In this document: piece after piece, positions 1 to 48,954 of the stretch | How the letters are laid out: every line of letters starts with the position of its first letter | Numbering within the stretch: position 1 is the first letter of the stretch | Source of the DNA: Fibrobacter intestinalis | GTDB lineage: Bacteria > Fibrobacterota > Fibrobacteria > Fibrobacterales > Fibrobacteraceae | NCBI RefSeq assembly: GCF_900167415.1 | Contig: NZ_FUWU01000022.1 | Span: 1-48,954, forward strand | Length of the DNA stretch: 48,954 bases | Direction: 5' to 3' | Notes under the pieces: model-generated | What the model saw: only the letters and a program-made list of their open reading frames with translations | The model's database searches: none | Told to the model about the DNA's origin: nothing | Position numbers and translations under genes: made by a program

Positions 1-38
1 ATTTTAGAAAACCTTGCAATATTTTCACAGGGTAGAAA

Positions 39-896
39 TCAGTTTTTCCCAATAGTTATGCGGGCTGGGCGGGATTTTAAGGGACGACTAAATATTTTAT
101 AGGCATATCGCGTGGAGTCTGTCTGTCGGTATGGTGGTGGGAATTTGGCAAGCTGTTGATAGTTTCTTGAGTTCAAATCCAACTTGCAGACGCCTAAATC
201 GTATGCGGAAACAAAGAATGTCCCGGAAATTTCTACAGCACTCAAAAATTGCAGGCCGTCTTCCTCTTCGTATTGATTCCAATTGGAATCCTTTTGGATG
301 GCGATAACGGTCGTGATGCGCTTTGCCGCTTCTTCAATGCTGTCCTTGTAGCCGGCCAGATTGACGACTAGGCGGTTAGAAGTCCTTCCGATGCCCATAA
401 CGTCGAACCATCCGCCAGCCCCCACTTCTTTTTTTAGCAACCTTTTCCAATTTTTTTCTTCTGGGGAATACTTCCAGATTTCCCCGGAACGGTAGGTTCC
501 CACGTAAAGTCCGCTGGAATCTGCGAAAACATTTTTTACATAGGCATCTGTCGGCGGCGCAATCGTGTTCCAGACCGAAGAGCCGATTTTCGAGATGAAA
601 ACCCTTGGCGAGAACGTGCGATAATTGGGCTTGCCTTTAACGGGAGACATCCAGTTATCCCTTATAATGAGCCAGTCTTTGGAATGTGTGACTTTCCGTA
701 GGCTTCCACCGCGCTCATTGTCGATGACGGGACTGAATCCCGCCGGCTGCCATCCGAAATTTTCGGAAAGTTCTTCTTCGCATGCTTCGCTGACCAAAAG
801 CTCCAAGGGAATCATCGGTCCTTTGCAGGGGTCTTCCGAATGTGTACTGCAGGCGATCACTGCGAAAGCGAAAAAGAAACTCAAATAAAATTTCAT
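39..896 (-). CDS. Predicted lipoprotein, propeller-like, function unknown
   Basis: A 285-residue protein beginning with a short hydrophobic signal that ends in a lipobox-like VIAC (Cys16), so it is probably lipid-anchored and exported. The body has repeated short segments resembling beta-propeller blades (for example around GLYVGTYRSGEIWKYSP and the later GTFFVSAYDLGVCKLDL), which suggests a partial propeller. I do not recognise a specific family. The last 20 or so residues are basic and do not look like a finished blade, so the C-terminus could be shortened. No good Shine-Dalgarno lies directly before the ATG; a five-codon ORF with a strong ribosome site sits just upstream (904-921). It stands alone, downstream of nothing on its strand in this window. 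Confidence 0.75.
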   Translation of the reverse strand: MKFYLSFFFAFAVIACSTHSEDPCKGPMIPLELLVSEACEEELSENFGWQPAGFSPVIDNERGGSLRKVTHSKDWLIIRDNWMSPVKGKPNYRTFSPRVFISKIGSSVWNTIAPPTDAYVKNVFADSSGLYVGTYRSGEIWKYSPEEKNWKRLLKKEVGAGGWFDVMGIGRTSNRLVVNLAGYKDSIEEAAKRITTVIAIQKDSNWNQYEEEDGLQFLSAVEISGTFFVSAYDLGVCKLDLNSRNYQQLAKFPPPYRQTDSTRYAYKIFSRPLKSRPARITIGKN

Positions 897-903
897 CTAG
901 AAC

Positions 904-921
904 TCATATAAATGTGTTCAT
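904..921 (-). other. Possible five-codon upstream ORF (MNTFI)
   Basis: On the minus strand an AGGAG (927-931) lies five bases before an ATG that opens a five-residue ORF, MNTFI, ending in TGA at 904-906. The lipoprotein ATG follows seven bases later and has no ribosome site of its own, so translation could be coupled or re-initiated. This is an inference from spacing only. Confidence 0.3.
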
Positions 922-931
922 TAAATCTCCT

Positions 932-1218
932 GTATTTTTTTAATGGTAAAAAATATTGTAATTGTGTCAATAACACGTGAGTTTTTCTAGTACAAAAAAA
1001 AAAGGCTTATGTGCAAAATTCCACCCGATTTGTTTGAAAGCTTTCTTCAACTTGAAAATGGAGAAATATTGCAACGGCGGTTCTGTTAAGAATTCAGACG
1101 GTAGCGGTTTTTATCTTTGGCGAGAGCTGCATTTCTGCGGGCTTAAAGTATTTAGCGGCTGAAGTTCGTGCCGTAGCGAAGCATTCCCACTTGTCCCTAA
1201 CCCCTTTCTTATACAAAA
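932..1218. other. Intergenic region without recognisable gene
   Basis: Between the lipoprotein and the trp terminator I see only short, AT-rich sequence and ORFs with no family resemblance. The promoter for the lipoprotein should lie here, but I cannot place it with confidence. Confidence 0.4.
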
Positions 1219-1242
1219 ACTCCCCGGAAAATTCCGAGGAGT
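1219..1242 (-). terminator. Terminator of trpBA
   Basis: Read leftwards, a hairpin with GC-rich arms (ACTCCTCGG against CCGGGGAGT) and an AATTTT-type loop is followed by TTTTTG. It lies about 37 bases downstream of the trpA stop codon and fits an intrinsic terminator for the trpBA transcript. Confidence 0.8.
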
Positions 1243-1278
1243 TCTAAAAATTTCGGTCAGATTTAGGCCATTTAAGGT

Positions 1279-2031
1279 TCAGAGTCCGCAGAGTTCGCGG
1301 GCTTTCGCCTCGACCGCTTCGGAAAGCGCTTTTTCATCGTGGGCGTATTTTTTGATCAGCCTGACGAAAACGGATCCGGCGATGACTGCTTCGACGGAAT
1401 TTGCGATGGCTTTCGACTGTTCGCCTGTGGAAATTCCGAAGCCGCCGTACACCGCGGAACCTCCCTCCCGCACCTTGGATATGAACTGGAGGGTTTCATC
1501 ATCGATGACCGTCGTCGTTCCCGTGATGCCGACGCGGAGCGATGCGTAGATGTGCGGAAAACCCGCATGCGCCATTTGGGAAAGTCTCGCCTCGTCCATG
1601 CTGGGACTTGCCACGGGAATGTTCTCCATCCCGTATTTTTTACAAGCGGCGGTCAGTCCTTCGTCGTGGTCGAATGGCAGGTCGGGGATGATCATGCCGC
1701 GGACCCCCGCTTCGCTCGCACGCTTGCAAAAATTTTCGACTCCCGGCGTATAGACCAAAGAGGCGTAACTCATCAGGTAAATGGTCGTTTGCGGAAAAGC
1801 TTTGTGTATTTTGGCGATGAAGGCGAGGCCGTCGCTGACGCGGTAATGGCGACTTAGAACTTCGGTGCAGGCTTCCTGAATTGCCGGACCGTCTGCGGAA
1901 GGATCGCTAAACGCCAACTGAATTTCCAGAATATCGGCACCGCCCTTGACCATGGCCGAAGCCGCTTGAAAAGAGATTTCGTCTGTCGGGTAACCAGCGA
2001 CCAGATGACTCATCAATTTGATTTTAGGCAT
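1279..2031 (-). CDS. trpA: Tryptophan synthase alpha subunit
   Basis: TrpA (250 residues, slightly shorter than the usual ~265) cleaves indole-3-glycerol phosphate to indole and glyceraldehyde-3-phosphate; indole is channelled to TrpB. The TIM-barrel signatures are present: the catalytic Glu in ILEIQLAFSDP and the catalytic Asp in SDPSADGP, then GVRGMIIPDLPFD and the phosphate-binding GFGIS near the C-terminus. IQLAFSDPSADGP replaces the more common IELGVPFSDPLADGP. The start overlaps the end of trpB by 8 bp, so the two are translationally coupled in a two-gene operon. The other trp genes are not in this window. Regulation is probably by the attenuator ahead of trpB. Confidence 0.96.
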   Translation of the reverse strand: MPKIKLMSHLVAGYPTDEISFQAASAMVKGGADILEIQLAFSDPSADGPAIQEACTEVLSRHYRVSDGLAFIAKIHKAFPQTTIYLMSYASLVYTPGVENFCKRASEAGVRGMIIPDLPFDHDEGLTAACKKYGMENIPVASPSMDEARLSQMAHAGFPHIYASLRVGITGTTTVIDDETLQFISKVREGGSAVYGGFGISTGEQSKAIANSVEAVIAGSVFVRLIKKYAHDEKALSEAVEAKARELCGL

Positions 2032-3301
2032 TGGCTGTTTCTCCTAGTAATTTGGCGTTGTGAATATCCTTTTGTTCGTTGAGACGCTGCAATTCGCTTT
2101 GCAGGAAACGTTTCCATTCCTCCGGTCGGAATTCCGGGCTGGTAATGAAAACGTCCTTGTCCCCGCGCCCCGACATATTGATGACGATGGCTTTGTCTTG
2201 CGGAAATTCCTTGGCGATTTTCATGGCTGCCGCACCGGCGTGCGCGCTTTCCAAGGCAAAAAGAACGCCTTCGTTTTGCGCAAAAAAACGGACGGCTTCC
2301 AGAGCTTCTTTATCCGTCGCGCTGACAAATTCAATGCGCCCGCTTTCTCCCAAAGCAGCCAGTTGCGGTCCGATTCCGATATAGTCGAGTCCTGCGCTGA
2401 TGGAACGCGTCGGCAAGGAGTTCCCGTCTTCATCGACAAGAAAACGACTTTTATATCCTTGAATAATGGATTCTCTGCTGGCATTTCCCAGCATGCGGCA
2501 GGCATTTTCACCGATTTTCGGACCGATTCCGCCCGCTTCGACGCCGATGAGGCGGGGCGATTTTTGCTGGAGAAAAGGACTGAAAAAACCGATGGAGTTG
2601 GAACCGCCGCCGACACAGGCTATCATGGCTGCGACATCGATATTCCGTTCTTCGCATTGCGCTTTGACTTCTTCCCCGATAATGGATTGAAAGGACCGGA
2701 CAATATCGGGAAAGGGGGCAGGGCCTAAAGCAGAACCCAGAACGTAATGCGTGGAATCGGGATTGCTCGCCCAGTCGCGCATCGCTTCATTGACGGCGTC
2801 TTTTAAGGTGCGCGAACCGCTTGTCACCGAACGTACCTTGGCGCCATAAAGTTCCATAGCGGCGACATTGGGCTGCTGGCGACGAACATCGACTTCGCCC
2901 ATATACACGGTGCAATCCAAGCCGAGTTTAGCGCACGCCGCGGCGGTCGCAACGCCGTGTTGCCCGGCTCCGGTTTCGGCGATAATCCGTTTTTTTCCCA
3001 TGTATTTGGCTAAAAGGACCTGGCCTATCGCATTGTTTATTTTGTGGGCACCCGTATTCGCCAAGCCTTCGAGTTTGATGTAAATCTGCGCGCCGCCCAG
3101 GTGTTCTGTCGCTCGAGGGGCAAAAAGCAGCGGGGTTTCCCTGCCGATGTAATCTCTCCGGATTTCTTGCAATTCCGCAGAAAATTTCGGGTCGCGGGAA
3201 AAATGCCGAAACGCTTCTTCCAATTCGTCCAGAGGGCGCTTCAAAACTTCGGCGACGTATTTGCCGCCGAAGCGGTCGAAAAAGCCATGATTGCTGTTCA
3301 T
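2024..3301 (-). CDS. trpB: Tryptophan synthase beta subunit
   Basis: TrpB (425 residues) is the PLP enzyme that condenses indole with L-serine to give L-tryptophan. The PLP lysine lies in AHKINNAIGQ, the substrate loop in ETGAGQHGVATA and the phosphate-binding glycine loop in CVGGGSNSIGFF. Length and motifs fit the standard TrpB1 type that works with TrpA. An AAAGGA ribosome site lies five bases before the ATG. It is the first structural gene after the leader peptide and attenuator (3316-3433) and overlaps trpA by 8 bp. Confidence 0.97.
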   Translation of the reverse strand: MNSNHGFFDRFGGKYVAEVLKRPLDELEEAFRHFSRDPKFSAELQEIRRDYIGRETPLLFAPRATEHLGGAQIYIKLEGLANTGAHKINNAIGQVLLAKYMGKKRIIAETGAGQHGVATAAACAKLGLDCTVYMGEVDVRRQQPNVAAMELYGAKVRSVTSGSRTLKDAVNEAMRDWASNPDSTHYVLGSALGPAPFPDIVRSFQSIIGEEVKAQCEERNIDVAAMIACVGGGSNSIGFFSPFLQQKSPRLIGVEAGGIGPKIGENACRMLGNASRESIIQGYKSRFLVDEDGNSLPTRSISAGLDYIGIGPQLAALGESGRIEFVSATDKEALEAVRFFAQNEGVLFALESAHAGAAAMKIAKEFPQDKAIVINMSGRGDKDVFITSPEFRPEEWKRFLQSELQRLNEQKDIHNAKLLGETANA

Positions 3302-3315
3302 ATTCTTCCTTTACA

Positions 3316-3397
3316 AAAAGAAAAAGACCTTCCGAATACGTCCGGAAGGTCCTTAAAACCAGTGAAAAACACAAAAACCGGACTTATGTCAAGCCCG
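3316..3397 (-). promoter_or_regulatory. trp attenuator (competing hairpins and terminator)
   Basis: On the minus strand three helices can compete. Helix 1:2 pairs CGGGCTT (3397-3391, inside the leader ORF just after the Trp codons) with AAGTCCG (3385-3379), seven pairs including one G-U, five-base loop. The antiterminator could pair AAGTCC with GGACCTT (3352-3346, one bulge) or GTCCGG (3383-3378) with CCGGAC (3345-3340). The terminator pairs GACCTTCCG (3351-3343) with CGGAAGGTC (3334-3326), nine perfect pairs, followed by TTTTTCTTTTT, and ends 24 bases before the trpB ATG. A ribosome stalled at the Trp codons would cover CGGGCTT and free the antiterminator arm. This is the classical trp attenuation logic; folding was done by eye. 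Confidence 0.85.
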
Positions 3398-3433
3398 ACG
3401 CCACCAGCAGTTGGTGTTTCTTGTGTTTTGCAT
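3389..3433 (-). CDS. trpL: trp leader peptide (MQNTRNTNCWWRRA)
   Basis: A 14-residue ORF on the trpB strand with two adjacent Trp codons (TGG TGG, 3401-3406) near its end, stopping at TGA 38 bases before the attenuator terminator begins. It is followed by Arg-Arg-Ala, like the WW/WWR arrangement of known trp leaders. It has no Shine-Dalgarno; its ATG lies six bases after the -10 hexamer TATTTT, so it would be read from a leaderless mRNA. Two Trp codons in 14, exactly where attenuation needs them, make chance unlikely. Its role would be to sense charged tRNA-Trp, not to act as a peptide. Confidence 0.85.
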   Translation of the reverse strand: MQNTRNTNCWWRRA

Positions 3434-3439
3434 GACGCA

Positions 3440-3468
3440 AAAATAGACATTGCAAAAAAAATTGGCAA
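3440..3468 (-). promoter_or_regulatory. Promoter of trpL-trpBA
   Basis: Minus-strand TTGCCA (3468-3463), 17 bp, then TATTTT (3445-3440), extended to TATTTTTG. This matches both a sigma70 -35/-10 pair and the FCB-type TAnnTTTG box. Transcription should begin at or next to the leader ATG (3433). It interdigitates with the mnmG promoter on the other strand. Confidence 0.65.
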
Positions 3469-3477
3469 GGGTATTTT
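3450..3477 (+). promoter_or_regulatory. Probable promoter of mnmG
   Basis: Plus-strand TTGCAA (3450-3455), 16 bp, TATTTT (3472-3477), which would start RNA near 3484, about 28 bases before the mnmG ATG. Each of its boxes lies within the body of the opposing trp promoter, so the two probably cannot be occupied together. Confidence 0.5.
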
Positions 3478-3511
3478 CTAAATTGGCGTTTCAAAAAAAA
3501 GAAGGCTCGTG

Positions 3512-5371
3512 ATGAGTGCAATTCTTGAACAGTTTGATGTAGTTGTGATTGGCGGCGGACACGCCGGAATCGAAGCGGCGCACGCGGCGTGGAAAATCGG
3601 CGTGAAAACGGCCATGGTGACGATGGATTTGAATGCCATCGGCAGAATGTCCTGCAATCCAGCAGTGGGCGGTGTAAGCAAAGGGCAAATTGTCCGCGAC
3701 ATCGACGCATTAGGCGGGCTGATGGGAATTTTGACGGACAAGGCGGGCATCCAGTTCCGGATGCTGAATCAGAGCAAGGGACCCGCCGTATGGGGACCGC
3801 GAGCGCAATGCGATTTGAAAAAATACAGCGAATGCGCACGGGAAGCTTTGGAAAGTTGCGTCGGACTCCATCTGATTCCCGGGGAACTCGCAGCCTTTGA
3901 AAAAAATGCCGATGGAAATTTTGAACTGACCCTTTTAAATGGAGCGCGCTACGAAACCCGAACGCTGATAATCACCAGCGGCACTTTTCTGGCGTCCAAA
4001 ATGTTTACCGGTCTCGAAACGAGTATCGGCGGGCGCGTGGGGGAACCCAGCGCGGACGCGCTTTCAAAGTCCATTCAGGCAAACGGGTTGCAGCTTCGGC
4101 GATTGAAAACGGGAACGCCCAGCCGTCTAGATCCTTCGACTATTCATTTTGAAGAATGCGAAGTCCAGCCGGGGGACGCAAATCCCTGGCCGATGAGCGA
4201 CCGGCATGCGGAAGCGATTGACAATGGCAACGTCTGCTGGATTACGCGGACGAACTTGAAAACGCACGAGATTCTGCGTTCGGGCTTCAAGGACAGCCCG
4301 ATGTTTTCCGGTCGCATTCAAGGGAAGGGGCCGCGCTATTGCCCGAGCATCGAAGACAAAATCAATCGATTTGGCGACAAGGACGGGCACCAGCTTTTTA
4401 TGGAACCTGAAACCAAGGACGTTTCCCGCATTTATTTGAATGGATTCAGTTCGAGCCTGCCGGCGGACGTGCAGTTGAAAGCCTTGCACACCATTCCGGG
4501 ACTTTCGGAAGTGCGGGTCATGCAGATCGGCTATGCGGTGGAATACGACAGCATCGATGCCACGCAGCTTTATCCGACTTTTGAGTGCAAGCGGCTTTCG
4601 GGTTTGTATTTTGCGGGGCAGGTCTGTGGCACGAGCGGCTATGAAGAAGCGGCGGGGCAAGGAATTGTCGCAGGAATCAATGCGGCACTTAAATGCCAAA
4701 ATGCGGAACCCTTTATTTTGGGGCGTTCGGAAAGCTACATCGGCGTGATGGCGGACGACCTTTCGCATTTCCTTTTGGACGAACCTTACCGGATGTTCAC
4801 CAGCCGTGCGGAATACCGACTTTTTTTGCGCTCGGACAACGCCGACTCTCGCCTAAAGGAAAAAGCGCGTAGTCTGGGCATGATAACCGACGCCGACTAT
4901 GGAGCCTGGACCCTTCGGAAACAGGAAATGGAACGGGTGAAAAAATCCTTGGCGGAAACGAATGTCTCGGCTGCGGAAATCAATCCGTTTCTGGAATCGT
5001 TCGGCGAAGCGCCCGTTCGGGAATCCGTGCGGCTGAACACGATTCTGCGTCGGCCCAAAATCGACCCCGAAGCGTTTTTTCAAAAATTCGTTCCGGACAA
5101 TAAGCTCATTCGCCGCGATTTGTGGAATCTTTTTGCCGAAGAAGCCTATGCGGGATTTTTTGCCCGCCAGGAAAAGGAAATCGAGCATGAAAAGAAAATG
5201 GACCGGATCAAATTGCAGCCGGACATGGACTATAGCCGGATTTCCGCCCTTTCCATCGAAAGCCGCCAACGACTCGCCAACGCCAGACCGCTTACCGTCG
5301 GTAGCGCATCCCGTATTCCCGGCATTCGTCCCTCCGACGTGATGGTTCTTGCGCACTGGGCCGAAAAGTAA
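3512..5371 (+). CDS. mnmG: tRNA uridine-5-carboxymethylaminomethyl modification enzyme MnmG (GidA)
   Basis: MnmG (619 residues, family ~620-630) works with the GTPase MnmE to install the (carboxymethyl)aminomethyl group at U34 of several tRNAs, using FAD and a methylene-folate. The FAD-binding VVIGGGHAGIEAA is at the N-terminus; the conserved Cys of RMSCNPAVGG and that of GPRYCPSIEDK correspond to the two functional cysteines of the family; GTSGYEEAAGQG and RAEYRLFLRSDNAD are also typical. GTG (3509) and ATG (3512) are adjacent; I choose the ATG, six bases after GAAGG. It is divergent from the trp operon. Confidence 0.96.
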   Translation: MSAILEQFDVVVIGGGHAGIEAAHAAWKIGVKTAMVTMDLNAIGRMSCNPAVGGVSKGQIVRDIDALGGLMGILTDKAGIQFRMLNQSKGPAVWGPRAQCDLKKYSECAREALESCVGLHLIPGELAAFEKNADGNFELTLLNGARYETRTLIITSGTFLASKMFTGLETSIGGRVGEPSADALSKSIQANGLQLRRLKTGTPSRLDPSTIHFEECEVQPGDANPWPMSDRHAEAIDNGNVCWITRTNLKTHEILRSGFKDSPMFSGRIQGKGPRYCPSIEDKINRFGDKDGHQLFMEPETKDVSRIYLNGFSSSLPADVQLKALHTIPGLSEVRVMQIGYAVEYDSIDATQLYPTFECKRLSGLYFAGQVCGTSGYEEAAGQGIVAGINAALKCQNAEPFILGRSESYIGVMADDLSHFLLDEPYRMFTSRAEYRLFLRSDNADSRLKEKARSLGMITDADYGAWTLRKQEMERVKKSLAETNVSAAEINPFLESFGEAPVRESVRLNTILRRPKIDPEAFFQKFVPDNKLIRRDLWNLFAEEAYAGFFARQEKEIEHEKKMDRIKLQPDMDYSRISALSIESRQRLANARPLTVGSASRIPGIRPSDVMVLAHWAEK

Positions 5372-5496
5372 ATTTTTGGCAGAATCGAAGCCTGATTCCC
5401 GCTTGAAAACTCCCGCCATTGTCTATGGACAACAGAGACGATTATTTTTAGCGGCGCATCCCTTCTTTGGATGTATATTTCTTTTAGGTGAATGGG

Positions 5497-7170
5497 ATGA
5501 TACGTCAAAAATATGATAATCTGCTCTGGATTCTGCTGGCGATACTGGCCGCTTTTTTCACTTTGAGCTGTTCGGATGACCGGACATCGCTGGGAAATAG
5601 CGCAGAATCTGGAAATCCGGAAATTGCGGGCGTTCTGTATTTTGCCGACGGCTCGTTTGCCGCGCGCATTCGCGTCCGGGTCGTTCCCGATGATTTTTCC
5701 GTATGGAGCGATTCTGTCGATTCCCTTTGGACGACTTGGACGGATTCCTTGGGCCGTTTTGAATTTTCAACCCTCCCTTCCGAAATTTTTACGCTGGAAG
5801 CCGAGGATTCCCTTTCGGGAATGCAGCTGGTGCAGATGGGCATATCGAAAGATTCGGAAAGGGAAAATATCAAAGGCTACTTGGAAAATACGGGAAGCGT
5901 CCGCTTGGGTGCAGAAAATTTTGCAGACGGCACGACCGGAGTGGTCTATGTGCCGGGAACGACGATTCTTCGCCCGGTGACGGTGGAACTGGGCAATATC
6001 TTTGTGGATTCTCTGCCTGCGGACTCCCTTTGCCCGCTGATTTTCCGTTCGGATTCTGGGGATTCTCTGGAGGTAAACGAACCTGTTCTGGTTGTCGCTG
6101 ACTCTGTCACAAGCGTGCAATCCCATTCCGTTTCGTTGCGTTTCCGCATTCCGCTCGACATGACCTCTTCGGGAATCGCCCTGGACGAAGACTTGCGCAA
6201 TTTCCCGTTGGAAATTCGCCTGGATTCTTCGGACTACGATTTCCGCGGACTGGAGCGACTTCAAGGCGCGTGGAATGCCGTGCTTTGCGGCGATACCCTT
6301 CCGCTTTCGCTATCTTATGCCGATTCGGAAAAAGGAATTTTCGCCTTTTGGACTCGGATTGCCAAATTGCGGACGAACGCAAAAGATACGCTCTTCCTGT
6401 CGTTTGAAGAAAATACAGAAGCATCGCTTCAATCGCAGGGAAATGTCTTTTCGGACGGTTTTATCGCCGCTTGGCATTTTGATGAAGGGGATTCGACGGC
6501 AAGAGACGCTACGGGAAACGGTTTTGACGGCATTCCCGAAGATCTGTCCGTTGCCGACGAGGCGGTTGCCGGCGGAGCGCTTTATTACGACGGCAGTCAA
6601 GGGGCCGTGACCATTCCGAATTCGGCGACCGGCGCTTTGGATTTGACTCTCCAGACTTCGGTCACTTTTTCCGTCTGGGTTAAAATGGAAGGGCTGGACC
6701 GTTCGCGCGTTGTTTTTGGAAAGGGAGCTTCTCAATATCACTTGATGTATTTGGCGGGAACAAACGAGTCCAGCTGGCTGTACGAAATCTTCACCGACGA
6801 GATTCTGGATTCCTCCAGCAATTCCGCAAGATACTGGTATATGGACTCCTCGAAGGCTTCCGAAGAATGGACGCATCTGGCGGTGGTCCAAGATTCGAGC
6901 GGAGCGGCCCTGTATGTAAACGGGGAAGTCGCCGCCTCTTCGCCGCGGATAGGAACAAGTACGACCGTGCGTACGACGGACAGCCTTTTTGTCATCGGCA
7001 AATTGATTTACCCGGCGGATGATCCGACGGATTTGGTGACGCATTATTTCAAAGGAGTCATCGACGAATTTCACGTTAGCCGCAATGCGCGATCCTCCGC
7101 CTGGATTTTAACGACTTATCAAAACCAGAATCCCCAAAAGCGCTGGCCGGTTCCCGAATTTATCGATTAA
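5497..7170 (+). CDS. Lipoprotein with DUF2341-like and LamG domains
   Basis: A 557-residue protein with a hydrophobic N-terminus ending in LSC (Cys25), so probably a surface lipoprotein; the following SAESGNPEIAG and a carboxypeptidase-regulatory-like beta domain (around residues 40-130) are followed by a DUF2341-like segment (about 235-320) and a concanavalin-type LamG domain (about 350-545, with AAWHFDEGDS and GVIDEFHVSRNARS). LamG domains usually bind glycans, so a role in attachment to plant polysaccharide is plausible but not shown. ATG 5497 follows AGGTG by six bases; a GTG at 5488 is the alternative. Its LamG domain shares 242 identical base pairs with the truncated gene at the right edge of the window. 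It precedes the pectin cluster on the same strand. Confidence 0.8.
   Translation: MIRQKYDNLLWILLAILAAFFTLSCSDDRTSLGNSAESGNPEIAGVLYFADGSFAARIRVRVVPDDFSVWSDSVDSLWTTWTDSLGRFEFSTLPSEIFTLEAEDSLSGMQLVQMGISKDSERENIKGYLENTGSVRLGAENFADGTTGVVYVPGTTILRPVTVELGNIFVDSLPADSLCPLIFRSDSGDSLEVNEPVLVVADSVTSVQSHSVSLRFRIPLDMTSSGIALDEDLRNFPLEIRLDSSDYDFRGLERLQGAWNAVLCGDTLPLSLSYADSEKGIFAFWTRIAKLRTNAKDTLFLSFEENTEASLQSQGNVFSDGFIAAWHFDEGDSTARDATGNGFDGIPEDLSVADEAVAGGALYYDGSQGAVTIPNSATGALDLTLQTSVTFSVWVKMEGLDRSRVVFGKGASQYHLMYLAGTNESSWLYEIFTDEILDSSSNSARYWYMDSSKASEEWTHLAVVQDSSGAALYVNGEVAASSPRIGTSTTVRTTDSLFVIGKLIYPADDPTDLVTHYFKGVIDEFHVSRNARSSAWILTTYQNQNPQKRWPVPEFID
6607..6848 (+). repeat. Inverted long identical repeat, copy 1 (within LamG gene)
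   Basis: Every one of these 242 bases matches the reverse complement of 48713-48954. Downstream of 6848 the similarity drops abruptly to an interrupted match. The left boundary cannot be seen because copy 2 runs off the window. Confidence 0.95.
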
Positions 7171-7199
7171 GGGAAATTTACAAACGTTGTCCGTGGACT

Positions 7200-7214
7200 G
7201 CGGTTTTAAACCGC
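7200..7214. other. Short perfect palindrome between LamG and PL11 genes
   Basis: GCGGTTTTAAACCGC, a 15-base palindromic sequence 52 bases before the PL11 start. It is not followed by a U-tract, so it is a weak terminator at best; it could be an operator. Confidence 0.3.
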
Positions 7215-7266
7215 TGAAAATAGAATTCTCCAACGGGAGGGTATTTTATTAGAAAAAGGAGTTTCC

Positions 7267-9858
7267 ATGAGCGTGTTTGGGTGTAAATTTCATTCTTTGG
7301 CGATTTGTACGTTGTTGGGAGCGGGCGTTTTCGTTTCTACAGCGCAGGCTTCGCCGCAAATGGAAAAATTGGGCAGGGGACTTTCCGTGGCGAAAGCGGG
7401 CGAAGGAATGTTCGTGTGCTGGCGACTTTTGGGAACAGATTCTCCGCAGGCGACGTTCACGCTTTTTCGGGATGGCGCAGAGATTGCGAAAATCAACGGC
7501 TCCTCATCTACTTGCTATGCGGACAAGGCGGGGAACCCAACAAGTAAATACGCCCTTCAGGATGAAGCCGGCATCGTTTCTTCGCCCGCAATCGTCCTCG
7601 GGAATTATTACAAAAATACATACGGACAAGCGGCCTACACGAACATTCCTCTAGATGTCCCCGCGACACTCACCATGCCCGACGGCTCGGAATGCACCTA
7701 TTCTCCAAACGACATGAGCGTGGGGGATTTGGATGGCGACGGCGAATATGAACTGGTTCTCAAATGGGATCCGAACAATTCTCAGGACAATTCCAAAAAC
7801 GGCTATACGGGAAACGTCTATATCGATGCGTATAAATTAAACGGCAAAAAACTTTGGCGAATCGACCTCGGCAAAAATATCCGGGCGGGAGCGCATTACA
7901 CGCAATTCATGGTTTACGATTTGGACGGCGACGGCTATGCGGAAGTGGCGATGAAGACTGCGGATGGAACCATTGACGGCAAAGGAAAAGTTATCGGCGA
8001 CGCGTCGGCGGACAATCGCTCTTCGGCGGGGACGATTCTTACCGGAAACGAATACTTGACGGTTTTCAAAGGCGAGAGTGGCGAAGAAATTACGACGGTG
8101 GACTACTTGCCCGCGCGTTCCATTCTGGAGCAATCGAAAAGCGTCGGACAATGGGGCGACGACTACGGCAACCGCTCGGAACGCTATCTGGCGGGAATCG
8201 CCTATTTGGACGGCATCCATCCGAGTCTCATCATGTGTCGTGGCTACTATACGGCAGCATACATTGTCGCCTGGGATTTCGACGGGAAAAATCTTACGCA
8301 GCGTTTTTATCACAAAAGCGATGTACCCGAACAGGGGCTTTATGGCGAAGGCAATCACAATTTGAGCATCGGCGACTTGGACGGCGATGGCTTGGATGAA
8401 ATCGTTTACGGTTCCGCAGCATTGAAGCATGACGGCACTCTTTTGTATCGCACGGGATTCGGGCATGGCGATGCGATACACTTGTCCGATATGGATCCGG
8501 ACAGGCCGGGATTGGAACTTTGGGATGTTCACGAGGAGCTGACTTCCGATTACGGATTTGAATTTCGCGCAAATGATGGAACCGTGATTTTTGGAGAAAA
8601 GACGGGAACGGACAACGGCAGGGGACTGGCGGCGGATATCGATTCCACGAGTCGGGGTTTTGAAATGTGGAGCACGGCAAGCGGCAATGTTTATAACGTC
8701 AAAGGGGAAGTTGTCGGCACGAACAAGCCCTCCATCAACTTTCGTCTTTACTGGGACGGCGACTTGCAAGATGAGCTTCTCGACGCTACGGGAAGCGGCG
8801 GCTCTGGCGGCAAAATCGAAAAATGGAATTCTTCGACAAAGGGCGTGGAGAGAATTTTGAATATCTATGACATCAACGGTTCCACATTGAACAATTACAC
8901 CAAGGCGAATCCCTGTCTTTCGGCGGATATTTTTGGCGACTGGCGGGAAGAAATCATCGTTCGCACGACGGATAATGCTTCTGTCAATATCATTGCGACC
9001 CTTGCCGAAACGCCGCACCGGGTTTACACTCTGATGCATGACAGGCAGTACCGCGAGAGTGTCGCCTGGCAGAATGTCGCCTACAACCAGCCTCCGCATT
9101 TGAGTTATTATCTGCCGGACAACGTGGGCGCGAATTTGAAGCAGCCCGATATTTTCACGATTTCCGCTATCGAAAAAGATTCGGTAAAATTCGTTTCGGT
9201 TTTTGAAGCGTCGGAACCGGATTCGGCAAGCGGTGGCTTTGTGGAAACGGACCATGCGGGCTTCTTAGGAAAAGGCTATTACAATTTTGAAAATGCGCTC
9301 GGCTCTTTTGCGACATATTCTTTGGAATCCTCCAAAGCGACGACGGCGATTTTGGCGATTGTCTATGCGAATGGCGGCACGGCTAACCGCCCAATGCAAA
9401 TTGTTTTGGGCAAAAAAATGTATTCGGTGAATTTCCCGGCGAACTCGTGGGACATTTGGGACACCGCTTTTGTGGCTGTCGAAATTCCCCAAGGCGAATT
9501 TGATTTGAAACTTGTTTCCGCAACGGATGACGGTGGCCCGAATATCTGTATTTTCGCTTTCGATGTGGCGAGCGTCAGTAAGGCGTCTAGCGGCGAAACG
9601 ACAGCATTGAAAAATGTCTATGCGGAATCTTTCAAGGTGCGCTCGGGCATATTACGGACAAATTATTCGGGAACGGTGAAAATTTCGATTTACGACATTC
9701 GGGGAAATCTTGTTCGGACGCAAATTTTGGATGTGCGTGCGGGAAGTAATGCTGTTTCCTTACGAACCGAAAGTCTTTCAGCGGGAATGTATTGCGTGAA
9801 AGTTTCAAACGGAACGCGTACGCTCTCCATTTCGAAATTCTGGATTCGAGAAAAATAG
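7267..9858 (+). CDS. Rhamnogalacturonan lyase, PL11, with CBM35/6-like and sorting domains
   Basis: An 863-residue secreted enzyme expected to cut the alternating rhamnose-galacturonate backbone of pectin rhamnogalacturonan I by beta-elimination. A signal peptide (to about residue 28, AQASP) is followed by the PL11 fold (about 30-640), with the family's calcium-binding DLDGDGEYELVLKWD, DLDGDGYAEVAMKTADGT and DLDGDGLDEIVYGSA motifs and GAHYTQFMVYD. A CBM35/6-like module follows (about 655-775, YANGGTANRPMQI...DDGGPN), then a beta-rich tail (about 785-863, SIYDIRGNLVR...SAGMYCVKVSNG) resembling type IX secretion sorting domains. The ribosome site is AAAAGGAG. It starts a run of three same-strand genes spaced 0-10 bp apart, clearly one operon. 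Confidence 0.92.
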   Translation: MSVFGCKFHSLAICTLLGAGVFVSTAQASPQMEKLGRGLSVAKAGEGMFVCWRLLGTDSPQATFTLFRDGAEIAKINGSSSTCYADKAGNPTSKYALQDEAGIVSSPAIVLGNYYKNTYGQAAYTNIPLDVPATLTMPDGSECTYSPNDMSVGDLDGDGEYELVLKWDPNNSQDNSKNGYTGNVYIDAYKLNGKKLWRIDLGKNIRAGAHYTQFMVYDLDGDGYAEVAMKTADGTIDGKGKVIGDASADNRSSAGTILTGNEYLTVFKGESGEEITTVDYLPARSILEQSKSVGQWGDDYGNRSERYLAGIAYLDGIHPSLIMCRGYYTAAYIVAWDFDGKNLTQRFYHKSDVPEQGLYGEGNHNLSIGDLDGDGLDEIVYGSAALKHDGTLLYRTGFGHGDAIHLSDMDPDRPGLELWDVHEELTSDYGFEFRANDGTVIFGEKTGTDNGRGLAADIDSTSRGFEMWSTASGNVYNVKGEVVGTNKPSINFRLYWDGDLQDELLDATGSGGSGGKIEKWNSSTKGVERILNIYDINGSTLNNYTKANPCLSADIFGDWREEIIVRTTDNASVNIIATLAETPHRVYTLMHDRQYRESVAWQNVAYNQPPHLSYYLPDNVGANLKQPDIFTISAIEKDSVKFVSVFEASEPDSASGGFVETDHAGFLGKGYYNFENALGSFATYSLESSKATTAILAIVYANGGTANRPMQIVLGKKMYSVNFPANSWDIWDTAFVAVEIPQGEFDLKLVSATDDGGPNICIFAFDVASVSKASSGETTALKNVYAESFKVRSGILRTNYSGTVKISIYDIRGNLVRTQILDVRAGSNAVSLRTESLSAGMYCVKVSNGTRTLSISKFWIREK

Positions 9859-9867
9859 GAAGTTTCC

Positions 9868-11697
9868 ATGAATGCTTTGAAAAAATTTTTTGCGGCTCTT
9901 TTGACCGTGTGTTTGACGGCGACTTCCCTTTACGCCAAAGTGACCATTTACCTTTGCGGCGATTCGACCATGCAGGATTGGAAGGATGGCTATTACCCCA
10001 AGCGCGGAATCGGTCAGGAGTTTTCGTTCTTTTGGAATGCGGATGCGGTAACTGTCGTCAATAAAGGAGTCGGCGGTTTATATGCTAAAGGATTTTACGA
10101 AAAATACTGGTCGGAAATTTTGAATAATTTGCGCGCAGGGGATTTTGTCATTTTGCAATTCGGCATCAACGATCGCAGTTACAGTAACGAGAGCGAGTTT
10201 CGGGAAGCGACCACGCAGATGGCAAAGGAAGCGTTGGAAAAGGGAGCCATTCCGATTATTGTGAATCCGGTGCGTCGAAGCGATTTTCGCTATTCCTCTT
10301 CGGCGTTGACGGTGCCGGACTCCATTTATGAATCCTATCACGCCTATCCGATTATCGCAAGAGAAATCGCCGCCTCGTTGAATGTTCCGTTGATAGATAT
10401 GGATACGCTTTCCCGCAATTATCTGCTTTCCGTGGGGCAGTTCTATGCATTGCGCTTTGTCAATCTTTATTTGAACGCGGGGGAGTATTCCACTTACCAG
10501 AATGGAAACTCCGACAATTTGCATTTGCAGCAGAACGGTGCCGAAGTTTTTGGGAGAATCATCACCGAGCAGATGCGCGTACATCCGAATGCCGATGTTC
10601 GCAAACTTTCGGAATCGCTTGCCCCGATGTATGCGCTGAAAGTGAACGTGAGCCCGGAAGGTTCCGATTCGGCGACGACGATTTCGAGCTATTATCCGGC
10701 GGGTATGACGGTCACCCTCAAAACCATTCCGCAACCGGGAAAAACTTTTTTAGGCTGGTTCGACAGCGAAGGCAATAAACTTTCCAACTCTATAAGCTCC
10801 GTGCAATCGGAATATATTTGCACCATAAAAATGGGAGCAAAATCCACCGGCGTGACAGCGATTTACGGAGGCGGTTCGTTCGTCCCTTACACGGGCAGCG
10901 AAGCCGCCTTGACGGATTTTCCCAAAGGAACTCCCAAAATTTTGGAAGACATCATTCCATCGGCGGGAAATTCGGGGGACAGCGTTTCCGCTTTTGACAA
11001 GAAAATTGCCAGATGGTTTGATGCCTCGGTTGAGCCAGATTCCTTTGATGTTGGCTGGAGCGAAAATACCAATGCGGGATTTACCGGAAATGGCTACTGG
11101 AATTTTGACAATGCGGTCAATACATTTGCCGATTATCGGATGGAATTTCCTTCGGCGGGTTATGTCACCATGGGAATCATTTATGCCAACGGCGGAACTT
11201 CTTCCCGGCGATTGAACGTTTATCTGGAGCATGATTACCATGTGGATTTCCCATCGACGGGAAGCTGGGAAAATTGGGACACCGCTTGGGTGAATGTGGA
11301 TTTGGCTTATGGCGAGGAAATGCTCCGATTTATTTCGCTCACGTCGGATGGCGGCCCGAATATCGATGCCTTCGGCTTCAGTATTGACGGCGTCTTACGG
11401 AAAACAACGCCAAGCGATTCCGTGAAAGATTCGACTTTGAAAATTTCGCGCAAAATAGCAGCTTTGGACGCGGGCATTTCTCTTCACGGGAAAACTCTCG
11501 TGCTGAATCGCGCAGGAAGGGCTTCTGTCCGGCTTTTCGATTTGCACGGCAGGGAAGTGTGGAGGCGATCCTCGGAAATGGTGCGTGGAACTTTGGAATT
11601 GCCCATTCCCGAAAATTTGCCTGCGGGAATTTACCGGCTGGTTGTCCGCTTGGGAAACGAAACTTTAAATGCTAGTTGGCTAGAACTTGGGAAATAA
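9868..11697 (+). CDS. Rhamnogalacturonan acetylesterase, CE12 (SGNH), with CBM and sorting domains
   Basis: A 609-residue secreted esterase predicted to remove acetyl groups from rhamnogalacturonan so that the lyase can act. The signal peptide ends near LYA. SGNH/GDSL blocks are visible: GDSTM with the nucleophile Ser33, QFGIND (block III), and the catalytic Asp-His pair in SDNLHLQQNG (about residues 216 and 219). A bacterial repeat-like segment (YALKVNVSPEGSD...TLGWFD type) and a CBM35/6-like module (about 390-510, with YANGGTSSRRLNV and SDGGPNIDAFGF) follow. The C-terminal 80 residues (LFDLHGREVWRRS...LPAGIYRLVVRLG) resemble a type IX sorting domain. It starts nine bases after the PL11 stop. 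Confidence 0.9.
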   Translation: MNALKKFFAALLTVCLTATSLYAKVTIYLCGDSTMQDWKDGYYPKRGIGQEFSFFWNADAVTVVNKGVGGLYAKGFYEKYWSEILNNLRAGDFVILQFGINDRSYSNESEFREATTQMAKEALEKGAIPIIVNPVRRSDFRYSSSALTVPDSIYESYHAYPIIAREIAASLNVPLIDMDTLSRNYLLSVGQFYALRFVNLYLNAGEYSTYQNGNSDNLHLQQNGAEVFGRIITEQMRVHPNADVRKLSESLAPMYALKVNVSPEGSDSATTISSYYPAGMTVTLKTIPQPGKTFLGWFDSEGNKLSNSISSVQSEYICTIKMGAKSTGVTAIYGGGSFVPYTGSEAALTDFPKGTPKILEDIIPSAGNSGDSVSAFDKKIARWFDASVEPDSFDVGWSENTNAGFTGNGYWNFDNAVNTFADYRMEFPSAGYVTMGIIYANGGTSSRRLNVYLEHDYHVDFPSTGSWENWDTAWVNVDLAYGEEMLRFISLTSDGGPNIDAFGFSIDGVLRKTTPSDSVKDSTLKISRKIAALDAGISLHGKTLVLNRAGRASVRLFDLHGREVWRRSSEMVRGTLELPIPENLPAGIYRLVVRLGNETLNASWLELGK

Positions 11698-11698
11698 A

Positions 11699-13438
11699 AT
11701 GAAAAAGTGGATTTTTGGCGCGTTCTTCTTTTGCGTTCTCGTTGCGATTTCGATAAGCGAAACCCAGTCGGCAACAATTTATGTCGTCGGGGATTCCACG
11801 GTACAGAGCTATGCGGAAAAAGCCTACCCGCAAACGGGCTGGGGGCAAATCATCGGCAGTTTTTTCGATGCGTCTAAAATTGCGGTTTACAATGCGGCAA
11901 TCGGCGGCAGAAGTTCGAAAACCTTTATTCAGGAAGGCCGCTTGAATGCGCTTGATGGGAAAGTAAAAAACGGCGACTATCTGTTTATTCAGTTCGGGCA
12001 CAACGACCGCTATTTCGGGAGTAAAGAAAGGGAAGTTCCGTTTGATTCTTTGGAGTATTGGCTGAACCAGTATCTTGAAAAGGCTAAATCTTGGGGCGCG
12101 ACGCCGGTATTGATTTCTCCGATGATGATGAAGACCTATCCGCGCAACGTATTTTCGTCGAAGTATTCCACGCGATCGGAATACGATGTTCGGGATTTGA
12201 TGGAAAGCATGGCAAAGAAAAACGGCATTCCCTTTGTCGATTTAAATTACCGCTCTTACGTCGCCTACGGAACGGAGCTCTCGGCCGCTTATGTTTCTCG
12301 CTATCTCTTTAAGTACTTCTTGGCGGGCGAATACCCGAATTATCCGACTGGCGTCACTAATGACGGGACGACGCATTTTCAGGCGGCGGGTTCGCTCGGT
12401 CATGCCGAATGGATTGTCGAAGAATTGGAGAAATCTGTCGGTGCGGAATATCTCAATGCCGCTTCCAAGGCTGCTATTGTCAAGCTCGTTTCAGCAGTGA
12501 AACCGCGCTACCGCATGACTGTGAACGCGAATGTTTCTGGCAATTCTGGCCTTATTACGCACAGCCAGGAGCTTCCCGGCGGAGTGCCGCTTGTGCTGCA
12601 TGTGAGTCCCGGCAGTTTCGGGAAAAAGTTTTTGCATTGGGTGGACGACGGCTGTAATGTCCTCACGGACGATTCTAATTTTTACGGACAGAAAACCCTC
12701 TACCGGAATGCGACTTACACGGCGATTTTTGAAGGCGGAACGGATTGCCTTCCTCAAAGCCATACGGTCGAAGATTCCACATTTTACAGTTCTAGCAGCG
12801 TGGAAATTTCAAGCAGTTCCTCGCTTTCTCCCAGCTCTTCTGCGTCCAAGGCTTGTTCGGATTTGCGCGGAAACGTAATGTGGAAATCTCCCATCGATAT
12901 GGTTTTCCCTGAAGAGGGAAATGGAACGACGGACACCAATCACGTTGGCTTTAGCGGACTCGGATTTTTCAATATTGAAAATCGGGAAGGCAGTTCAGCC
13001 GTTTTCAAACTCGTCTCGGAACAGTCGGCATCCAACGCCAAGCTGATGATTCGCTATGCGAACGGCAGCACCAATGCCCGCCCAATGAAAATCACCGTCG
13101 ATGCGGGAACGTATGAGGTGGATTTTCCGCCCACGGCGAGCTTTGATTCCTGGGACAGCGTTGTCGTGGAAAACGTTTGGATGGATGCCTTGCCCTTTGA
13201 CTTGAAAATGGAATCGCTGACTGCGGAAGGCGGCCCAAATATCGATATGATTGCTTTCGACATCGTCGGGGTTTATCGCGACGGTTGCTCGACCGCCCGC
13301 ATGGAAGAGGATGACACTGCGAGACTCCGCAAAAATGCCGCGAGACAATTCGGCAGTTTTTCTCCCCGATTCCGTTTTGACGCACTCGGAAAAATCCGCC
13401 AGCCGGACAAAGCGAAAAACGTTTACTTTACGCATTAA
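11699..13438 (+). CDS. Second rhamnogalacturonan acetylesterase, CE12 (SGNH), with CBM
   Basis: A 579-residue secreted SGNH esterase. Signal peptide to about residue 24 (TQSA); nucleophile Ser33 in VVGDSTVQ; block III in QFGHNDRYF; Asp/His in NDGTTHFQAAG. This resembles CE12 more closely to the fungal and Bacillus type than its neighbour does. A cysteine pair-containing segment (about 270-345), a serine-rich linker (SSSSVEISSSSS, typical of Fibrobacter enzymes) and a CBM35/6-like module (YANGSTNARPMKI...EGGPNIDMIAF) follow. Unlike the two genes before it, it lacks a beta-rich sorting tail and ends in a short, basic stretch. The ATG lies one base after the previous stop codon. Two CE12 enzymes side by side may remove acetyl groups from different positions. 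Confidence 0.88.
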   Translation: MKKWIFGAFFFCVLVAISISETQSATIYVVGDSTVQSYAEKAYPQTGWGQIIGSFFDASKIAVYNAAIGGRSSKTFIQEGRLNALDGKVKNGDYLFIQFGHNDRYFGSKEREVPFDSLEYWLNQYLEKAKSWGATPVLISPMMMKTYPRNVFSSKYSTRSEYDVRDLMESMAKKNGIPFVDLNYRSYVAYGTELSAAYVSRYLFKYFLAGEYPNYPTGVTNDGTTHFQAAGSLGHAEWIVEELEKSVGAEYLNAASKAAIVKLVSAVKPRYRMTVNANVSGNSGLITHSQELPGGVPLVLHVSPGSFGKKFLHWVDDGCNVLTDDSNFYGQKTLYRNATYTAIFEGGTDCLPQSHTVEDSTFYSSSSVEISSSSSLSPSSSASKACSDLRGNVMWKSPIDMVFPEEGNGTTDTNHVGFSGLGFFNIENREGSSAVFKLVSEQSASNAKLMIRYANGSTNARPMKITVDAGTYEVDFPPTASFDSWDSVVVENVWMDALPFDLKMESLTAEGGPNIDMIAFDIVGVYRDGCSTARMEEDDTARLRKNAARQFGSFSPRFRFDALGKIRQPDKAKNVYFTH

Positions 13439-13509
13439 GGGAAAATGAAGCGAAAATCAAAGCTTTGGGATGAGTGCTTTTACTCGAAAGTCGCCTTATC
13501 GAATGTCAG

Positions 13510-13560
13510 TTATTAGTGGATAGGAATCGTCACCCCGAGGAACGTGAGTGACAAAGCAAT
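13510..13560 (+). repeat. 51-bp direct repeat, copy 1
   Basis: Begins TTATTAGTGGATAGGAATCG and ends GTGACAAAGCAAT. It matches 14400-14450 at 50 of 51 positions (T/C at one site in GTGAGYGAC). The inner CACCCCGAGGAACGTGAG part resembles GTCACCCTGAGCGAAG-type dispersed elements seen in many bacteria. Confidence 0.9.
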
Positions 13561-13623
13561 TTAAGGATTGTTTCACCTTTTCGAGGTTCTGGTGCTCGGC
13601 GGCCTCTTTGCTACAGTGGGCGA

Positions 13624-13741
13624 TTTCCACGTGAAATTTTGCTAAAACTTTTCTCCGCTAATTTTTACGTGAAAACTCGCTGAAATTTTCCGCAGACAAT
13701 TTTCATGTGAAAACGAGTCAAAACCAGTTTGCGTTGACTTT
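13624..13741 (+). repeat. Diverged 38-bp tandem repeat, three units
   Basis: Units are centred on ACGTGA/ATGTGA at 13629, 13667 and 13705, exactly 38 bp apart, each with TTTYACGTGAAAA followed by a GC-containing stretch. Two related units occur at 14314-14375. Confidence 0.65.
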
Positions 13742-13763
13742 CCTCCTTCAACAACCGACCCCT

Positions 13764-13821
13764 GCCCTTCGATAAACTCAGGAACCGCCGGTTAGTGAGC
13801 CTGCCGAACTAGTCGAAGGGC
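13764..13821. repeat. 58-bp imperfect palindrome
   Basis: GCCCTTCGA at the left end is mirrored by TCGAAGGGC at the right end, with further pairing inward (AACCGCCGGTT at the centre; CTCAGG against the AGTGAGCCTG side is partial). It resembles the CCTTCGACAAGCTCAGG-type palindromes dispersed in many bacterial genomes. Confidence 0.75.
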
Positions 13822-13874
13822 TCCAACCATGCGCTTTGTTATTGCGAACCGTTTTGAGGAGCGGCAACCCCATA

Positions 13875-13940
13875 CTGGCATCTCGTCATTGCGAGCAAAG
13901 CCCCATGAGCCTTGGGAACTTGTTCCCTTAGACGAATTGT
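13875..13940 (+). repeat. CATTGCGAGCAA-type element, copy 1
   Basis: Contains GGCATCTCGTCATTGCGAG, then CCCCATGAGCCTTGG, a short inverted repeat (GGAACTTGTTCC) and GACGAATTG. It is similar over its length to 14052-14122, with a changed inner hairpin (GAAGCTCTGCTTC). Confidence 0.7.
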
Positions 13941-14019
13941 CCCTTGCAGGGATACTTCAACTATGGAATCGAAGATTCCTAGTTTCAGGGATGCGCCGCC
14001 GTGGCAATCATGTCAGCGG

Positions 14020-14049
14020 CACGTCATTGCGAGCAAGGCGAAGCAATCC
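14020..14049 (+). repeat. CATTGCGAGCAA-type element, copy 2 (short)
   Basis: CGTCATTGCGAGCAAGGCGA followed by AGCAATCC, the common core of a repeat found in many bacterial genomes. Confidence 0.65.
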
Positions 14050-14051
14050 TT

Positions 14052-14122
14052 GCTGGCATCTCGTCATTGCGAGCAAGGCCCCATGAGCCTTGGAAGCTCT
14101 GCTTCCTTTAGGCGAATTGTGC
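14052..14122 (+). repeat. CATTGCGAGCAA-type element, copy 3
   Basis: Full-length partner of the copy at 13875-13940, with the same order of blocks and a different stem in the inner hairpin. Confidence 0.7.
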
Positions 14123-14174
14123 AAAGCCGAAGCAATCTTGTCTGCGTGAAAAGGATTGCTTCTACACTTCGAGT

Positions 14175-14214
14175 ATAACTCCACTAAGGTAACAAAGTTA
14201 CCAAGTGTCGTATA
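14175..14214 (+). repeat. Hairpin element, copy 1 of a tandem pair
   Basis: Flanks ATAACTCCACTAAG and CAAGTGTCGTATA enclose GTAACAAAGTTAC. It can fold as an outer CACT/AGTG stem, a small internal loop and an inner GGTAAC/GTTACC stem with loop AAA. Confidence 0.75.
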
Positions 14215-14226
14215 TCCACATAGAGG

Positions 14227-14265
14227 ATAACTCCACTAAGTCAATAAATTGACAAGTGTCGTATA
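14227..14265 (+). repeat. Hairpin element, copy 2 of a tandem pair
   Basis: Same flanks as copy 1, 52 bp downstream, but the inner sequence is TCAATAAATTGA. The inner stem is GTCAA/TTGAC, so paired positions changed together while the fold was kept. Confidence 0.75.
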
Positions 14266-14313
14266 ACCCCTTCGGGGTTCGGGGTGACGACTGCAGCCTA
14301 CACATTTTGTAGC

Positions 14314-14375
14314 CGTTTTCACGTACACACGAGCCAGAATTTTCTGCGTTGGACAATTTTCACGTACACACAGGC
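14314..14375 (+). repeat. Diverged repeat units 4 and 5
   Basis: TTTTCACGTACACAC occurs at 14316 and 14357, 41 bp apart, with the intervening GAATTTTCTGCGTTGGACAA resembling unit 2 of the array at 13624-13741. Confidence 0.6.
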
Positions 14376-14399
14376 TAAATTGGTAGTTAGCAGTAGTCG

Positions 14400-14450
14400 T
14401 TATTAGTGGATAGGAATCGTCACCCCGAGGAACGTGAGCGACAAAGCAAT
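14400..14450 (+). repeat. 51-bp direct repeat, copy 2
   Basis: Matches 13510-13560 with one mismatch. The two copies, 890 bp apart, bracket most of the repeat island. Confidence 0.9.
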
Positions 14451-14636
14451 ATGGATGCCGCATCTCCCTTTCTCTCCGTTCTAAACACTCCTAACTTTAA
14501 ACTCCCCACAGTTCACTCACTTTTCCCTCGATGCCCTTTTCGGCAAAAGGCGAATCTTGCTAGGTCCAGTCGAGTCTTCCGTGAATTTCCCAATTCTTTT
14601 CTATATTTAGGCCACCTTTTCAAGGAGTTCACAATC

Positions 14637-15914
14637 ATGATGACTTTGAAGCAAGAAGATCCGGCAATCTACGACCTCATCCAAGAAGAAGCCGATCGTC
14701 AGGAATACGGAATCGAACTGATCGCCTCCGAAAACTACACGTCCAAGGCGGTGATGGAAGCTATGGGTTCCGTCCTCACCAACAAATACAGCGAAGGCTA
14801 CATCGGCAAACGCTATTACGGCGGCAATCAGGTCATCGACAAAATCGAAGCGATTGCGATTGAACGCTGCAAGCAGCTGTTCGGTTGCGACCATGTGAAC
14901 GTCCAGCCGCTTTCCGGCTCTCCGGCCAATGCGGCGGTCTATTTTGCGGTTCTGAAACCGGGAGACAAGGTTCTCGGTCTCAAGCTGGACCACGGCGGAC
15001 ATCTTTCCCACGGTCATCCTGTGAATTTCTCCGGAATGCTTTATAATTTTGTCCAATACGAAGTGGACAAGGAAACCGGACGCATCGACATGGACAAAGT
15101 CCGCGAAATCGCTCTGCGCGAAAAGCCGAAGATGATTCTTGCGGGTTTCTCCGCTTACAGCCGCAATCTGGACTGGAAGCGATTCAAGGAAATCGCCGAC
15201 GAAGTCGGTGCGCTCACCATGGCGGACATTTCGCATATCGCCGGCCTGATCGCGGGCAAGGCGATTGAATCTCCGGTGCCGTATTTCGACATCGTGACGA
15301 CGACGACGCACAAGACCCTCCGCGGTCCGCGCTCCGCCATCATCATGTGCAAGGACAAGATGATTCAGAAAATGGTCAAGGGCGAGCTCAAGGAAGTTTC
15401 TTTGGCGAAAGAAATCGACAAGGGCGTTTTCCCGGGAATGCAGGGCGGACCGCACGATCACATCACGGCGGGCAAGGCGGTCGCCTTTGGCGAAGCGCTC
15501 AAGCCGGAATTCCAGACCTATGCGAAGAACATCATCAAGAACATGCAGGCGATGGCCGATGAATTGATGAAACTCGGCTACAAAATTATTTCGGACGGAA
15601 CGGACAACCATCTGGTCGTCATCGATATGACTTCCAAGAACGTTTCCGGTAAAGAAGCCGAAGTCGCTTTGGAAAAAGTCGGTATTTCCACAAGCCGTTC
15701 CACGATTCCGTTCGATCCGCGCAAGCCGATGGATCCCTCGGGACTTCGCGTGGGAACCGCAGCCATTACGACTCGCGGCTTTGACGAAAACGATTCCCGC
15801 AAAGTGGCCGACATCATGGATCGCACGATTCAGAACAAGGACAACGATGAAGCTCTGAAGGCCATCCGAGAGGAAATCGTCGATCTCTGCAAGGCTCATC
15901 CGCTTTACAAGTAA
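14637..15914 (+). CDS. glyA: Serine hydroxymethyltransferase
   Basis: GlyA (425 residues) interconverts serine and glycine while making 5,10-methylene-tetrahydrofolate, a cytosolic PLP enzyme central to one-carbon metabolism. The PLP lysine is in TTTTHKTLRGPR; IASENYTSKAV, YYGGNQVID, HGGHLSHG and FPGMQGGPHDH are family signatures. I take ATG 14637, nine bases after AAGGAG; the reading frame is open for 231 bases further upstream, but that part is repeat DNA. It is monocistronic, with a terminator just downstream. Confidence 0.97.
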   Translation: MMTLKQEDPAIYDLIQEEADRQEYGIELIASENYTSKAVMEAMGSVLTNKYSEGYIGKRYYGGNQVIDKIEAIAIERCKQLFGCDHVNVQPLSGSPANAAVYFAVLKPGDKVLGLKLDHGGHLSHGHPVNFSGMLYNFVQYEVDKETGRIDMDKVREIALREKPKMILAGFSAYSRNLDWKRFKEIADEVGALTMADISHIAGLIAGKAIESPVPYFDIVTTTTHKTLRGPRSAIIMCKDKMIQKMVKGELKEVSLAKEIDKGVFPGMQGGPHDHITAGKAVAFGEALKPEFQTYAKNIIKNMQAMADELMKLGYKIISDGTDNHLVVIDMTSKNVSGKEAEVALEKVGISTSRSTIPFDPRKPMDPSGLRVGTAAITTRGFDENDSRKVADIMDRTIQNKDNDEALKAIREEIVDLCKAHPLYK

Positions 15915-15937
15915 GGCGTCTTTTGCAATTCCAGAAA

Positions 15938-15963
15938 AGCATTCTGCAAAATAGCGGAATGCT
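15938..15963 (+). terminator. Terminator of glyA
   Basis: AGCATTC (15938-15944) pairs with GAATGCT (15957-15963), followed by TTTTCT, 23 bases after the glyA stop. Confidence 0.75.
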
Positions 15964-16074
15964 TTTTCTATATTGTTCCTATGTCGTTTTGATGCGCTTT
16001 TAAAATTCGCGTTTGAGCCGACGAATGCGAATTTTCATTTTGGAAATTTTTGTCTTTGATACTCTTTGTTTTAG

Positions 16075-16830
16075 ATGGCCATGAAAAAAAAGTTCTATAT
16101 GCCGATTATTCTCGCTTGGATTTTGGGAATCCTTTCCGTTGCCTGTGCCAGAATGCCCGAATCCCCGCAGCATTACAATTTTGCAAATGCCAAGAAACAG
16201 ATGGATCGCATCTATTACGGCGATTTGCGAGTGACGGTTTACTGCGGATGCACTTATAAGAACAATAAAAAGCCGAACGAAATCGATTTTGAAAGTTGCG
16301 GATTTCAACCGCGAAAAAATGAGAATCGGGCGTTCCGCATTGAATGGGAGCACGTCGTGACCGCGCATAATATCGGAATGTCGCGCCAATGCTGGCATAA
16401 GGACGGCAAGCGCAGCGCCAGAAAAAATTGTGAAGAGACCGATCCGGAATTTGCTTTAATGGAAGGGGATTTGCACAACCTTTTGCCCAGTATCGGAGAG
16501 GTGAACGGCGACCGCAGCAATTTCATGTTTTCGCAATGGACAAATTCGCCAGAACCGATGTATGGCCGCTGCGAATCCATCGTGGATTTTAAAAACCGCA
16601 AGTTTCAGCCGCGAAAAGAAGTGCGCGGAATGCTCGCCCGGATTTCCTTTTATATGGAAAAAACCTACGGCATCACGATTTCCAAGGAACGCCGACGCCT
16701 GTTTGAATCTTGGGATAAACTCTATCCGGTGAGCGCTTGGGAATGCGAACGAGATTTTCGCATATACAAAGTGCAGGGCGACCATAATCCGTTTGTATTT
16801 GAAAAATGCCGGGAAGCGGGGATTATATGA
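16075..16830 (+). CDS. Endonuclease I family lipoprotein
   Basis: A 251-residue exported nuclease of the Endonuclease I (EndA) family, which degrades DNA non-specifically outside the cytoplasm. The hydrophobic N-terminus ends in the lipobox LSVAC, so it is probably anchored in a membrane. The active-site region reads RIEWEHVV, followed by GDLHNLLPS and NGDRSNFMF as in EndA, together with several cysteines (CGCTY, CWHKDGK, NCEE). ATGs at 16075 and 16081 are both possible, and neither has a clear ribosome site. Its TGA overlaps the mfd start as ATGA, suggesting coupling with DNA repair gene mfd; a role in scavenging DNA or nutrients is equally possible. Confidence 0.85.
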   Translation: MAMKKKFYMPIILAWILGILSVACARMPESPQHYNFANAKKQMDRIYYGDLRVTVYCGCTYKNNKKPNEIDFESCGFQPRKNENRAFRIEWEHVVTAHNIGMSRQCWHKDGKRSARKNCEETDPEFALMEGDLHNLLPSIGEVNGDRSNFMFSQWTNSPEPMYGRCESIVDFKNRKFQPRKEVRGMLARISFYMEKTYGITISKERRRLFESWDKLYPVSAWECERDFRIYKVQGDHNPFVFEKCREAGII

Positions 16831-19800
16831 CGACTCTAGATTTTTCCGATTTTTTTTCGTCTCAAAATCTGGGGGGGCTTTCCGCTTTTTCGGAATGGCG
16901 TTCCGGAATGCTGCACGTCGAAGGTCTTTCTCCAGCAGCGGAAGCCTTGATGGTCGCCGATCGTTTTGCCAAATATCCGCAGAGCATTTTGGTCGTCGTC
17001 GATGATTATCGGAACGGCGAAATCTGGATGCAGAATTTGCAAAGCCTTTGCGGCGAAGACAACGTCCGATTTTTTCCTGCGCTGGGAATCAAGCCTTACG
17101 AAGCAAAACTGCCGTTCGACGGCATTCTGGAAGAACGCTTGCGCTTTTTCAAGGCAGCGGCTGGGAAAAAGCCTTTTGTTGCAGTGTGTCCCATCGATTC
17201 CTTCTTGCTACGGATGCCGTCCGCAAAAGTGCTGGAAAAGAAAAAGCTGGAATTTCATGTGGGCGATGTCGTCGATCCGCTTTCCCTGCGGAAAACTCTG
17301 AACGACCTCGGCTTTGTCGAGCAACCCGTTGTCGGCTCCGTCGGTGAATTTTCCATCCGCGGCTGCATTGTGGACATCAACCTGTTTATGTCGGAGCATC
17401 CCGTCCGCTTGGAATTTTTCGGCGACGAAATTGAAAGCATCCGCCAATTCGATATATTTTCCCAGCGTTCCATCGAGCGATTGGAATCGATAGAGGTTTA
17501 TCCTCATGGCGAATTTACTTTGACGTCAGATGAAAAATCTCGGATTCCCCAGGAAGAAGACGCTTTGCTCTGGTGGCGGCGCGCGGAATTTGAAGAACTT
17601 TCAGCTAGCGTCCTGGATTATATGCCGGATGCGGCTCTCGCCTTCTGCGGCCTTTCCCATTTAGAAGAGCTGGCAGCAAAAATCGGAGCGTCGCAAATCA
17701 AGGCTTACGAAAAAGCCATCTCCTTTTCGCAGAAAGTTTCGGAACCGTCCGCGCTCTGGTGGCGTTTTGATGCGTTACGAAGCTCCATCGAAAAAAGAAC
17801 TTCTCTGAATTTTACGCGAGCGCAGATGGATTCCTCGAACTGGATTACCATTTCCATGCGCCCCCAGACCAAAGGCGTCGAAGGAACGAACGGCCTGATT
17901 CGCGAAATCGAGAATTTTCATTCTTTGGGCGGAAAAATTTTCCTGCTCGCCCATTCGGAGGGAAGCGCGCAAAGATTGCAACATCTTTTTGAAGAAGCGC
18001 CTCTAGAAGGAATTCTTGTGGGGGATATTTCGGAAGGGTTCTGGGCGGATTCGGAAAACGTGGCGTTCCTTTCGGAATCGGGCATATTCAACCGCACGGG
18101 AAAACCGCGTCGCAAGCATTCCGTTTCGGGTTCCGTATCGGACGCTCTGCTTGTCGAATCGCTGAATCGAGGCGATTACGTGGTGCACGAGGATCACGGC
18201 GTGGGCCGCTACCGGGGACTTGTCCGCGAAAAAATCAACGGCGGCATGGTGGACTGCATCCTTTTGGAATACGCGGGCAATGACCGTTTGAAATTTCCCG
18301 TTTCGGACTTGCGAAAAATCGAGAAGATGCCGAATACGGAAGAGGTCTCGCCCGAGCTTGCCCAGTTGGGAACCAAGACGTGGGAACGCCTCAAGGAACG
18401 CGTCAAAAAGAAGGTCGTCAAAATTGCCAAAGAGCTGGTGCAACTTTACGCCAAAAGGGAACTCGTCGAAGGTTTCGCTTTTCCGCCGGATTCCCGAATG
18501 CAGCAGGAATTTGAAGCGGCTTTCGAGTTTACGCCGACGCCGGATCAGACTCGGGCGACCGCGGAAATCAAAGCGGACATGGAAAACAGCCGCCCGATGG
18601 ACAGGCTGGTCTGCGGTGATGTCGGCTTCGGCAAAACGGAAGTCGCCATGCGGGCTGCGTTCAAATGCGTCTATTCCAAAAAGCAGGTCGCCGTTCTTGT
18701 TCCGACGACCATTCTGGCGGCTCAGCACTACGAAACTTTCCGGGAACGATTCGCCGCTTTCCCCGTGAACATCGCGCTTATCAACCGTTACAAAACCGCG
18801 ACGGAAAAAAAGAAGCTTTTCAAGGAAATTTCCGAAGGGAAATTTGACATCGTCGTGGGAACGCATTCCCTCCTTTCCAACCAAAGTTCTTTCAAGGATT
18901 TGGGGCTTCTGATTATCGATGAAGAGCAGAAATTCGGCGTCAAGCAAAAGGAACGCCTGCGCGAATTGCGCTTGACCGTCGATACCCTCAGCATGAGTGC
19001 TACACCCATTCCGCGTTCCCTGCATCTTTCCCTTACCGGAGTCCGGGATATTTCCCTCATCAATACGCCGCCGATGAACCGCCTGCCTGTGGAAACCAAA
19101 ATTTTGCAGCGGGATGACGCTGTTCTCGCCGAAGCGATTCACGACGAACTCGCCCGGGGCGGACAAGTCTTTGTTGTAAATGATCGCGTACAGAGCATTG
19201 AAAACCTCGCCGAAGATATTGAGGCAATGGCACCCGGAGCGCGCGTTGCTGTCGCGCACGGTCAAATGGAGGATCGCGATTTGGAGCGGGTCATGGACGC
19301 TTTTGTCAAACGCCATTTCGACATTCTGGTCAGCACGACCATTATCGAAAGCGGATTGGATGTACCCAACGCCAATACCATCATCATCGTGAATGCGCAC
19401 CATTTCGGCATTAGCCAGCTTTACCAGATGCGTGGGCGTGTCGGTCGCTCGGATGTTCTCGCTTACGCCTATCTGGTCATTCCGAAAAATGAAATCGTTT
19501 CTGCCGAATCCACAAAGCGATTGCAGGCTTTGGAGCAGTTCACGGATTTGGGCAGCGGCTACCAGCTGGCCATGCGCGATTTGGAAATTCGTGGAGCGGG
19601 AAATTTGTTGGGTTCGGAGCAGCACGGCTTTATTTCAGAAGTCGGCTTTGAAACTTACGTCCGCCTAGTTCGGGAGGCTGTCGAAGAACTGCGTGGCGGT
19701 GGGGAAGGCGCGCCCAAATTGCAGCCCCGCGTCGAATTGCCCGTGGATGCGTTTTTGCCAGAAACCTACATCGCCGATGGCATTTCCCGCATTTCCATTT

Positions 19801-20171
19801 ACCAGAGGCTCGCCAGAATTTCCAAGCAGGAAGATTTGGCCCCCTTGTATGCGGAACTGGAAGACCGTTTTGGTCCAGTCCCTCAGCCTGTCAAAATGCT
19901 TTTCTCCGTTTCGGAAATCGCTTTGGTTGCGGCAATGCTGCGCATACAAGGAGTCGAAGCCCGGCGCGGAATGCTCGTGTTCACTTTTGCCGAGTTTCCT
20001 CCGCCCGATCCCAGAAAGCTCGCGGAAATCGTTGCGAAATCCCCTTACACGATGCGCTATGTAGGCAACTCGCCTTTGCAAGGAGCTGTCGAACTCGCAA
20101 CCCAGTCCAATGAAGAAATGGCGAACCGGGCTTTGGCATTTTTTAAGGCCATTTCTTCCGAAGCCGTTTGA
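16827..20171 (+). CDS. mfd: Transcription-repair coupling factor
   Basis: Mfd (1114 residues; E. coli 1148) is a DNA translocase that removes RNA polymerase stalled at lesions and recruits UvrA. Visible parts: UvrB-like N-terminal domains (residues ~1-350), the CarD-type polymerase-interaction domain (DYVVHEDHGVGRYRGL, ~450), the RecG-like motor with Walker A GDVGFGKTE (~595) and DEEQ box (LLIIDEEQKFGVKQ, ~697), motif SATPIPR, motif VI region QMRGRVGRS, and the C-terminal D7 domain. I choose ATG 16827, which overlaps the upstream stop by four bases, rather than the in-frame ATG 21 bases earlier that lies within the endonuclease gene. Confidence 0.96.
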   Translation: MTTLDFSDFFSSQNLGGLSAFSEWRSGMLHVEGLSPAAEALMVADRFAKYPQSILVVVDDYRNGEIWMQNLQSLCGEDNVRFFPALGIKPYEAKLPFDGILEERLRFFKAAAGKKPFVAVCPIDSFLLRMPSAKVLEKKKLEFHVGDVVDPLSLRKTLNDLGFVEQPVVGSVGEFSIRGCIVDINLFMSEHPVRLEFFGDEIESIRQFDIFSQRSIERLESIEVYPHGEFTLTSDEKSRIPQEEDALLWWRRAEFEELSASVLDYMPDAALAFCGLSHLEELAAKIGASQIKAYEKAISFSQKVSEPSALWWRFDALRSSIEKRTSLNFTRAQMDSSNWITISMRPQTKGVEGTNGLIREIENFHSLGGKIFLLAHSEGSAQRLQHLFEEAPLEGILVGDISEGFWADSENVAFLSESGIFNRTGKPRRKHSVSGSVSDALLVESLNRGDYVVHEDHGVGRYRGLVREKINGGMVDCILLEYAGNDRLKFPVSDLRKIEKMPNTEEVSPELAQLGTKTWERLKERVKKKVVKIAKELVQLYAKRELVEGFAFPPDSRMQQEFEAAFEFTPTPDQTRATAEIKADMENSRPMDRLVCGDVGFGKTEVAMRAAFKCVYSKKQVAVLVPTTILAAQHYETFRERFAAFPVNIALINRYKTATEKKKLFKEISEGKFDIVVGTHSLLSNQSSFKDLGLLIIDEEQKFGVKQKERLRELRLTVDTLSMSATPIPRSLHLSLTGVRDISLINTPPMNRLPVETKILQRDDAVLAEAIHDELARGGQVFVVNDRVQSIENLAEDIEAMAPGARVAVAHGQMEDRDLERVMDAFVKRHFDILVSTTIIESGLDVPNANTIIIVNAHHFGISQLYQMRGRVGRSDVLAYAYLVIPKNEIVSAESTKRLQALEQFTDLGSGYQLAMRDLEIRGAGNLLGSEQHGFISEVGFETYVRLVREAVEELRGGGEGAPKLQPRVELPVDAFLPETYIADGISRISIYQRLARISKQEDLAPLYAELEDRFGPVPQPVKMLFSVSEIALVAAMLRIQGVEARRGMLVFTFAEFPPPDPRKLAEIVAKSPYTMRYVGNSPLQGAVELATQSNEEMANRALAFFKAISSEAV

Positions 20172-20308
20172 CGCATTCTAAACGCAAGCAGTGCCGCACT
20201 TGAAGACAAGTATTCCGTGTTACTTTGTTCAATTTCAAAGCGTCAGGTTTGGTTGAGTTTGCAAAAAAGACAAGGCCAAAAGTAAAATGGATGGTAGAAA
20301 TTTTACCG

Positions 20309-20330
20309 ATCGGCAGAGTTTGCCGATTTT
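20309..20330. terminator. Weak terminator between convergent mfd and AAA+ gene
   Basis: ATCGGCA (20309-20315) pairs with TGCCGAT (20321-20327), followed on the plus strand by TTT. The short U-tract makes it only a moderate candidate; it could serve either convergent gene. Confidence 0.45.
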
Positions 20331-20347
20331 AGGGGATATTCTGCAAT

Positions 20348-22672
20348 TTAAAACCCCATTACGCGGCCCTGACGACCGTCTTTGTACGAGATTTCCGTTT
20401 TTAGTGCCTCAAGGATCACTTCGGCGGTGACATTGCTCTCGAAGCGCAGGGTGCCATAAGCGGCGTTGAAGTCGCCAGGGGTGAGCATGCGCAGGTTCTC
20501 CGCCTCGGTAGGGCATTCCACCTGCGGAAAGAAGGCCCGCCACATCTTTTCAATGTTTTCGGGCTTGAGGAAGTCGAATTTCACCTTCAGCGCAAAACGT
20601 CTGCGCGATGCGGTATCGAGGCTCCCTTCAAAGTTGGTGGCGGCAATGAAAATCCCCTTGAAGTTTTCCATCTGCGTGAGCATTTCGTTTACCTGGGTTA
20701 CTTCCCAATTGCGGGCTGCGCCTGCGCGGTCGCGGATTAGGCTGTCAGCTTCGTCCAGAAAGAGAACGGCCTTTTTCTCTTCGGCTTCCCTGAACATGGC
20801 GCGGATTCGCTGCTCGGTTTCGCCTACATAGCAGTTCAGCAGGTCGCTGGTTCTTTTGATGAGAATCTTGCGGTTAAGCCTCCGGGCGACATGTTTCGCA
20901 AATTCCGTCTTGCCGGTTCCCGGCGCCCCATAAAGGAGGATGTTGAGCGAGTCGGGGCGGTCGCCTTCTTGCATGGAACGCCACTTGGCATCGAAGGACT
21001 GCGTGACATTCAGAACCTTTTCCATTTTGGTATCGATATTCAGTGCGTCCAGAATGTAGCTGGGGGAACGGCTTTCCTTGTCGCGGTTTGTGTACTCGAT
21101 GTTCAGCTTCAGGAGCGTTGCCTGCGATTCGGCGATCGTGCGCACCGTTTTTACGGGATCAATTTTGCAGCCCGATTTGAGCAGTTTCTTGGTCCCGACA
21201 ATGGCCTGCGTGATTCCGCCTGCGGTAATAGGGAGTTCCTCAGAGAGTTTTTTAACGGCCTCTTTGGGCAGGAACGATTTTGCTCCGTGCTCGTTCACCA
21301 CAGAGTCCCAGACTTCACGACGTTTTTCGGCATCGGGACGCTCGAATTGGATGGAATAGTCAAAGCGGCGGAGCGTACTTTTCTCGACCCAATTAATGTT
21401 ATTCGAAATCCAGATAATGGGCTTCTTGATTTGTTCCAAGAAGAAATTCAACGCGCCCTTTTCGCAGCAGTTCAAAATGACATCGGCCTCGTCCACCAAA
21501 AGGATTGCCTTTTTCTTCTGGTACTTGCTTGCGGCATAGAGAATGCTGCTCATGCGGCGACGTACCACGGAATCTTCCTTGCTTTCGCGGTGGGCGCCTT
21601 CGGTGCTGATGTTGGTGAGAATGAGCGGGCACTTGAGTTCCTTCGCGATTGCTTTCGCAAGTTCCGTTTTGCCGGAGCCTTCTACACCGTAGAAAAATAC
21701 GTTTAGGCAGTCTCCCGTCTTGCAGTGCTTCAACATGTTGAACGCGAGTTCCACTTTTGGATTTTTGCGGCAGAGTTTCTTGAACGGAATGCTGTCTCCT
21801 TCGTAAACCCTGAAGAAAAGGCTGTCCAGGTCTTTGCCGGAGTGCCCATCTAAAAACATTCCGATGCGTTTCGAAATGTCGGCGTCCTCGTCGATAATCG
21901 CCATCTTTTTGAGGGTTCCCTGATTCGAGACTGCGGAATCGAAATCCAATTCTGGATAGAGCTTGGTGAAAATTTCGGGCATAACCATATCGCGGAAACG
22001 GCGAGAACTGATAGCATTCGTAAGGGATTCGCACTGTTCTTTGTGGAAGAAAATCCACGAGAACATCAGGAGTTCCATTTCGGTATCGTTCAGGCCAAAC
22101 GCCTTCTGCACAATGTTCAAACGTTTAAAATATCCGTCGTCTTCGATATCCTGATTTTCTTTCAGGGTTTGCATAAGTTCGCGAATGATGCTTTCATAAA
22201 ACACCTTTTGCGATGGGGTATCAAAAATACCCTCGTGATTCAAATACTTTTGCACGAAGTCGGAAATTTCTTGAATGGAACACTCCCTGTGGATGACGTC
22301 GTTGAAGCGGACAATGGCATTTTGACGACGCTGGTAAGCGACCGATTTCTCGTCATCATCGCAGCGGAGCCTCTTGCCCGCATATGCTGCATTCGAATCT
22401 TGAATATATTGTTTCTTTTGGGTTTCAGGCATGCGGTCTTCTTCGGCATTGATCTTTTCAAAATATGCCGAGAGGTTCAAGAGCACGCGGGAGGCGTTTT
22501 CTTTGGGGAAAATGGCGATGCAGTCGTCCGGATCGGGGTAATTCTTGACAATGTGGAGTATGCGTATCCAATATTCATAACTCTTGAGAGTTACGAAGTC
22601 GAGATGGATTTTCTTTTTGGAGAAATCGGAATTAAGCGATTCTACCACGCCATTAAAATAATCTTTTTTCAT
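20348..22672 (-). CDS. Tandem AAA+ ATPase (two AAA modules) with unknown N-terminal region
   Basis: A 774-residue cytoplasmic protein. Residues 1-~300 match nothing I recognise and are helical and charged. Two AAA+ modules follow: Walker A GVEGSGKT (329-336) with Walker B ILLVDEAD (390-397), and Walker A GAPGTGKT (582-589) with Walker B VLFLDEAD (636-643) and a likely arginine finger at SRRRF (689-693). Both ATP sites look intact. The second module is closer to classical AAA remodelling ATPases (VGETEQRIRAMFREA). The substrate is unknown. A TGGAG ribosome site precedes the ATG. Its promoter carries the 19-bp dyad shared with other genes of this region. The WYL regulator lies directly upstream on the same strand. 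Confidence 0.85.
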   Translation of the reverse strand: MKKDYFNGVVESLNSDFSKKKIHLDFVTLKSYEYWIRILHIVKNYPDPDDCIAIFPKENASRVLLNLSAYFEKINAEEDRMPETQKKQYIQDSNAAYAGKRLRCDDDEKSVAYQRRQNAIVRFNDVIHRECSIQEISDFVQKYLNHEGIFDTPSQKVFYESIIRELMQTLKENQDIEDDGYFKRLNIVQKAFGLNDTEMELLMFSWIFFHKEQCESLTNAISSRRFRDMVMPEIFTKLYPELDFDSAVSNQGTLKKMAIIDEDADISKRIGMFLDGHSGKDLDSLFFRVYEGDSIPFKKLCRKNPKVELAFNMLKHCKTGDCLNVFFYGVEGSGKTELAKAIAKELKCPLILTNISTEGAHRESKEDSVVRRRMSSILYAASKYQKKKAILLVDEADVILNCCEKGALNFFLEQIKKPIIWISNNINWVEKSTLRRFDYSIQFERPDAEKRREVWDSVVNEHGAKSFLPKEAVKKLSEELPITAGGITQAIVGTKKLLKSGCKIDPVKTVRTIAESQATLLKLNIEYTNRDKESRSPSYILDALNIDTKMEKVLNVTQSFDAKWRSMQEGDRPDSLNILLYGAPGTGKTEFAKHVARRLNRKILIKRTSDLLNCYVGETEQRIRAMFREAEEKKAVLFLDEADSLIRDRAGAARNWEVTQVNEMLTQMENFKGIFIAATNFEGSLDTASRRRFALKVKFDFLKPENIEKMWRAFFPQVECPTEAENLRMLTPGDFNAAYGTLRFESNVTAEVILEALKTEISYKDGRQGRVMGF

Positions 22673-22694
22673 AAAATCTCCATTTTTACATCAA

Positions 22695-22728
22695 AATATA
22701 ATATGCGAATGTGACAAAAACTGACGCA
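22695..22728 (-). promoter_or_regulatory. WYL-type promoter of AAA+ gene (site A)
   Basis: Minus strand: dyad TGCGTCAGTTTTTGTCACA (22728-22710); TTGTCA is followed by 11 nt and TATATT (22700-22695). The dyad lies 37 nt upstream of the ATG. Confidence 0.65.
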
Positions 22729-22902
22729 ACTCTACTTCTGAAAAACGGGTTGAATTTTTCATTCTATATATCGTTGCAAATGGAGATTTTGTAAATCAAA
22801 TATTTAATCCGACCTTATTTATCGTATTAAAAGCCGCTATTGCGTGTTTGAAATCGCCACGCCTCTAACGAGGCAAGCAATGTCGGGTCGCTTGAATGTT
22901 TT

Positions 22903-23916
22903 TTATCCGTACATTTCTTTCAGGTAGTCCGCGAACTCGCTCAGCTTTTTCCGCAATGAAACGGGCTTGATAACGCGGGCGACGTTGGCGAAGGAAACGA
23001 CCCAGTTGAACAGCAGCTGATTGTTTTCCACTTTCATTTTCGCAATGATTTTTCCGTTGCGGCCCTTGCTTATGCGCAAACTGCGGTTGAACGGACGCTC
23101 TTCCAAGTAAAGCTTCGCGCTGCTTTCGAATTCGATTTCGACATCTTCGAGTTTCGGTTCCTGACCGCTCATGAATGCAGCACCAGAAGCCACCTGTCTG
23201 CGGAGCTTTTCGACGGTTCTCGGATTTTCGACAAAGGTTTCTTTCGATAGTTTTACGCTCTTGATTCTACGGAACTTGAGTGTGTAGGTATCGCCAGCAT
23301 GTTTTGCCGATTCGCAACCCACATAGATGTCGTTCTGGTAAATGATGATCATTAGCGGGATGCGTGTGGAACGCCTGTTCGAATCTTCGGTGAGATACTC
23401 GATATCGATTTTGCGGTGGTCGTGAATCGCCTGCAATATTACGCGAATTTTGTCGCTCGCGTCTTCTTCAAAATTGGGCGGCGTGCCCATGAAAAGAATT
23501 TTGCTGTTTAGTTCTTCGCCAAGTTGCTGAATAGATTTCTTTTCGCGTGTCGGCAGACTGTTTTCGATGCGTTCCAGCAACTGTGTAATGATTTCGCTCG
23601 TGGCCGGGTAAATGTTCGCGATGCGCCGCAAAAAGACGAAATGCAGCATCGTATTCTCGAAATTTGGAAACAGCAAACGATCGGCGTTTTGCAATGCAGA
23701 ACTGTAATAGAACGTGCGCCCCACGCTTTCCGCCTGAATGTAGCGCCCGCCATCCATCTCGCTAAGGAACCGCATATCGCGTTGCACGTTGCGTTTTTCG
23801 TTCTCGGGAATCTCCAGAGCCTCCGTCAAATCGTTGATGGTGAATTTCTTGTTCGGGTTCGCAATCACCTTCGCAAAAAGCTGTACCGTGCGTTCGCCGC
23901 GAGTCTTGTCTGCCAT
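22903..23916 (-). CDS. WYL-domain transcriptional regulator
   Basis: A 337-residue DNA-binding protein: an N-terminal winged helix-turn-helix (residues ~1-75, TINDLTEALEIPENEKRNVQRDMRFL), a helical linker, a WYL domain (~145-225, starting AIHDHRKIDIEYLTEDSNRRS) and a WCX-like C-terminal part (~240-337). The eponymous Trp-Tyr-Leu is IYV here. WYL domains bind ligands such as single-stranded DNA or nucleotides, and their proteins often control DNA-damage or phage-defence genes; PafBC of mycobacteria is an activator of this kind. Ribosome site GAGGT. A relative of the shared dyad is 34 nt before its own ATG, hinting at autoregulation. The AAA+ gene follows after 230 bp on the same strand. Confidence 0.87.
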   Translation of the reverse strand: MADKTRGERTVQLFAKVIANPNKKFTINDLTEALEIPENEKRNVQRDMRFLSEMDGGRYIQAESVGRTFYYSSALQNADRLLFPNFENTMLHFVFLRRIANIYPATSEIITQLLERIENSLPTREKKSIQQLGEELNSKILFMGTPPNFEEDASDKIRVILQAIHDHRKIDIEYLTEDSNRRSTRIPLMIIIYQNDIYVGCESAKHAGDTYTLKFRRIKSVKLSKETFVENPRTVEKLRRQVASGAAFMSGQEPKLEDVEIEFESSAKLYLEERPFNRSLRISKGRNGKIIAKMKVENNQLLFNWVVSFANVARVIKPVSLRKKLSEFADYLKEMYG

Positions 23917-23935
23917 AATTTACCTCTAATGGCAA

Positions 23936-23969
23936 TATATATTTTTTCTATGCGGTTATAATTGTCGCA
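23936..23969 (-). promoter_or_regulatory. Degenerate WYL-type promoter of the regulator gene (site B)
   Basis: Minus strand: TGCGACAATTATAACCGCA (23969-23951). The distal half-site and the outer TGCG/CGCA are kept, but TAACCG replaces TTGTCR; 11 nt later is TATATA (23941-23936). It may serve as a repressing or autoregulatory site. Confidence 0.5.
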
Positions 23970-24045
23970 TGCCGTTGATGTGAGAAAAGGAGAGTCAAAG
24001 GTAGCCGAACGAGTTTTTCTGCATTTTGAGCGTGAGAGGACGTTT

Positions 24046-25368
24046 TTAATTTTGACCAAACCGGTCCATATTCCACAGCAAATACAATGGGAGGCTCACG
24101 GTCGCACTGCCCTCGCAGTCGTTTACGGCAAGGTTCTTTAGCGAAACCTTGTAACCTATTGGTGGGGAATACTTCTTGCAGAATTGCCTGTAGCTTTTGG
24201 CTTGCGTGTTGGTTGCCGCCTTGACTTCTACAGGAACAATTTTTCCATCTTTTTCGTACAAGAAATCCAGTTCGGCACTGTTTCCAGAACGCCAAAAATA
24301 GGGATTCTTTTGCTGGTTGACAAGTTCATTCAATACGTAATTTTCGGTAATTGCGCCTTTGAATGTAGGGAGTGCTCCGTCGTCCAGCAAAAGACTTTTG
24401 TAGCCAAGCGAAAGGCGACGGCCAAGCAATCCGATGTCCGAAAGATAAACCTTGAAATAAGAGGCATCTGCATTTGCCGAAAGCGGATGTTCGGCATTTT
24501 GGACAAGTTCGACCAGATGGACGAGGCCTGCATTTTTTAGCCACTGGAGTGCCCCCTCCAATTCATGAGCCCTCTTGCCCTCTTTTACATGCGAAAAAAC
24601 AAACTTGTTGTTTTCCTTGGCGAGCTGTTTCGGCACGGAATCCCATGTCATACGGATTTTTTCGATTTCCGAAACGGGTGCATGTTTTGAAAAATCGTCG
24701 GCGTAGTCTTCAAGAATTTCGTCTTGAATTTTGCCCACCTTCTCGAAGTCCTTTGAAATCGCATATTCGCTCACAGCCTCGGGCATTCCGCCAACAACAA
24801 AATATTCTTTCAACAACCGTTCAAGCGGTCTCGTATAGACTTCGGGAATTTCACGGTCTATGGGCCACTCTGAAAAAAGTTGTACGTATTTGTCTTCGCC
24901 GCACGCCATTAAAAATTCCACAAATTTCATCGGGAACATTTGCATCCGATTCACCTTCCCGACGGGGAAGGATATATTTTCCCTTTTCAAGGCAACACCT
25001 AAAAGCGAGCCTGCACAAACCACATGAAGCTCGGACTTGTTTTCGCAGAAGTATTTAAGCGATGTAATAGCTCGCGGAGCTTCTTGAATCTCGTCAAAGA
25101 AGAGGAGCGTTTTGCCAGCCTCGATTTTAGTCTTTTCAAGCAGTTCCAGTTCGGCGATAATCCGATTTACATCGAAATCGTAATCGAAAACGGCTGCGTA
25201 CTTGGCGCTCGATTCAAAGTTGATGTAGCAAACATTTTCAAAGTATTCTGAACCGAAATCCTTCAGCGTATGCGTTTTTCCGCATTGGCGAACCCCGGTC
25301 AAAAGCAGTGGCTTCCGACGCTTACTGCCCTTCCAGGCAACCAAATCCTTCAAAATTTCGCGATTCAT
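24046..25368 (-). CDS. AAA_14 ATPase with C-terminal DUF4143, copy 1
   Basis: A 440-residue member of a widespread family of ATP-binding proteins of unknown function. Walker A GVRQCGKT (25-32) and Walker B LLFFDEIQEA (88-97) belong to the AAA_14 domain. The C-terminal DUF4143 contains an ELDFL...VPVEVKA pattern (about 365-385), which resembles a PD-(D/E)XK nuclease core. I choose ATG 25368, which lies six bases after a TATATT hexamer and has no Shine-Dalgarno, so it is probably leaderless. A perfect 9-bp inverted repeat abuts that promoter. A second, diverged gene of the same family is immediately upstream on the same strand. Confidence 0.85.
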   Translation of the reverse strand: MNREILKDLVAWKGSKRRKPLLLTGVRQCGKTHTLKDFGSEYFENVCYINFESSAKYAAVFDYDFDVNRIIAELELLEKTKIEAGKTLLFFDEIQEAPRAITSLKYFCENKSELHVVCAGSLLGVALKRENISFPVGKVNRMQMFPMKFVEFLMACGEDKYVQLFSEWPIDREIPEVYTRPLERLLKEYFVVGGMPEAVSEYAISKDFEKVGKIQDEILEDYADDFSKHAPVSEIEKIRMTWDSVPKQLAKENNKFVFSHVKEGKRAHELEGALQWLKNAGLVHLVELVQNAEHPLSANADASYFKVYLSDIGLLGRRLSLGYKSLLLDDGALPTFKGAITENYVLNELVNQQKNPYFWRSGNSAELDFLYEKDGKIVPVEVKAATNTQAKSYRQFCKKYSPPIGYKVSLKNLAVNDCEGSATVSLPLYLLWNMDRFGQN

Positions 25369-25450
25369 AGCCCCAATATACAAAAGTCGTAGGACTTTTG
25401 TAACAGAAATTGCGTTTTTCGTATGACTTTTGTTGTTTTTTGACTTTTGC
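25369..25450 (-). promoter_or_regulatory. Promoter and operator-like dyad of DUF4143 ATPase copy 1
   Basis: TATATT (25380-25375, minus strand) is six bases before the ATG. A perfect inverted repeat with arms ACAAAAGTC (25380-25388) and GACTTTTGT (25393-25401), 4-bp spacer, overlaps it. Further half-sites GACTTTTGT (25425-25433) and GACTTTTGC (25442-25450) lie upstream, 17 bp apart. This looks like a repressor array. Confidence 0.55.
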
Positions 25451-25647
25451 ACCGGCTATTCAGATAAAAAGAACAAATTACTGCGCGAATGTGCAGAATT
25501 TAGCCATGCAGTTAAACGGTTTGCCAGTTTTTTTCAAAAAATTTGTCGTTGCGAAAGTATTTACTTAGCGATGATAATCCGCGTATTAAAAAATCAAAAA
25601 GCCATTATCGAAGATGGCAAAAACAATCTGTTCCAACACTACGAACA

Positions 25648-26985
25648 TCACTCCAAAAACATCGTCATGTAATATGGCAGTGTAACCATCTTGCCCATAA
25701 CGCCTATGTTGTTTTCTGACAACTTGTAGCAAATTTTGGCCGCATAATTTTCGTTGTTCAGTACGGTCTTTGCAGATTTTGAACGGCCCGTCGTCGCCTT
25801 CACTTCGATAATGGCGAGTTCGCCACCGATGCTTTCTACAAAGTCAATTTCAAGGCCCGAATCCTTGCGGAAATAGTAAAGTTTGCGTCCCTGTTTCGAG
25901 AAGCAGTCCGCGACGATGTTTTCGTAGATGGCACCTTTGTAAAAGCCCATGTCCCCGCTCAGGATTTTTGCAGCAGTACCGCGCTCCAGCATGGCGACAA
26001 ACAGGCCGGAATCCTGGACATATATCTTGAACGTGTTTTCAATTTTATAGCCGTCAAGAGGTTCCGCGATGTTGGTCAAGTTGTAACAAATGTTGATTAT
26101 ACCGCAATCATGGAGCCACTGGATTGCGGTTTGGTAATTTTCGGACCGACCCTTCTTTTCAAGGGCTGAATAGACAAACTTGCTGTTCTCTTTGGCGAGT
26201 TGTGAGGGAATAGAATCAAACACGCGGTTGATGCGGCCAAGGAGCGTGCGGTCAATTTCCTCGTTCTCGTTCTCGTCAAGGTGCTTGCCGAAATCGTCCT
26301 TGTATTCTTCAAGAATGTCCTGTTGTTCTTGCCAGACTATGTTCATGTCGCTTGTTTCGACAAATCGTGAAACGACATAGGGCAGGCCACCTACGCAAAG
26401 GTATTCCTTGAAATAACGGAGCAGGGCGTTGTGTGTCGCTTCGCTTACGGGTTCCTTTCGTTTGAAACAACCCTTCAGGTATTCGATAACATTTTCGCCA
26501 ATGCCTTTTGCCCACAGAAATTCCTCGAAATCCATGGGCTTCATGTAGATGATTCGTTCAAAACCGGTAGGGACGCCTTTCCCCTTTTTGCGGTTATAGC
26601 CTTTGATGCCGAGCAGTGAGCCTGTACAAATGAGATCATAGCGGCCATCTTCCATAAAGGGCTTGATGCTTGCTCGTGCATTAGCGCATTCCTGAATTTC
26701 GTCAAAGATGATGACGGTCTTGTTTTTGACAAAATGCGTGTTAGGGAAAAGCGCCGATAGGTCGATGGTAATTCTGTTTATGTTGAGGTCGCCTTCGAAA
26801 ACCCTTTTAGCACTTTCGTTTTCCTTAAAGTTGATATAGACAATATTCTCATAGTTGGCTCGGGCGAATTCCAGGACGCTAGACGTCTTGCCAATTTGCC
26901 GCATGCCCTTGACGACCAGTGCCTTCTTTTTGCCCCCCGAAACCTTCCATTTTTCAAATTCTTTAAGGATTTTTCTTTTGAACAT
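25648..26985 (-). CDS. AAA_14 ATPase with C-terminal DUF4143, copy 2
   Basis: A 445-residue paralogue-like relative of the previous gene: Walker A GMRQIGKT (27-34), Walker B TVIIFDEIQEC (90-100), and a C-terminal LEIDFVE...LAIIEVKA pattern with the D...ExK spacing of PD-(D/E)XK nucleases. Its ATG sits six bases after TAGTTT, again without a Shine-Dalgarno. Genes of this family are often lone, variable accessory genes; their role is not established. The two copies are far apart in sequence, so this is not a recent duplication. Confidence 0.85.
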   Translation of the reverse strand: MFKRKILKEFEKWKVSGGKKKALVVKGMRQIGKTSSVLEFARANYENIVYINFKENESAKRVFEGDLNINRITIDLSALFPNTHFVKNKTVIIFDEIQECANARASIKPFMEDGRYDLICTGSLLGIKGYNRKKGKGVPTGFERIIYMKPMDFEEFLWAKGIGENVIEYLKGCFKRKEPVSEATHNALLRYFKEYLCVGGLPYVVSRFVETSDMNIVWQEQQDILEEYKDDFGKHLDENENEEIDRTLLGRINRVFDSIPSQLAKENSKFVYSALEKKGRSENYQTAIQWLHDCGIINICYNLTNIAEPLDGYKIENTFKIYVQDSGLFVAMLERGTAAKILSGDMGFYKGAIYENIVADCFSKQGRKLYYFRKDSGLEIDFVESIGGELAIIEVKATTGRSKSAKTVLNNENYAAKICYKLSENNIGVMGKMVTLPYYMTMFLE

Positions 26986-26991
26986 GTTGTA

Positions 26992-27074
26992 AAACTACAC
27001 TTTCCCAAGTGAATTGTCAATGTTTTGCTGCACTTTTTCAATCGAATTAGTGCGTATAATATGCACTTTTTCAA
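26992..27074 (-). promoter_or_regulatory. Promoter and repeat array of DUF4143 ATPase copy 2
   Basis: Minus strand TTGACA (27020-27015), 17 bp, TAGTTT (26997-26992), then six bases to the ATG. CACTT/AAGTG forms a dyad inside the spacer. Upstream, TGCACTTTTTCAA occurs twice (plus strand 27029-27041 and 27062-27074, 33 bp apart) around the near-palindrome GTGCGTATAATATGCAC (27050-27066). Confidence 0.6.
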
Positions 27075-27201
27075 CCTAAAAAACGCAAAAATGTCAATTT
27101 TAAACGAAAAACGGCAGCTTACAATCCCATTACGTAGGCCTAGCGGTCGTCCTATACTTGATGAACTTTTTGAAATCAGATATGGCGCTGTAGCGGTGCA
27201 T

Positions 27202-27338
27202 TTAAAGCTCCGACTTGCCCTTCCTTTTATCAAAGAGTTCGCCATCATCGTCAAAAAAAGCTCTCTTGAAAAAAAAGTCCAGGCTCTTGAGGGCATTTTC
27301 AAAATAACGCTCTGCAATAATTACTCCTTTTTTGCCAT
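27202..27338 (-). pseudogene. Short frameshifted ORF remnant
   Basis: The ATG at 27338 opens M-A-K-K and stops at once, but one added A in the following A6 tract (27333-27328) would join it to a 41-codon frame (GVIIAERYFENALKSLDFFF onwards) that stops at 27202. Not recognised. The shared dyad (site C) lies 53 nt upstream of the ATG, which supports a former gene here. Confidence 0.35.
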
Positions 27339-27391
27339 TTCAAAATAACATGGAAACCGTTTTACTTATCACCATAAAAACGCATACTATC

Positions 27392-27410
27392 CACGACAAA
27401 TACCGACGCG
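27392..27410 (-). promoter_or_regulatory. WYL-type dyad (site C), -10 box not conserved
   Basis: Minus strand CGCGTCGGTATTTGTCGTG. TTGTCG is intact, but 11 nt downstream the sequence is CGTTTT rather than TAnnnT. The gene it would serve is a frameshifted remnant, so the promoter may be decaying too. Confidence 0.5.
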
Positions 27411-27465
27411 ATTGGAAGTGTTTTTTAACTTCAGTTCTTTAGTGAAATGCTATTTCATTTCTCCG

Positions 27466-28044
27466 TTAATAATTGACGTTTTTTATCTGTTTTCTTTCAA
27501 TTAATACAAATTGGCGGTCAATCATTTGGCCCGCATGGAATTTTTCATTGGATTCCTTTTTATTGAAATGGCTTTGCTTAACTTTTATATTGCATCCTTC
27601 ATTTTCACTTGGATTTATCCATTCCCATTTGTTAGATCCATTACTCTTAACTTGATAAGGATCGTAACAATACACCCAACCTTTTTTTATAAAATACAGT
27701 GATATAATGCCAGCAAGAAGCTCTCCAAAGAACCCGGAGAAGTCCACATGAACCTTTTTTAATTTTCAGAGTTTTAAAATCAACTTCACGTCCAGACAAT
27801 ACTTTTGCTTGAATTGCGAATTCATTCGTCTTGTACGAACTTAACCAATGTGCTAAAAGTTCAACAGCAAATCCCGTTGTAACGCCAGATTTAGGCTCGT
27901 CAAGTGTGTATTCGTAAATTCGGCGAACAACCTCAGCAGGTATTTCCGTTCGCTTAAAGAGATGTATCAAAGCATTGATGAACGAAGTAGGAACGCAATC
28001 GTATTCTGTAATTAGCTCCCGATACTTTTTGAATTTTTAGTCAT
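27466..28044 (-). pseudogene. Frameshifted gene, possibly C39-like papain-fold peptidase
   Basis: Three frames join into one protein of about 190 residues. ATG 28044 opens MTKNSK; adding one A in the A5 tract at 28026-28030 leads into YRELITEYDCVPTSFINAL and on through EIPAEVVRRIYEYTLDEP and GFAVELLAHWL; removing one A from the A6 tract at 27755-27760 leads into VHVDFSGFFGELLAGIISLY and a C-terminus ending KQIKNVNY. The DCVPTSFINAL motif with its Cys recalls C39-like cysteine peptidases, from memory and tentative. Either the gene is decayed or the sequence has homopolymer errors. Confidence 0.5.
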
Positions 28045-28169
28045 TTTTTCTTATAAAGGGAAGTCTATTCACCAAATTAGCTTTTTTTATGAGAATTAGG
28101 AGATTGTTTGCGAACACAAGGAAAGCTTCTAAGAATGAGTATTTAACTGTGCAGTCAAATCCCATTAAT

Positions 28170-28203
28170 CACGACATTATTTGTCGCTTTAGATATGTAT
28201 TTT
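28170..28203 (+). promoter_or_regulatory. WYL-type promoter of hydrolase gene (site D)
   Basis: Plus strand dyad CACGACATTATTTGTCGCT (28170-28188); TTGTCG (28181-28186) is followed by 11 nt and TATTTT (28198-28203). The dyad ends 47 nt before the ATG at 28236. This is the only site on the plus strand, facing its own gene. Confidence 0.65.
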
Positions 28204-28235
28204 TTGTAAGTGAAAACCTTTTGCTCTAGCACGAT

Positions 28236-28817
28236 ATGACAAATTTCCTCATTGTACCTGCTCCACGCCAAGATTACGCCCTTCTAATCAAAGGCGGTCA
28301 AGGCGGAACCGCATACGGTTATCAAAACAAGTACCTGAATTTGGCCAACGAAATCAACAACAAATACGGGATTACTGTTGTGAGTAGCCCTACTCGCGAC
28401 GAACAAAAATTTGGCAGTGCAGCGGTTCAAATCGCGGAAGACATTCGTGCTGTAAACGAAATCTGCAAATCGCATCCCAAAATTTTATTCATGGGAATGT
28501 CAAAGGGAGCTTTGCTTGGCGGTATTGCTGCCATAACAATTCCGCAGATTTCCAAGTTACTTCTGATAAATCCTCCCTTGATGATAAACCTGCCGCGCAT
28601 CAATCGTGCAGCCAAAGCATTCAACGGAGAAATGATGACTTTCGTCTTCGGGAGCGAAGACCCGTCTATCAGGGAATCCGAGCTGCTGAGGCTTTACGAA
28701 CGCGACAAAATGAAAGTCGTTAACGTCCCCGGACAAGACCACTATTTTTCTAAAGACGGATTCAACTTGATGACACTCGTGGAAGAGCATTTGCTATTTA
28801 ATTTTGAATTGAAATAA
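28236..28817 (+). CDS. Small alpha/beta-hydrolase-like protein
   Basis: A 193-residue cytoplasmic protein with the nucleophile elbow FMGMSKGALLGG (Ser89), an Asp in FGSEDPSI (Asp142) and a His in VPGQDHYF (His169), in the order and spacing of an alpha/beta-hydrolase triad. The core is minimal, without an obvious lid. The substrate is unknown; the fold covers esterases, thioesterases and acyltransferases. No Shine-Dalgarno is visible before the ATG. It is the only rightward gene of the accessory region and has its own dyad promoter (site D). Confidence 0.75.
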   Translation: MTNFLIVPAPRQDYALLIKGGQGGTAYGYQNKYLNLANEINNKYGITVVSSPTRDEQKFGSAAVQIAEDIRAVNEICKSHPKILFMGMSKGALLGGIAAITIPQISKLLLINPPLMINLPRINRAAKAFNGEMMTFVFGSEDPSIRESELLRLYERDKMKVVNVPGQDHYFSKDGFNLMTLVEEHLLFNFELK

Positions 28818-28851
28818 CAGGACCTTCGCACAGTCGTTCGCCGGATTTGTT

Positions 28852-29226
28852 CTAGCCATCATTCCTTTTGAAGATGAGCCTGTTGTTTTCGCCGTCCGGG
28901 TCATATCGAGTCATGAACATGCACCAGGGGCCTTCGATTTCTCCGCTCATTATCAGGGGCGTGATGGTTTCCAGTGCGGTCATATCGCTATCTCGCCGAA
29001 TGTAGATGTCCCTGTGGGCGATGGGAATATCCTGTTCTATAAATGTCTCGAAAAAATCCAGGACGTTCGCCTGAATCGATGAGTCGTTCGGGTCTAGGAT
29101 GGCGTTGCGGATGGATTGCCAGACTTCTTCCTGTTCGCACTTGTCGGCATACGATTTTTTCACAAGCGCGTGCAAGTCGTTGTATTTCTGGGTAAGCGTC
29201 GAGATGGTATTTTTTATGCGGCCCAT
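28852..29226 (-). CDS. Conserved-looking hypothetical protein, 124 aa
   Basis: A small soluble protein, acidic overall, with a helical N-terminal half (TLTQKYNDLHALVKKSYADK) and a segment with IPIAHRDIYIRRDSDMTALE. I do not recognise the family. I choose ATG 29226 (MGRIKN), eight bases after AGGATC; a longer reading frame upstream would cover the promoter. The dyad of site E ends 34 nt before this ATG, with TATATT in between, so the gene appears to be a member of the shared regulon. Confidence 0.6.
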   Translation of the reverse strand: MGRIKNTISTLTQKYNDLHALVKKSYADKCEQEEVWQSIRNAILDPNDSSIQANVLDFFETFIEQDIPIAHRDIYIRRDSDMTALETITPLIMSGEIEGPWCMFMTRYDPDGENNRLIFKRNDG

Positions 29227-29245
29227 AATAGATCCTTTTTTATTT

Positions 29246-29279
29246 AATATAAATATCGATTGCGACAAATAATGACGTA
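29246..29279 (-). promoter_or_regulatory. WYL-type promoter of the 124-aa gene (site E)
   Basis: Minus strand TACGTCATTATTTGTCGCA (29279-29261); TTGTCG is followed by 11 nt and TATATT (29251-29246). Confidence 0.65.
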
Positions 29280-29375
29280 AAAGGTATTGCGATTAGAGAC
29301 GAATCTTGACGTGGGGCGACTTGATAAACATCCGCAAACAGTGACACATTTTATCGCATAATCTAAGGAACGTTA

Positions 29376-30135
29376 TCATTCCTCGTCTTTCGGTTTGTAT
29401 CCGTAATCATTGCCGTAGTATATCACTTTATATTTCACCTCGAATTGCCGCGGATCCATGTTCGCAATGTCCCAAAAACTGTAGAGGCTCAAGCGAGTAT
29501 CATATAGAAGGCTATCTAAAAACATCGTGACTTCATTTTCTACAAATTCCGAAATGTAGAGCATTTCTTTCCATGCGCAGATTGTTGAACGATCGTCTTG
29601 AGGGCTTGTTGGCGATTGCCCTTCGCCAAACGTGTCGGCATGACAAAGATTTTTCCCAGTCGGCATACCCCATAAGTAAAGTTGCAACAAGTTCGTCGGC
29701 CCCTTGAATATCCCAGTAATTTCCGGGATGAATTACTGCTTCTACCTGGTAATCCTTGTAACGTTCGAATCCCTGCGCAATGCGGCCATCCAAATGCTCC
29801 TTTGTTTGCAGGAAAGTTTGATAAATCTCGTTTTGAAGGTCTCGAATATGCCTATCAAACAGGACAAGTTTTTGCTTATTTTCGTCATTCCATTCAAAAT
29901 CGTGATTCAGTTTTTCTCGCCGATCGTGTAAAAATTCCTGGTGGACCCAAATATTGTATAGTTTGTTTCTATGGAAACAATAATGAAATTCGGTTTTGTT
30001 ATAAATGGCATCAAATAGTTCTTTTGTGTTTTTTAACTTTGCTAATTTTTCTTTTCCGCCATCTACCGTTTTGTGAAATCGTTCAAGGACATCCCATTTA
30101 ATGGGGAAATCTAGCCATTCATCTCTGTAACTCAT
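29376..30135 (-). pseudogene. Frameshifted hypothetical gene, ~250 aa when restored
   Basis: ATG 30135 (after GAGGATCC) opens MSYRDEWLDFPIKWDVLERF and reads well up to MGYADWEK near 29650. Beyond it the frame turns into an arginine-rich, implausible tail that stops at 29533. Removing one A from the A5 tract at 29650-29654 gives ADWENLCHADTFGEG and continues through TICAWKEMLYISEF and FLDSLLYDTRLSLYSFWDI to KPKDEE at 29376. Not recognised. It lies 49 bp downstream of the Fic remnant and may be the last gene of the operon starting at 32237. Real decay and sequencing error are both possible. Confidence 0.5.
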
Positions 30136-30184
30136 AGGATCCTCTTTTTTAGTGAAAAATTTTTGGGTGATTAAACCCCGTGTT

Positions 30185-30685
30185 TCAATTATCCCGGTTA
30201 ATCGGGTTCACGACAACTTTCACCATCATGTCCTTTTCTTCGGGACGGCTTTCGGCAATCAGGAGCGTGATGGCGACGAGCGTATTGTCCGCAATGCGTT
30301 TGCCTCCGTTTATGTTGTATAGAACGCCGTTGTTTTCCATGAACCACAAGAAGAGTACCGCTGCGATGCGCTTGTTGCCGTCGCTGAAGGAATGATTCTT
30401 GACCGCCAGATATAAAAGCATAGCCGCCTTTTCTTCAATGGAGGGGTAAATTTCCTTGCCGTCGAAGGTCTGGTAAATTTGTCCGAGGGAACTTTTGAAT
30501 GATTCGTTGCGTTCATGCCCGAAAAGAGCGGAGCCGCCGAACTTTTCCTTGAGCCTCTGGATTGCGCCCTTTGCATTTTCATAGGTAATTTTGAATTGGG
30601 GAGTGGCAGTCGTATTGCAAATCGTAAGCCGCTGGTAGTCGTAATCGTCAAGCGTGTCCAGGGCGTGCGTATAGTCCGAAACCAC
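30185..30685 (-). pseudogene. 5'-truncated Fic/DOC domain (RhuM-associated type)
   Basis: The 166-residue open frame carries the Fic motif NHSFSDGNKRIAAVLFLWF (HxFxDGNKR), preceded by FDGKEIYPSIEEKAAMLLYL and followed by IADNTLVAITLLIAESRPEEKD. From memory this is the C-terminal half of RhuM-type virulence/phage-associated proteins, in which Fic follows an N-terminal DNA-binding part. That N-terminal part is missing. The frame is open further upstream to 30757, directly after the TAA of the SLOG gene and in the same frame, and has no ATG; GTG 30685 is the only usual start. Fic enzymes transfer AMP or other groups to target proteins; the motif is complete, but expression is doubtful. Confidence 0.65.
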
Positions 30686-30757
30686 CTGCGTCAGGGCTTC
30701 GGATTCGTCAATGTTTTGCAGATTGCAAGTGTTATACCTCTTTACCTCGTATTCAAA

Positions 30758-31450
30758 TTATCTTTTTGCCGCTTTCAGCAAATTCTTGATTTGTCGCGCA
30801 TTCGGAACGGAGATTTTCGTGTTTTCCGTTTTTTGCGAAGGCTTTGTTTGCATGGAGGGAATGGCAACCGCTGGGAGCGCACCTTTCGGCAAATCGAATG
30901 GCAAGTTCAGGAATTTCTTGAGTTTGGCGAACCAGTCTGGATTTTTCATGTTGAAAATGGGAGAACCCTTACGGTCGGCCATTTCGATAGCTTGGCCCGT
31001 TCCGCCCGATTCCCTGGAGCGCGTTGCAGCCGTTTCGCAGCCGTCCTTGGTGTAGCATACTACAAAATCTACGGTCACATCCAGATTGCGTCCGAAAATT
31101 TGGTTCGTGTTGCGGGCATACAAATCAAGGGCGTGACCTTGCAACCGCTCGTGAGCCGGATGCAATTCCCGAGCGATGGAGCGGGTTTCTTCCGTGGCGT
31201 CTGCGGGCGTGAAAACATTTTTATGTGCAGGCAAACGGACGCCAGCTTCAAAAGCAGAGTCCGCCCCCAAAGCACCACCGCTGTTGAGCGTGTAGCCCAA
31301 CTTTTCCAGTTCTCCCGCCAGCCAGCACATGATGCGTTCTACGGGTTCGCCAGTATTTGGTTCGCAAAAACCGCCCAAGTCCCGATGCCCGATTCCGGCG
31401 TAAGTCTTGCTTCTCCCCGTTGCCATGGGCAAATCCTTAAACTTCCTCAT
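30758..31450 (-). CDS. SLOG-family (DprA-like Rossmann) protein
   Basis: A 230-residue soluble protein with the SLOG fold: YAGIGHRDL at the N-terminus, GYTLNSGGALGADSAFEAG (nucleotide-binding glycine-rich motif), then ARNTNQIFGRNLDV, VDFVVCYTKDG and ESGGTGQAIEMA. Relatives are common in phages and mobile DNA and are related to DprA and lysine decarboxylase-like nucleotide-binding proteins; many SLOG proteins sense nucleotide signals in defence systems. The C-terminal ~60 residues are specific. ATG 31450 follows GAGGAG and overlaps the upstream gene by 14 bp, so the two are coupled. Its stop is directly followed, in frame, by the Fic remnant. Confidence 0.75.
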   Translation of the reverse strand: MRKFKDLPMATGRSKTYAGIGHRDLGGFCEPNTGEPVERIMCWLAGELEKLGYTLNSGGALGADSAFEAGVRLPAHKNVFTPADATEETRSIARELHPAHERLQGHALDLYARNTNQIFGRNLDVTVDFVVCYTKDGCETAATRSRESGGTGQAIEMADRKGSPIFNMKNPDWFAKLKKFLNLPFDLPKGALPAVAIPSMQTKPSQKTENTKISVPNARQIKNLLKAAKR

Positions 31451-32237
31451 TATTTTTCTCCTCGCGTTCTTTCCAATATCGTTTGTATTCTTCTTCCTGC
31501 ATCTTGACTCGCCTGCGGAGTTCCGCGGCCATCTTTTTAGGAACCGGCAGCGATGTCGGTAAAACGTCAACAACTGCAGGGTGCGTGTGCCCATAGCCGA
31601 TTTCACCATCTTTTTGCACGTCGTAATATACAACGGAATACGAGTCGTCGGTGTCATCGGGATGAACGCTCAACCAAAAACGATCTTCTTTGCAACGTTC
31701 TTTTTGCCGCTCCCATATAAGAGTCATATACTTGATGCTCGGAGGCATCTTCCGGATAATACCGAGTTGCACAAAGTCATAACCTGCGATTTCCACAAAG
31801 TCGCCCTCTTTGAAGGGAATCGTCTTCAAGTCGCGCCCATAAAAACCGGTGTCGCCCAAATCGACATTTTTGCCGTTGAAATAGCGGATGCCTGAAACTT
31901 CGCTTTTTTGCCATAGCTTGCCGTTTTGCAGGTAGCGTCTTCGCGAGAGCGAATCTCCTCGACGGAACGTGCCGCCCAACGGTTTTTCTTCAACAAGAAA
32001 ACTGTAGATGCCGTTGTTCTTTTTGGCAATGCTCTTGATTCTCCTTTCGACTTCGGCCAGCGTCTCACAAATCGCATTTTCCAATTCATATATCCCGAAC
32101 CCCGGTTCTGCATAACCAAAACGCTCGATTTCTTCTTCGTCGATGCTGTACACGGGCTTATCGCTGAAGTTGTATTTGAAAACGCGTAAAATGAAAACGC
32201 TCTTGTAGTTTTTCTTTGATTGCCTTTTCAAAGTCAT
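31437..32237 (-). CDS. Hypothetical protein, 266 aa, coupled to SLOG gene
   Basis: A soluble protein that I do not recognise. Visible features: an acidic patch around IDEEEIERFGYAEPGFGIYELE, a beta-rich central part (FYGRDLKTIPFKEGDFVEIAGYDFVQLGIIRKMP, split by turns) that looks like a small SH3- or CarD-like barrel, and a charged, helical C-terminus (AAELRRRVKMQEEEYKRYWK) that could form a coiled coil. It is the first gene of an apparent operon (this gene, SLOG, Fic remnant, broken gene) and carries the dyad promoter F. The tight coupling suggests it works with the SLOG protein. Confidence 0.6.
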   Translation of the reverse strand: MTLKRQSKKNYKSVFILRVFKYNFSDKPVYSIDEEEIERFGYAEPGFGIYELENAICETLAEVERRIKSIAKKNNGIYSFLVEEKPLGGTFRRGDSLSRRRYLQNGKLWQKSEVSGIRYFNGKNVDLGDTGFYGRDLKTIPFKEGDFVEIAGYDFVQLGIIRKMPPSIKYMTLIWERQKERCKEDRFWLSVHPDDTDDSYSVVYYDVQKDGEIGYGHTHPAVVDVLPTSLPVPKKMAAELRRRVKMQEEEYKRYWKEREEKNNEEV

Positions 32238-32258
32238 AATTACTCTTTATCTCTGATG

Positions 32259-32292
32259 AATATACAATATGGATGTGACAATTGTTGTCGCA
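32259..32292 (-). promoter_or_regulatory. WYL-type promoter of the SLOG operon (site F)
   Basis: Minus strand TGCGACAACAATTGTCACA (32292-32274), nearly perfect dyad; TTGTCA is followed by 11 nt and TATATT (32264-32259). It lies 36 nt upstream of the ATG at 32237. Confidence 0.65.
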
Positions 32293-32398
32293 TATACTTG
32301 AGCAAAATGCCGTTCTACGCTTAAGGAAAATTTCAAGAATTTAAATGGAGCGGATTGAGGAATCCTCTAGCTGGTGGTTTTCAGTTTATACAAAAAAA

Positions 32399-32418
32399 CG
32401 CACGGCGTAAACCGTGCG
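32399..32418 (-). terminator. Terminator of the dapA operon
   Basis: Read leftwards, CGCACGG and CCGTGCG form a strong hairpin followed by TTTTTTTG, 28 bases after the stop codon of the Cys-rich gene. Confidence 0.85.
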
Positions 32419-32445
32419 ATTTTATAGTCTTAGGAGAAAAGAAAT

Positions 32446-33030
32446 TTATTCTTTATCCTTGGCGGCTTTCTGCATTTTTTCCAAAGCCGCTTTCGGGTCG
32501 AGTTCAATTTCTTCGGAAGCGTCATCGACAAGAGAGGCAAAATCATTGTACCAATCGGTAAAGATTTCCACTTGCAGATGGTCCGGTCCCGGCAAAGTCA
32601 GGCGAACTCCGCATTCGTCGCCGACACGTTCGTTGTATTTGTCGAGTTCCGGCTTGAGCAGGGAAAGGTCCATGCCTTCCATGTCTTTCGGGTCGAGCCA
32701 AATCGGCAATTCCTCGGCATTGTCGGCTTCGGCATCCTTGTCGCTTTCGTCGCATTCGCAGGAACAGTTGCCGCAGCAATTTCCGCAGCACTCCTCGTCG
32801 TCTTCAATGCCCGAATCGTAATAGAATTCTTCGTCTTCCAGATAAAGGGTTTCGACGAAAACGCATTTGGAACCGAGAGCCTTGGCGACATCGACAAATT
32901 CCTGGAAGGTTCCGCCGAAATAGCGCACGGTTTCGGCTTCCGGGTTGATTTCCTGAACGGGAACCGGCAAAAAGCCGAATTGTTTCAGGTTGTTGAATAT
33001 TTCGTCTGTGACATTTTTAATATCTGCCAT
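32446..33030 (-). CDS. Acidic protein with central cysteine cluster
   Basis: A 194-residue cytoplasmic protein of unknown function. It is strongly acidic and has a striking central cluster, EECCGNCCGNCSCECDE (about residues 80-96), with seven cysteines in 13 positions, flanked by Asp/Glu. The ends look folded (VTDEIFNNLKQFGFLPVPVQEI and LLKPELDKYNERVG). The cluster could bind a thiophilic metal such as zinc, copper or iron, but no known motif fits exactly. The start follows GAGGAAATC, nine bases after the dapA stop, so it is co-transcribed with dapA; no functional link to lysine synthesis is evident. Confidence 0.75.
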   Translation of the reverse strand: MADIKNVTDEIFNNLKQFGFLPVPVQEINPEAETVRYFGGTFQEFVDVAKALGSKCVFVETLYLEDEEFYYDSGIEDDEECCGNCCGNCSCECDESDKDAEADNAEELPIWLDPKDMEGMDLSLLKPELDKYNERVGDECGVRLTLPGPDHLQVEIFTDWYNDFASLVDDASEEIELDPKAALEKMQKAAKDKE

Positions 33031-33039
33031 TTGATTTCC

Positions 33040-33996
33040 TCACTGGTGGTATTTGATAAGGCTAGGCGCTTTTTCGCGAATCAACTTGAGAATCCGAGCT
33101 TCAGCTTCGTCACCGCGGGCGGTATCCCGAACGTTGCACATGGGCTGGAAAAGCGGGCTGTTGAAAAGCGTTCCCAGAGGAATCGGATTTTTGCGGCAGA
33201 AAGTCGTTTCCACAAAATCGCGAGCCGCGTCTTGCAAATCGTCGCATTTCTGGAATTCGCCTTTCTGGAAAGATTCGTAGAGTTCCACGAAAATCTTCGC
33301 CGCTTCGGGAATATTCGCCGTGGCACTGACGAGGGCCGTTCCGCCCATTTCGAGCATATCGATAAAAAATCCGTCTTCGCCGCTCATGACGGCAAAATCG
33401 TTGTTCTTGGTCTCGTTGATGACGCGCTTGGTGTCTTCGTGGAATTTTTCGCCGATGCGGAAATCGACAGCCTGCTTGAGCCCGATGATGTTTTTGTCTT
33501 CGGAAAGGCTGATCAATGTGTCGGGGTGGACATAGCTCGCCGTGCGACCGGGAACGTTGTAAATGATAATCTTGGCTCCGGTTTCGGAACTGAGCGTCTT
33601 GAAATGCTTTTCGATGCCTTCTTGCGAGGGATTGTTGTAATAGCCGGTCACGCAAAGAACGGGGACCGCAGCTATTTTCAGCACTTCTTCAATCATTTCA
33701 ACGGATTCGCGAGTGCAATTGGAACCCGCACCCGCAATCACGGGAACTCGACCGTCCACATAGTCGAGAGTAAACTTGATGATGTCGAGATGCTGCTTGT
33801 GGGTGACGGTGGCACTCTGGCCGGTGGTTCCGACCGGAAGAATCCCCGAAACTCCGGCTGCAATCAAATCGTCTATCATTTTTTCCATCTTTTTGTAGTC
33901 GATGGAATTCCGAAGGTTCTTGGGATCGTCGTCCTTGAGGGGCGTAAAAAGAGCGGGGAAGACTCCGCGCAATTGAGAAGCGTTTGTAATTTGCAT
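33040..33996 (-). CDS. dapA: 4-hydroxy-tetrahydrodipicolinate synthase
   Basis: DapA (318 residues; family ~290-300) condenses pyruvate with aspartate semialdehyde in the lysine/diaminopimelate pathway. It is a TIM barrel with the Schiff-base lysine in NIIGLKQAVD, the catalytic Tyr in IIYNVPGRT and the substrate loop GVSGILPVGTTGQSAT (Gln replaces the usual Glu of GTTGE). The slightly longer N-terminus and some insertions place it near the edge of the DapA/NanA superfamily, so another pyruvate aldolase is possible. The ATG lies six bases downstream of a TATTTT hexamer with no ribosome site, suggesting a leaderless mRNA. Confidence 0.85.
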   Translation of the reverse strand: MQITNASQLRGVFPALFTPLKDDDPKNLRNSIDYKKMEKMIDDLIAAGVSGILPVGTTGQSATVTHKQHLDIIKFTLDYVDGRVPVIAGAGSNCTRESVEMIEEVLKIAAVPVLCVTGYYNNPSQEGIEKHFKTLSSETGAKIIIYNVPGRTASYVHPDTLISLSEDKNIIGLKQAVDFRIGEKFHEDTKRVINETKNNDFAVMSGEDGFFIDMLEMGGTALVSATANIPEAAKIFVELYESFQKGEFQKCDDLQDAARDFVETTFCRKNPIPLGTLFNSPLFQPMCNVRDTARGDEAEARILKLIREKAPSLIKYHQ

Positions 33997-34002
33997 GGTA
34001 TA

Positions 34003-34008
34003 AAAATA
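34003..34008 (-). promoter_or_regulatory. -10 hexamer of dapA (leaderless start)
   Basis: TATTTT on the minus strand followed by TATACC and the ATG (33996). No Shine-Dalgarno fits between, so transcription probably starts at the start codon. Confidence 0.5.
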
Positions 34009-34183
34009 AACAAAAATCGGGAAAAATCGCCCACATTTTCAAAGGAATTGGCATTTTTGCTTTCTTTTTTGCGGTAGGATGGAAATAATAATTTTCAAAA
34101 TCCGATTCACGGGTATATTTTTAGAGCGTTCATTTTTTAGGCGTTTGATTGCGAAAACGCTTTTTGCAAACGAGGTGAAGTGT

Positions 34184-36970
34184 ATGGTTCAAATTTGGAA
34201 AATTGCCGTTCTGGGTGCGGCTCTGGTTTCGTCGGCATCCGCTGCGGATTCTTTCAAGTGGAGCAGTGTGGCCATGGGCGGCGGCGGATTCGTTTCGGCG
34301 ATTGTGGCTTCTCCTTTGGAAGAAAATCTTTTTTATGCAAGAACGGACGTGGGCGGCGCCTACCGCTGGAACAACGCTTCGGAACGGTGGGAATCCATGA
34401 TGGACTGGGTCGATGTTTCGGAGCGCGGACTTTTGGGCGTGGAAGCCATTGCCGTGGACCCCAAAGAAGCGGAAACGGTTTACCTGATGACGGGAACCAG
34501 CTATTTCAACAACGGACGCAGTGCCTTTTTGAAATCCACGGATAAAGGAGAGAGCTGGGAACTCCATTACGTTTGGGACGAAACGGGCGAAAAGGGCGGC
34601 GCGGTCAAAAATTTCGGTGTTCACGGAAACGGCATGGGCCGCGGAAACGGGGAAGCGCTCGCCATCGACCCCAACAATTCAGACAATATGTTCTATGGTT
34701 CCCGGCGCTCCGGACTTTGGAAATCCACGGATAACGGCAAAAGCTGGACGCATGTGGATGCTTGGACTGCGGCTGCGGGAAGCGATACGACCTGGAACGG
34801 TTCGGGTTTCAGCTTTGTCCAGTATGCGCCCGGAAATTCCAACGTGATTTATGCGGGATTTTTGCGGGACGGCTCAAAAGGTAACGGCACATTTGAAAAC
34901 GTCTTCACCTCGACGGATGGCGGTGCTTCTTGGAAAGCTCTCCCCATTCCAGACAAGTTGCGTTCTACTGCGGGGGGAAGCCTTGTTCGCCTGATGCCCC
35001 AACGTGCGGTCGTGGCCAAGGACGGTTCTTTTTTAATTGCGACTTTTGCCGATGGCGCAGGCCCCCATACCATGGCATGGGACGAAGGCTGGGGAATGAT
35101 TTACGACGGATTCGGGCGGGGTGCGGTGCTGAAATATGATGTGGCAAGCAAAACCTGGTCCGATGTTTCTCCGGAAAATTTACTGTATTACGACGGAGCG
35201 AAATACGACATTGTTGATGTGGCCGATTCCAATTATCAGTATTGCGGTCCCTATGGCGGTATTGCCATCGATCCGAATAATTCCCAGAACATTGTCATTA
35301 CGACGGAAGGCTATACCGGCGCACAGTACTGGAAGCTCCCCAGCGGTTCTTACGATATGGACGGGCAGTGGGGAACGCAGATTTACTATTCCACAGACGG
35401 TGGCGAGACTTTTGTGCAGTCCTTTGGTTACAATCTTACGACGGTCACCATGGACGAGAACGGCATCGGCTGGATGAACAACAGCTCCATCCACTGGTCG
35501 GGAAGTGCCGCCATCGACCCTTTCAATCCGAAACGCGTTTTTGTTTCTTCGGGCAATGGAGTTTTCCGTTCCGATGATATTACCGATTACACTTTAATCG
35601 ACGATCCTTATCTGCATTCCGGCTCTCGCGTTTATGATGCCTGGGGAGCGGTCACCAATAATCAGGTATGGAAAGTTTCGTCCCACGGAATCGAGGAAAC
35701 GGTGCCCTACGACGTGGTGAGCATTCCGGGCGGCCCCATGATTTCTGTGATTGCAGATTACGACGGCTTCCGTCACGACAGCATCTGGAGCTACCCCAGC
35801 AATCGGCATCTTTCGTCTGTAAATAGCGGAAGCCCTGTAGGTTCCACCTGGGGGCTTGCCTATGCACCTCTTTCAGGAAAACTGGTGAAAGTTAGCGACG
35901 CCCGTGTTTACAAAGCCAAGTATAACGATATTCCCATGGCTCCGCTGCAATACTCTGCGGACTCTGGCAAATCCTGGAGCGTGGAAACCTATACCGGTCC
36001 CAATTCCTCTTACAAGGGCGGCACGGCAGCCATTTCTGCAGACGGCTCTGTTGCCATCTGGGTTCCGGGGGAAGGGACGACTCAGGTTTTCCGCAATTAC
36101 AATACGACCACTTGGGACAACGTTTCGGGAATCACCAATTCGGCTTATGTGGTGGGCGACCCGAAAAACGCTAACGTGTTCTACGCTTACGATAAATCCA
36201 CGGGCGCATTCTACAAAAGTTCGGATCAGGGCAAGACTTTTGCCAAAATTTCCGAACCGGGAGTGAGCCAATTCAAAAAATTCCGTGCGATTCCGGGAAA
36301 GGAAGGCGATCTTTGGCTTCCCATTGGCGAAATCGATGAAAACGGCAATCCGAAAAGCGGAAAGCTGTTGCACTCCACAGATGGTGGCACGACGTGGACG
36401 GCGGCAGCGGGCATCGGCTATACCGAAGCGGTGGGCTATGGAATTGGCCCCAAAAATTCGGGAACCGCCCTTTATGCTTTTGGCATTGTGGATGGCACAT
36501 CGGGAGTTTTTGAATCCTCCGACGAAGGGGCGTCTTGGACGCGTGTCAATGACGACGCTCACGAGTATGGCGGCCTTGCCAACGGAGAATTTGTCATGGG
36601 CGACATGAACACTTATGGCGTCGTCTATATGAGCACAGCCGGGCGTGGAATCGCTGTTCGGGTGCCCGGCGATTGGAATATGGAATCGACAAGTTCCTCT
36701 TCGGCAATGCCCAAACCGTCTGCTGAAAATGCCGTCAAATTTAGCCGAGTCGCCTTTGTGGAAGCCGGCAAGCTGAATCTGGTGGTAAATCGCTCTCAAG
36801 TCAAAGTCGCCCTGTACGATTTGAACGGCGAAAAAATTTACAGCCGGACTTTAAATCATTCCGAAAGCATTCCTTTGAAGAGCATGGTCAAATCCAGTGG
36901 CTCATACGTCTTGCGAGTCACCAGCGGCAAAACTTTGCTTCTTTCCGAAAGGCTCGGCATTTCTCGCTAG
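34184..36970 (+). CDS. GH74 xyloglucanase with sorting domain
   Basis: A 928-residue secreted glycoside hydrolase of family 74, which cleaves xyloglucan of plant cell walls. Signal peptide to about residue 21 (SSASAA). The GH74 double propeller shows the catalytic-loop motif YARTDVGGAYRW (Asp55) and many Asp-box turns (STDKGESW, STDNGKSW, STDGGASW, SADSGKSW, STDGGTTW, SSDEGASW). After residue ~845 a serine-containing linker (STSSSSAMPKPS) leads to a beta-rich tail (SRVAFVEAGKLNLVV...LYDLNGEKIYSR...SSGSYVLRVTSG) like type IX secretion sorting domains. ATG 34184 follows GAGGTG; the open frame upstream is not coding-like. It is a single gene. Confidence 0.92.
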   Translation: MVQIWKIAVLGAALVSSASAADSFKWSSVAMGGGGFVSAIVASPLEENLFYARTDVGGAYRWNNASERWESMMDWVDVSERGLLGVEAIAVDPKEAETVYLMTGTSYFNNGRSAFLKSTDKGESWELHYVWDETGEKGGAVKNFGVHGNGMGRGNGEALAIDPNNSDNMFYGSRRSGLWKSTDNGKSWTHVDAWTAAAGSDTTWNGSGFSFVQYAPGNSNVIYAGFLRDGSKGNGTFENVFTSTDGGASWKALPIPDKLRSTAGGSLVRLMPQRAVVAKDGSFLIATFADGAGPHTMAWDEGWGMIYDGFGRGAVLKYDVASKTWSDVSPENLLYYDGAKYDIVDVADSNYQYCGPYGGIAIDPNNSQNIVITTEGYTGAQYWKLPSGSYDMDGQWGTQIYYSTDGGETFVQSFGYNLTTVTMDENGIGWMNNSSIHWSGSAAIDPFNPKRVFVSSGNGVFRSDDITDYTLIDDPYLHSGSRVYDAWGAVTNNQVWKVSSHGIEETVPYDVVSIPGGPMISVIADYDGFRHDSIWSYPSNRHLSSVNSGSPVGSTWGLAYAPLSGKLVKVSDARVYKAKYNDIPMAPLQYSADSGKSWSVETYTGPNSSYKGGTAAISADGSVAIWVPGEGTTQVFRNYNTTTWDNVSGITNSAYVVGDPKNANVFYAYDKSTGAFYKSSDQGKTFAKISEPGVSQFKKFRAIPGKEGDLWLPIGEIDENGNPKSGKLLHSTDGGTTWTAAAGIGYTEAVGYGIGPKNSGTALYAFGIVDGTSGVFESSDEGASWTRVNDDAHEYGGLANGEFVMGDMNTYGVVYMSTAGRGIAVRVPGDWNMESTSSSSAMPKPSAENAVKFSRVAFVEAGKLNLVVNRSQVKVALYDLNGEKIYSRTLNHSESIPLKSMVKSSGSYVLRVTSGKTLLLSERLGISR

Positions 36971-37131
36971 TTTCGCCCGCATCAAACGATTTTTTTGCGC
37001 AGACGTTTCTTTTGCCCTCGAATAAAGGGGGCAATGCGTTTGCTTCCCCCCAAAAAATTTCGTTTTAAAAGGCCAAAAATTTTTATATTATGCGGCGATA
37101 TTTTGACCAATCTGACGATTGAAGGTATTTT

Positions 37132-38541
37132 ATGGGCAAAAATCTCTATCAAAAAGTATTTGAAAGTCACATTGTGGCAAAGCTGCCAAGTGGACAGTAT
37201 CAGCTTTTTATCGGAACGCATCTCTGTCACGAAGTGACAAGTCCGCAAGCGTTCGCCATGTTGCGCGAAGAAGGACTCCGGGTAAAATATCCGGAACGCA
37301 CTTTCGCTACGGTGGATCACATTATTCCGACAACGGCGGATGCCCGCAAGCGTCCGCTCGCCGATCCGATTTCCGAAGAAATGCTTTCTCACATTGAAAA
37401 GAACACCAAGGATTTTGGCGTACGTTTCTTTGGTCCGGAAACGGGGGAGCAGGGAGTCATTCACATTGTGGGACCGGAAGAGGGCGTGACCCAGCCGGGT
37501 ATGACGGTGGCTTGCGGAGACTCGCACACGGCAACTCACGGTGCGTTCGGAGCGGTCGCTTTCGGCATTGGAACCAGTCAGGTCGCCGATGTTCTCGCCA
37601 CGCAAACTTTGGCGATGAGTCCGCTGAAAACCCGTCGCATCAACTTTACCGGAAAGCTCAAACCGGGCGTTACCGCCAAAGACGTCGCTCTGGCCTACAT
37701 TGCAAAGCTTGGCGTAAACGGTGGTGTGGGATATGCTTACGAATTTGCCGGTCCGGTCATCGAAGCCATGGATATGGAAGGCCGCATGACCGTCTGCAAT
37801 ATGGCGATTGAAGGCGGAGCTCGTGTCGGCTACTGCAATCCGGACGAAAAGACTTTCGCCTTCCTCCGCGGGAAGCCCTATGCGCCCAAAGCGGACAAAT
37901 GGGATGAAGCGGTCGCTTACTGGAAGTCAGTTGCGACAGATGCCGACGCCGTATTCGACGATGAAGTTGAAATCAACTGCGACGAGTTGGAACCGATGGT
38001 CACGTGGGGAATCACGCCGGCTCAGGCGATACCGCTGAACGGAAATATGCCGCGTATTGACGAGTTCCAAGGGTCGGAACAGAAAGTCATTCGCGAAGCC
38101 TATGAATACATGGGTTGGGAAGAGGGCGGAAAAATGATCGGAACCCCCATCGACATCGCCTTTATCGGTAGCTGCACCAATGGACGTCTTCCGGATTTGA
38201 TCGCAGCCGCAGAAATTTTAAAAGGCAACAAGGTTTCTCCGAAGGTCAAATTGTGGGTGGTTCCCGGTTCCATGAAAATCAAAAAAGAAGCCGAGTCGCT
38301 CGGTCTGGACAAAATCTTCAAGGAAGCCGGTGCCGAATGGCGGGAAGCGGGTTGTTCTCTTTGCCTGGCGATGAATCCCGACAAACTCCAAGGTCGCCAG
38401 ATTAGCGCCAGTTCCAGCAACCGCAATTTCAAAGGCCGTCAGGGAAGCCCGACAGGCCGCACCATCCTCATGAGCCCGATCATGGTCGCCGCCGCCGCGA
38501 TCGAAGGCAAAGTGACCGACGTCCGCAAATATCTCAAGTAA
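37132..38541 (+). CDS. leuC: 3-isopropylmalate dehydratase large subunit
   Basis: LeuC (469 residues) with LeuD isomerises 2- to 3-isopropylmalate in leucine synthesis, using a 4Fe-4S cluster. The cluster cysteines are in FIGSCTNGR and in [31 protein letters not shown] and RNFKGRQG are further aconitase-family signatures. Length matches the bacterial type. A GAAGG ribosome site precedes the ATG, and a promoter-like TATATT occurs at 37084. leuD follows after 14 bp, so the two are an operon. I looked for a leader peptide with Leu codons upstream and found none that is convincing. Confidence 0.96.
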
Positions 38542-38555
38542 GGAGCGAAACGACT

Positions 38556-39164
38556 ATGTTGACTGTGATTGATTCTGTAAAAGGTTCCGGCATCCCTCTG
38601 CGCGGAAACGACATCGACACGGACCGCATCATTCCGGCGCGCTTCCTCAAGTGTGTCACGTTTGACGGTCTAGGCGACAACGCCTTTGCCGACGACATCG
38701 CCGGCCTTGCCAAACAGGGAAAAACGCACCCCTTCCGCGATCCGGCTTACAAAAACGGTTCTATTCTCGTTTCCAACAGGAATTTCGGTTGCGGTTCCAG
38801 CCGCGAGCACGCCCCACAGGCGCTCAAGCGTTGGGGAGTCCGCGCCATCATCGCCGAAAGCTATTCCGAAATTTTCTTCGGGAATTGCGTCGCCATCGGC
38901 GTGCCCTGCTACCGGGTTTCGCACGAAGTCGCCGACAAAATCCTCGACTGGATTGAAGCGCACCCTTCGGAAGAAATGGAAACGAGCACCAAGGACAGAA
39001 CCCTTAAAATGGGAAGCGAAGTCGTCGCTCTCGAACTCGCCGAAGGCCCCCGCGGGCAATTCCTCGACGGTTCCTGGCATGCGCGCGGCGTCCTTCTTTC
39101 CAATGCGGAAAAGGTGACAGGACTCGCGGAAAAACTCCCTTATATGCAGTTCCTTGCCCGCTAA
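38556..39164 (+). CDS. leuD: 3-isopropylmalate dehydratase small subunit
   Basis: LeuD (202 residues, standard length) is the swivelling small subunit of isopropylmalate isomerase. Signatures: GNDIDTDRIIPARFLK at the N-terminus, NFGCGSSREHAPQAL and AIIAESYSEIFFGN. It immediately follows leuC and ends in a strong terminator. Confidence 0.96.
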   Translation: MLTVIDSVKGSGIPLRGNDIDTDRIIPARFLKCVTFDGLGDNAFADDIAGLAKQGKTHPFRDPAYKNGSILVSNRNFGCGSSREHAPQALKRWGVRAIIAESYSEIFFGNCVAIGVPCYRVSHEVADKILDWIEAHPSEEMETSTKDRTLKMGSEVVALELAEGPRGQFLDGSWHARGVLLSNAEKVTGLAEKLPYMQFLAR

Positions 39165-39188
39165 TCGGTAATTGCAAGCAAAATCAAA

Positions 39189-39222
39189 ACCCGTCAGCAT
39201 TCATCTGGCGGGTTCTTTTTTT
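39189..39222 (+). terminator. Terminator of leuCD
   Basis: ACCCGTCAG (39189-39197) pairs with CTGGCGGGT (39205-39213), including one G-U pair, followed by TCTTTTTTT. It separates the convergent leuCD and ruvAB operons. Confidence 0.85.
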
Positions 39223-39243
39223 AGGATTGCGAATTTTACGGAG

Positions 39244-40272
39244 CTAAAACTCGAGTTCCCCTTGAGTTCCTTGGGGAGTGGGCAAGTGCAAAGCCTGATA
39301 AGCTCTAGGAGTCAAAATGCGACCGCGAGGAGTCCGCGAGAGAAATCCCTGCTGGATTAAAAAAGGCTCGTAAACTTCTTCCAGCGTATCCGGGTCTTCG
39401 CCGAGAGACGCTCCGATTGTTCCCAGCCCGACGGGGCCTCCCGAAAAATTCACAGCAATCGTCGAGAGAATCTTGCGATCCATCGGATCCAGGCCCTGGG
39501 AATCGATTCCCAAGAGTTTCAAAGTCCGTTCCGCCACGTCCAAATCGATGAGGCCTTCGCCTCGCACCTCGGCGACATCGCGCGCCCTTCGGAGAATGCG
39601 GTTGGCGATGCGCGGCGTCCCTCGGCATTTAGAGCTCAAAAGTGCCGCGGCTTCATCGGTAATTCGGGCGTTTAAAATTTTTGCGCTGCGCTTGAGAATT
39701 TTTTCCAAGTCTTTGGCGGGGTAGAGTTCCAGGCGAAAATGCAAACCAAAACGATCGCGAAGAGGCCCTGTCAACAATCCAGTTCGAGTTGTCGCGCCGA
39801 TCAGCGTAAAATGCTTCAGCGGCAAATTGACGCTGCGTGCTGCCGGTCCGGAATCCAGCATGATGTCCAAACGGAAATCTTCCATAGCGGGGTAGAGATA
39901 CTCTTCGATAACGCGACCCATCCGGTGAATTTCGTCGATAAAAAGAACATCGTTCTCGCCAAGGCTTGTGAGAAGTCCAGCAAGATCGCTCGCTTTTTCT
40001 AAAACGGGACCGCTCGTAATGTGAATTCCGACCCCCATCTCTTTGGCGATGATTCCGGAAAGAGTAGTTTTCCCGAGTCCCGGAGGTCCCGCAAAAAGGC
40101 AATGATCTAGAGATTCGCCTCTTTTTTTGGCCGCTTCGATCGCAATCTGCAAACTTTCCTTGATGTGATCTTCGCCCGTAAAATCGGCAAGGGTTTCGGG
40201 GCGCAAGCTGCGTTCCAAATCCGCTTCTTCGCCATTTGCCTGTTCTGGAGAAATAATACGTTCCGACATCAT
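39244..40272 (-). CDS. ruvB: Holliday junction helicase motor RuvB
   Basis: RuvB (342 residues) is the AAA+ motor that drives branch migration with RuvA. Walker A GPPGLGKTTL, Walker B VLFIDEIHRM, sensor/arginine-finger region GATTRTGLLTGPLRDRFG and the C-terminal winged helix (EPFLIQQGFLSRTPRGR) are all present. Its ATG directly follows the ruvA stop codon (TAAATGATG), so both are translated from one mRNA. ruvC is not next to it. Confidence 0.97.
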   Translation of the reverse strand: MMSERIISPEQANGEEADLERSLRPETLADFTGEDHIKESLQIAIEAAKKRGESLDHCLFAGPPGLGKTTLSGIIAKEMGVGIHITSGPVLEKASDLAGLLTSLGENDVLFIDEIHRMGRVIEEYLYPAMEDFRLDIMLDSGPAARSVNLPLKHFTLIGATTRTGLLTGPLRDRFGLHFRLELYPAKDLEKILKRSAKILNARITDEAAALLSSKCRGTPRIANRILRRARDVAEVRGEGLIDLDVAERTLKLLGIDSQGLDPMDRKILSTIAVNFSGGPVGLGTIGASLGEDPDTLEEVYEPFLIQQGFLSRTPRGRILTPRAYQALHLPTPQGTQGELEF

Positions 40273-40863
40273 TTACACGTGTTTGAGGGCTTCGGGGATA
40301 AGATCTGTCACTTTGGCATTTTCGCCGAGAATTTCCACAGCCTTAGCGACGGCCTTTTGAGCCGCTGGATCCTTGACTCCCAGAGTATGCAAAGCCTGAA
40401 TCGCTTCGCTCTGGTTGGGGGAGAGAAGCGCCGTCCGTTCGCCGCCTTCGACAGAAGAAAGCGCAAGGGCTTTGTCCTTAAGGGTAAGCACAAACATTTC
40501 CGCTGTCTTTTTTCCGACTCCCTTAATTTTTCCAAGAGCGGCTTTGTCTTCGCGCGCAATGATGGAGAGAAAATCCCCGGGTGAAATGGAAGAAAGAATG
40601 CGTTGCGCCGTTTTGGGACCCACGCCATTGACGGAAATCATGCTGCGGAAAAGTTCTTTTTCCTGCGAATCCGCAAAACCGAAAAGTTCCATTGCGTCTT
40701 CCCGCACAACAAGATGCGTCAAAAGGGTCAGTTCCGTCCCTTCTTCAGGCAGACGCTCGCCGGTTCGTGCGGAAATCTGGACTCCATAGCCGACACCGCC
40801 ACATTCGAGAACAGCAAAAGTAGGATGGCGTTCCACCAGAATTCCGTGCAATCTTTCAATCAT
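40273..40863 (-). CDS. ruvA: Holliday junction DNA helicase subunit RuvA
   Basis: RuvA (196 residues) forms the tetramer that binds four-way junctions. N-terminal OB fold (MIERLHGILVERHPTFAVLE), two helix-hairpin-helix motifs (VNGVGPKTAQRIL and IKGVGKKTAEMFV), and the C-terminal RuvB-contacting domain. The ATG lies seven bases downstream of TATATT without a ribosome site, so the mRNA is probably leaderless. Confidence 0.96.
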   Translation of the reverse strand: MIERLHGILVERHPTFAVLECGGVGYGVQISARTGERLPEEGTELTLLTHLVVREDAMELFGFADSQEKELFRSMISVNGVGPKTAQRILSSISPGDFLSIIAREDKAALGKIKGVGKKTAEMFVLTLKDKALALSSVEGGERTALLSPNQSEAIQALHTLGVKDPAAQKAVAKAVEILGENAKVTDLIPEALKHV

Positions 40864-40870
40864 AGCTCAA

Positions 40871-40876
40871 AATATA
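40871..40876 (-). promoter_or_regulatory. -10 hexamer of ruvAB (leaderless start)
   Basis: TATATT on the minus strand (extended to TATATTTTG) followed by seven bases and the ruvA ATG, with no Shine-Dalgarno. Confidence 0.5.
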
Positions 40877-41408
40877 GAAATTGAGTGCCGCAGCAAAAGA
40901 TTTTAAAAGCACAAGTCCAAAATAAAAGAATCCACGAAAGCATTCCAACTGTATGCCCGATAACGCCCATTATGTAAACTAAACGAGTGTTTTAAATATG
41001 CGAATATCGCGACGCCATTATCTTTTTCCAGGATTTTCTCGTTGCCAGATCAAGAGGCGTTCGAGCGTAAAGTTTGCCCGGACCTCCATTAATTTGAAGA
41101 AGCCATAAAGTTGTCTGCCGAACTTTCTAACCACCGAAAATCCTTAAAAGACATTGCCCGTTTGTTTGCGTTCTCGCTCCTTGGTTTGCCATTCCTGCGG
41201 CTCATCGTCTTCTACTTTACAGAAGGGCTAGGCGTCCCATCAACAAAATCTGGAAAATTTAAAAGACGACTTTTCCAAGATTCCTCTTCATCCTTTTTCT
41301 CCCGACAAAACTCACTTTTCTTATGATGGCGAATCTTTGATTTCCGCTTGTTTATTTGGCCGAGTTGTTACTTTATTGCATTTATCTTGGGAAAAATCTT
41401 TTTTTTGC
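40877..41408. other. Intergenic region without recognisable gene
   Basis: About 530 bp between ruvA and the first tRNA-Lys. I see one 71-codon frame (41111-41326, plus) with no family resemblance and no ribosome site, and no repeats or strong hairpins. Confidence 0.5.
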
Positions 41409-41442
41409 AAAAAAAAGCCCTTTTCCAAAATGGAACAGGGCT
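41409..41442 (-). terminator. Terminator of first tRNA-Lys
   Basis: Read leftwards, AGCCCTGTTCC pairs with GGAAAAGGGCT around TTTT, followed by TTTTTTTT. It starts four bases after the tRNA 3' end. Confidence 0.9.
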
Positions 41443-41446
41443 TTCG

Positions 41447-41519
<73 letters not shown>

Positions 41520-41530
41520 ATTGCGCCACA

Positions 41531-41558
41531 AAAATAAAAAAACAAAATAGAACGGCAA
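41531..41558 (-). promoter_or_regulatory. Promoter of first tRNA-Lys
   Basis: Minus strand TTGCCG (41558-41553), 16 bp, TATTTT (41536-41531), extended to TATTTTTG, 11 bases before the tRNA. It is back to back with the xerD promoter. Confidence 0.65.
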
Positions 41559-41577
41559 GGGAAATTTTTAAAATTGA

Positions 41578-41583
41578 TATATT
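41578..41583 (+). promoter_or_regulatory. -10 hexamer of xerD (leaderless start)
   Basis: TATATT, extended to TATATTTT, is followed by seven bases and the ATG at 41591; no Shine-Dalgarno fits between. Confidence 0.5.
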
Positions 41584-41590
41584 TTCTGTC

Positions 41591-42481
41591 ATGGACAATG
41601 GCGAGTGGCTGGATGCGTATCTGTCTTTTTTAGGTGTCGAACGGAATCTCTCCCCCGCCACCATTCAAAGCTACGGCGAAGATTTGCGCCACTTCATTTT
41701 TTGGGCAGACAACCGCGGTTCCAATATCGGCGATCTGAAACCCGAGGAGCTGGATTCCTTTTTAACGGAAATCGCTGGTCGAGAGGAATACAGTCCCACT
41801 TCTGTCGCCAGGCATTTTTCCAGTCTCCGAGGCTTTCTCAAATATTTGCAACAAGAAAAACAATTTCCCTATTCGACAGACAATCTTTTGGCGACTCCCC
41901 GAATCGGCAAATACTTGCCGCAATGCTTGACCCGAGAAGAAATGGACAGCATTTTTGAAAGGATTCAAACGGAATCTAAAAATCCGGAACGGGATACCGC
42001 TCTTGTCGAATTGCTTTATTCCGAAGGCTTGCGCATTGCCGAAGCGCTTTCTTTGCGCCCGCAAGACATCGATTTTGACAACGAATGGATTACGCCAATA
42101 GGAAAAGGAAATAAGCAGCGTCTCATTCCTTTGGGTTCGCAAGCCAAAGACAACATCAAACGATGGATGAACGGTCCTCGCTTGCGATTCCAATCCAAAG
42201 CCAATACGGTCATATTGAATTCGCGAGGAAAAAAAATGTCGCGTATGGGCGCGTGGAAAATCATCCAGAATTTTACATCCCACTTGGATAAACACGTGAC
42301 TCCGCACACTTTCAGGCATTCTTTCGCAACGCATTGCTTGGAAGCGGGAATGGATTTGCGCGTTCTGCAAGAGCTTTTGGGACACGCCAATGTAACGACT
42401 ACGCAAATTTATACCCATATCAATGGCCAGATGATGCGTGAAGAACATCGGAGTTTCCATCCACGGGAAATTTCCAAGTAA
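41591..42481 (+). CDS. xerD: Tyrosine recombinase XerC/XerD
   Basis: A 296-residue tyrosine recombinase of the length and layout of XerC/XerD, which resolve chromosome dimers at dif. The N-terminal SAM-like domain (LDAYLSFLGVERNLSPATIQSY) is followed by the catalytic residues: Arg in YSEGLRIAEAL, Lys in GKGNKQRLIPL, HxxR in HTFRHSFATH, His/Trp position in LLGHANVTTTQ, and the nucleophile Tyr in IYTHI. I cannot tell XerC from XerD with certainty; XerD-like is the better fit. It lies alone between two identical tRNA-Lys genes on the other strand. No integrase-type N-terminal arm domain is present, so it is probably the housekeeping enzyme. Confidence 0.88.
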   Translation: MDNGEWLDAYLSFLGVERNLSPATIQSYGEDLRHFIFWADNRGSNIGDLKPEELDSFLTEIAGREEYSPTSVARHFSSLRGFLKYLQQEKQFPYSTDNLLATPRIGKYLPQCLTREEMDSIFERIQTESKNPERDTALVELLYSEGLRIAEALSLRPQDIDFDNEWITPIGKGNKQRLIPLGSQAKDNIKRWMNGPRLRFQSKANTVILNSRGKKMSRMGAWKIIQNFTSHLDKHVTPHTFRHSFATHCLEAGMDLRVLQELLGHANVTTTQIYTHINGQMMREEHRSFHPREISK

Positions 42482-42598
42482 AAATACGGCTTTCGTGACA
42501 TCCCCCTTGACTGTAAATCTCTGGCTAGAGAGCAATTATTCCGCCAGCAACAAGATTTCCCCACTTCTTCGATTCTTGACAAAACGACTCCTCTCTCA

Positions 42599-42633
42599 AA
42601 AGAAAAATCCCCATTCCAAAGGAACAGGGATTT
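42599..42633 (-). terminator. Terminator of second tRNA-Lys
   Basis: Read leftwards, AAATCCCTGTTCC pairs with GGAATGGGGATT around TTT, followed by TTTTCTTTT. It is related in sequence to the terminator of copy 1. Confidence 0.85.
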
Positions 42634-42635
42634 CG

Positions 42636-42708
<73 letters not shown>

Positions 42709-42721
42709 GATTGCGAACCCA

Positions 42722-42750
42722 AATATAGCAAGGCGATTTTCTTTTGGCAA
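42722..42750 (-). promoter_or_regulatory. Promoter of second tRNA-Lys
   Basis: Minus strand TTGCCA (42750-42745), 17 bp, TATATT (42727-42722), extended to TATATTTG. It is the clearest example of the TTGCC(A/G), 16-17 bp, TAnnTTTG promoter form in this window. Confidence 0.7.
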
Positions 42751-42812
42751 GGGAACATCGACAAAATGATGAAATTTTTCAGAGAAACGCGAGTCCATTT
42801 GGGATGTTTTGA

Positions 42813-43628
42813 CTAGTTCACTTTGGCAAAGCTGTCGAGAACCGCTTTGTGCACCTTTCCATTTGTCGCCACGGCGCTGTAACCTTCATAAATTGAATGC
42901 AGCGGTTTTCCCCCGTCGTCAAACAAGTCGGTTTCACCGTTCAAAAGGGAGAAGCTCCCGCCCGCTTCGGACAAAAGAAGCGGAAAAGCCGCGATATCCC
43001 AAAGCGACACGATCGGATCCACCATCGCTTCGGCGCGACCTGTCGCCACCAGATAGTACCCGTAACAATCTCCCCAGCCGCGGTAAAGTGCCGAAGTGCG
43101 CCGGTATTTTTCAAACTCTGCAGATAGTCCCCTATCGTCAAAGGTATTCACCGTCCCCGAAAGCACTAGAGACTTGTCCATTTTCGCAACGTCTGAAACC
43201 TGCACTCGGATTTCTCCTAAAAAGGCTCCCCCGTTTTTTACCGCATGAAGCCGTTTTTTTTGTGCGGGCAAATTGACAATGCTCACGAGCGGTTCATTTT
43301 TTTTATATAAGCCTATCAGAGTTCCAAAAAGGGGAACGCCTCGGATAAAAGATTTCGTTCCATCGATAGGATCGAATATCCACTTGCATTCCGCATCGGG
43401 ATTTTCGATTCCAAACTCTTCGCCGATAACGCCAAATTCAGGGGTTTCTTGAGCAAAGACTTGCCGGAGAACTTCTTCGGCTCCTTTGTCCGCAATAGTC
43501 ACCGGAGTATTGTCCGGTTTCCACTCTACCGCCAGATTGGAATCAAAATGCGAAAGGATGATGCGTTCAGCAAGCGTGACCGCTCGAATGGCGACTTTTT
43601 CCAGCTCTTTCAACTCTGCGGTTTGCAT
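42813..43628 (-). CDS. hisN: Inositol monophosphatase-family phosphatase, likely histidinol-phosphatase
   Basis: A 271-residue metal-dependent phosphatase: GEEFG (metal Glu), WIFDPIDGTKSF (DPIDGT metal site) and the C-terminal DPIVSLWDIAA are the three family motifs. The family also covers inositol and PAP phosphatases, but the gene lies four bases after hisC on the same strand, so histidinol-phosphatase (the HisN type that dephosphorylates L-histidinol phosphate) is the best reading. ATG 43628 (MQTAELK) is chosen; the frame is open further upstream inside hisC. Confidence 0.85.
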   Translation of the reverse strand: MQTAELKELEKVAIRAVTLAERIILSHFDSNLAVEWKPDNTPVTIADKGAEEVLRQVFAQETPEFGVIGEEFGIENPDAECKWIFDPIDGTKSFIRGVPLFGTLIGLYKKNEPLVSIVNLPAQKKRLHAVKNGGAFLGEIRVQVSDVAKMDKSLVLSGTVNTFDDRGLSAEFEKYRRTSALYRGWGDCYGYYLVATGRAEAMVDPIVSLWDIAAFPLLLSEAGGSFSLLNGETDLFDDGGKPLHSIYEGYSAVATNGKVHKAVLDSFAKVN

Positions 43629-43632
43629 AAAA

Positions 43633-44721
43633 TTACAGAGCCTTCCATTTTTGAACCAGGTCCACAAAAAGCTGGTTTTCTTTGGGCTTGCCGATGGTCA
43701 CCCGAATCCATTCCGGCAAGGAAAAGCTTTTCAAATGACGGACGATCATGCCGTTCCGCTCCAGATATTCCACCAGTTCCTTGCACTTTTCGCCGATTTT
43801 AATGCACAGGAAATTGGCCTGCGTCGGCAAAACGACAAATCCGAGTTTTTCCAAATGGCTGGTCAAGAATGCTTTTCCCGCTTCGGTCACTTCTAAGGAA
43901 TGCCGAATATGCTCGTCGTCCAACAAAGCGGCTTCTGCGGCGGCCTGCGCCGCGATATTCACGTTGAAAGCCGGTTTCACTTTCCAGATTGCCGCGCTGA
44001 CTTCCGGACTGGCAAATGCGAAGCCGATCCGAATTCCCGCAAGGCCATAAATTTTGCTGAAAGTTCTGTTCAAAATCAAATTGGGATGGGATTCCATCTG
44101 GGAAATCAAATTCGGGAAATCCGCGGCGGTTGCAAAATCCAGATAGGCTTCGTCCAAAAAGACAAGAATATCTCGAGGAAGCTTTGCCAAAAAATCGAGT
44201 AGTTCCTTTTCGCTGTAATAAAAGCCGGTGGGATTATTGGGATTGCAGATAAAAACCATTCGGGTTTTAGGCGTAAGTGCTTGAAGATAGGCGTTTAACG
44301 ACGGGCGTTCTGGGGACTGGGAAACCGAAACGTATTTGGCACCATAAAGAATCGCTGTCGCCCGATAAACGGAAAAAGTCGTCGAAATTCCTAGACATTC
44401 GTCGCCGGGTTGCAAAAACGCTTTCCCCACCATATCGATGATTTCATCCGAGCCGTTTCCCAAAACGATTTGGTTTTTGGGAACTCCAAACTTGGCGGCA
44501 ATCGCTGAAATCAAGTGGGGCGCATTTCCTCTTGGATACAAATGCAAAGACGACGCCATTTCACAAAAAGCCTTTTGCGCTTTCGGGGACGGGCCCAACG
44601 GATTCTCGTTGGACGCCAGCTTCACCGCGCTTTGCAAACCGTATTGTTCACAAATTTCTTCTATGGATTTTCCGGGTACATAGTCAGAAATGTTTTTCAA
44701 TTCAGGACGAGTTTCAATCAT
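43633..44721 (-). CDS. hisC: Histidinol-phosphate aminotransferase
   Basis: HisC (362 residues), a class I/II PLP aminotransferase that converts imidazole-acetol phosphate to histidinol phosphate. PLP lysine in RTFSKIYGLAGIRIGF; KLASNENPLGPSPKA, NGSDEIIDM and ICNPNNPTG are family signatures. ATG 44721 (MIETRPEL) follows GAGGA by five bases; an in-frame TTG six codons earlier is rejected. Its product is the substrate of the downstream phosphatase, so the pair carries out two consecutive steps of histidine synthesis. The GH9 gene ends 19 bases upstream. Confidence 0.93.
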   Translation of the reverse strand: MIETRPELKNISDYVPGKSIEEICEQYGLQSAVKLASNENPLGPSPKAQKAFCEMASSLHLYPRGNAPHLISAIAAKFGVPKNQIVLGNGSDEIIDMVGKAFLQPGDECLGISTTFSVYRATAILYGAKYVSVSQSPERPSLNAYLQALTPKTRMVFICNPNNPTGFYYSEKELLDFLAKLPRDILVFLDEAYLDFATAADFPNLISQMESHPNLILNRTFSKIYGLAGIRIGFAFASPEVSAAIWKVKPAFNVNIAAQAAAEAALLDDEHIRHSLEVTEAGKAFLTSHLEKLGFVVLPTQANFLCIKIGEKCKELVEYLERNGMIVRHLKSFSLPEWIRVTIGKPKENQLFVDLVQKWKAL

Positions 44722-44740
44722 AAAATCCTCGGTCAGCAAT

Positions 44741-46450
44741 TTAGAAATTCTTGTCGTATATCGCTTGCAAAGCTGCCGTTAAATAGGCCAAAGGAGCGTT
44801 CCAATTAATGGCGACTTCATTGGTTGCGTAGCTGCAATCATCGTCCAAGTAAGCCAAAGCGGGCAAATCCGCCGAAGCGTAATTCGGGCATTTCCAGTGT
44901 TCCTTTCCCGTGAGGTCAATATCCTGTTTGCCCAAGTGCGGGCCGCCGACAAGCATTCCCGGTATAGGTTCATCCACAAAATCCGCTTCGCTAATTCGAT
45001 GGTGCGGATTTTTGGGGCTTCGGTAACCGAATCCCGTTACATAAGTGATGTTCAGCGGATTTCTGCCCAAAAGATAGTCCAGAGTTTGCTGCGCCGCGTT
45101 CAAATAATTTTTGTCTTTGGTCAATAGGAACGCCTGCAAAAGAAGAATGCCATTATTGGCTACCGCGCTGTTGCTGCCCCAGTTCCAATTCCACGAGTGC
45201 ATCGGCAAACGGTACGCGCTGGAATCGCCGATGGCGCAAAGGGAATTCGCTTCTTCTAAAAGAATGGTCCTCGCCGACGAAGAAAGTTCCTTTCCGAATA
45301 AATTCGGATTTTCCGCAACTCGGAAAACGGAAAGCATGTTCAAGTCTCCCCACCAGGCTCCATTCCGCGTAAACGGATTTTCTTTCAAATCGTCCAAATA
45401 CGTCTGTTTTGCCGTCGCCAGATACAATTCGGCACTGGCAAAACGGAATTCATCGCGACCGTCTTCGTCTTTAGGCATATAGCTGCCGGTGTTTACATTC
45501 GCTGGTTGTTTGTAAAATTCCTGAGGATTCTTTTTTGCCCATGCATATGCTTTTTCCGCCGCTTGCCGCGCTTTTTGGCTAAACGCCAAATCAAACGGAG
45601 CGTAGATGACGCTGGCCAAAGCCATTACTCCTGCAAAATTTAAAGAGGCGGTTACATTTTTGATGATGGCGTATCGCTTCGCAGTATCTTTGTCGGGCAT
45701 GACGGATCCGCTAAATTTTAAAGTCGTTACTTTGTGATAAACACCGCCGTCTTCGGCTTGCATGGAGAGCATCCAATCCAAATTGTAGCGAATCTCTTCC
45801 AGCAAAAGGGGCCACTTTTTTTGATGCCTAGGAATATTCCAGGAAAGCGTATCCATATAATGAGGAAACTGCCGATACAATTCCAAAAGAGTCCATACGG
45901 TGATTCCCGAATTGACGACATATTTGCCGTAATCGCCCGCATCATACCAGCCGCAACGGGAAGAAATCGTTCGACCGGCACCTTTGCCACCTGTTTCGGC
46001 ATCCGTCCCATAAATAACCACCTTGTTGTCATGATGCCCAGCCGCTCTTGCCCATTTTCCGGCATACTCGGCTTCTAACGCCATTCCCGAACGTTGAAAA
46101 TAGAACCACTTCAATGCCGCTTTGGAAATTTCCTCGTAGGGTTTCTTTGCTATTACAAGAGGATTTCCAACAAATTCACCACCGCGATAAAGTCGATAGG
46201 TTCCAGGAATTTTGATGGAGGAAATATCAAAAACCTGAGTTTCTTCACCGCTGTATTCCCAATCCCAGACAAGGGGCGCGTCCAATTTTAAAACCCGCTT
46301 TCCCTGTAAATCATACACTTCCAACGGGTTGGCGTCGTTTCCAGGAATCACAATTTGTTTTTGGGCTTCTGGGGTATAACCTAATTGATTAAAAAGCGGA
46401 GCCGCCGTAGCGAACGAGAAAAAAATCCATGGGAATAAACAGGCTTTCAT
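44741..46450 (-). CDS. GH9 endoglucanase with N-terminal Ig-like domain
   Basis: A 569-residue secreted cellulase. Signal peptide to about residue 17 (FATAA), then the CelD_N-type Ig-like domain (residues ~20-100, FNQLGYTPEAQKQIVI...GTYRLYRGG) and the GH9 (alpha/alpha)6 barrel. Catalytic Asp pair in CGWYDAGDYGKYVVNSG; later signatures are TGFGYRSPKNPHHR and the catalytic Glu in YATNEVAINWNAPL. No CBM or sorting tail is present, unlike the GH74 and PL11 enzymes here, so its export route differs. ATG 46450 lies six bases after TATATT without a ribosome site. hisC follows closely, and the two may share a transcript by chance. Confidence 0.93.
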   Translation of the reverse strand: MKACLFPWIFFSFATAAPLFNQLGYTPEAQKQIVIPGNDANPLEVYDLQGKRVLKLDAPLVWDWEYSGEETQVFDISSIKIPGTYRLYRGGEFVGNPLVIAKKPYEEISKAALKWFYFQRSGMALEAEYAGKWARAAGHHDNKVVIYGTDAETGGKGAGRTISSRCGWYDAGDYGKYVVNSGITVWTLLELYRQFPHYMDTLSWNIPRHQKKWPLLLEEIRYNLDWMLSMQAEDGGVYHKVTTLKFSGSVMPDKDTAKRYAIIKNVTASLNFAGVMALASVIYAPFDLAFSQKARQAAEKAYAWAKKNPQEFYKQPANVNTGSYMPKDEDGRDEFRFASAELYLATAKQTYLDDLKENPFTRNGAWWGDLNMLSVFRVAENPNLFGKELSSSARTILLEEANSLCAIGDSSAYRLPMHSWNWNWGSNSAVANNGILLLQAFLLTKDKNYLNAAQQTLDYLLGRNPLNITYVTGFGYRSPKNPHHRISEADFVDEPIPGMLVGGPHLGKQDIDLTGKEHWKCPNYASADLPALAYLDDDCSYATNEVAINWNAPLAYLTAALQAIYDKNF

Positions 46451-46456
46451 ATTTTG

Positions 46457-46462
46457 AATATA
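46457..46462 (-). promoter_or_regulatory. -10 hexamer of GH9 gene (leaderless start)
   Basis: TATATT on the minus strand followed by CAAAAT and the ATG; no Shine-Dalgarno. Confidence 0.5.
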
Positions 46463-46727
46463 ATTATTGGGATTCTGTCCATTTTTTAAATTCCGCGCGA
46501 AATGGATACAAATGCGAACTTTTTTTGCGAAAAGAGCTCTTGCCATCCCCATTCTTCTCCATTATTTTTCTTGCGTCAATTTCTCAGGCAGAAATTGCTT
46601 ACTCGGCAAATAAAGAAACTCGAAGTCTTGAATCCCTTCTATCGGCCAAGAACTCCCCCGCTTCCTCAATATCGCCGAAATCAAAAGTTGCTCGCTAGCG
46701 AACTCACTCAGCATTTTTACAGAAAAA
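46463..46727. other. Intergenic region between ilvC and GH9 gene
   Basis: Apart from the GH9 promoter at its left end and the ilvC terminator at its right end I see no gene, repeat or hairpin here. Confidence 0.5.
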
Positions 46728-46748
46728 GGCTCCGACAAAATCGGAGCC
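46728..46748 (-). terminator. Terminator of ilvC
   Basis: GGCTCCGA (46728-46735) and TCGGAGCC (46741-46748) form a perfect 8-bp stem; read leftwards it is followed by TTTTTCTG. It is 31 bases after the ilvC stop. Confidence 0.9.
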
Positions 46749-46779
46749 TTTCCCAAGGAGATGTTCTAGTGAAACGAAG

Positions 46780-48264
46780 TTACTTGGTCGCCACAGCGAT
46801 TTTCGCCATTCCGGTCATGCGTTCGCGAAGCCATGCGCCGATGATTTCGGTCGGATGCTGGCGAATCGCCTTGTTCACTTCGATAAGTCTTTCATTATCC
46901 ACGCCTGTATCCTTGCCTGCACCATAGACTTCACCCAAGTCTTCCTTGGTGATCTGTTTCATAAAGTCTTGGAGCAGAGGAATGCAACGATTGGCAAAGA
47001 GGTAGCAGCCGTATTCGGCGGTATCGCTAATGACGCGGTTCATTTCATAGAGCTTCTTGCGCGCGATAAGGTTTGCAATCAGCGGAATTTCATGAAGCGT
47101 TTCATAGTAGGCACTCATCGGCTTCATGCCAGATGCGGTCATTGTTTCAAACGCCAGTTCAGAACCAGCCTTAATCATTGCGACCATCAAGACGCCGCGA
47201 TCGAAGTATTCCTGTTCCGTAATTTTAGCATCGGAAGCCGCTGTTTTTTCAAAAGCGGTATTGCCGGTGTCTTCACGCCACTGGAGCAAATCCTTGTCGC
47301 CCGCTTCCCAGTCTTTCATCATCGTCGAAGAGAACTCGCCCGAAATGATGTCGTCCTGATGACGGCGATAAAGATCTTTCATGATCTTCTTGAGTTCCAC
47401 GGAAAGCTCGTAGGCACGGATCTTTGCCGGATTGGAAAGGCGATCCATCATATTGGTAATGCCACCGTGCTTCAAAGCCTCGGAAACGGTTTCCCAGCCG
47501 TACTGGAGAAGCTTGGCCGCATACGCCGGTTCAATGCCTTCAGAAACCATCTTGTCGAAACCGAGAAGGGTACCAGTCTGCAGCATTCCGCAAAGAATCG
47601 TCTGCTCGCCCATCAGGTCGGACTTGACTTCGGCGATAAAGGAGCTTTCGAGAACTCCCGCCCTATCCGCATGAAGGCCTGCGGCATAAGCCTTGGCATA
47701 ATCCCAGCCCTTTCCTTCCGGATCGTGATCCGCCTGGACGGCAATCAGACAGGGCATACCGAAACCGCGGACATATTCTGCACGGACTTCGGAACCCGGC
47801 CCCTTCGGCGCGCACATGATAACCGTGATGTCGTCGCGAATCTGCTGGCCTTCTTCGATGATATTGAAACCGTGACTGTAAGAAAGGACGGCACCCTTTT
47901 TCATGAGCGGCATGATTTGCGGAATCACATTATGGTGCTGCTTGTCCGGTGTGAGGTTCAAAACGAGGTCGGCACTCGGAATCAATTCCTGATAAGTTCC
48001 CACCTTGAAACCGTTTTCCGTCGCATTCTTGAAAGAAGCGCGCTTTTCCTGAATCGCCGCTTCGCGGAGGGCGAAAGAAACATCAAGACCGCTGTCGCGA
48101 AGATCAAGTCCCTGATGAAGCCCCTGTGCACCACAGCCGATAATGACAATCTTTTTTCCCTGAAGAGCTTCGGTTCCGCGAGAGAATTCCGATGCTTCCA
48201 TAAAACGGCAATGACCCAATTCCTCGATCTTGGAACGGAGAGGAAGTGTATTGAAGTAGTTCAT
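46780..48264 (-). CDS. ilvC: Ketol-acid reductoisomerase (class II)
   Basis: IlvC (494 residues, the long class II form as in E. coli) converts acetolactate or acetohydroxybutyrate to the dihydroxy acids of valine, isoleucine and leucine synthesis, using NADPH and Mg2+. The Rossmann motif is [26 protein letters not shown]-like [15 protein letters not shown] and [16 protein letters not shown] follow, then two knotted helical domains. ATG 48264 ([12 protein letters not shown]) follows GAGGT; the frame is open 35 codons further upstream, but that segment is promoter. An 8-11-8 dyad around a TACATTTG box precedes it. Confidence 0.95.
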
Positions 48265-48282
48265 TTTATTACCTCTAAAGTG

Positions 48283-48309
48283 TTTGCTACCGAGGACAAA
48301 TGTAGCAAA
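48283..48309 (-). promoter_or_regulatory. Inverted repeat over a putative ilvC promoter
   Basis: TTTGCTAC (48283-48290) and GTAGCAAA (48302-48309) form a perfect dyad with 11-bp spacer. On the minus strand it contains TACATTTG, which fits TAnnTTTG. It could be an operator or an mRNA hairpin 19 bases upstream of the start codon. Confidence 0.45.
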
Positions 48310-48374
48310 TCCCGCTGAAAATTTCAGGATTCGAAAAGAAAAGGAGGAAGGAAACGCCGAAGAATCCAAGGAAA

Positions 48375-48390
48375 GGCGCCTTCATGGCGC
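48375..48390 (-). terminator. Hairpin at the end of the second LamG gene
   Basis: Read leftwards, GCGCC (overlapping the last codons and stop) pairs with GGCGC across ATGAA, followed by CTTTCCTT. The U-tract is poor, so it is a weak terminator candidate. Confidence 0.4.
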
Positions 48391-48954
48391 AGAAAGAACG
48401 ATTTCGGGGACGGGCCAGCGGATTAAAGGATTCTGGTTCCGGTAGGTCGCCCGAATCCAAGCGGCGGAACGCGTGTTGCGGCTCACATGAAATTCGTCTA
48501 TCACACCTTTAAAATAATGGGTGACCAGATCCGTCGGGTCGTCCGCCGGGTAAATCAACTTGCCGATGGCAAAAAGGCTGTCGGTGGAACGCGTCGCCGT
48601 GCTGCTGCCTATCCGCGGCGAAGAGGAAGCGACTTCCCCATTCACATAGAGCACGGCGCCGTTCGAATCCTGAACAACGGCGAGATGTGTCCATTCTTCG
48701 AACGCTTCGGAAGAGTCCATATACCAGTATCTTGCGGAATTGCTGGAGGAATCCAGAATCTCGTCGGTGAAGATTTCGTACAGCCAGCTGGACTCGTTTG
48801 TTCCCGCCAAATACATCAAGTGATATTGAGAAGCTCCCTTTCCAAAAACAACGCGCGAACGGTCCAGCCCTTCCATTTTAACCCAGACGGAAAAAGTGAC
48901 CGAAGTCTGGAGAGTCAAATCCAAAGCGCCGGTCGCCGAATTCGGAATGGTCAC
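48382..48954 (-). CDS. LamG-domain protein, C-terminal part (cut by window edge)
   Basis: The last 190 residues of a protein whose start lies beyond the window. They form a LamG (concanavalin-like) domain almost the same as that of the lipoprotein at 5497-7170: the first 81 residues are encoded by identical DNA, after which the two differ (for example SSPRIGSSTATRSTDSLFAIGK against SSPRIGTSTTVRTTDSLFVIGK, written in part). The C-terminus ends WPVPEIVLSAP instead of WPVPEFID. It is probably another surface lipoprotein of the same family. It lies upstream of ilvC on the same strand. Confidence 0.85.
   Translation of the reverse strand: MTIPNSATGALDLTLQTSVTFSVWVKMEGLDRSRVVFGKGASQYHLMYLAGTNESSWLYEIFTDEILDSSSNSARYWYMDSSEAFEEWTHLAVVQDSNGAVLYVNGEVASSSPRIGSSTATRSTDSLFAIGKLIYPADDPTDLVTHYFKGVIDEFHVSRNTRSAAWIRATYRNQNPLIRWPVPEIVLSAP
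48713..48954 (-). repeat. Inverted long identical repeat, copy 2 (within LamG gene)
   Basis: Reverse complement of 6607-6848 without a single difference; runs to the window edge, so the repeat may be longer. Confidence 0.95.

Follow-up and report, generated by a model that had tools for sequence, protein, structure and literature searches.

The trpBA locus and its leader

We analysed the trp region of Fibrobacter intestinalis contig NZ_FUWU01000022.1; the window is the whole stretch that was analysed, 48,954 nt. It carries trpB and trpA on the minus strand, and upstream of them a gidA/mnmG-like gene lies on the plus strand, divergent from trpBA. An AAAGGA ribosome-binding site precedes the trpB ATG (3301). 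The elements of the putative attenuator are all on the minus strand and are listed here in the order of transcription, together with the genes that they precede.

3468-3440, minus strand: sigma-70-type promoter, TTGCCA (3468-3463), 17-nt spacer, TATTTT (3445-3440), found by scan
3433-3389, minus strand: leader ORF of 14 codons, MQNTRNTNCWWRRA, ATG at 3433, TGA at 3391-3389, with a predicted leaderless start; read from the sequence
3397-3391, minus strand: arm 1, CGGGCTT, partner of arm 2 without translation, from folding of the leader and of relatives
3385-3378, minus strand: arm 2, AAGTCCGG, which pairs with arm 1 or, via GTCCGG (3383-3378), with 3345-3340 (antiterminator)
~3376-3366, minus strand: 3' strand of an outer helix whose partner is the start of the leader ORF (~3428-3418) and which encloses helix 1; predicted fold
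3354-3323, minus strand: terminator hairpin, AAGGACCTTCCG-GACG-TATTCGGAAGGTCTTT, then a T-rich tract, from a terminator scan and folding
3345-3340, minus strand: arm 3, CCGGAC, antiterminator partner, overlapping the top of the terminator left arm and the loop
3301-2024, minus strand: trpB (tryptophan synthase beta), the regulated gene, TIGR00263 530.6 bits, above the curated cut-off
2031-1279, minus strand: trpA (tryptophan synthase alpha), from ORF and translation only; overlaps the trpB end, same operon

An earlier note on this DNA had described a Trp leader peptide ahead of trpBA, and its main features are borne out by the sequence. The ORF of 14 codons has tandem Trp codons as codons 10 and 11 (3406-3401), and helix 1, CGGGCTT with AAGTCCG (3397-3391/3385-3379), opens three bases past the second of them. 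The 136-nt leader folds with -50.9 kcal/mol, compared with -29.8 +/- 3.6 for shuffled sequences (z = -5.8). The outer helix is also predicted in relatives with different sequences, where covariation was judged by eye only.

Promoter and start of the leader transcript

Six nucleotides (3439-3434) separate the -10 hexamer of the window from the leader ATG. With named contigs added, the comparison comprised 79 loci with 59 distinct sequences; a 17-nt spacer together with a gap of 6-7 nt between the -10 element and the ATG was found in 69 of the 79 loci, and the other 10 are registration shifts of the same TTGCCA/TAnnTT motif. From this conserved -10 spacing, the start site is predicted at or beside the A of the leader ATG. 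The trpBA mRNA is thus probably leaderless, as it had appeared to be in the earlier note.

When 168 genomes of the phylum were searched with the combined pattern TTGCCA-N17-TAnnTT-N5-8-ATG-N18-48-TGGTGG, 82 gave a match, and these belong to four genera of a single family; a few matches are not Trp leaders, for example a Tat-signal-like ORF (L201). The reversed pattern gave 0 matches, and by this and a shuffle control a chance origin was rejected.

Conservation of the trpB leader in related genomes

The earlier note had proposed a comparison with related Fibrobacter genomes as a check that could refute it, and its reading passed. The leader was found in the genus of the window genome (g1) and in a sister genus (g2, with records named Fibrobacter succinogenes and Fibrobacter sp.); of the 59 trpB loci examined in these two genera, 58 have it ahead of the gene, with the Trp codons and stems kept. 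All 59 distinct trpB leaders have at least two tandem Trp codons, and those of g2 mostly have three (...AIRFNRWWWGS...). The sole exception among the 59, locus L042 of genome G068, has lost the -10 element and the start codon by an apparent deletion and has kept the Trp codons and the hairpins; the switch was either lost in nature here or the sequence was misassembled. One Fibrobacter record (L098) has no trpB leader, and there trpCF is joined directly to trpB with a single leader before trpCF, an arrangement that fits the same regulatory plan. In genera g3 and g5 of the family, trpB directly follows trpF and no leader was found, nor was one found at trpB of Treponema, which is about 80% identical to Fibrobacter trpB.

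Two observations concern trpB of Treponema itself. In a quick tree (window 2024-3301 and loci L085-L154), Fibrobacter TrpB falls within the Treponema TrpB proteins, with identities of about 80%, which suggests, from the sequences, that trpB may have been transferred between rumen Spirochaetota and Fibrobacterota. Some Treponema trpB genes (e.g. L087, L090, L121, L130) have palindrome-like GTTACT-N-AGTAAC repeats that overlap the upstream promoter and are perhaps repressor operators.

An intrinsic terminator precedes the first structural gene

Both the terminator scan and folding gave a terminator stem of 12-14 pairs with a 4-nt loop, the foot of which lies 21 nt upstream of the trpB ATG. The intrinsic terminator of the earlier note therefore stands, but its nine pairs do not, the stem being longer and stronger. 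When pairs were counted by registering the sequences on the loop (MAFFT aligned the terminator 3' arm poorly), the eight innermost pairs were present in 59/59 distinct sequences and the ninth in 58/59, and two-sided changes were seen at several positions, for example C-G replaced by G-C or by U-A. An intrinsic terminator that is both conserved and covarying thus stands before the first structural gene.

Such a leader might instead act on the translation of trpB and not on transcription, by translation-coupled or Rho-dependent regulation, and the outer helix and the long leader could indeed affect translation downstream. Against this, the terminator with its U-tract is intact in nearly all homologues, and the distance between terminator and trpB differs greatly, being about 20 nt in the window and over 200 nt in other homologues, which suits transcription control. 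We therefore hold a translational mode of action to be very improbable.

The antiterminator and the modelled switch

The mutually exclusive helices of the earlier note were recovered, and the antiterminator pairing that it had proposed, AAGTCC with the lower left arm of the terminator, was close; the best conserved pairing is instead GTCCGG (3383-3378) with CCGGAC (3345-3340), at the top of the left arm and in the loop, with a consensus core of GTC[C/T]G and C[A/G]GAC. The G-C, U-A and C-G pairs of the core are present in 59/59 distinct trpB leaders. The fourth position is likewise paired in all of them, as C-G in 53 and as U-A in 6, and a fifth pair is found in 53/59. Given only an alignment of 16 sequences, RNAalifold selected the antiterminator helix unprompted. 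A direct count over 16 sequences had 93.7% of cells paired, with a covariation score that was reached by 2 of 500 shuffles; only one pair has changed on both sides, so that compensation is modest, and part of the covariation testing of these 16 sequences gave weak results. Stronger support for the predicted antiterminator is provided by the other trp leaders described below, in which unrelated arm sequences have the same arm relation.

The effect of a ribosome on this pairing was modelled by folding RNA that ended at the terminator loop while masking the footprint of the ribosome, which was taken to extend to 12 nt from the first base of its A-site codon. The antiterminator formed in 7/7 trpB leaders (-12.9 to -19.2 kcal/mol) when the first or the second Trp codon was occupied, and in 0/7 when the ribosome stood at the stop codon. 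The E. coli trp leader, used as a control, behaved in the same way (-15.6 on the Trp codons versus -4.4 at the stop), and so did nine more leaders from four genera, of trpE, trpB2 and trpCF, with unrelated arms. For the leader of the window, the stabilisation lost when the ribosome shifts from the Trp codons to the stop exceeded that of 490 of 500 shuffles; in nine relatives, the energy loss exceeded that of 486-500 of 500. In these models a stall at the Trp codons frees the antiterminator and a ribosome at the stop codon prevents it, which supports the enterobacterial type of attenuation logic that the earlier note had assigned to the locus.

At full-length equilibrium, most models favoured the terminator over the antiterminator even where the ribosome was stalled, and the E. 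coli trp leader did so too. In the sequence of the window, mask folding showed the antiterminator weakening already six bases past the loop. Since the completed terminator outcompetes the antiterminator in most models, that of E. coli included, the switch would have to be kinetic, and the modelling points to an attenuator under kinetic control.

Leaders of the same design precede other trp operons

The earlier note had this type of control guarding only trpBA, which did not hold. The window genome has a second Trp leader-attenuator on contig 30, MIRFTLSNRWWWRTSISEYAC, before trpE and a following fused trpGD-like ORF, and its antiterminator arms are ATCGGAG with CTCCGAT. Leaders before trpE are present in all four genera. 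A leader before trpB2, a trpB paralogue, was found in g2 and g4 (e.g. MKFVASINFWWWQAQ), with arms GGAGCCTG and CAGGCTCC in the same relation as the trpBA arms, and some g2 genomes have a leader before trpCF (MQIKMASAAKKNFANRWWWGSIG). In the window genome, trpCF has no such leader and none was seen at trpB2. The trpE leader of G018, a g2 genome, is almost identical to its trpB leader, which suggests that a leader may have been copied from one operon to the other.

Wherever the downstream gene could be identified, the leaders precede tryptophan genes only. The regions upstream of ilvB and hisG in six genomes, inspected by eye and with a simple scan for ORFs rich in Ile/Leu/Val or His, gave no similar leaders. 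The putative trpBA attenuator thus belongs to a family found at most trp operons of the Fibrobacteraceae.

These findings bear on the idea that the hairpins are a constitutive terminator or processing site next to a fortuitous ORF and merely shield trpBA from transcription that comes from upstream. In its favour are the strength of the terminator and the divergent gidA/mnmG-like gene upstream. Against it, the terminator sits between the conserved promoter and trpB and so ends the operon's own transcript; two genera share the Trp codons, the position of the stop and the antiterminator, and the leaders before trpE, trpB2 and trpCF repeat the design with other sequences. Insulation as the sole function thus appears very remote.

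The trpCF-trpBA region of g2 also contains a conserved structured RNA with a strong promoter of its own (TTGACA-N17-TATATT), a long hairpin and an intrinsic terminator (L240-L257, L080, L081, L074, L023), which was detected in 17 of 31 g2 genomes by a DNA search that included partial matches. GATGAA..GCAATCC and TTTCATCAAGTGTTT are common to this RNA and the trpBA leader. It has no Rfam match, and could be a small RNA of unknown kind or a copy of the leader that has diverged.

Searches for other tryptophan regulators

Neither TrpR (TIGR01321; positive control E. coli) nor TRAP (TrpBP, PF02081; positive control B. subtilis) was found in any of eight genomes. In the window, which covers the leader, no T-box or other Rfam family was found at threshold, and the leader itself gave only sub-threshold, chance-like matches. 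The covariance model of the enterobacterial Trp_leader gave no match at the gathering threshold, and within the leader none with E values of up to 10. A T-box, a TRAP-bound leader, a Trp riboswitch or the like would account for Trp genes controlled through a terminator and an antiterminator, but in view of these searches, and of tandem Trp codons that it leaves unexplained, such an element of a different class is very improbable.

Proposed mechanism

At the level of sequence, the locus has a leader with Trp codons, the helices, the terminator and a characteristic promoter spacing, and these are conserved. We consider it very probable that the element upstream of trpBA is a ribosome-mediated transcription attenuator, for which we infer leaderless initiation, stalling of the ribosome, a switch of fold and a response to Trp.

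Transcription would begin at the leader AUG or within a nucleotide of it, and a ribosome would load onto the leaderless mRNA and trail RNA polymerase. When charged tRNA-Trp is scarce, the ribosome would stall at the tandem Trp codons, covering arm 1 and leaving arm 2 free to pair with the emerging arm 3 (GTCCGG:CCGGAC); the terminator would thereby be delayed and the polymerase would enter trpBA. With ample Trp, the ribosome would continue to the stop codon, which lies between the two arms, and cover arm 2, allowing the terminator to form. Without translation, arm 1 and the outer helix would sequester arm 2, and transcription would stop as well.

Comparison with known attenuators

The mechanism is known from E. 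coli, and the predicted leaderless start and the unusual position of the antiterminator are minor variations of it. The leader resembles E. coli trpL, ahead of trpEDCBA, in its tandem Trp codons, in the 1:2, 2:3 and 3:4 helices, in a terminator before the first gene, in a stop codon placed such that a terminating ribosome can cover arm 2, and in equal behaviour in mask folding. It differs from trpL in that it has no Shine-Dalgarno sequence, the ORF apparently starting at the first base of the transcript, in that the antiterminator engages the terminator at its top and loop rather than at its foot, and in that an outer helix encloses helix 1. Fibrobacter moreover has several separate trp transcription units and, in the eight genomes searched, no TrpR was found. 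By the Rfam Trp_leader model, the Fibrobacter leader lies outside the enterobacterial sequence family.

A parallel for the predicted start of the transcript is found in the alphaproteobacterium Sinorhizobium meliloti, in which only one of three trp operons is attenuated and rnTrpL begins with the trpL ATG (PMC7298713). Its trpE(G) leader, trpL/rnTrpL, is a leaderless Trp leader of 14 codons that acts by transcription attenuation, as is predicted for the leader of trpBA. In the window genome, by contrast, at least trpE-trpGD and trpBA have such leaders, relatives have up to four leader classes, and no sequence homology to the S. meliloti leader is evident. One may speculate that the trp regulon of Fibrobacteraceae is run chiefly by leaderless attenuators at up to four operons, which would have arisen independently of the proteobacterial one, and that abundant terminated leader RNAs or their conserved peptides also act in trans, as rnTrpL and peTrpL of S. 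meliloti are reported to do; we regard this wider proposal as unlikely.

Trp leaders with terminators and antiterminators are also found in Actinobacteria (Corynebacterium, Streptomyces). In C. diphtheriae, candidate attenuators lie before trpB1EDGC and trpB2A (PMC1262725), a multi-operon arrangement that resembles that of Fibrobacter, whereas the phylum and the arm sequences differ.

Our literature search found no paper joining Fibrobacter or its phylum with leader peptides and attenuation, in a search that covered few subscription papers; the earlier note had known of no such description either. In 2004, Vitreschak et al. reportedly made predictions of some attenuators for Bacteroidetes/Chlorobi as well, in the light of which the occurrence in Fibrobacterota would be less surprising. 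According to Naville and Gautheret, Proteobacteria and Actinobacteria were the only groups with demonstrated leader-peptide systems until they described a case from Firmicutes (PMC2965389), and a gammaproteobacterial origin with few transfers has been suggested for leader-peptide attenuation (PMC3766115). A well-conserved, apparently leaderless, multi-operon version in Fibrobacterota, where TrpR and TRAP were not detected, argues for a wider spread or an independent origin. It would also provide a simple natural system in which to see how leaderless translation couples to transcription, and it would explain how tryptophan is controlled in rumen bacteria that are major degraders of cellulose.

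A further feature of the window

Elsewhere in the window, two tRNA-Lys(CTT) genes with equal scores lie about 1.2 kb apart on the minus strand (41446-41519 and 42635-42708), and this pair is probably a recent duplication.
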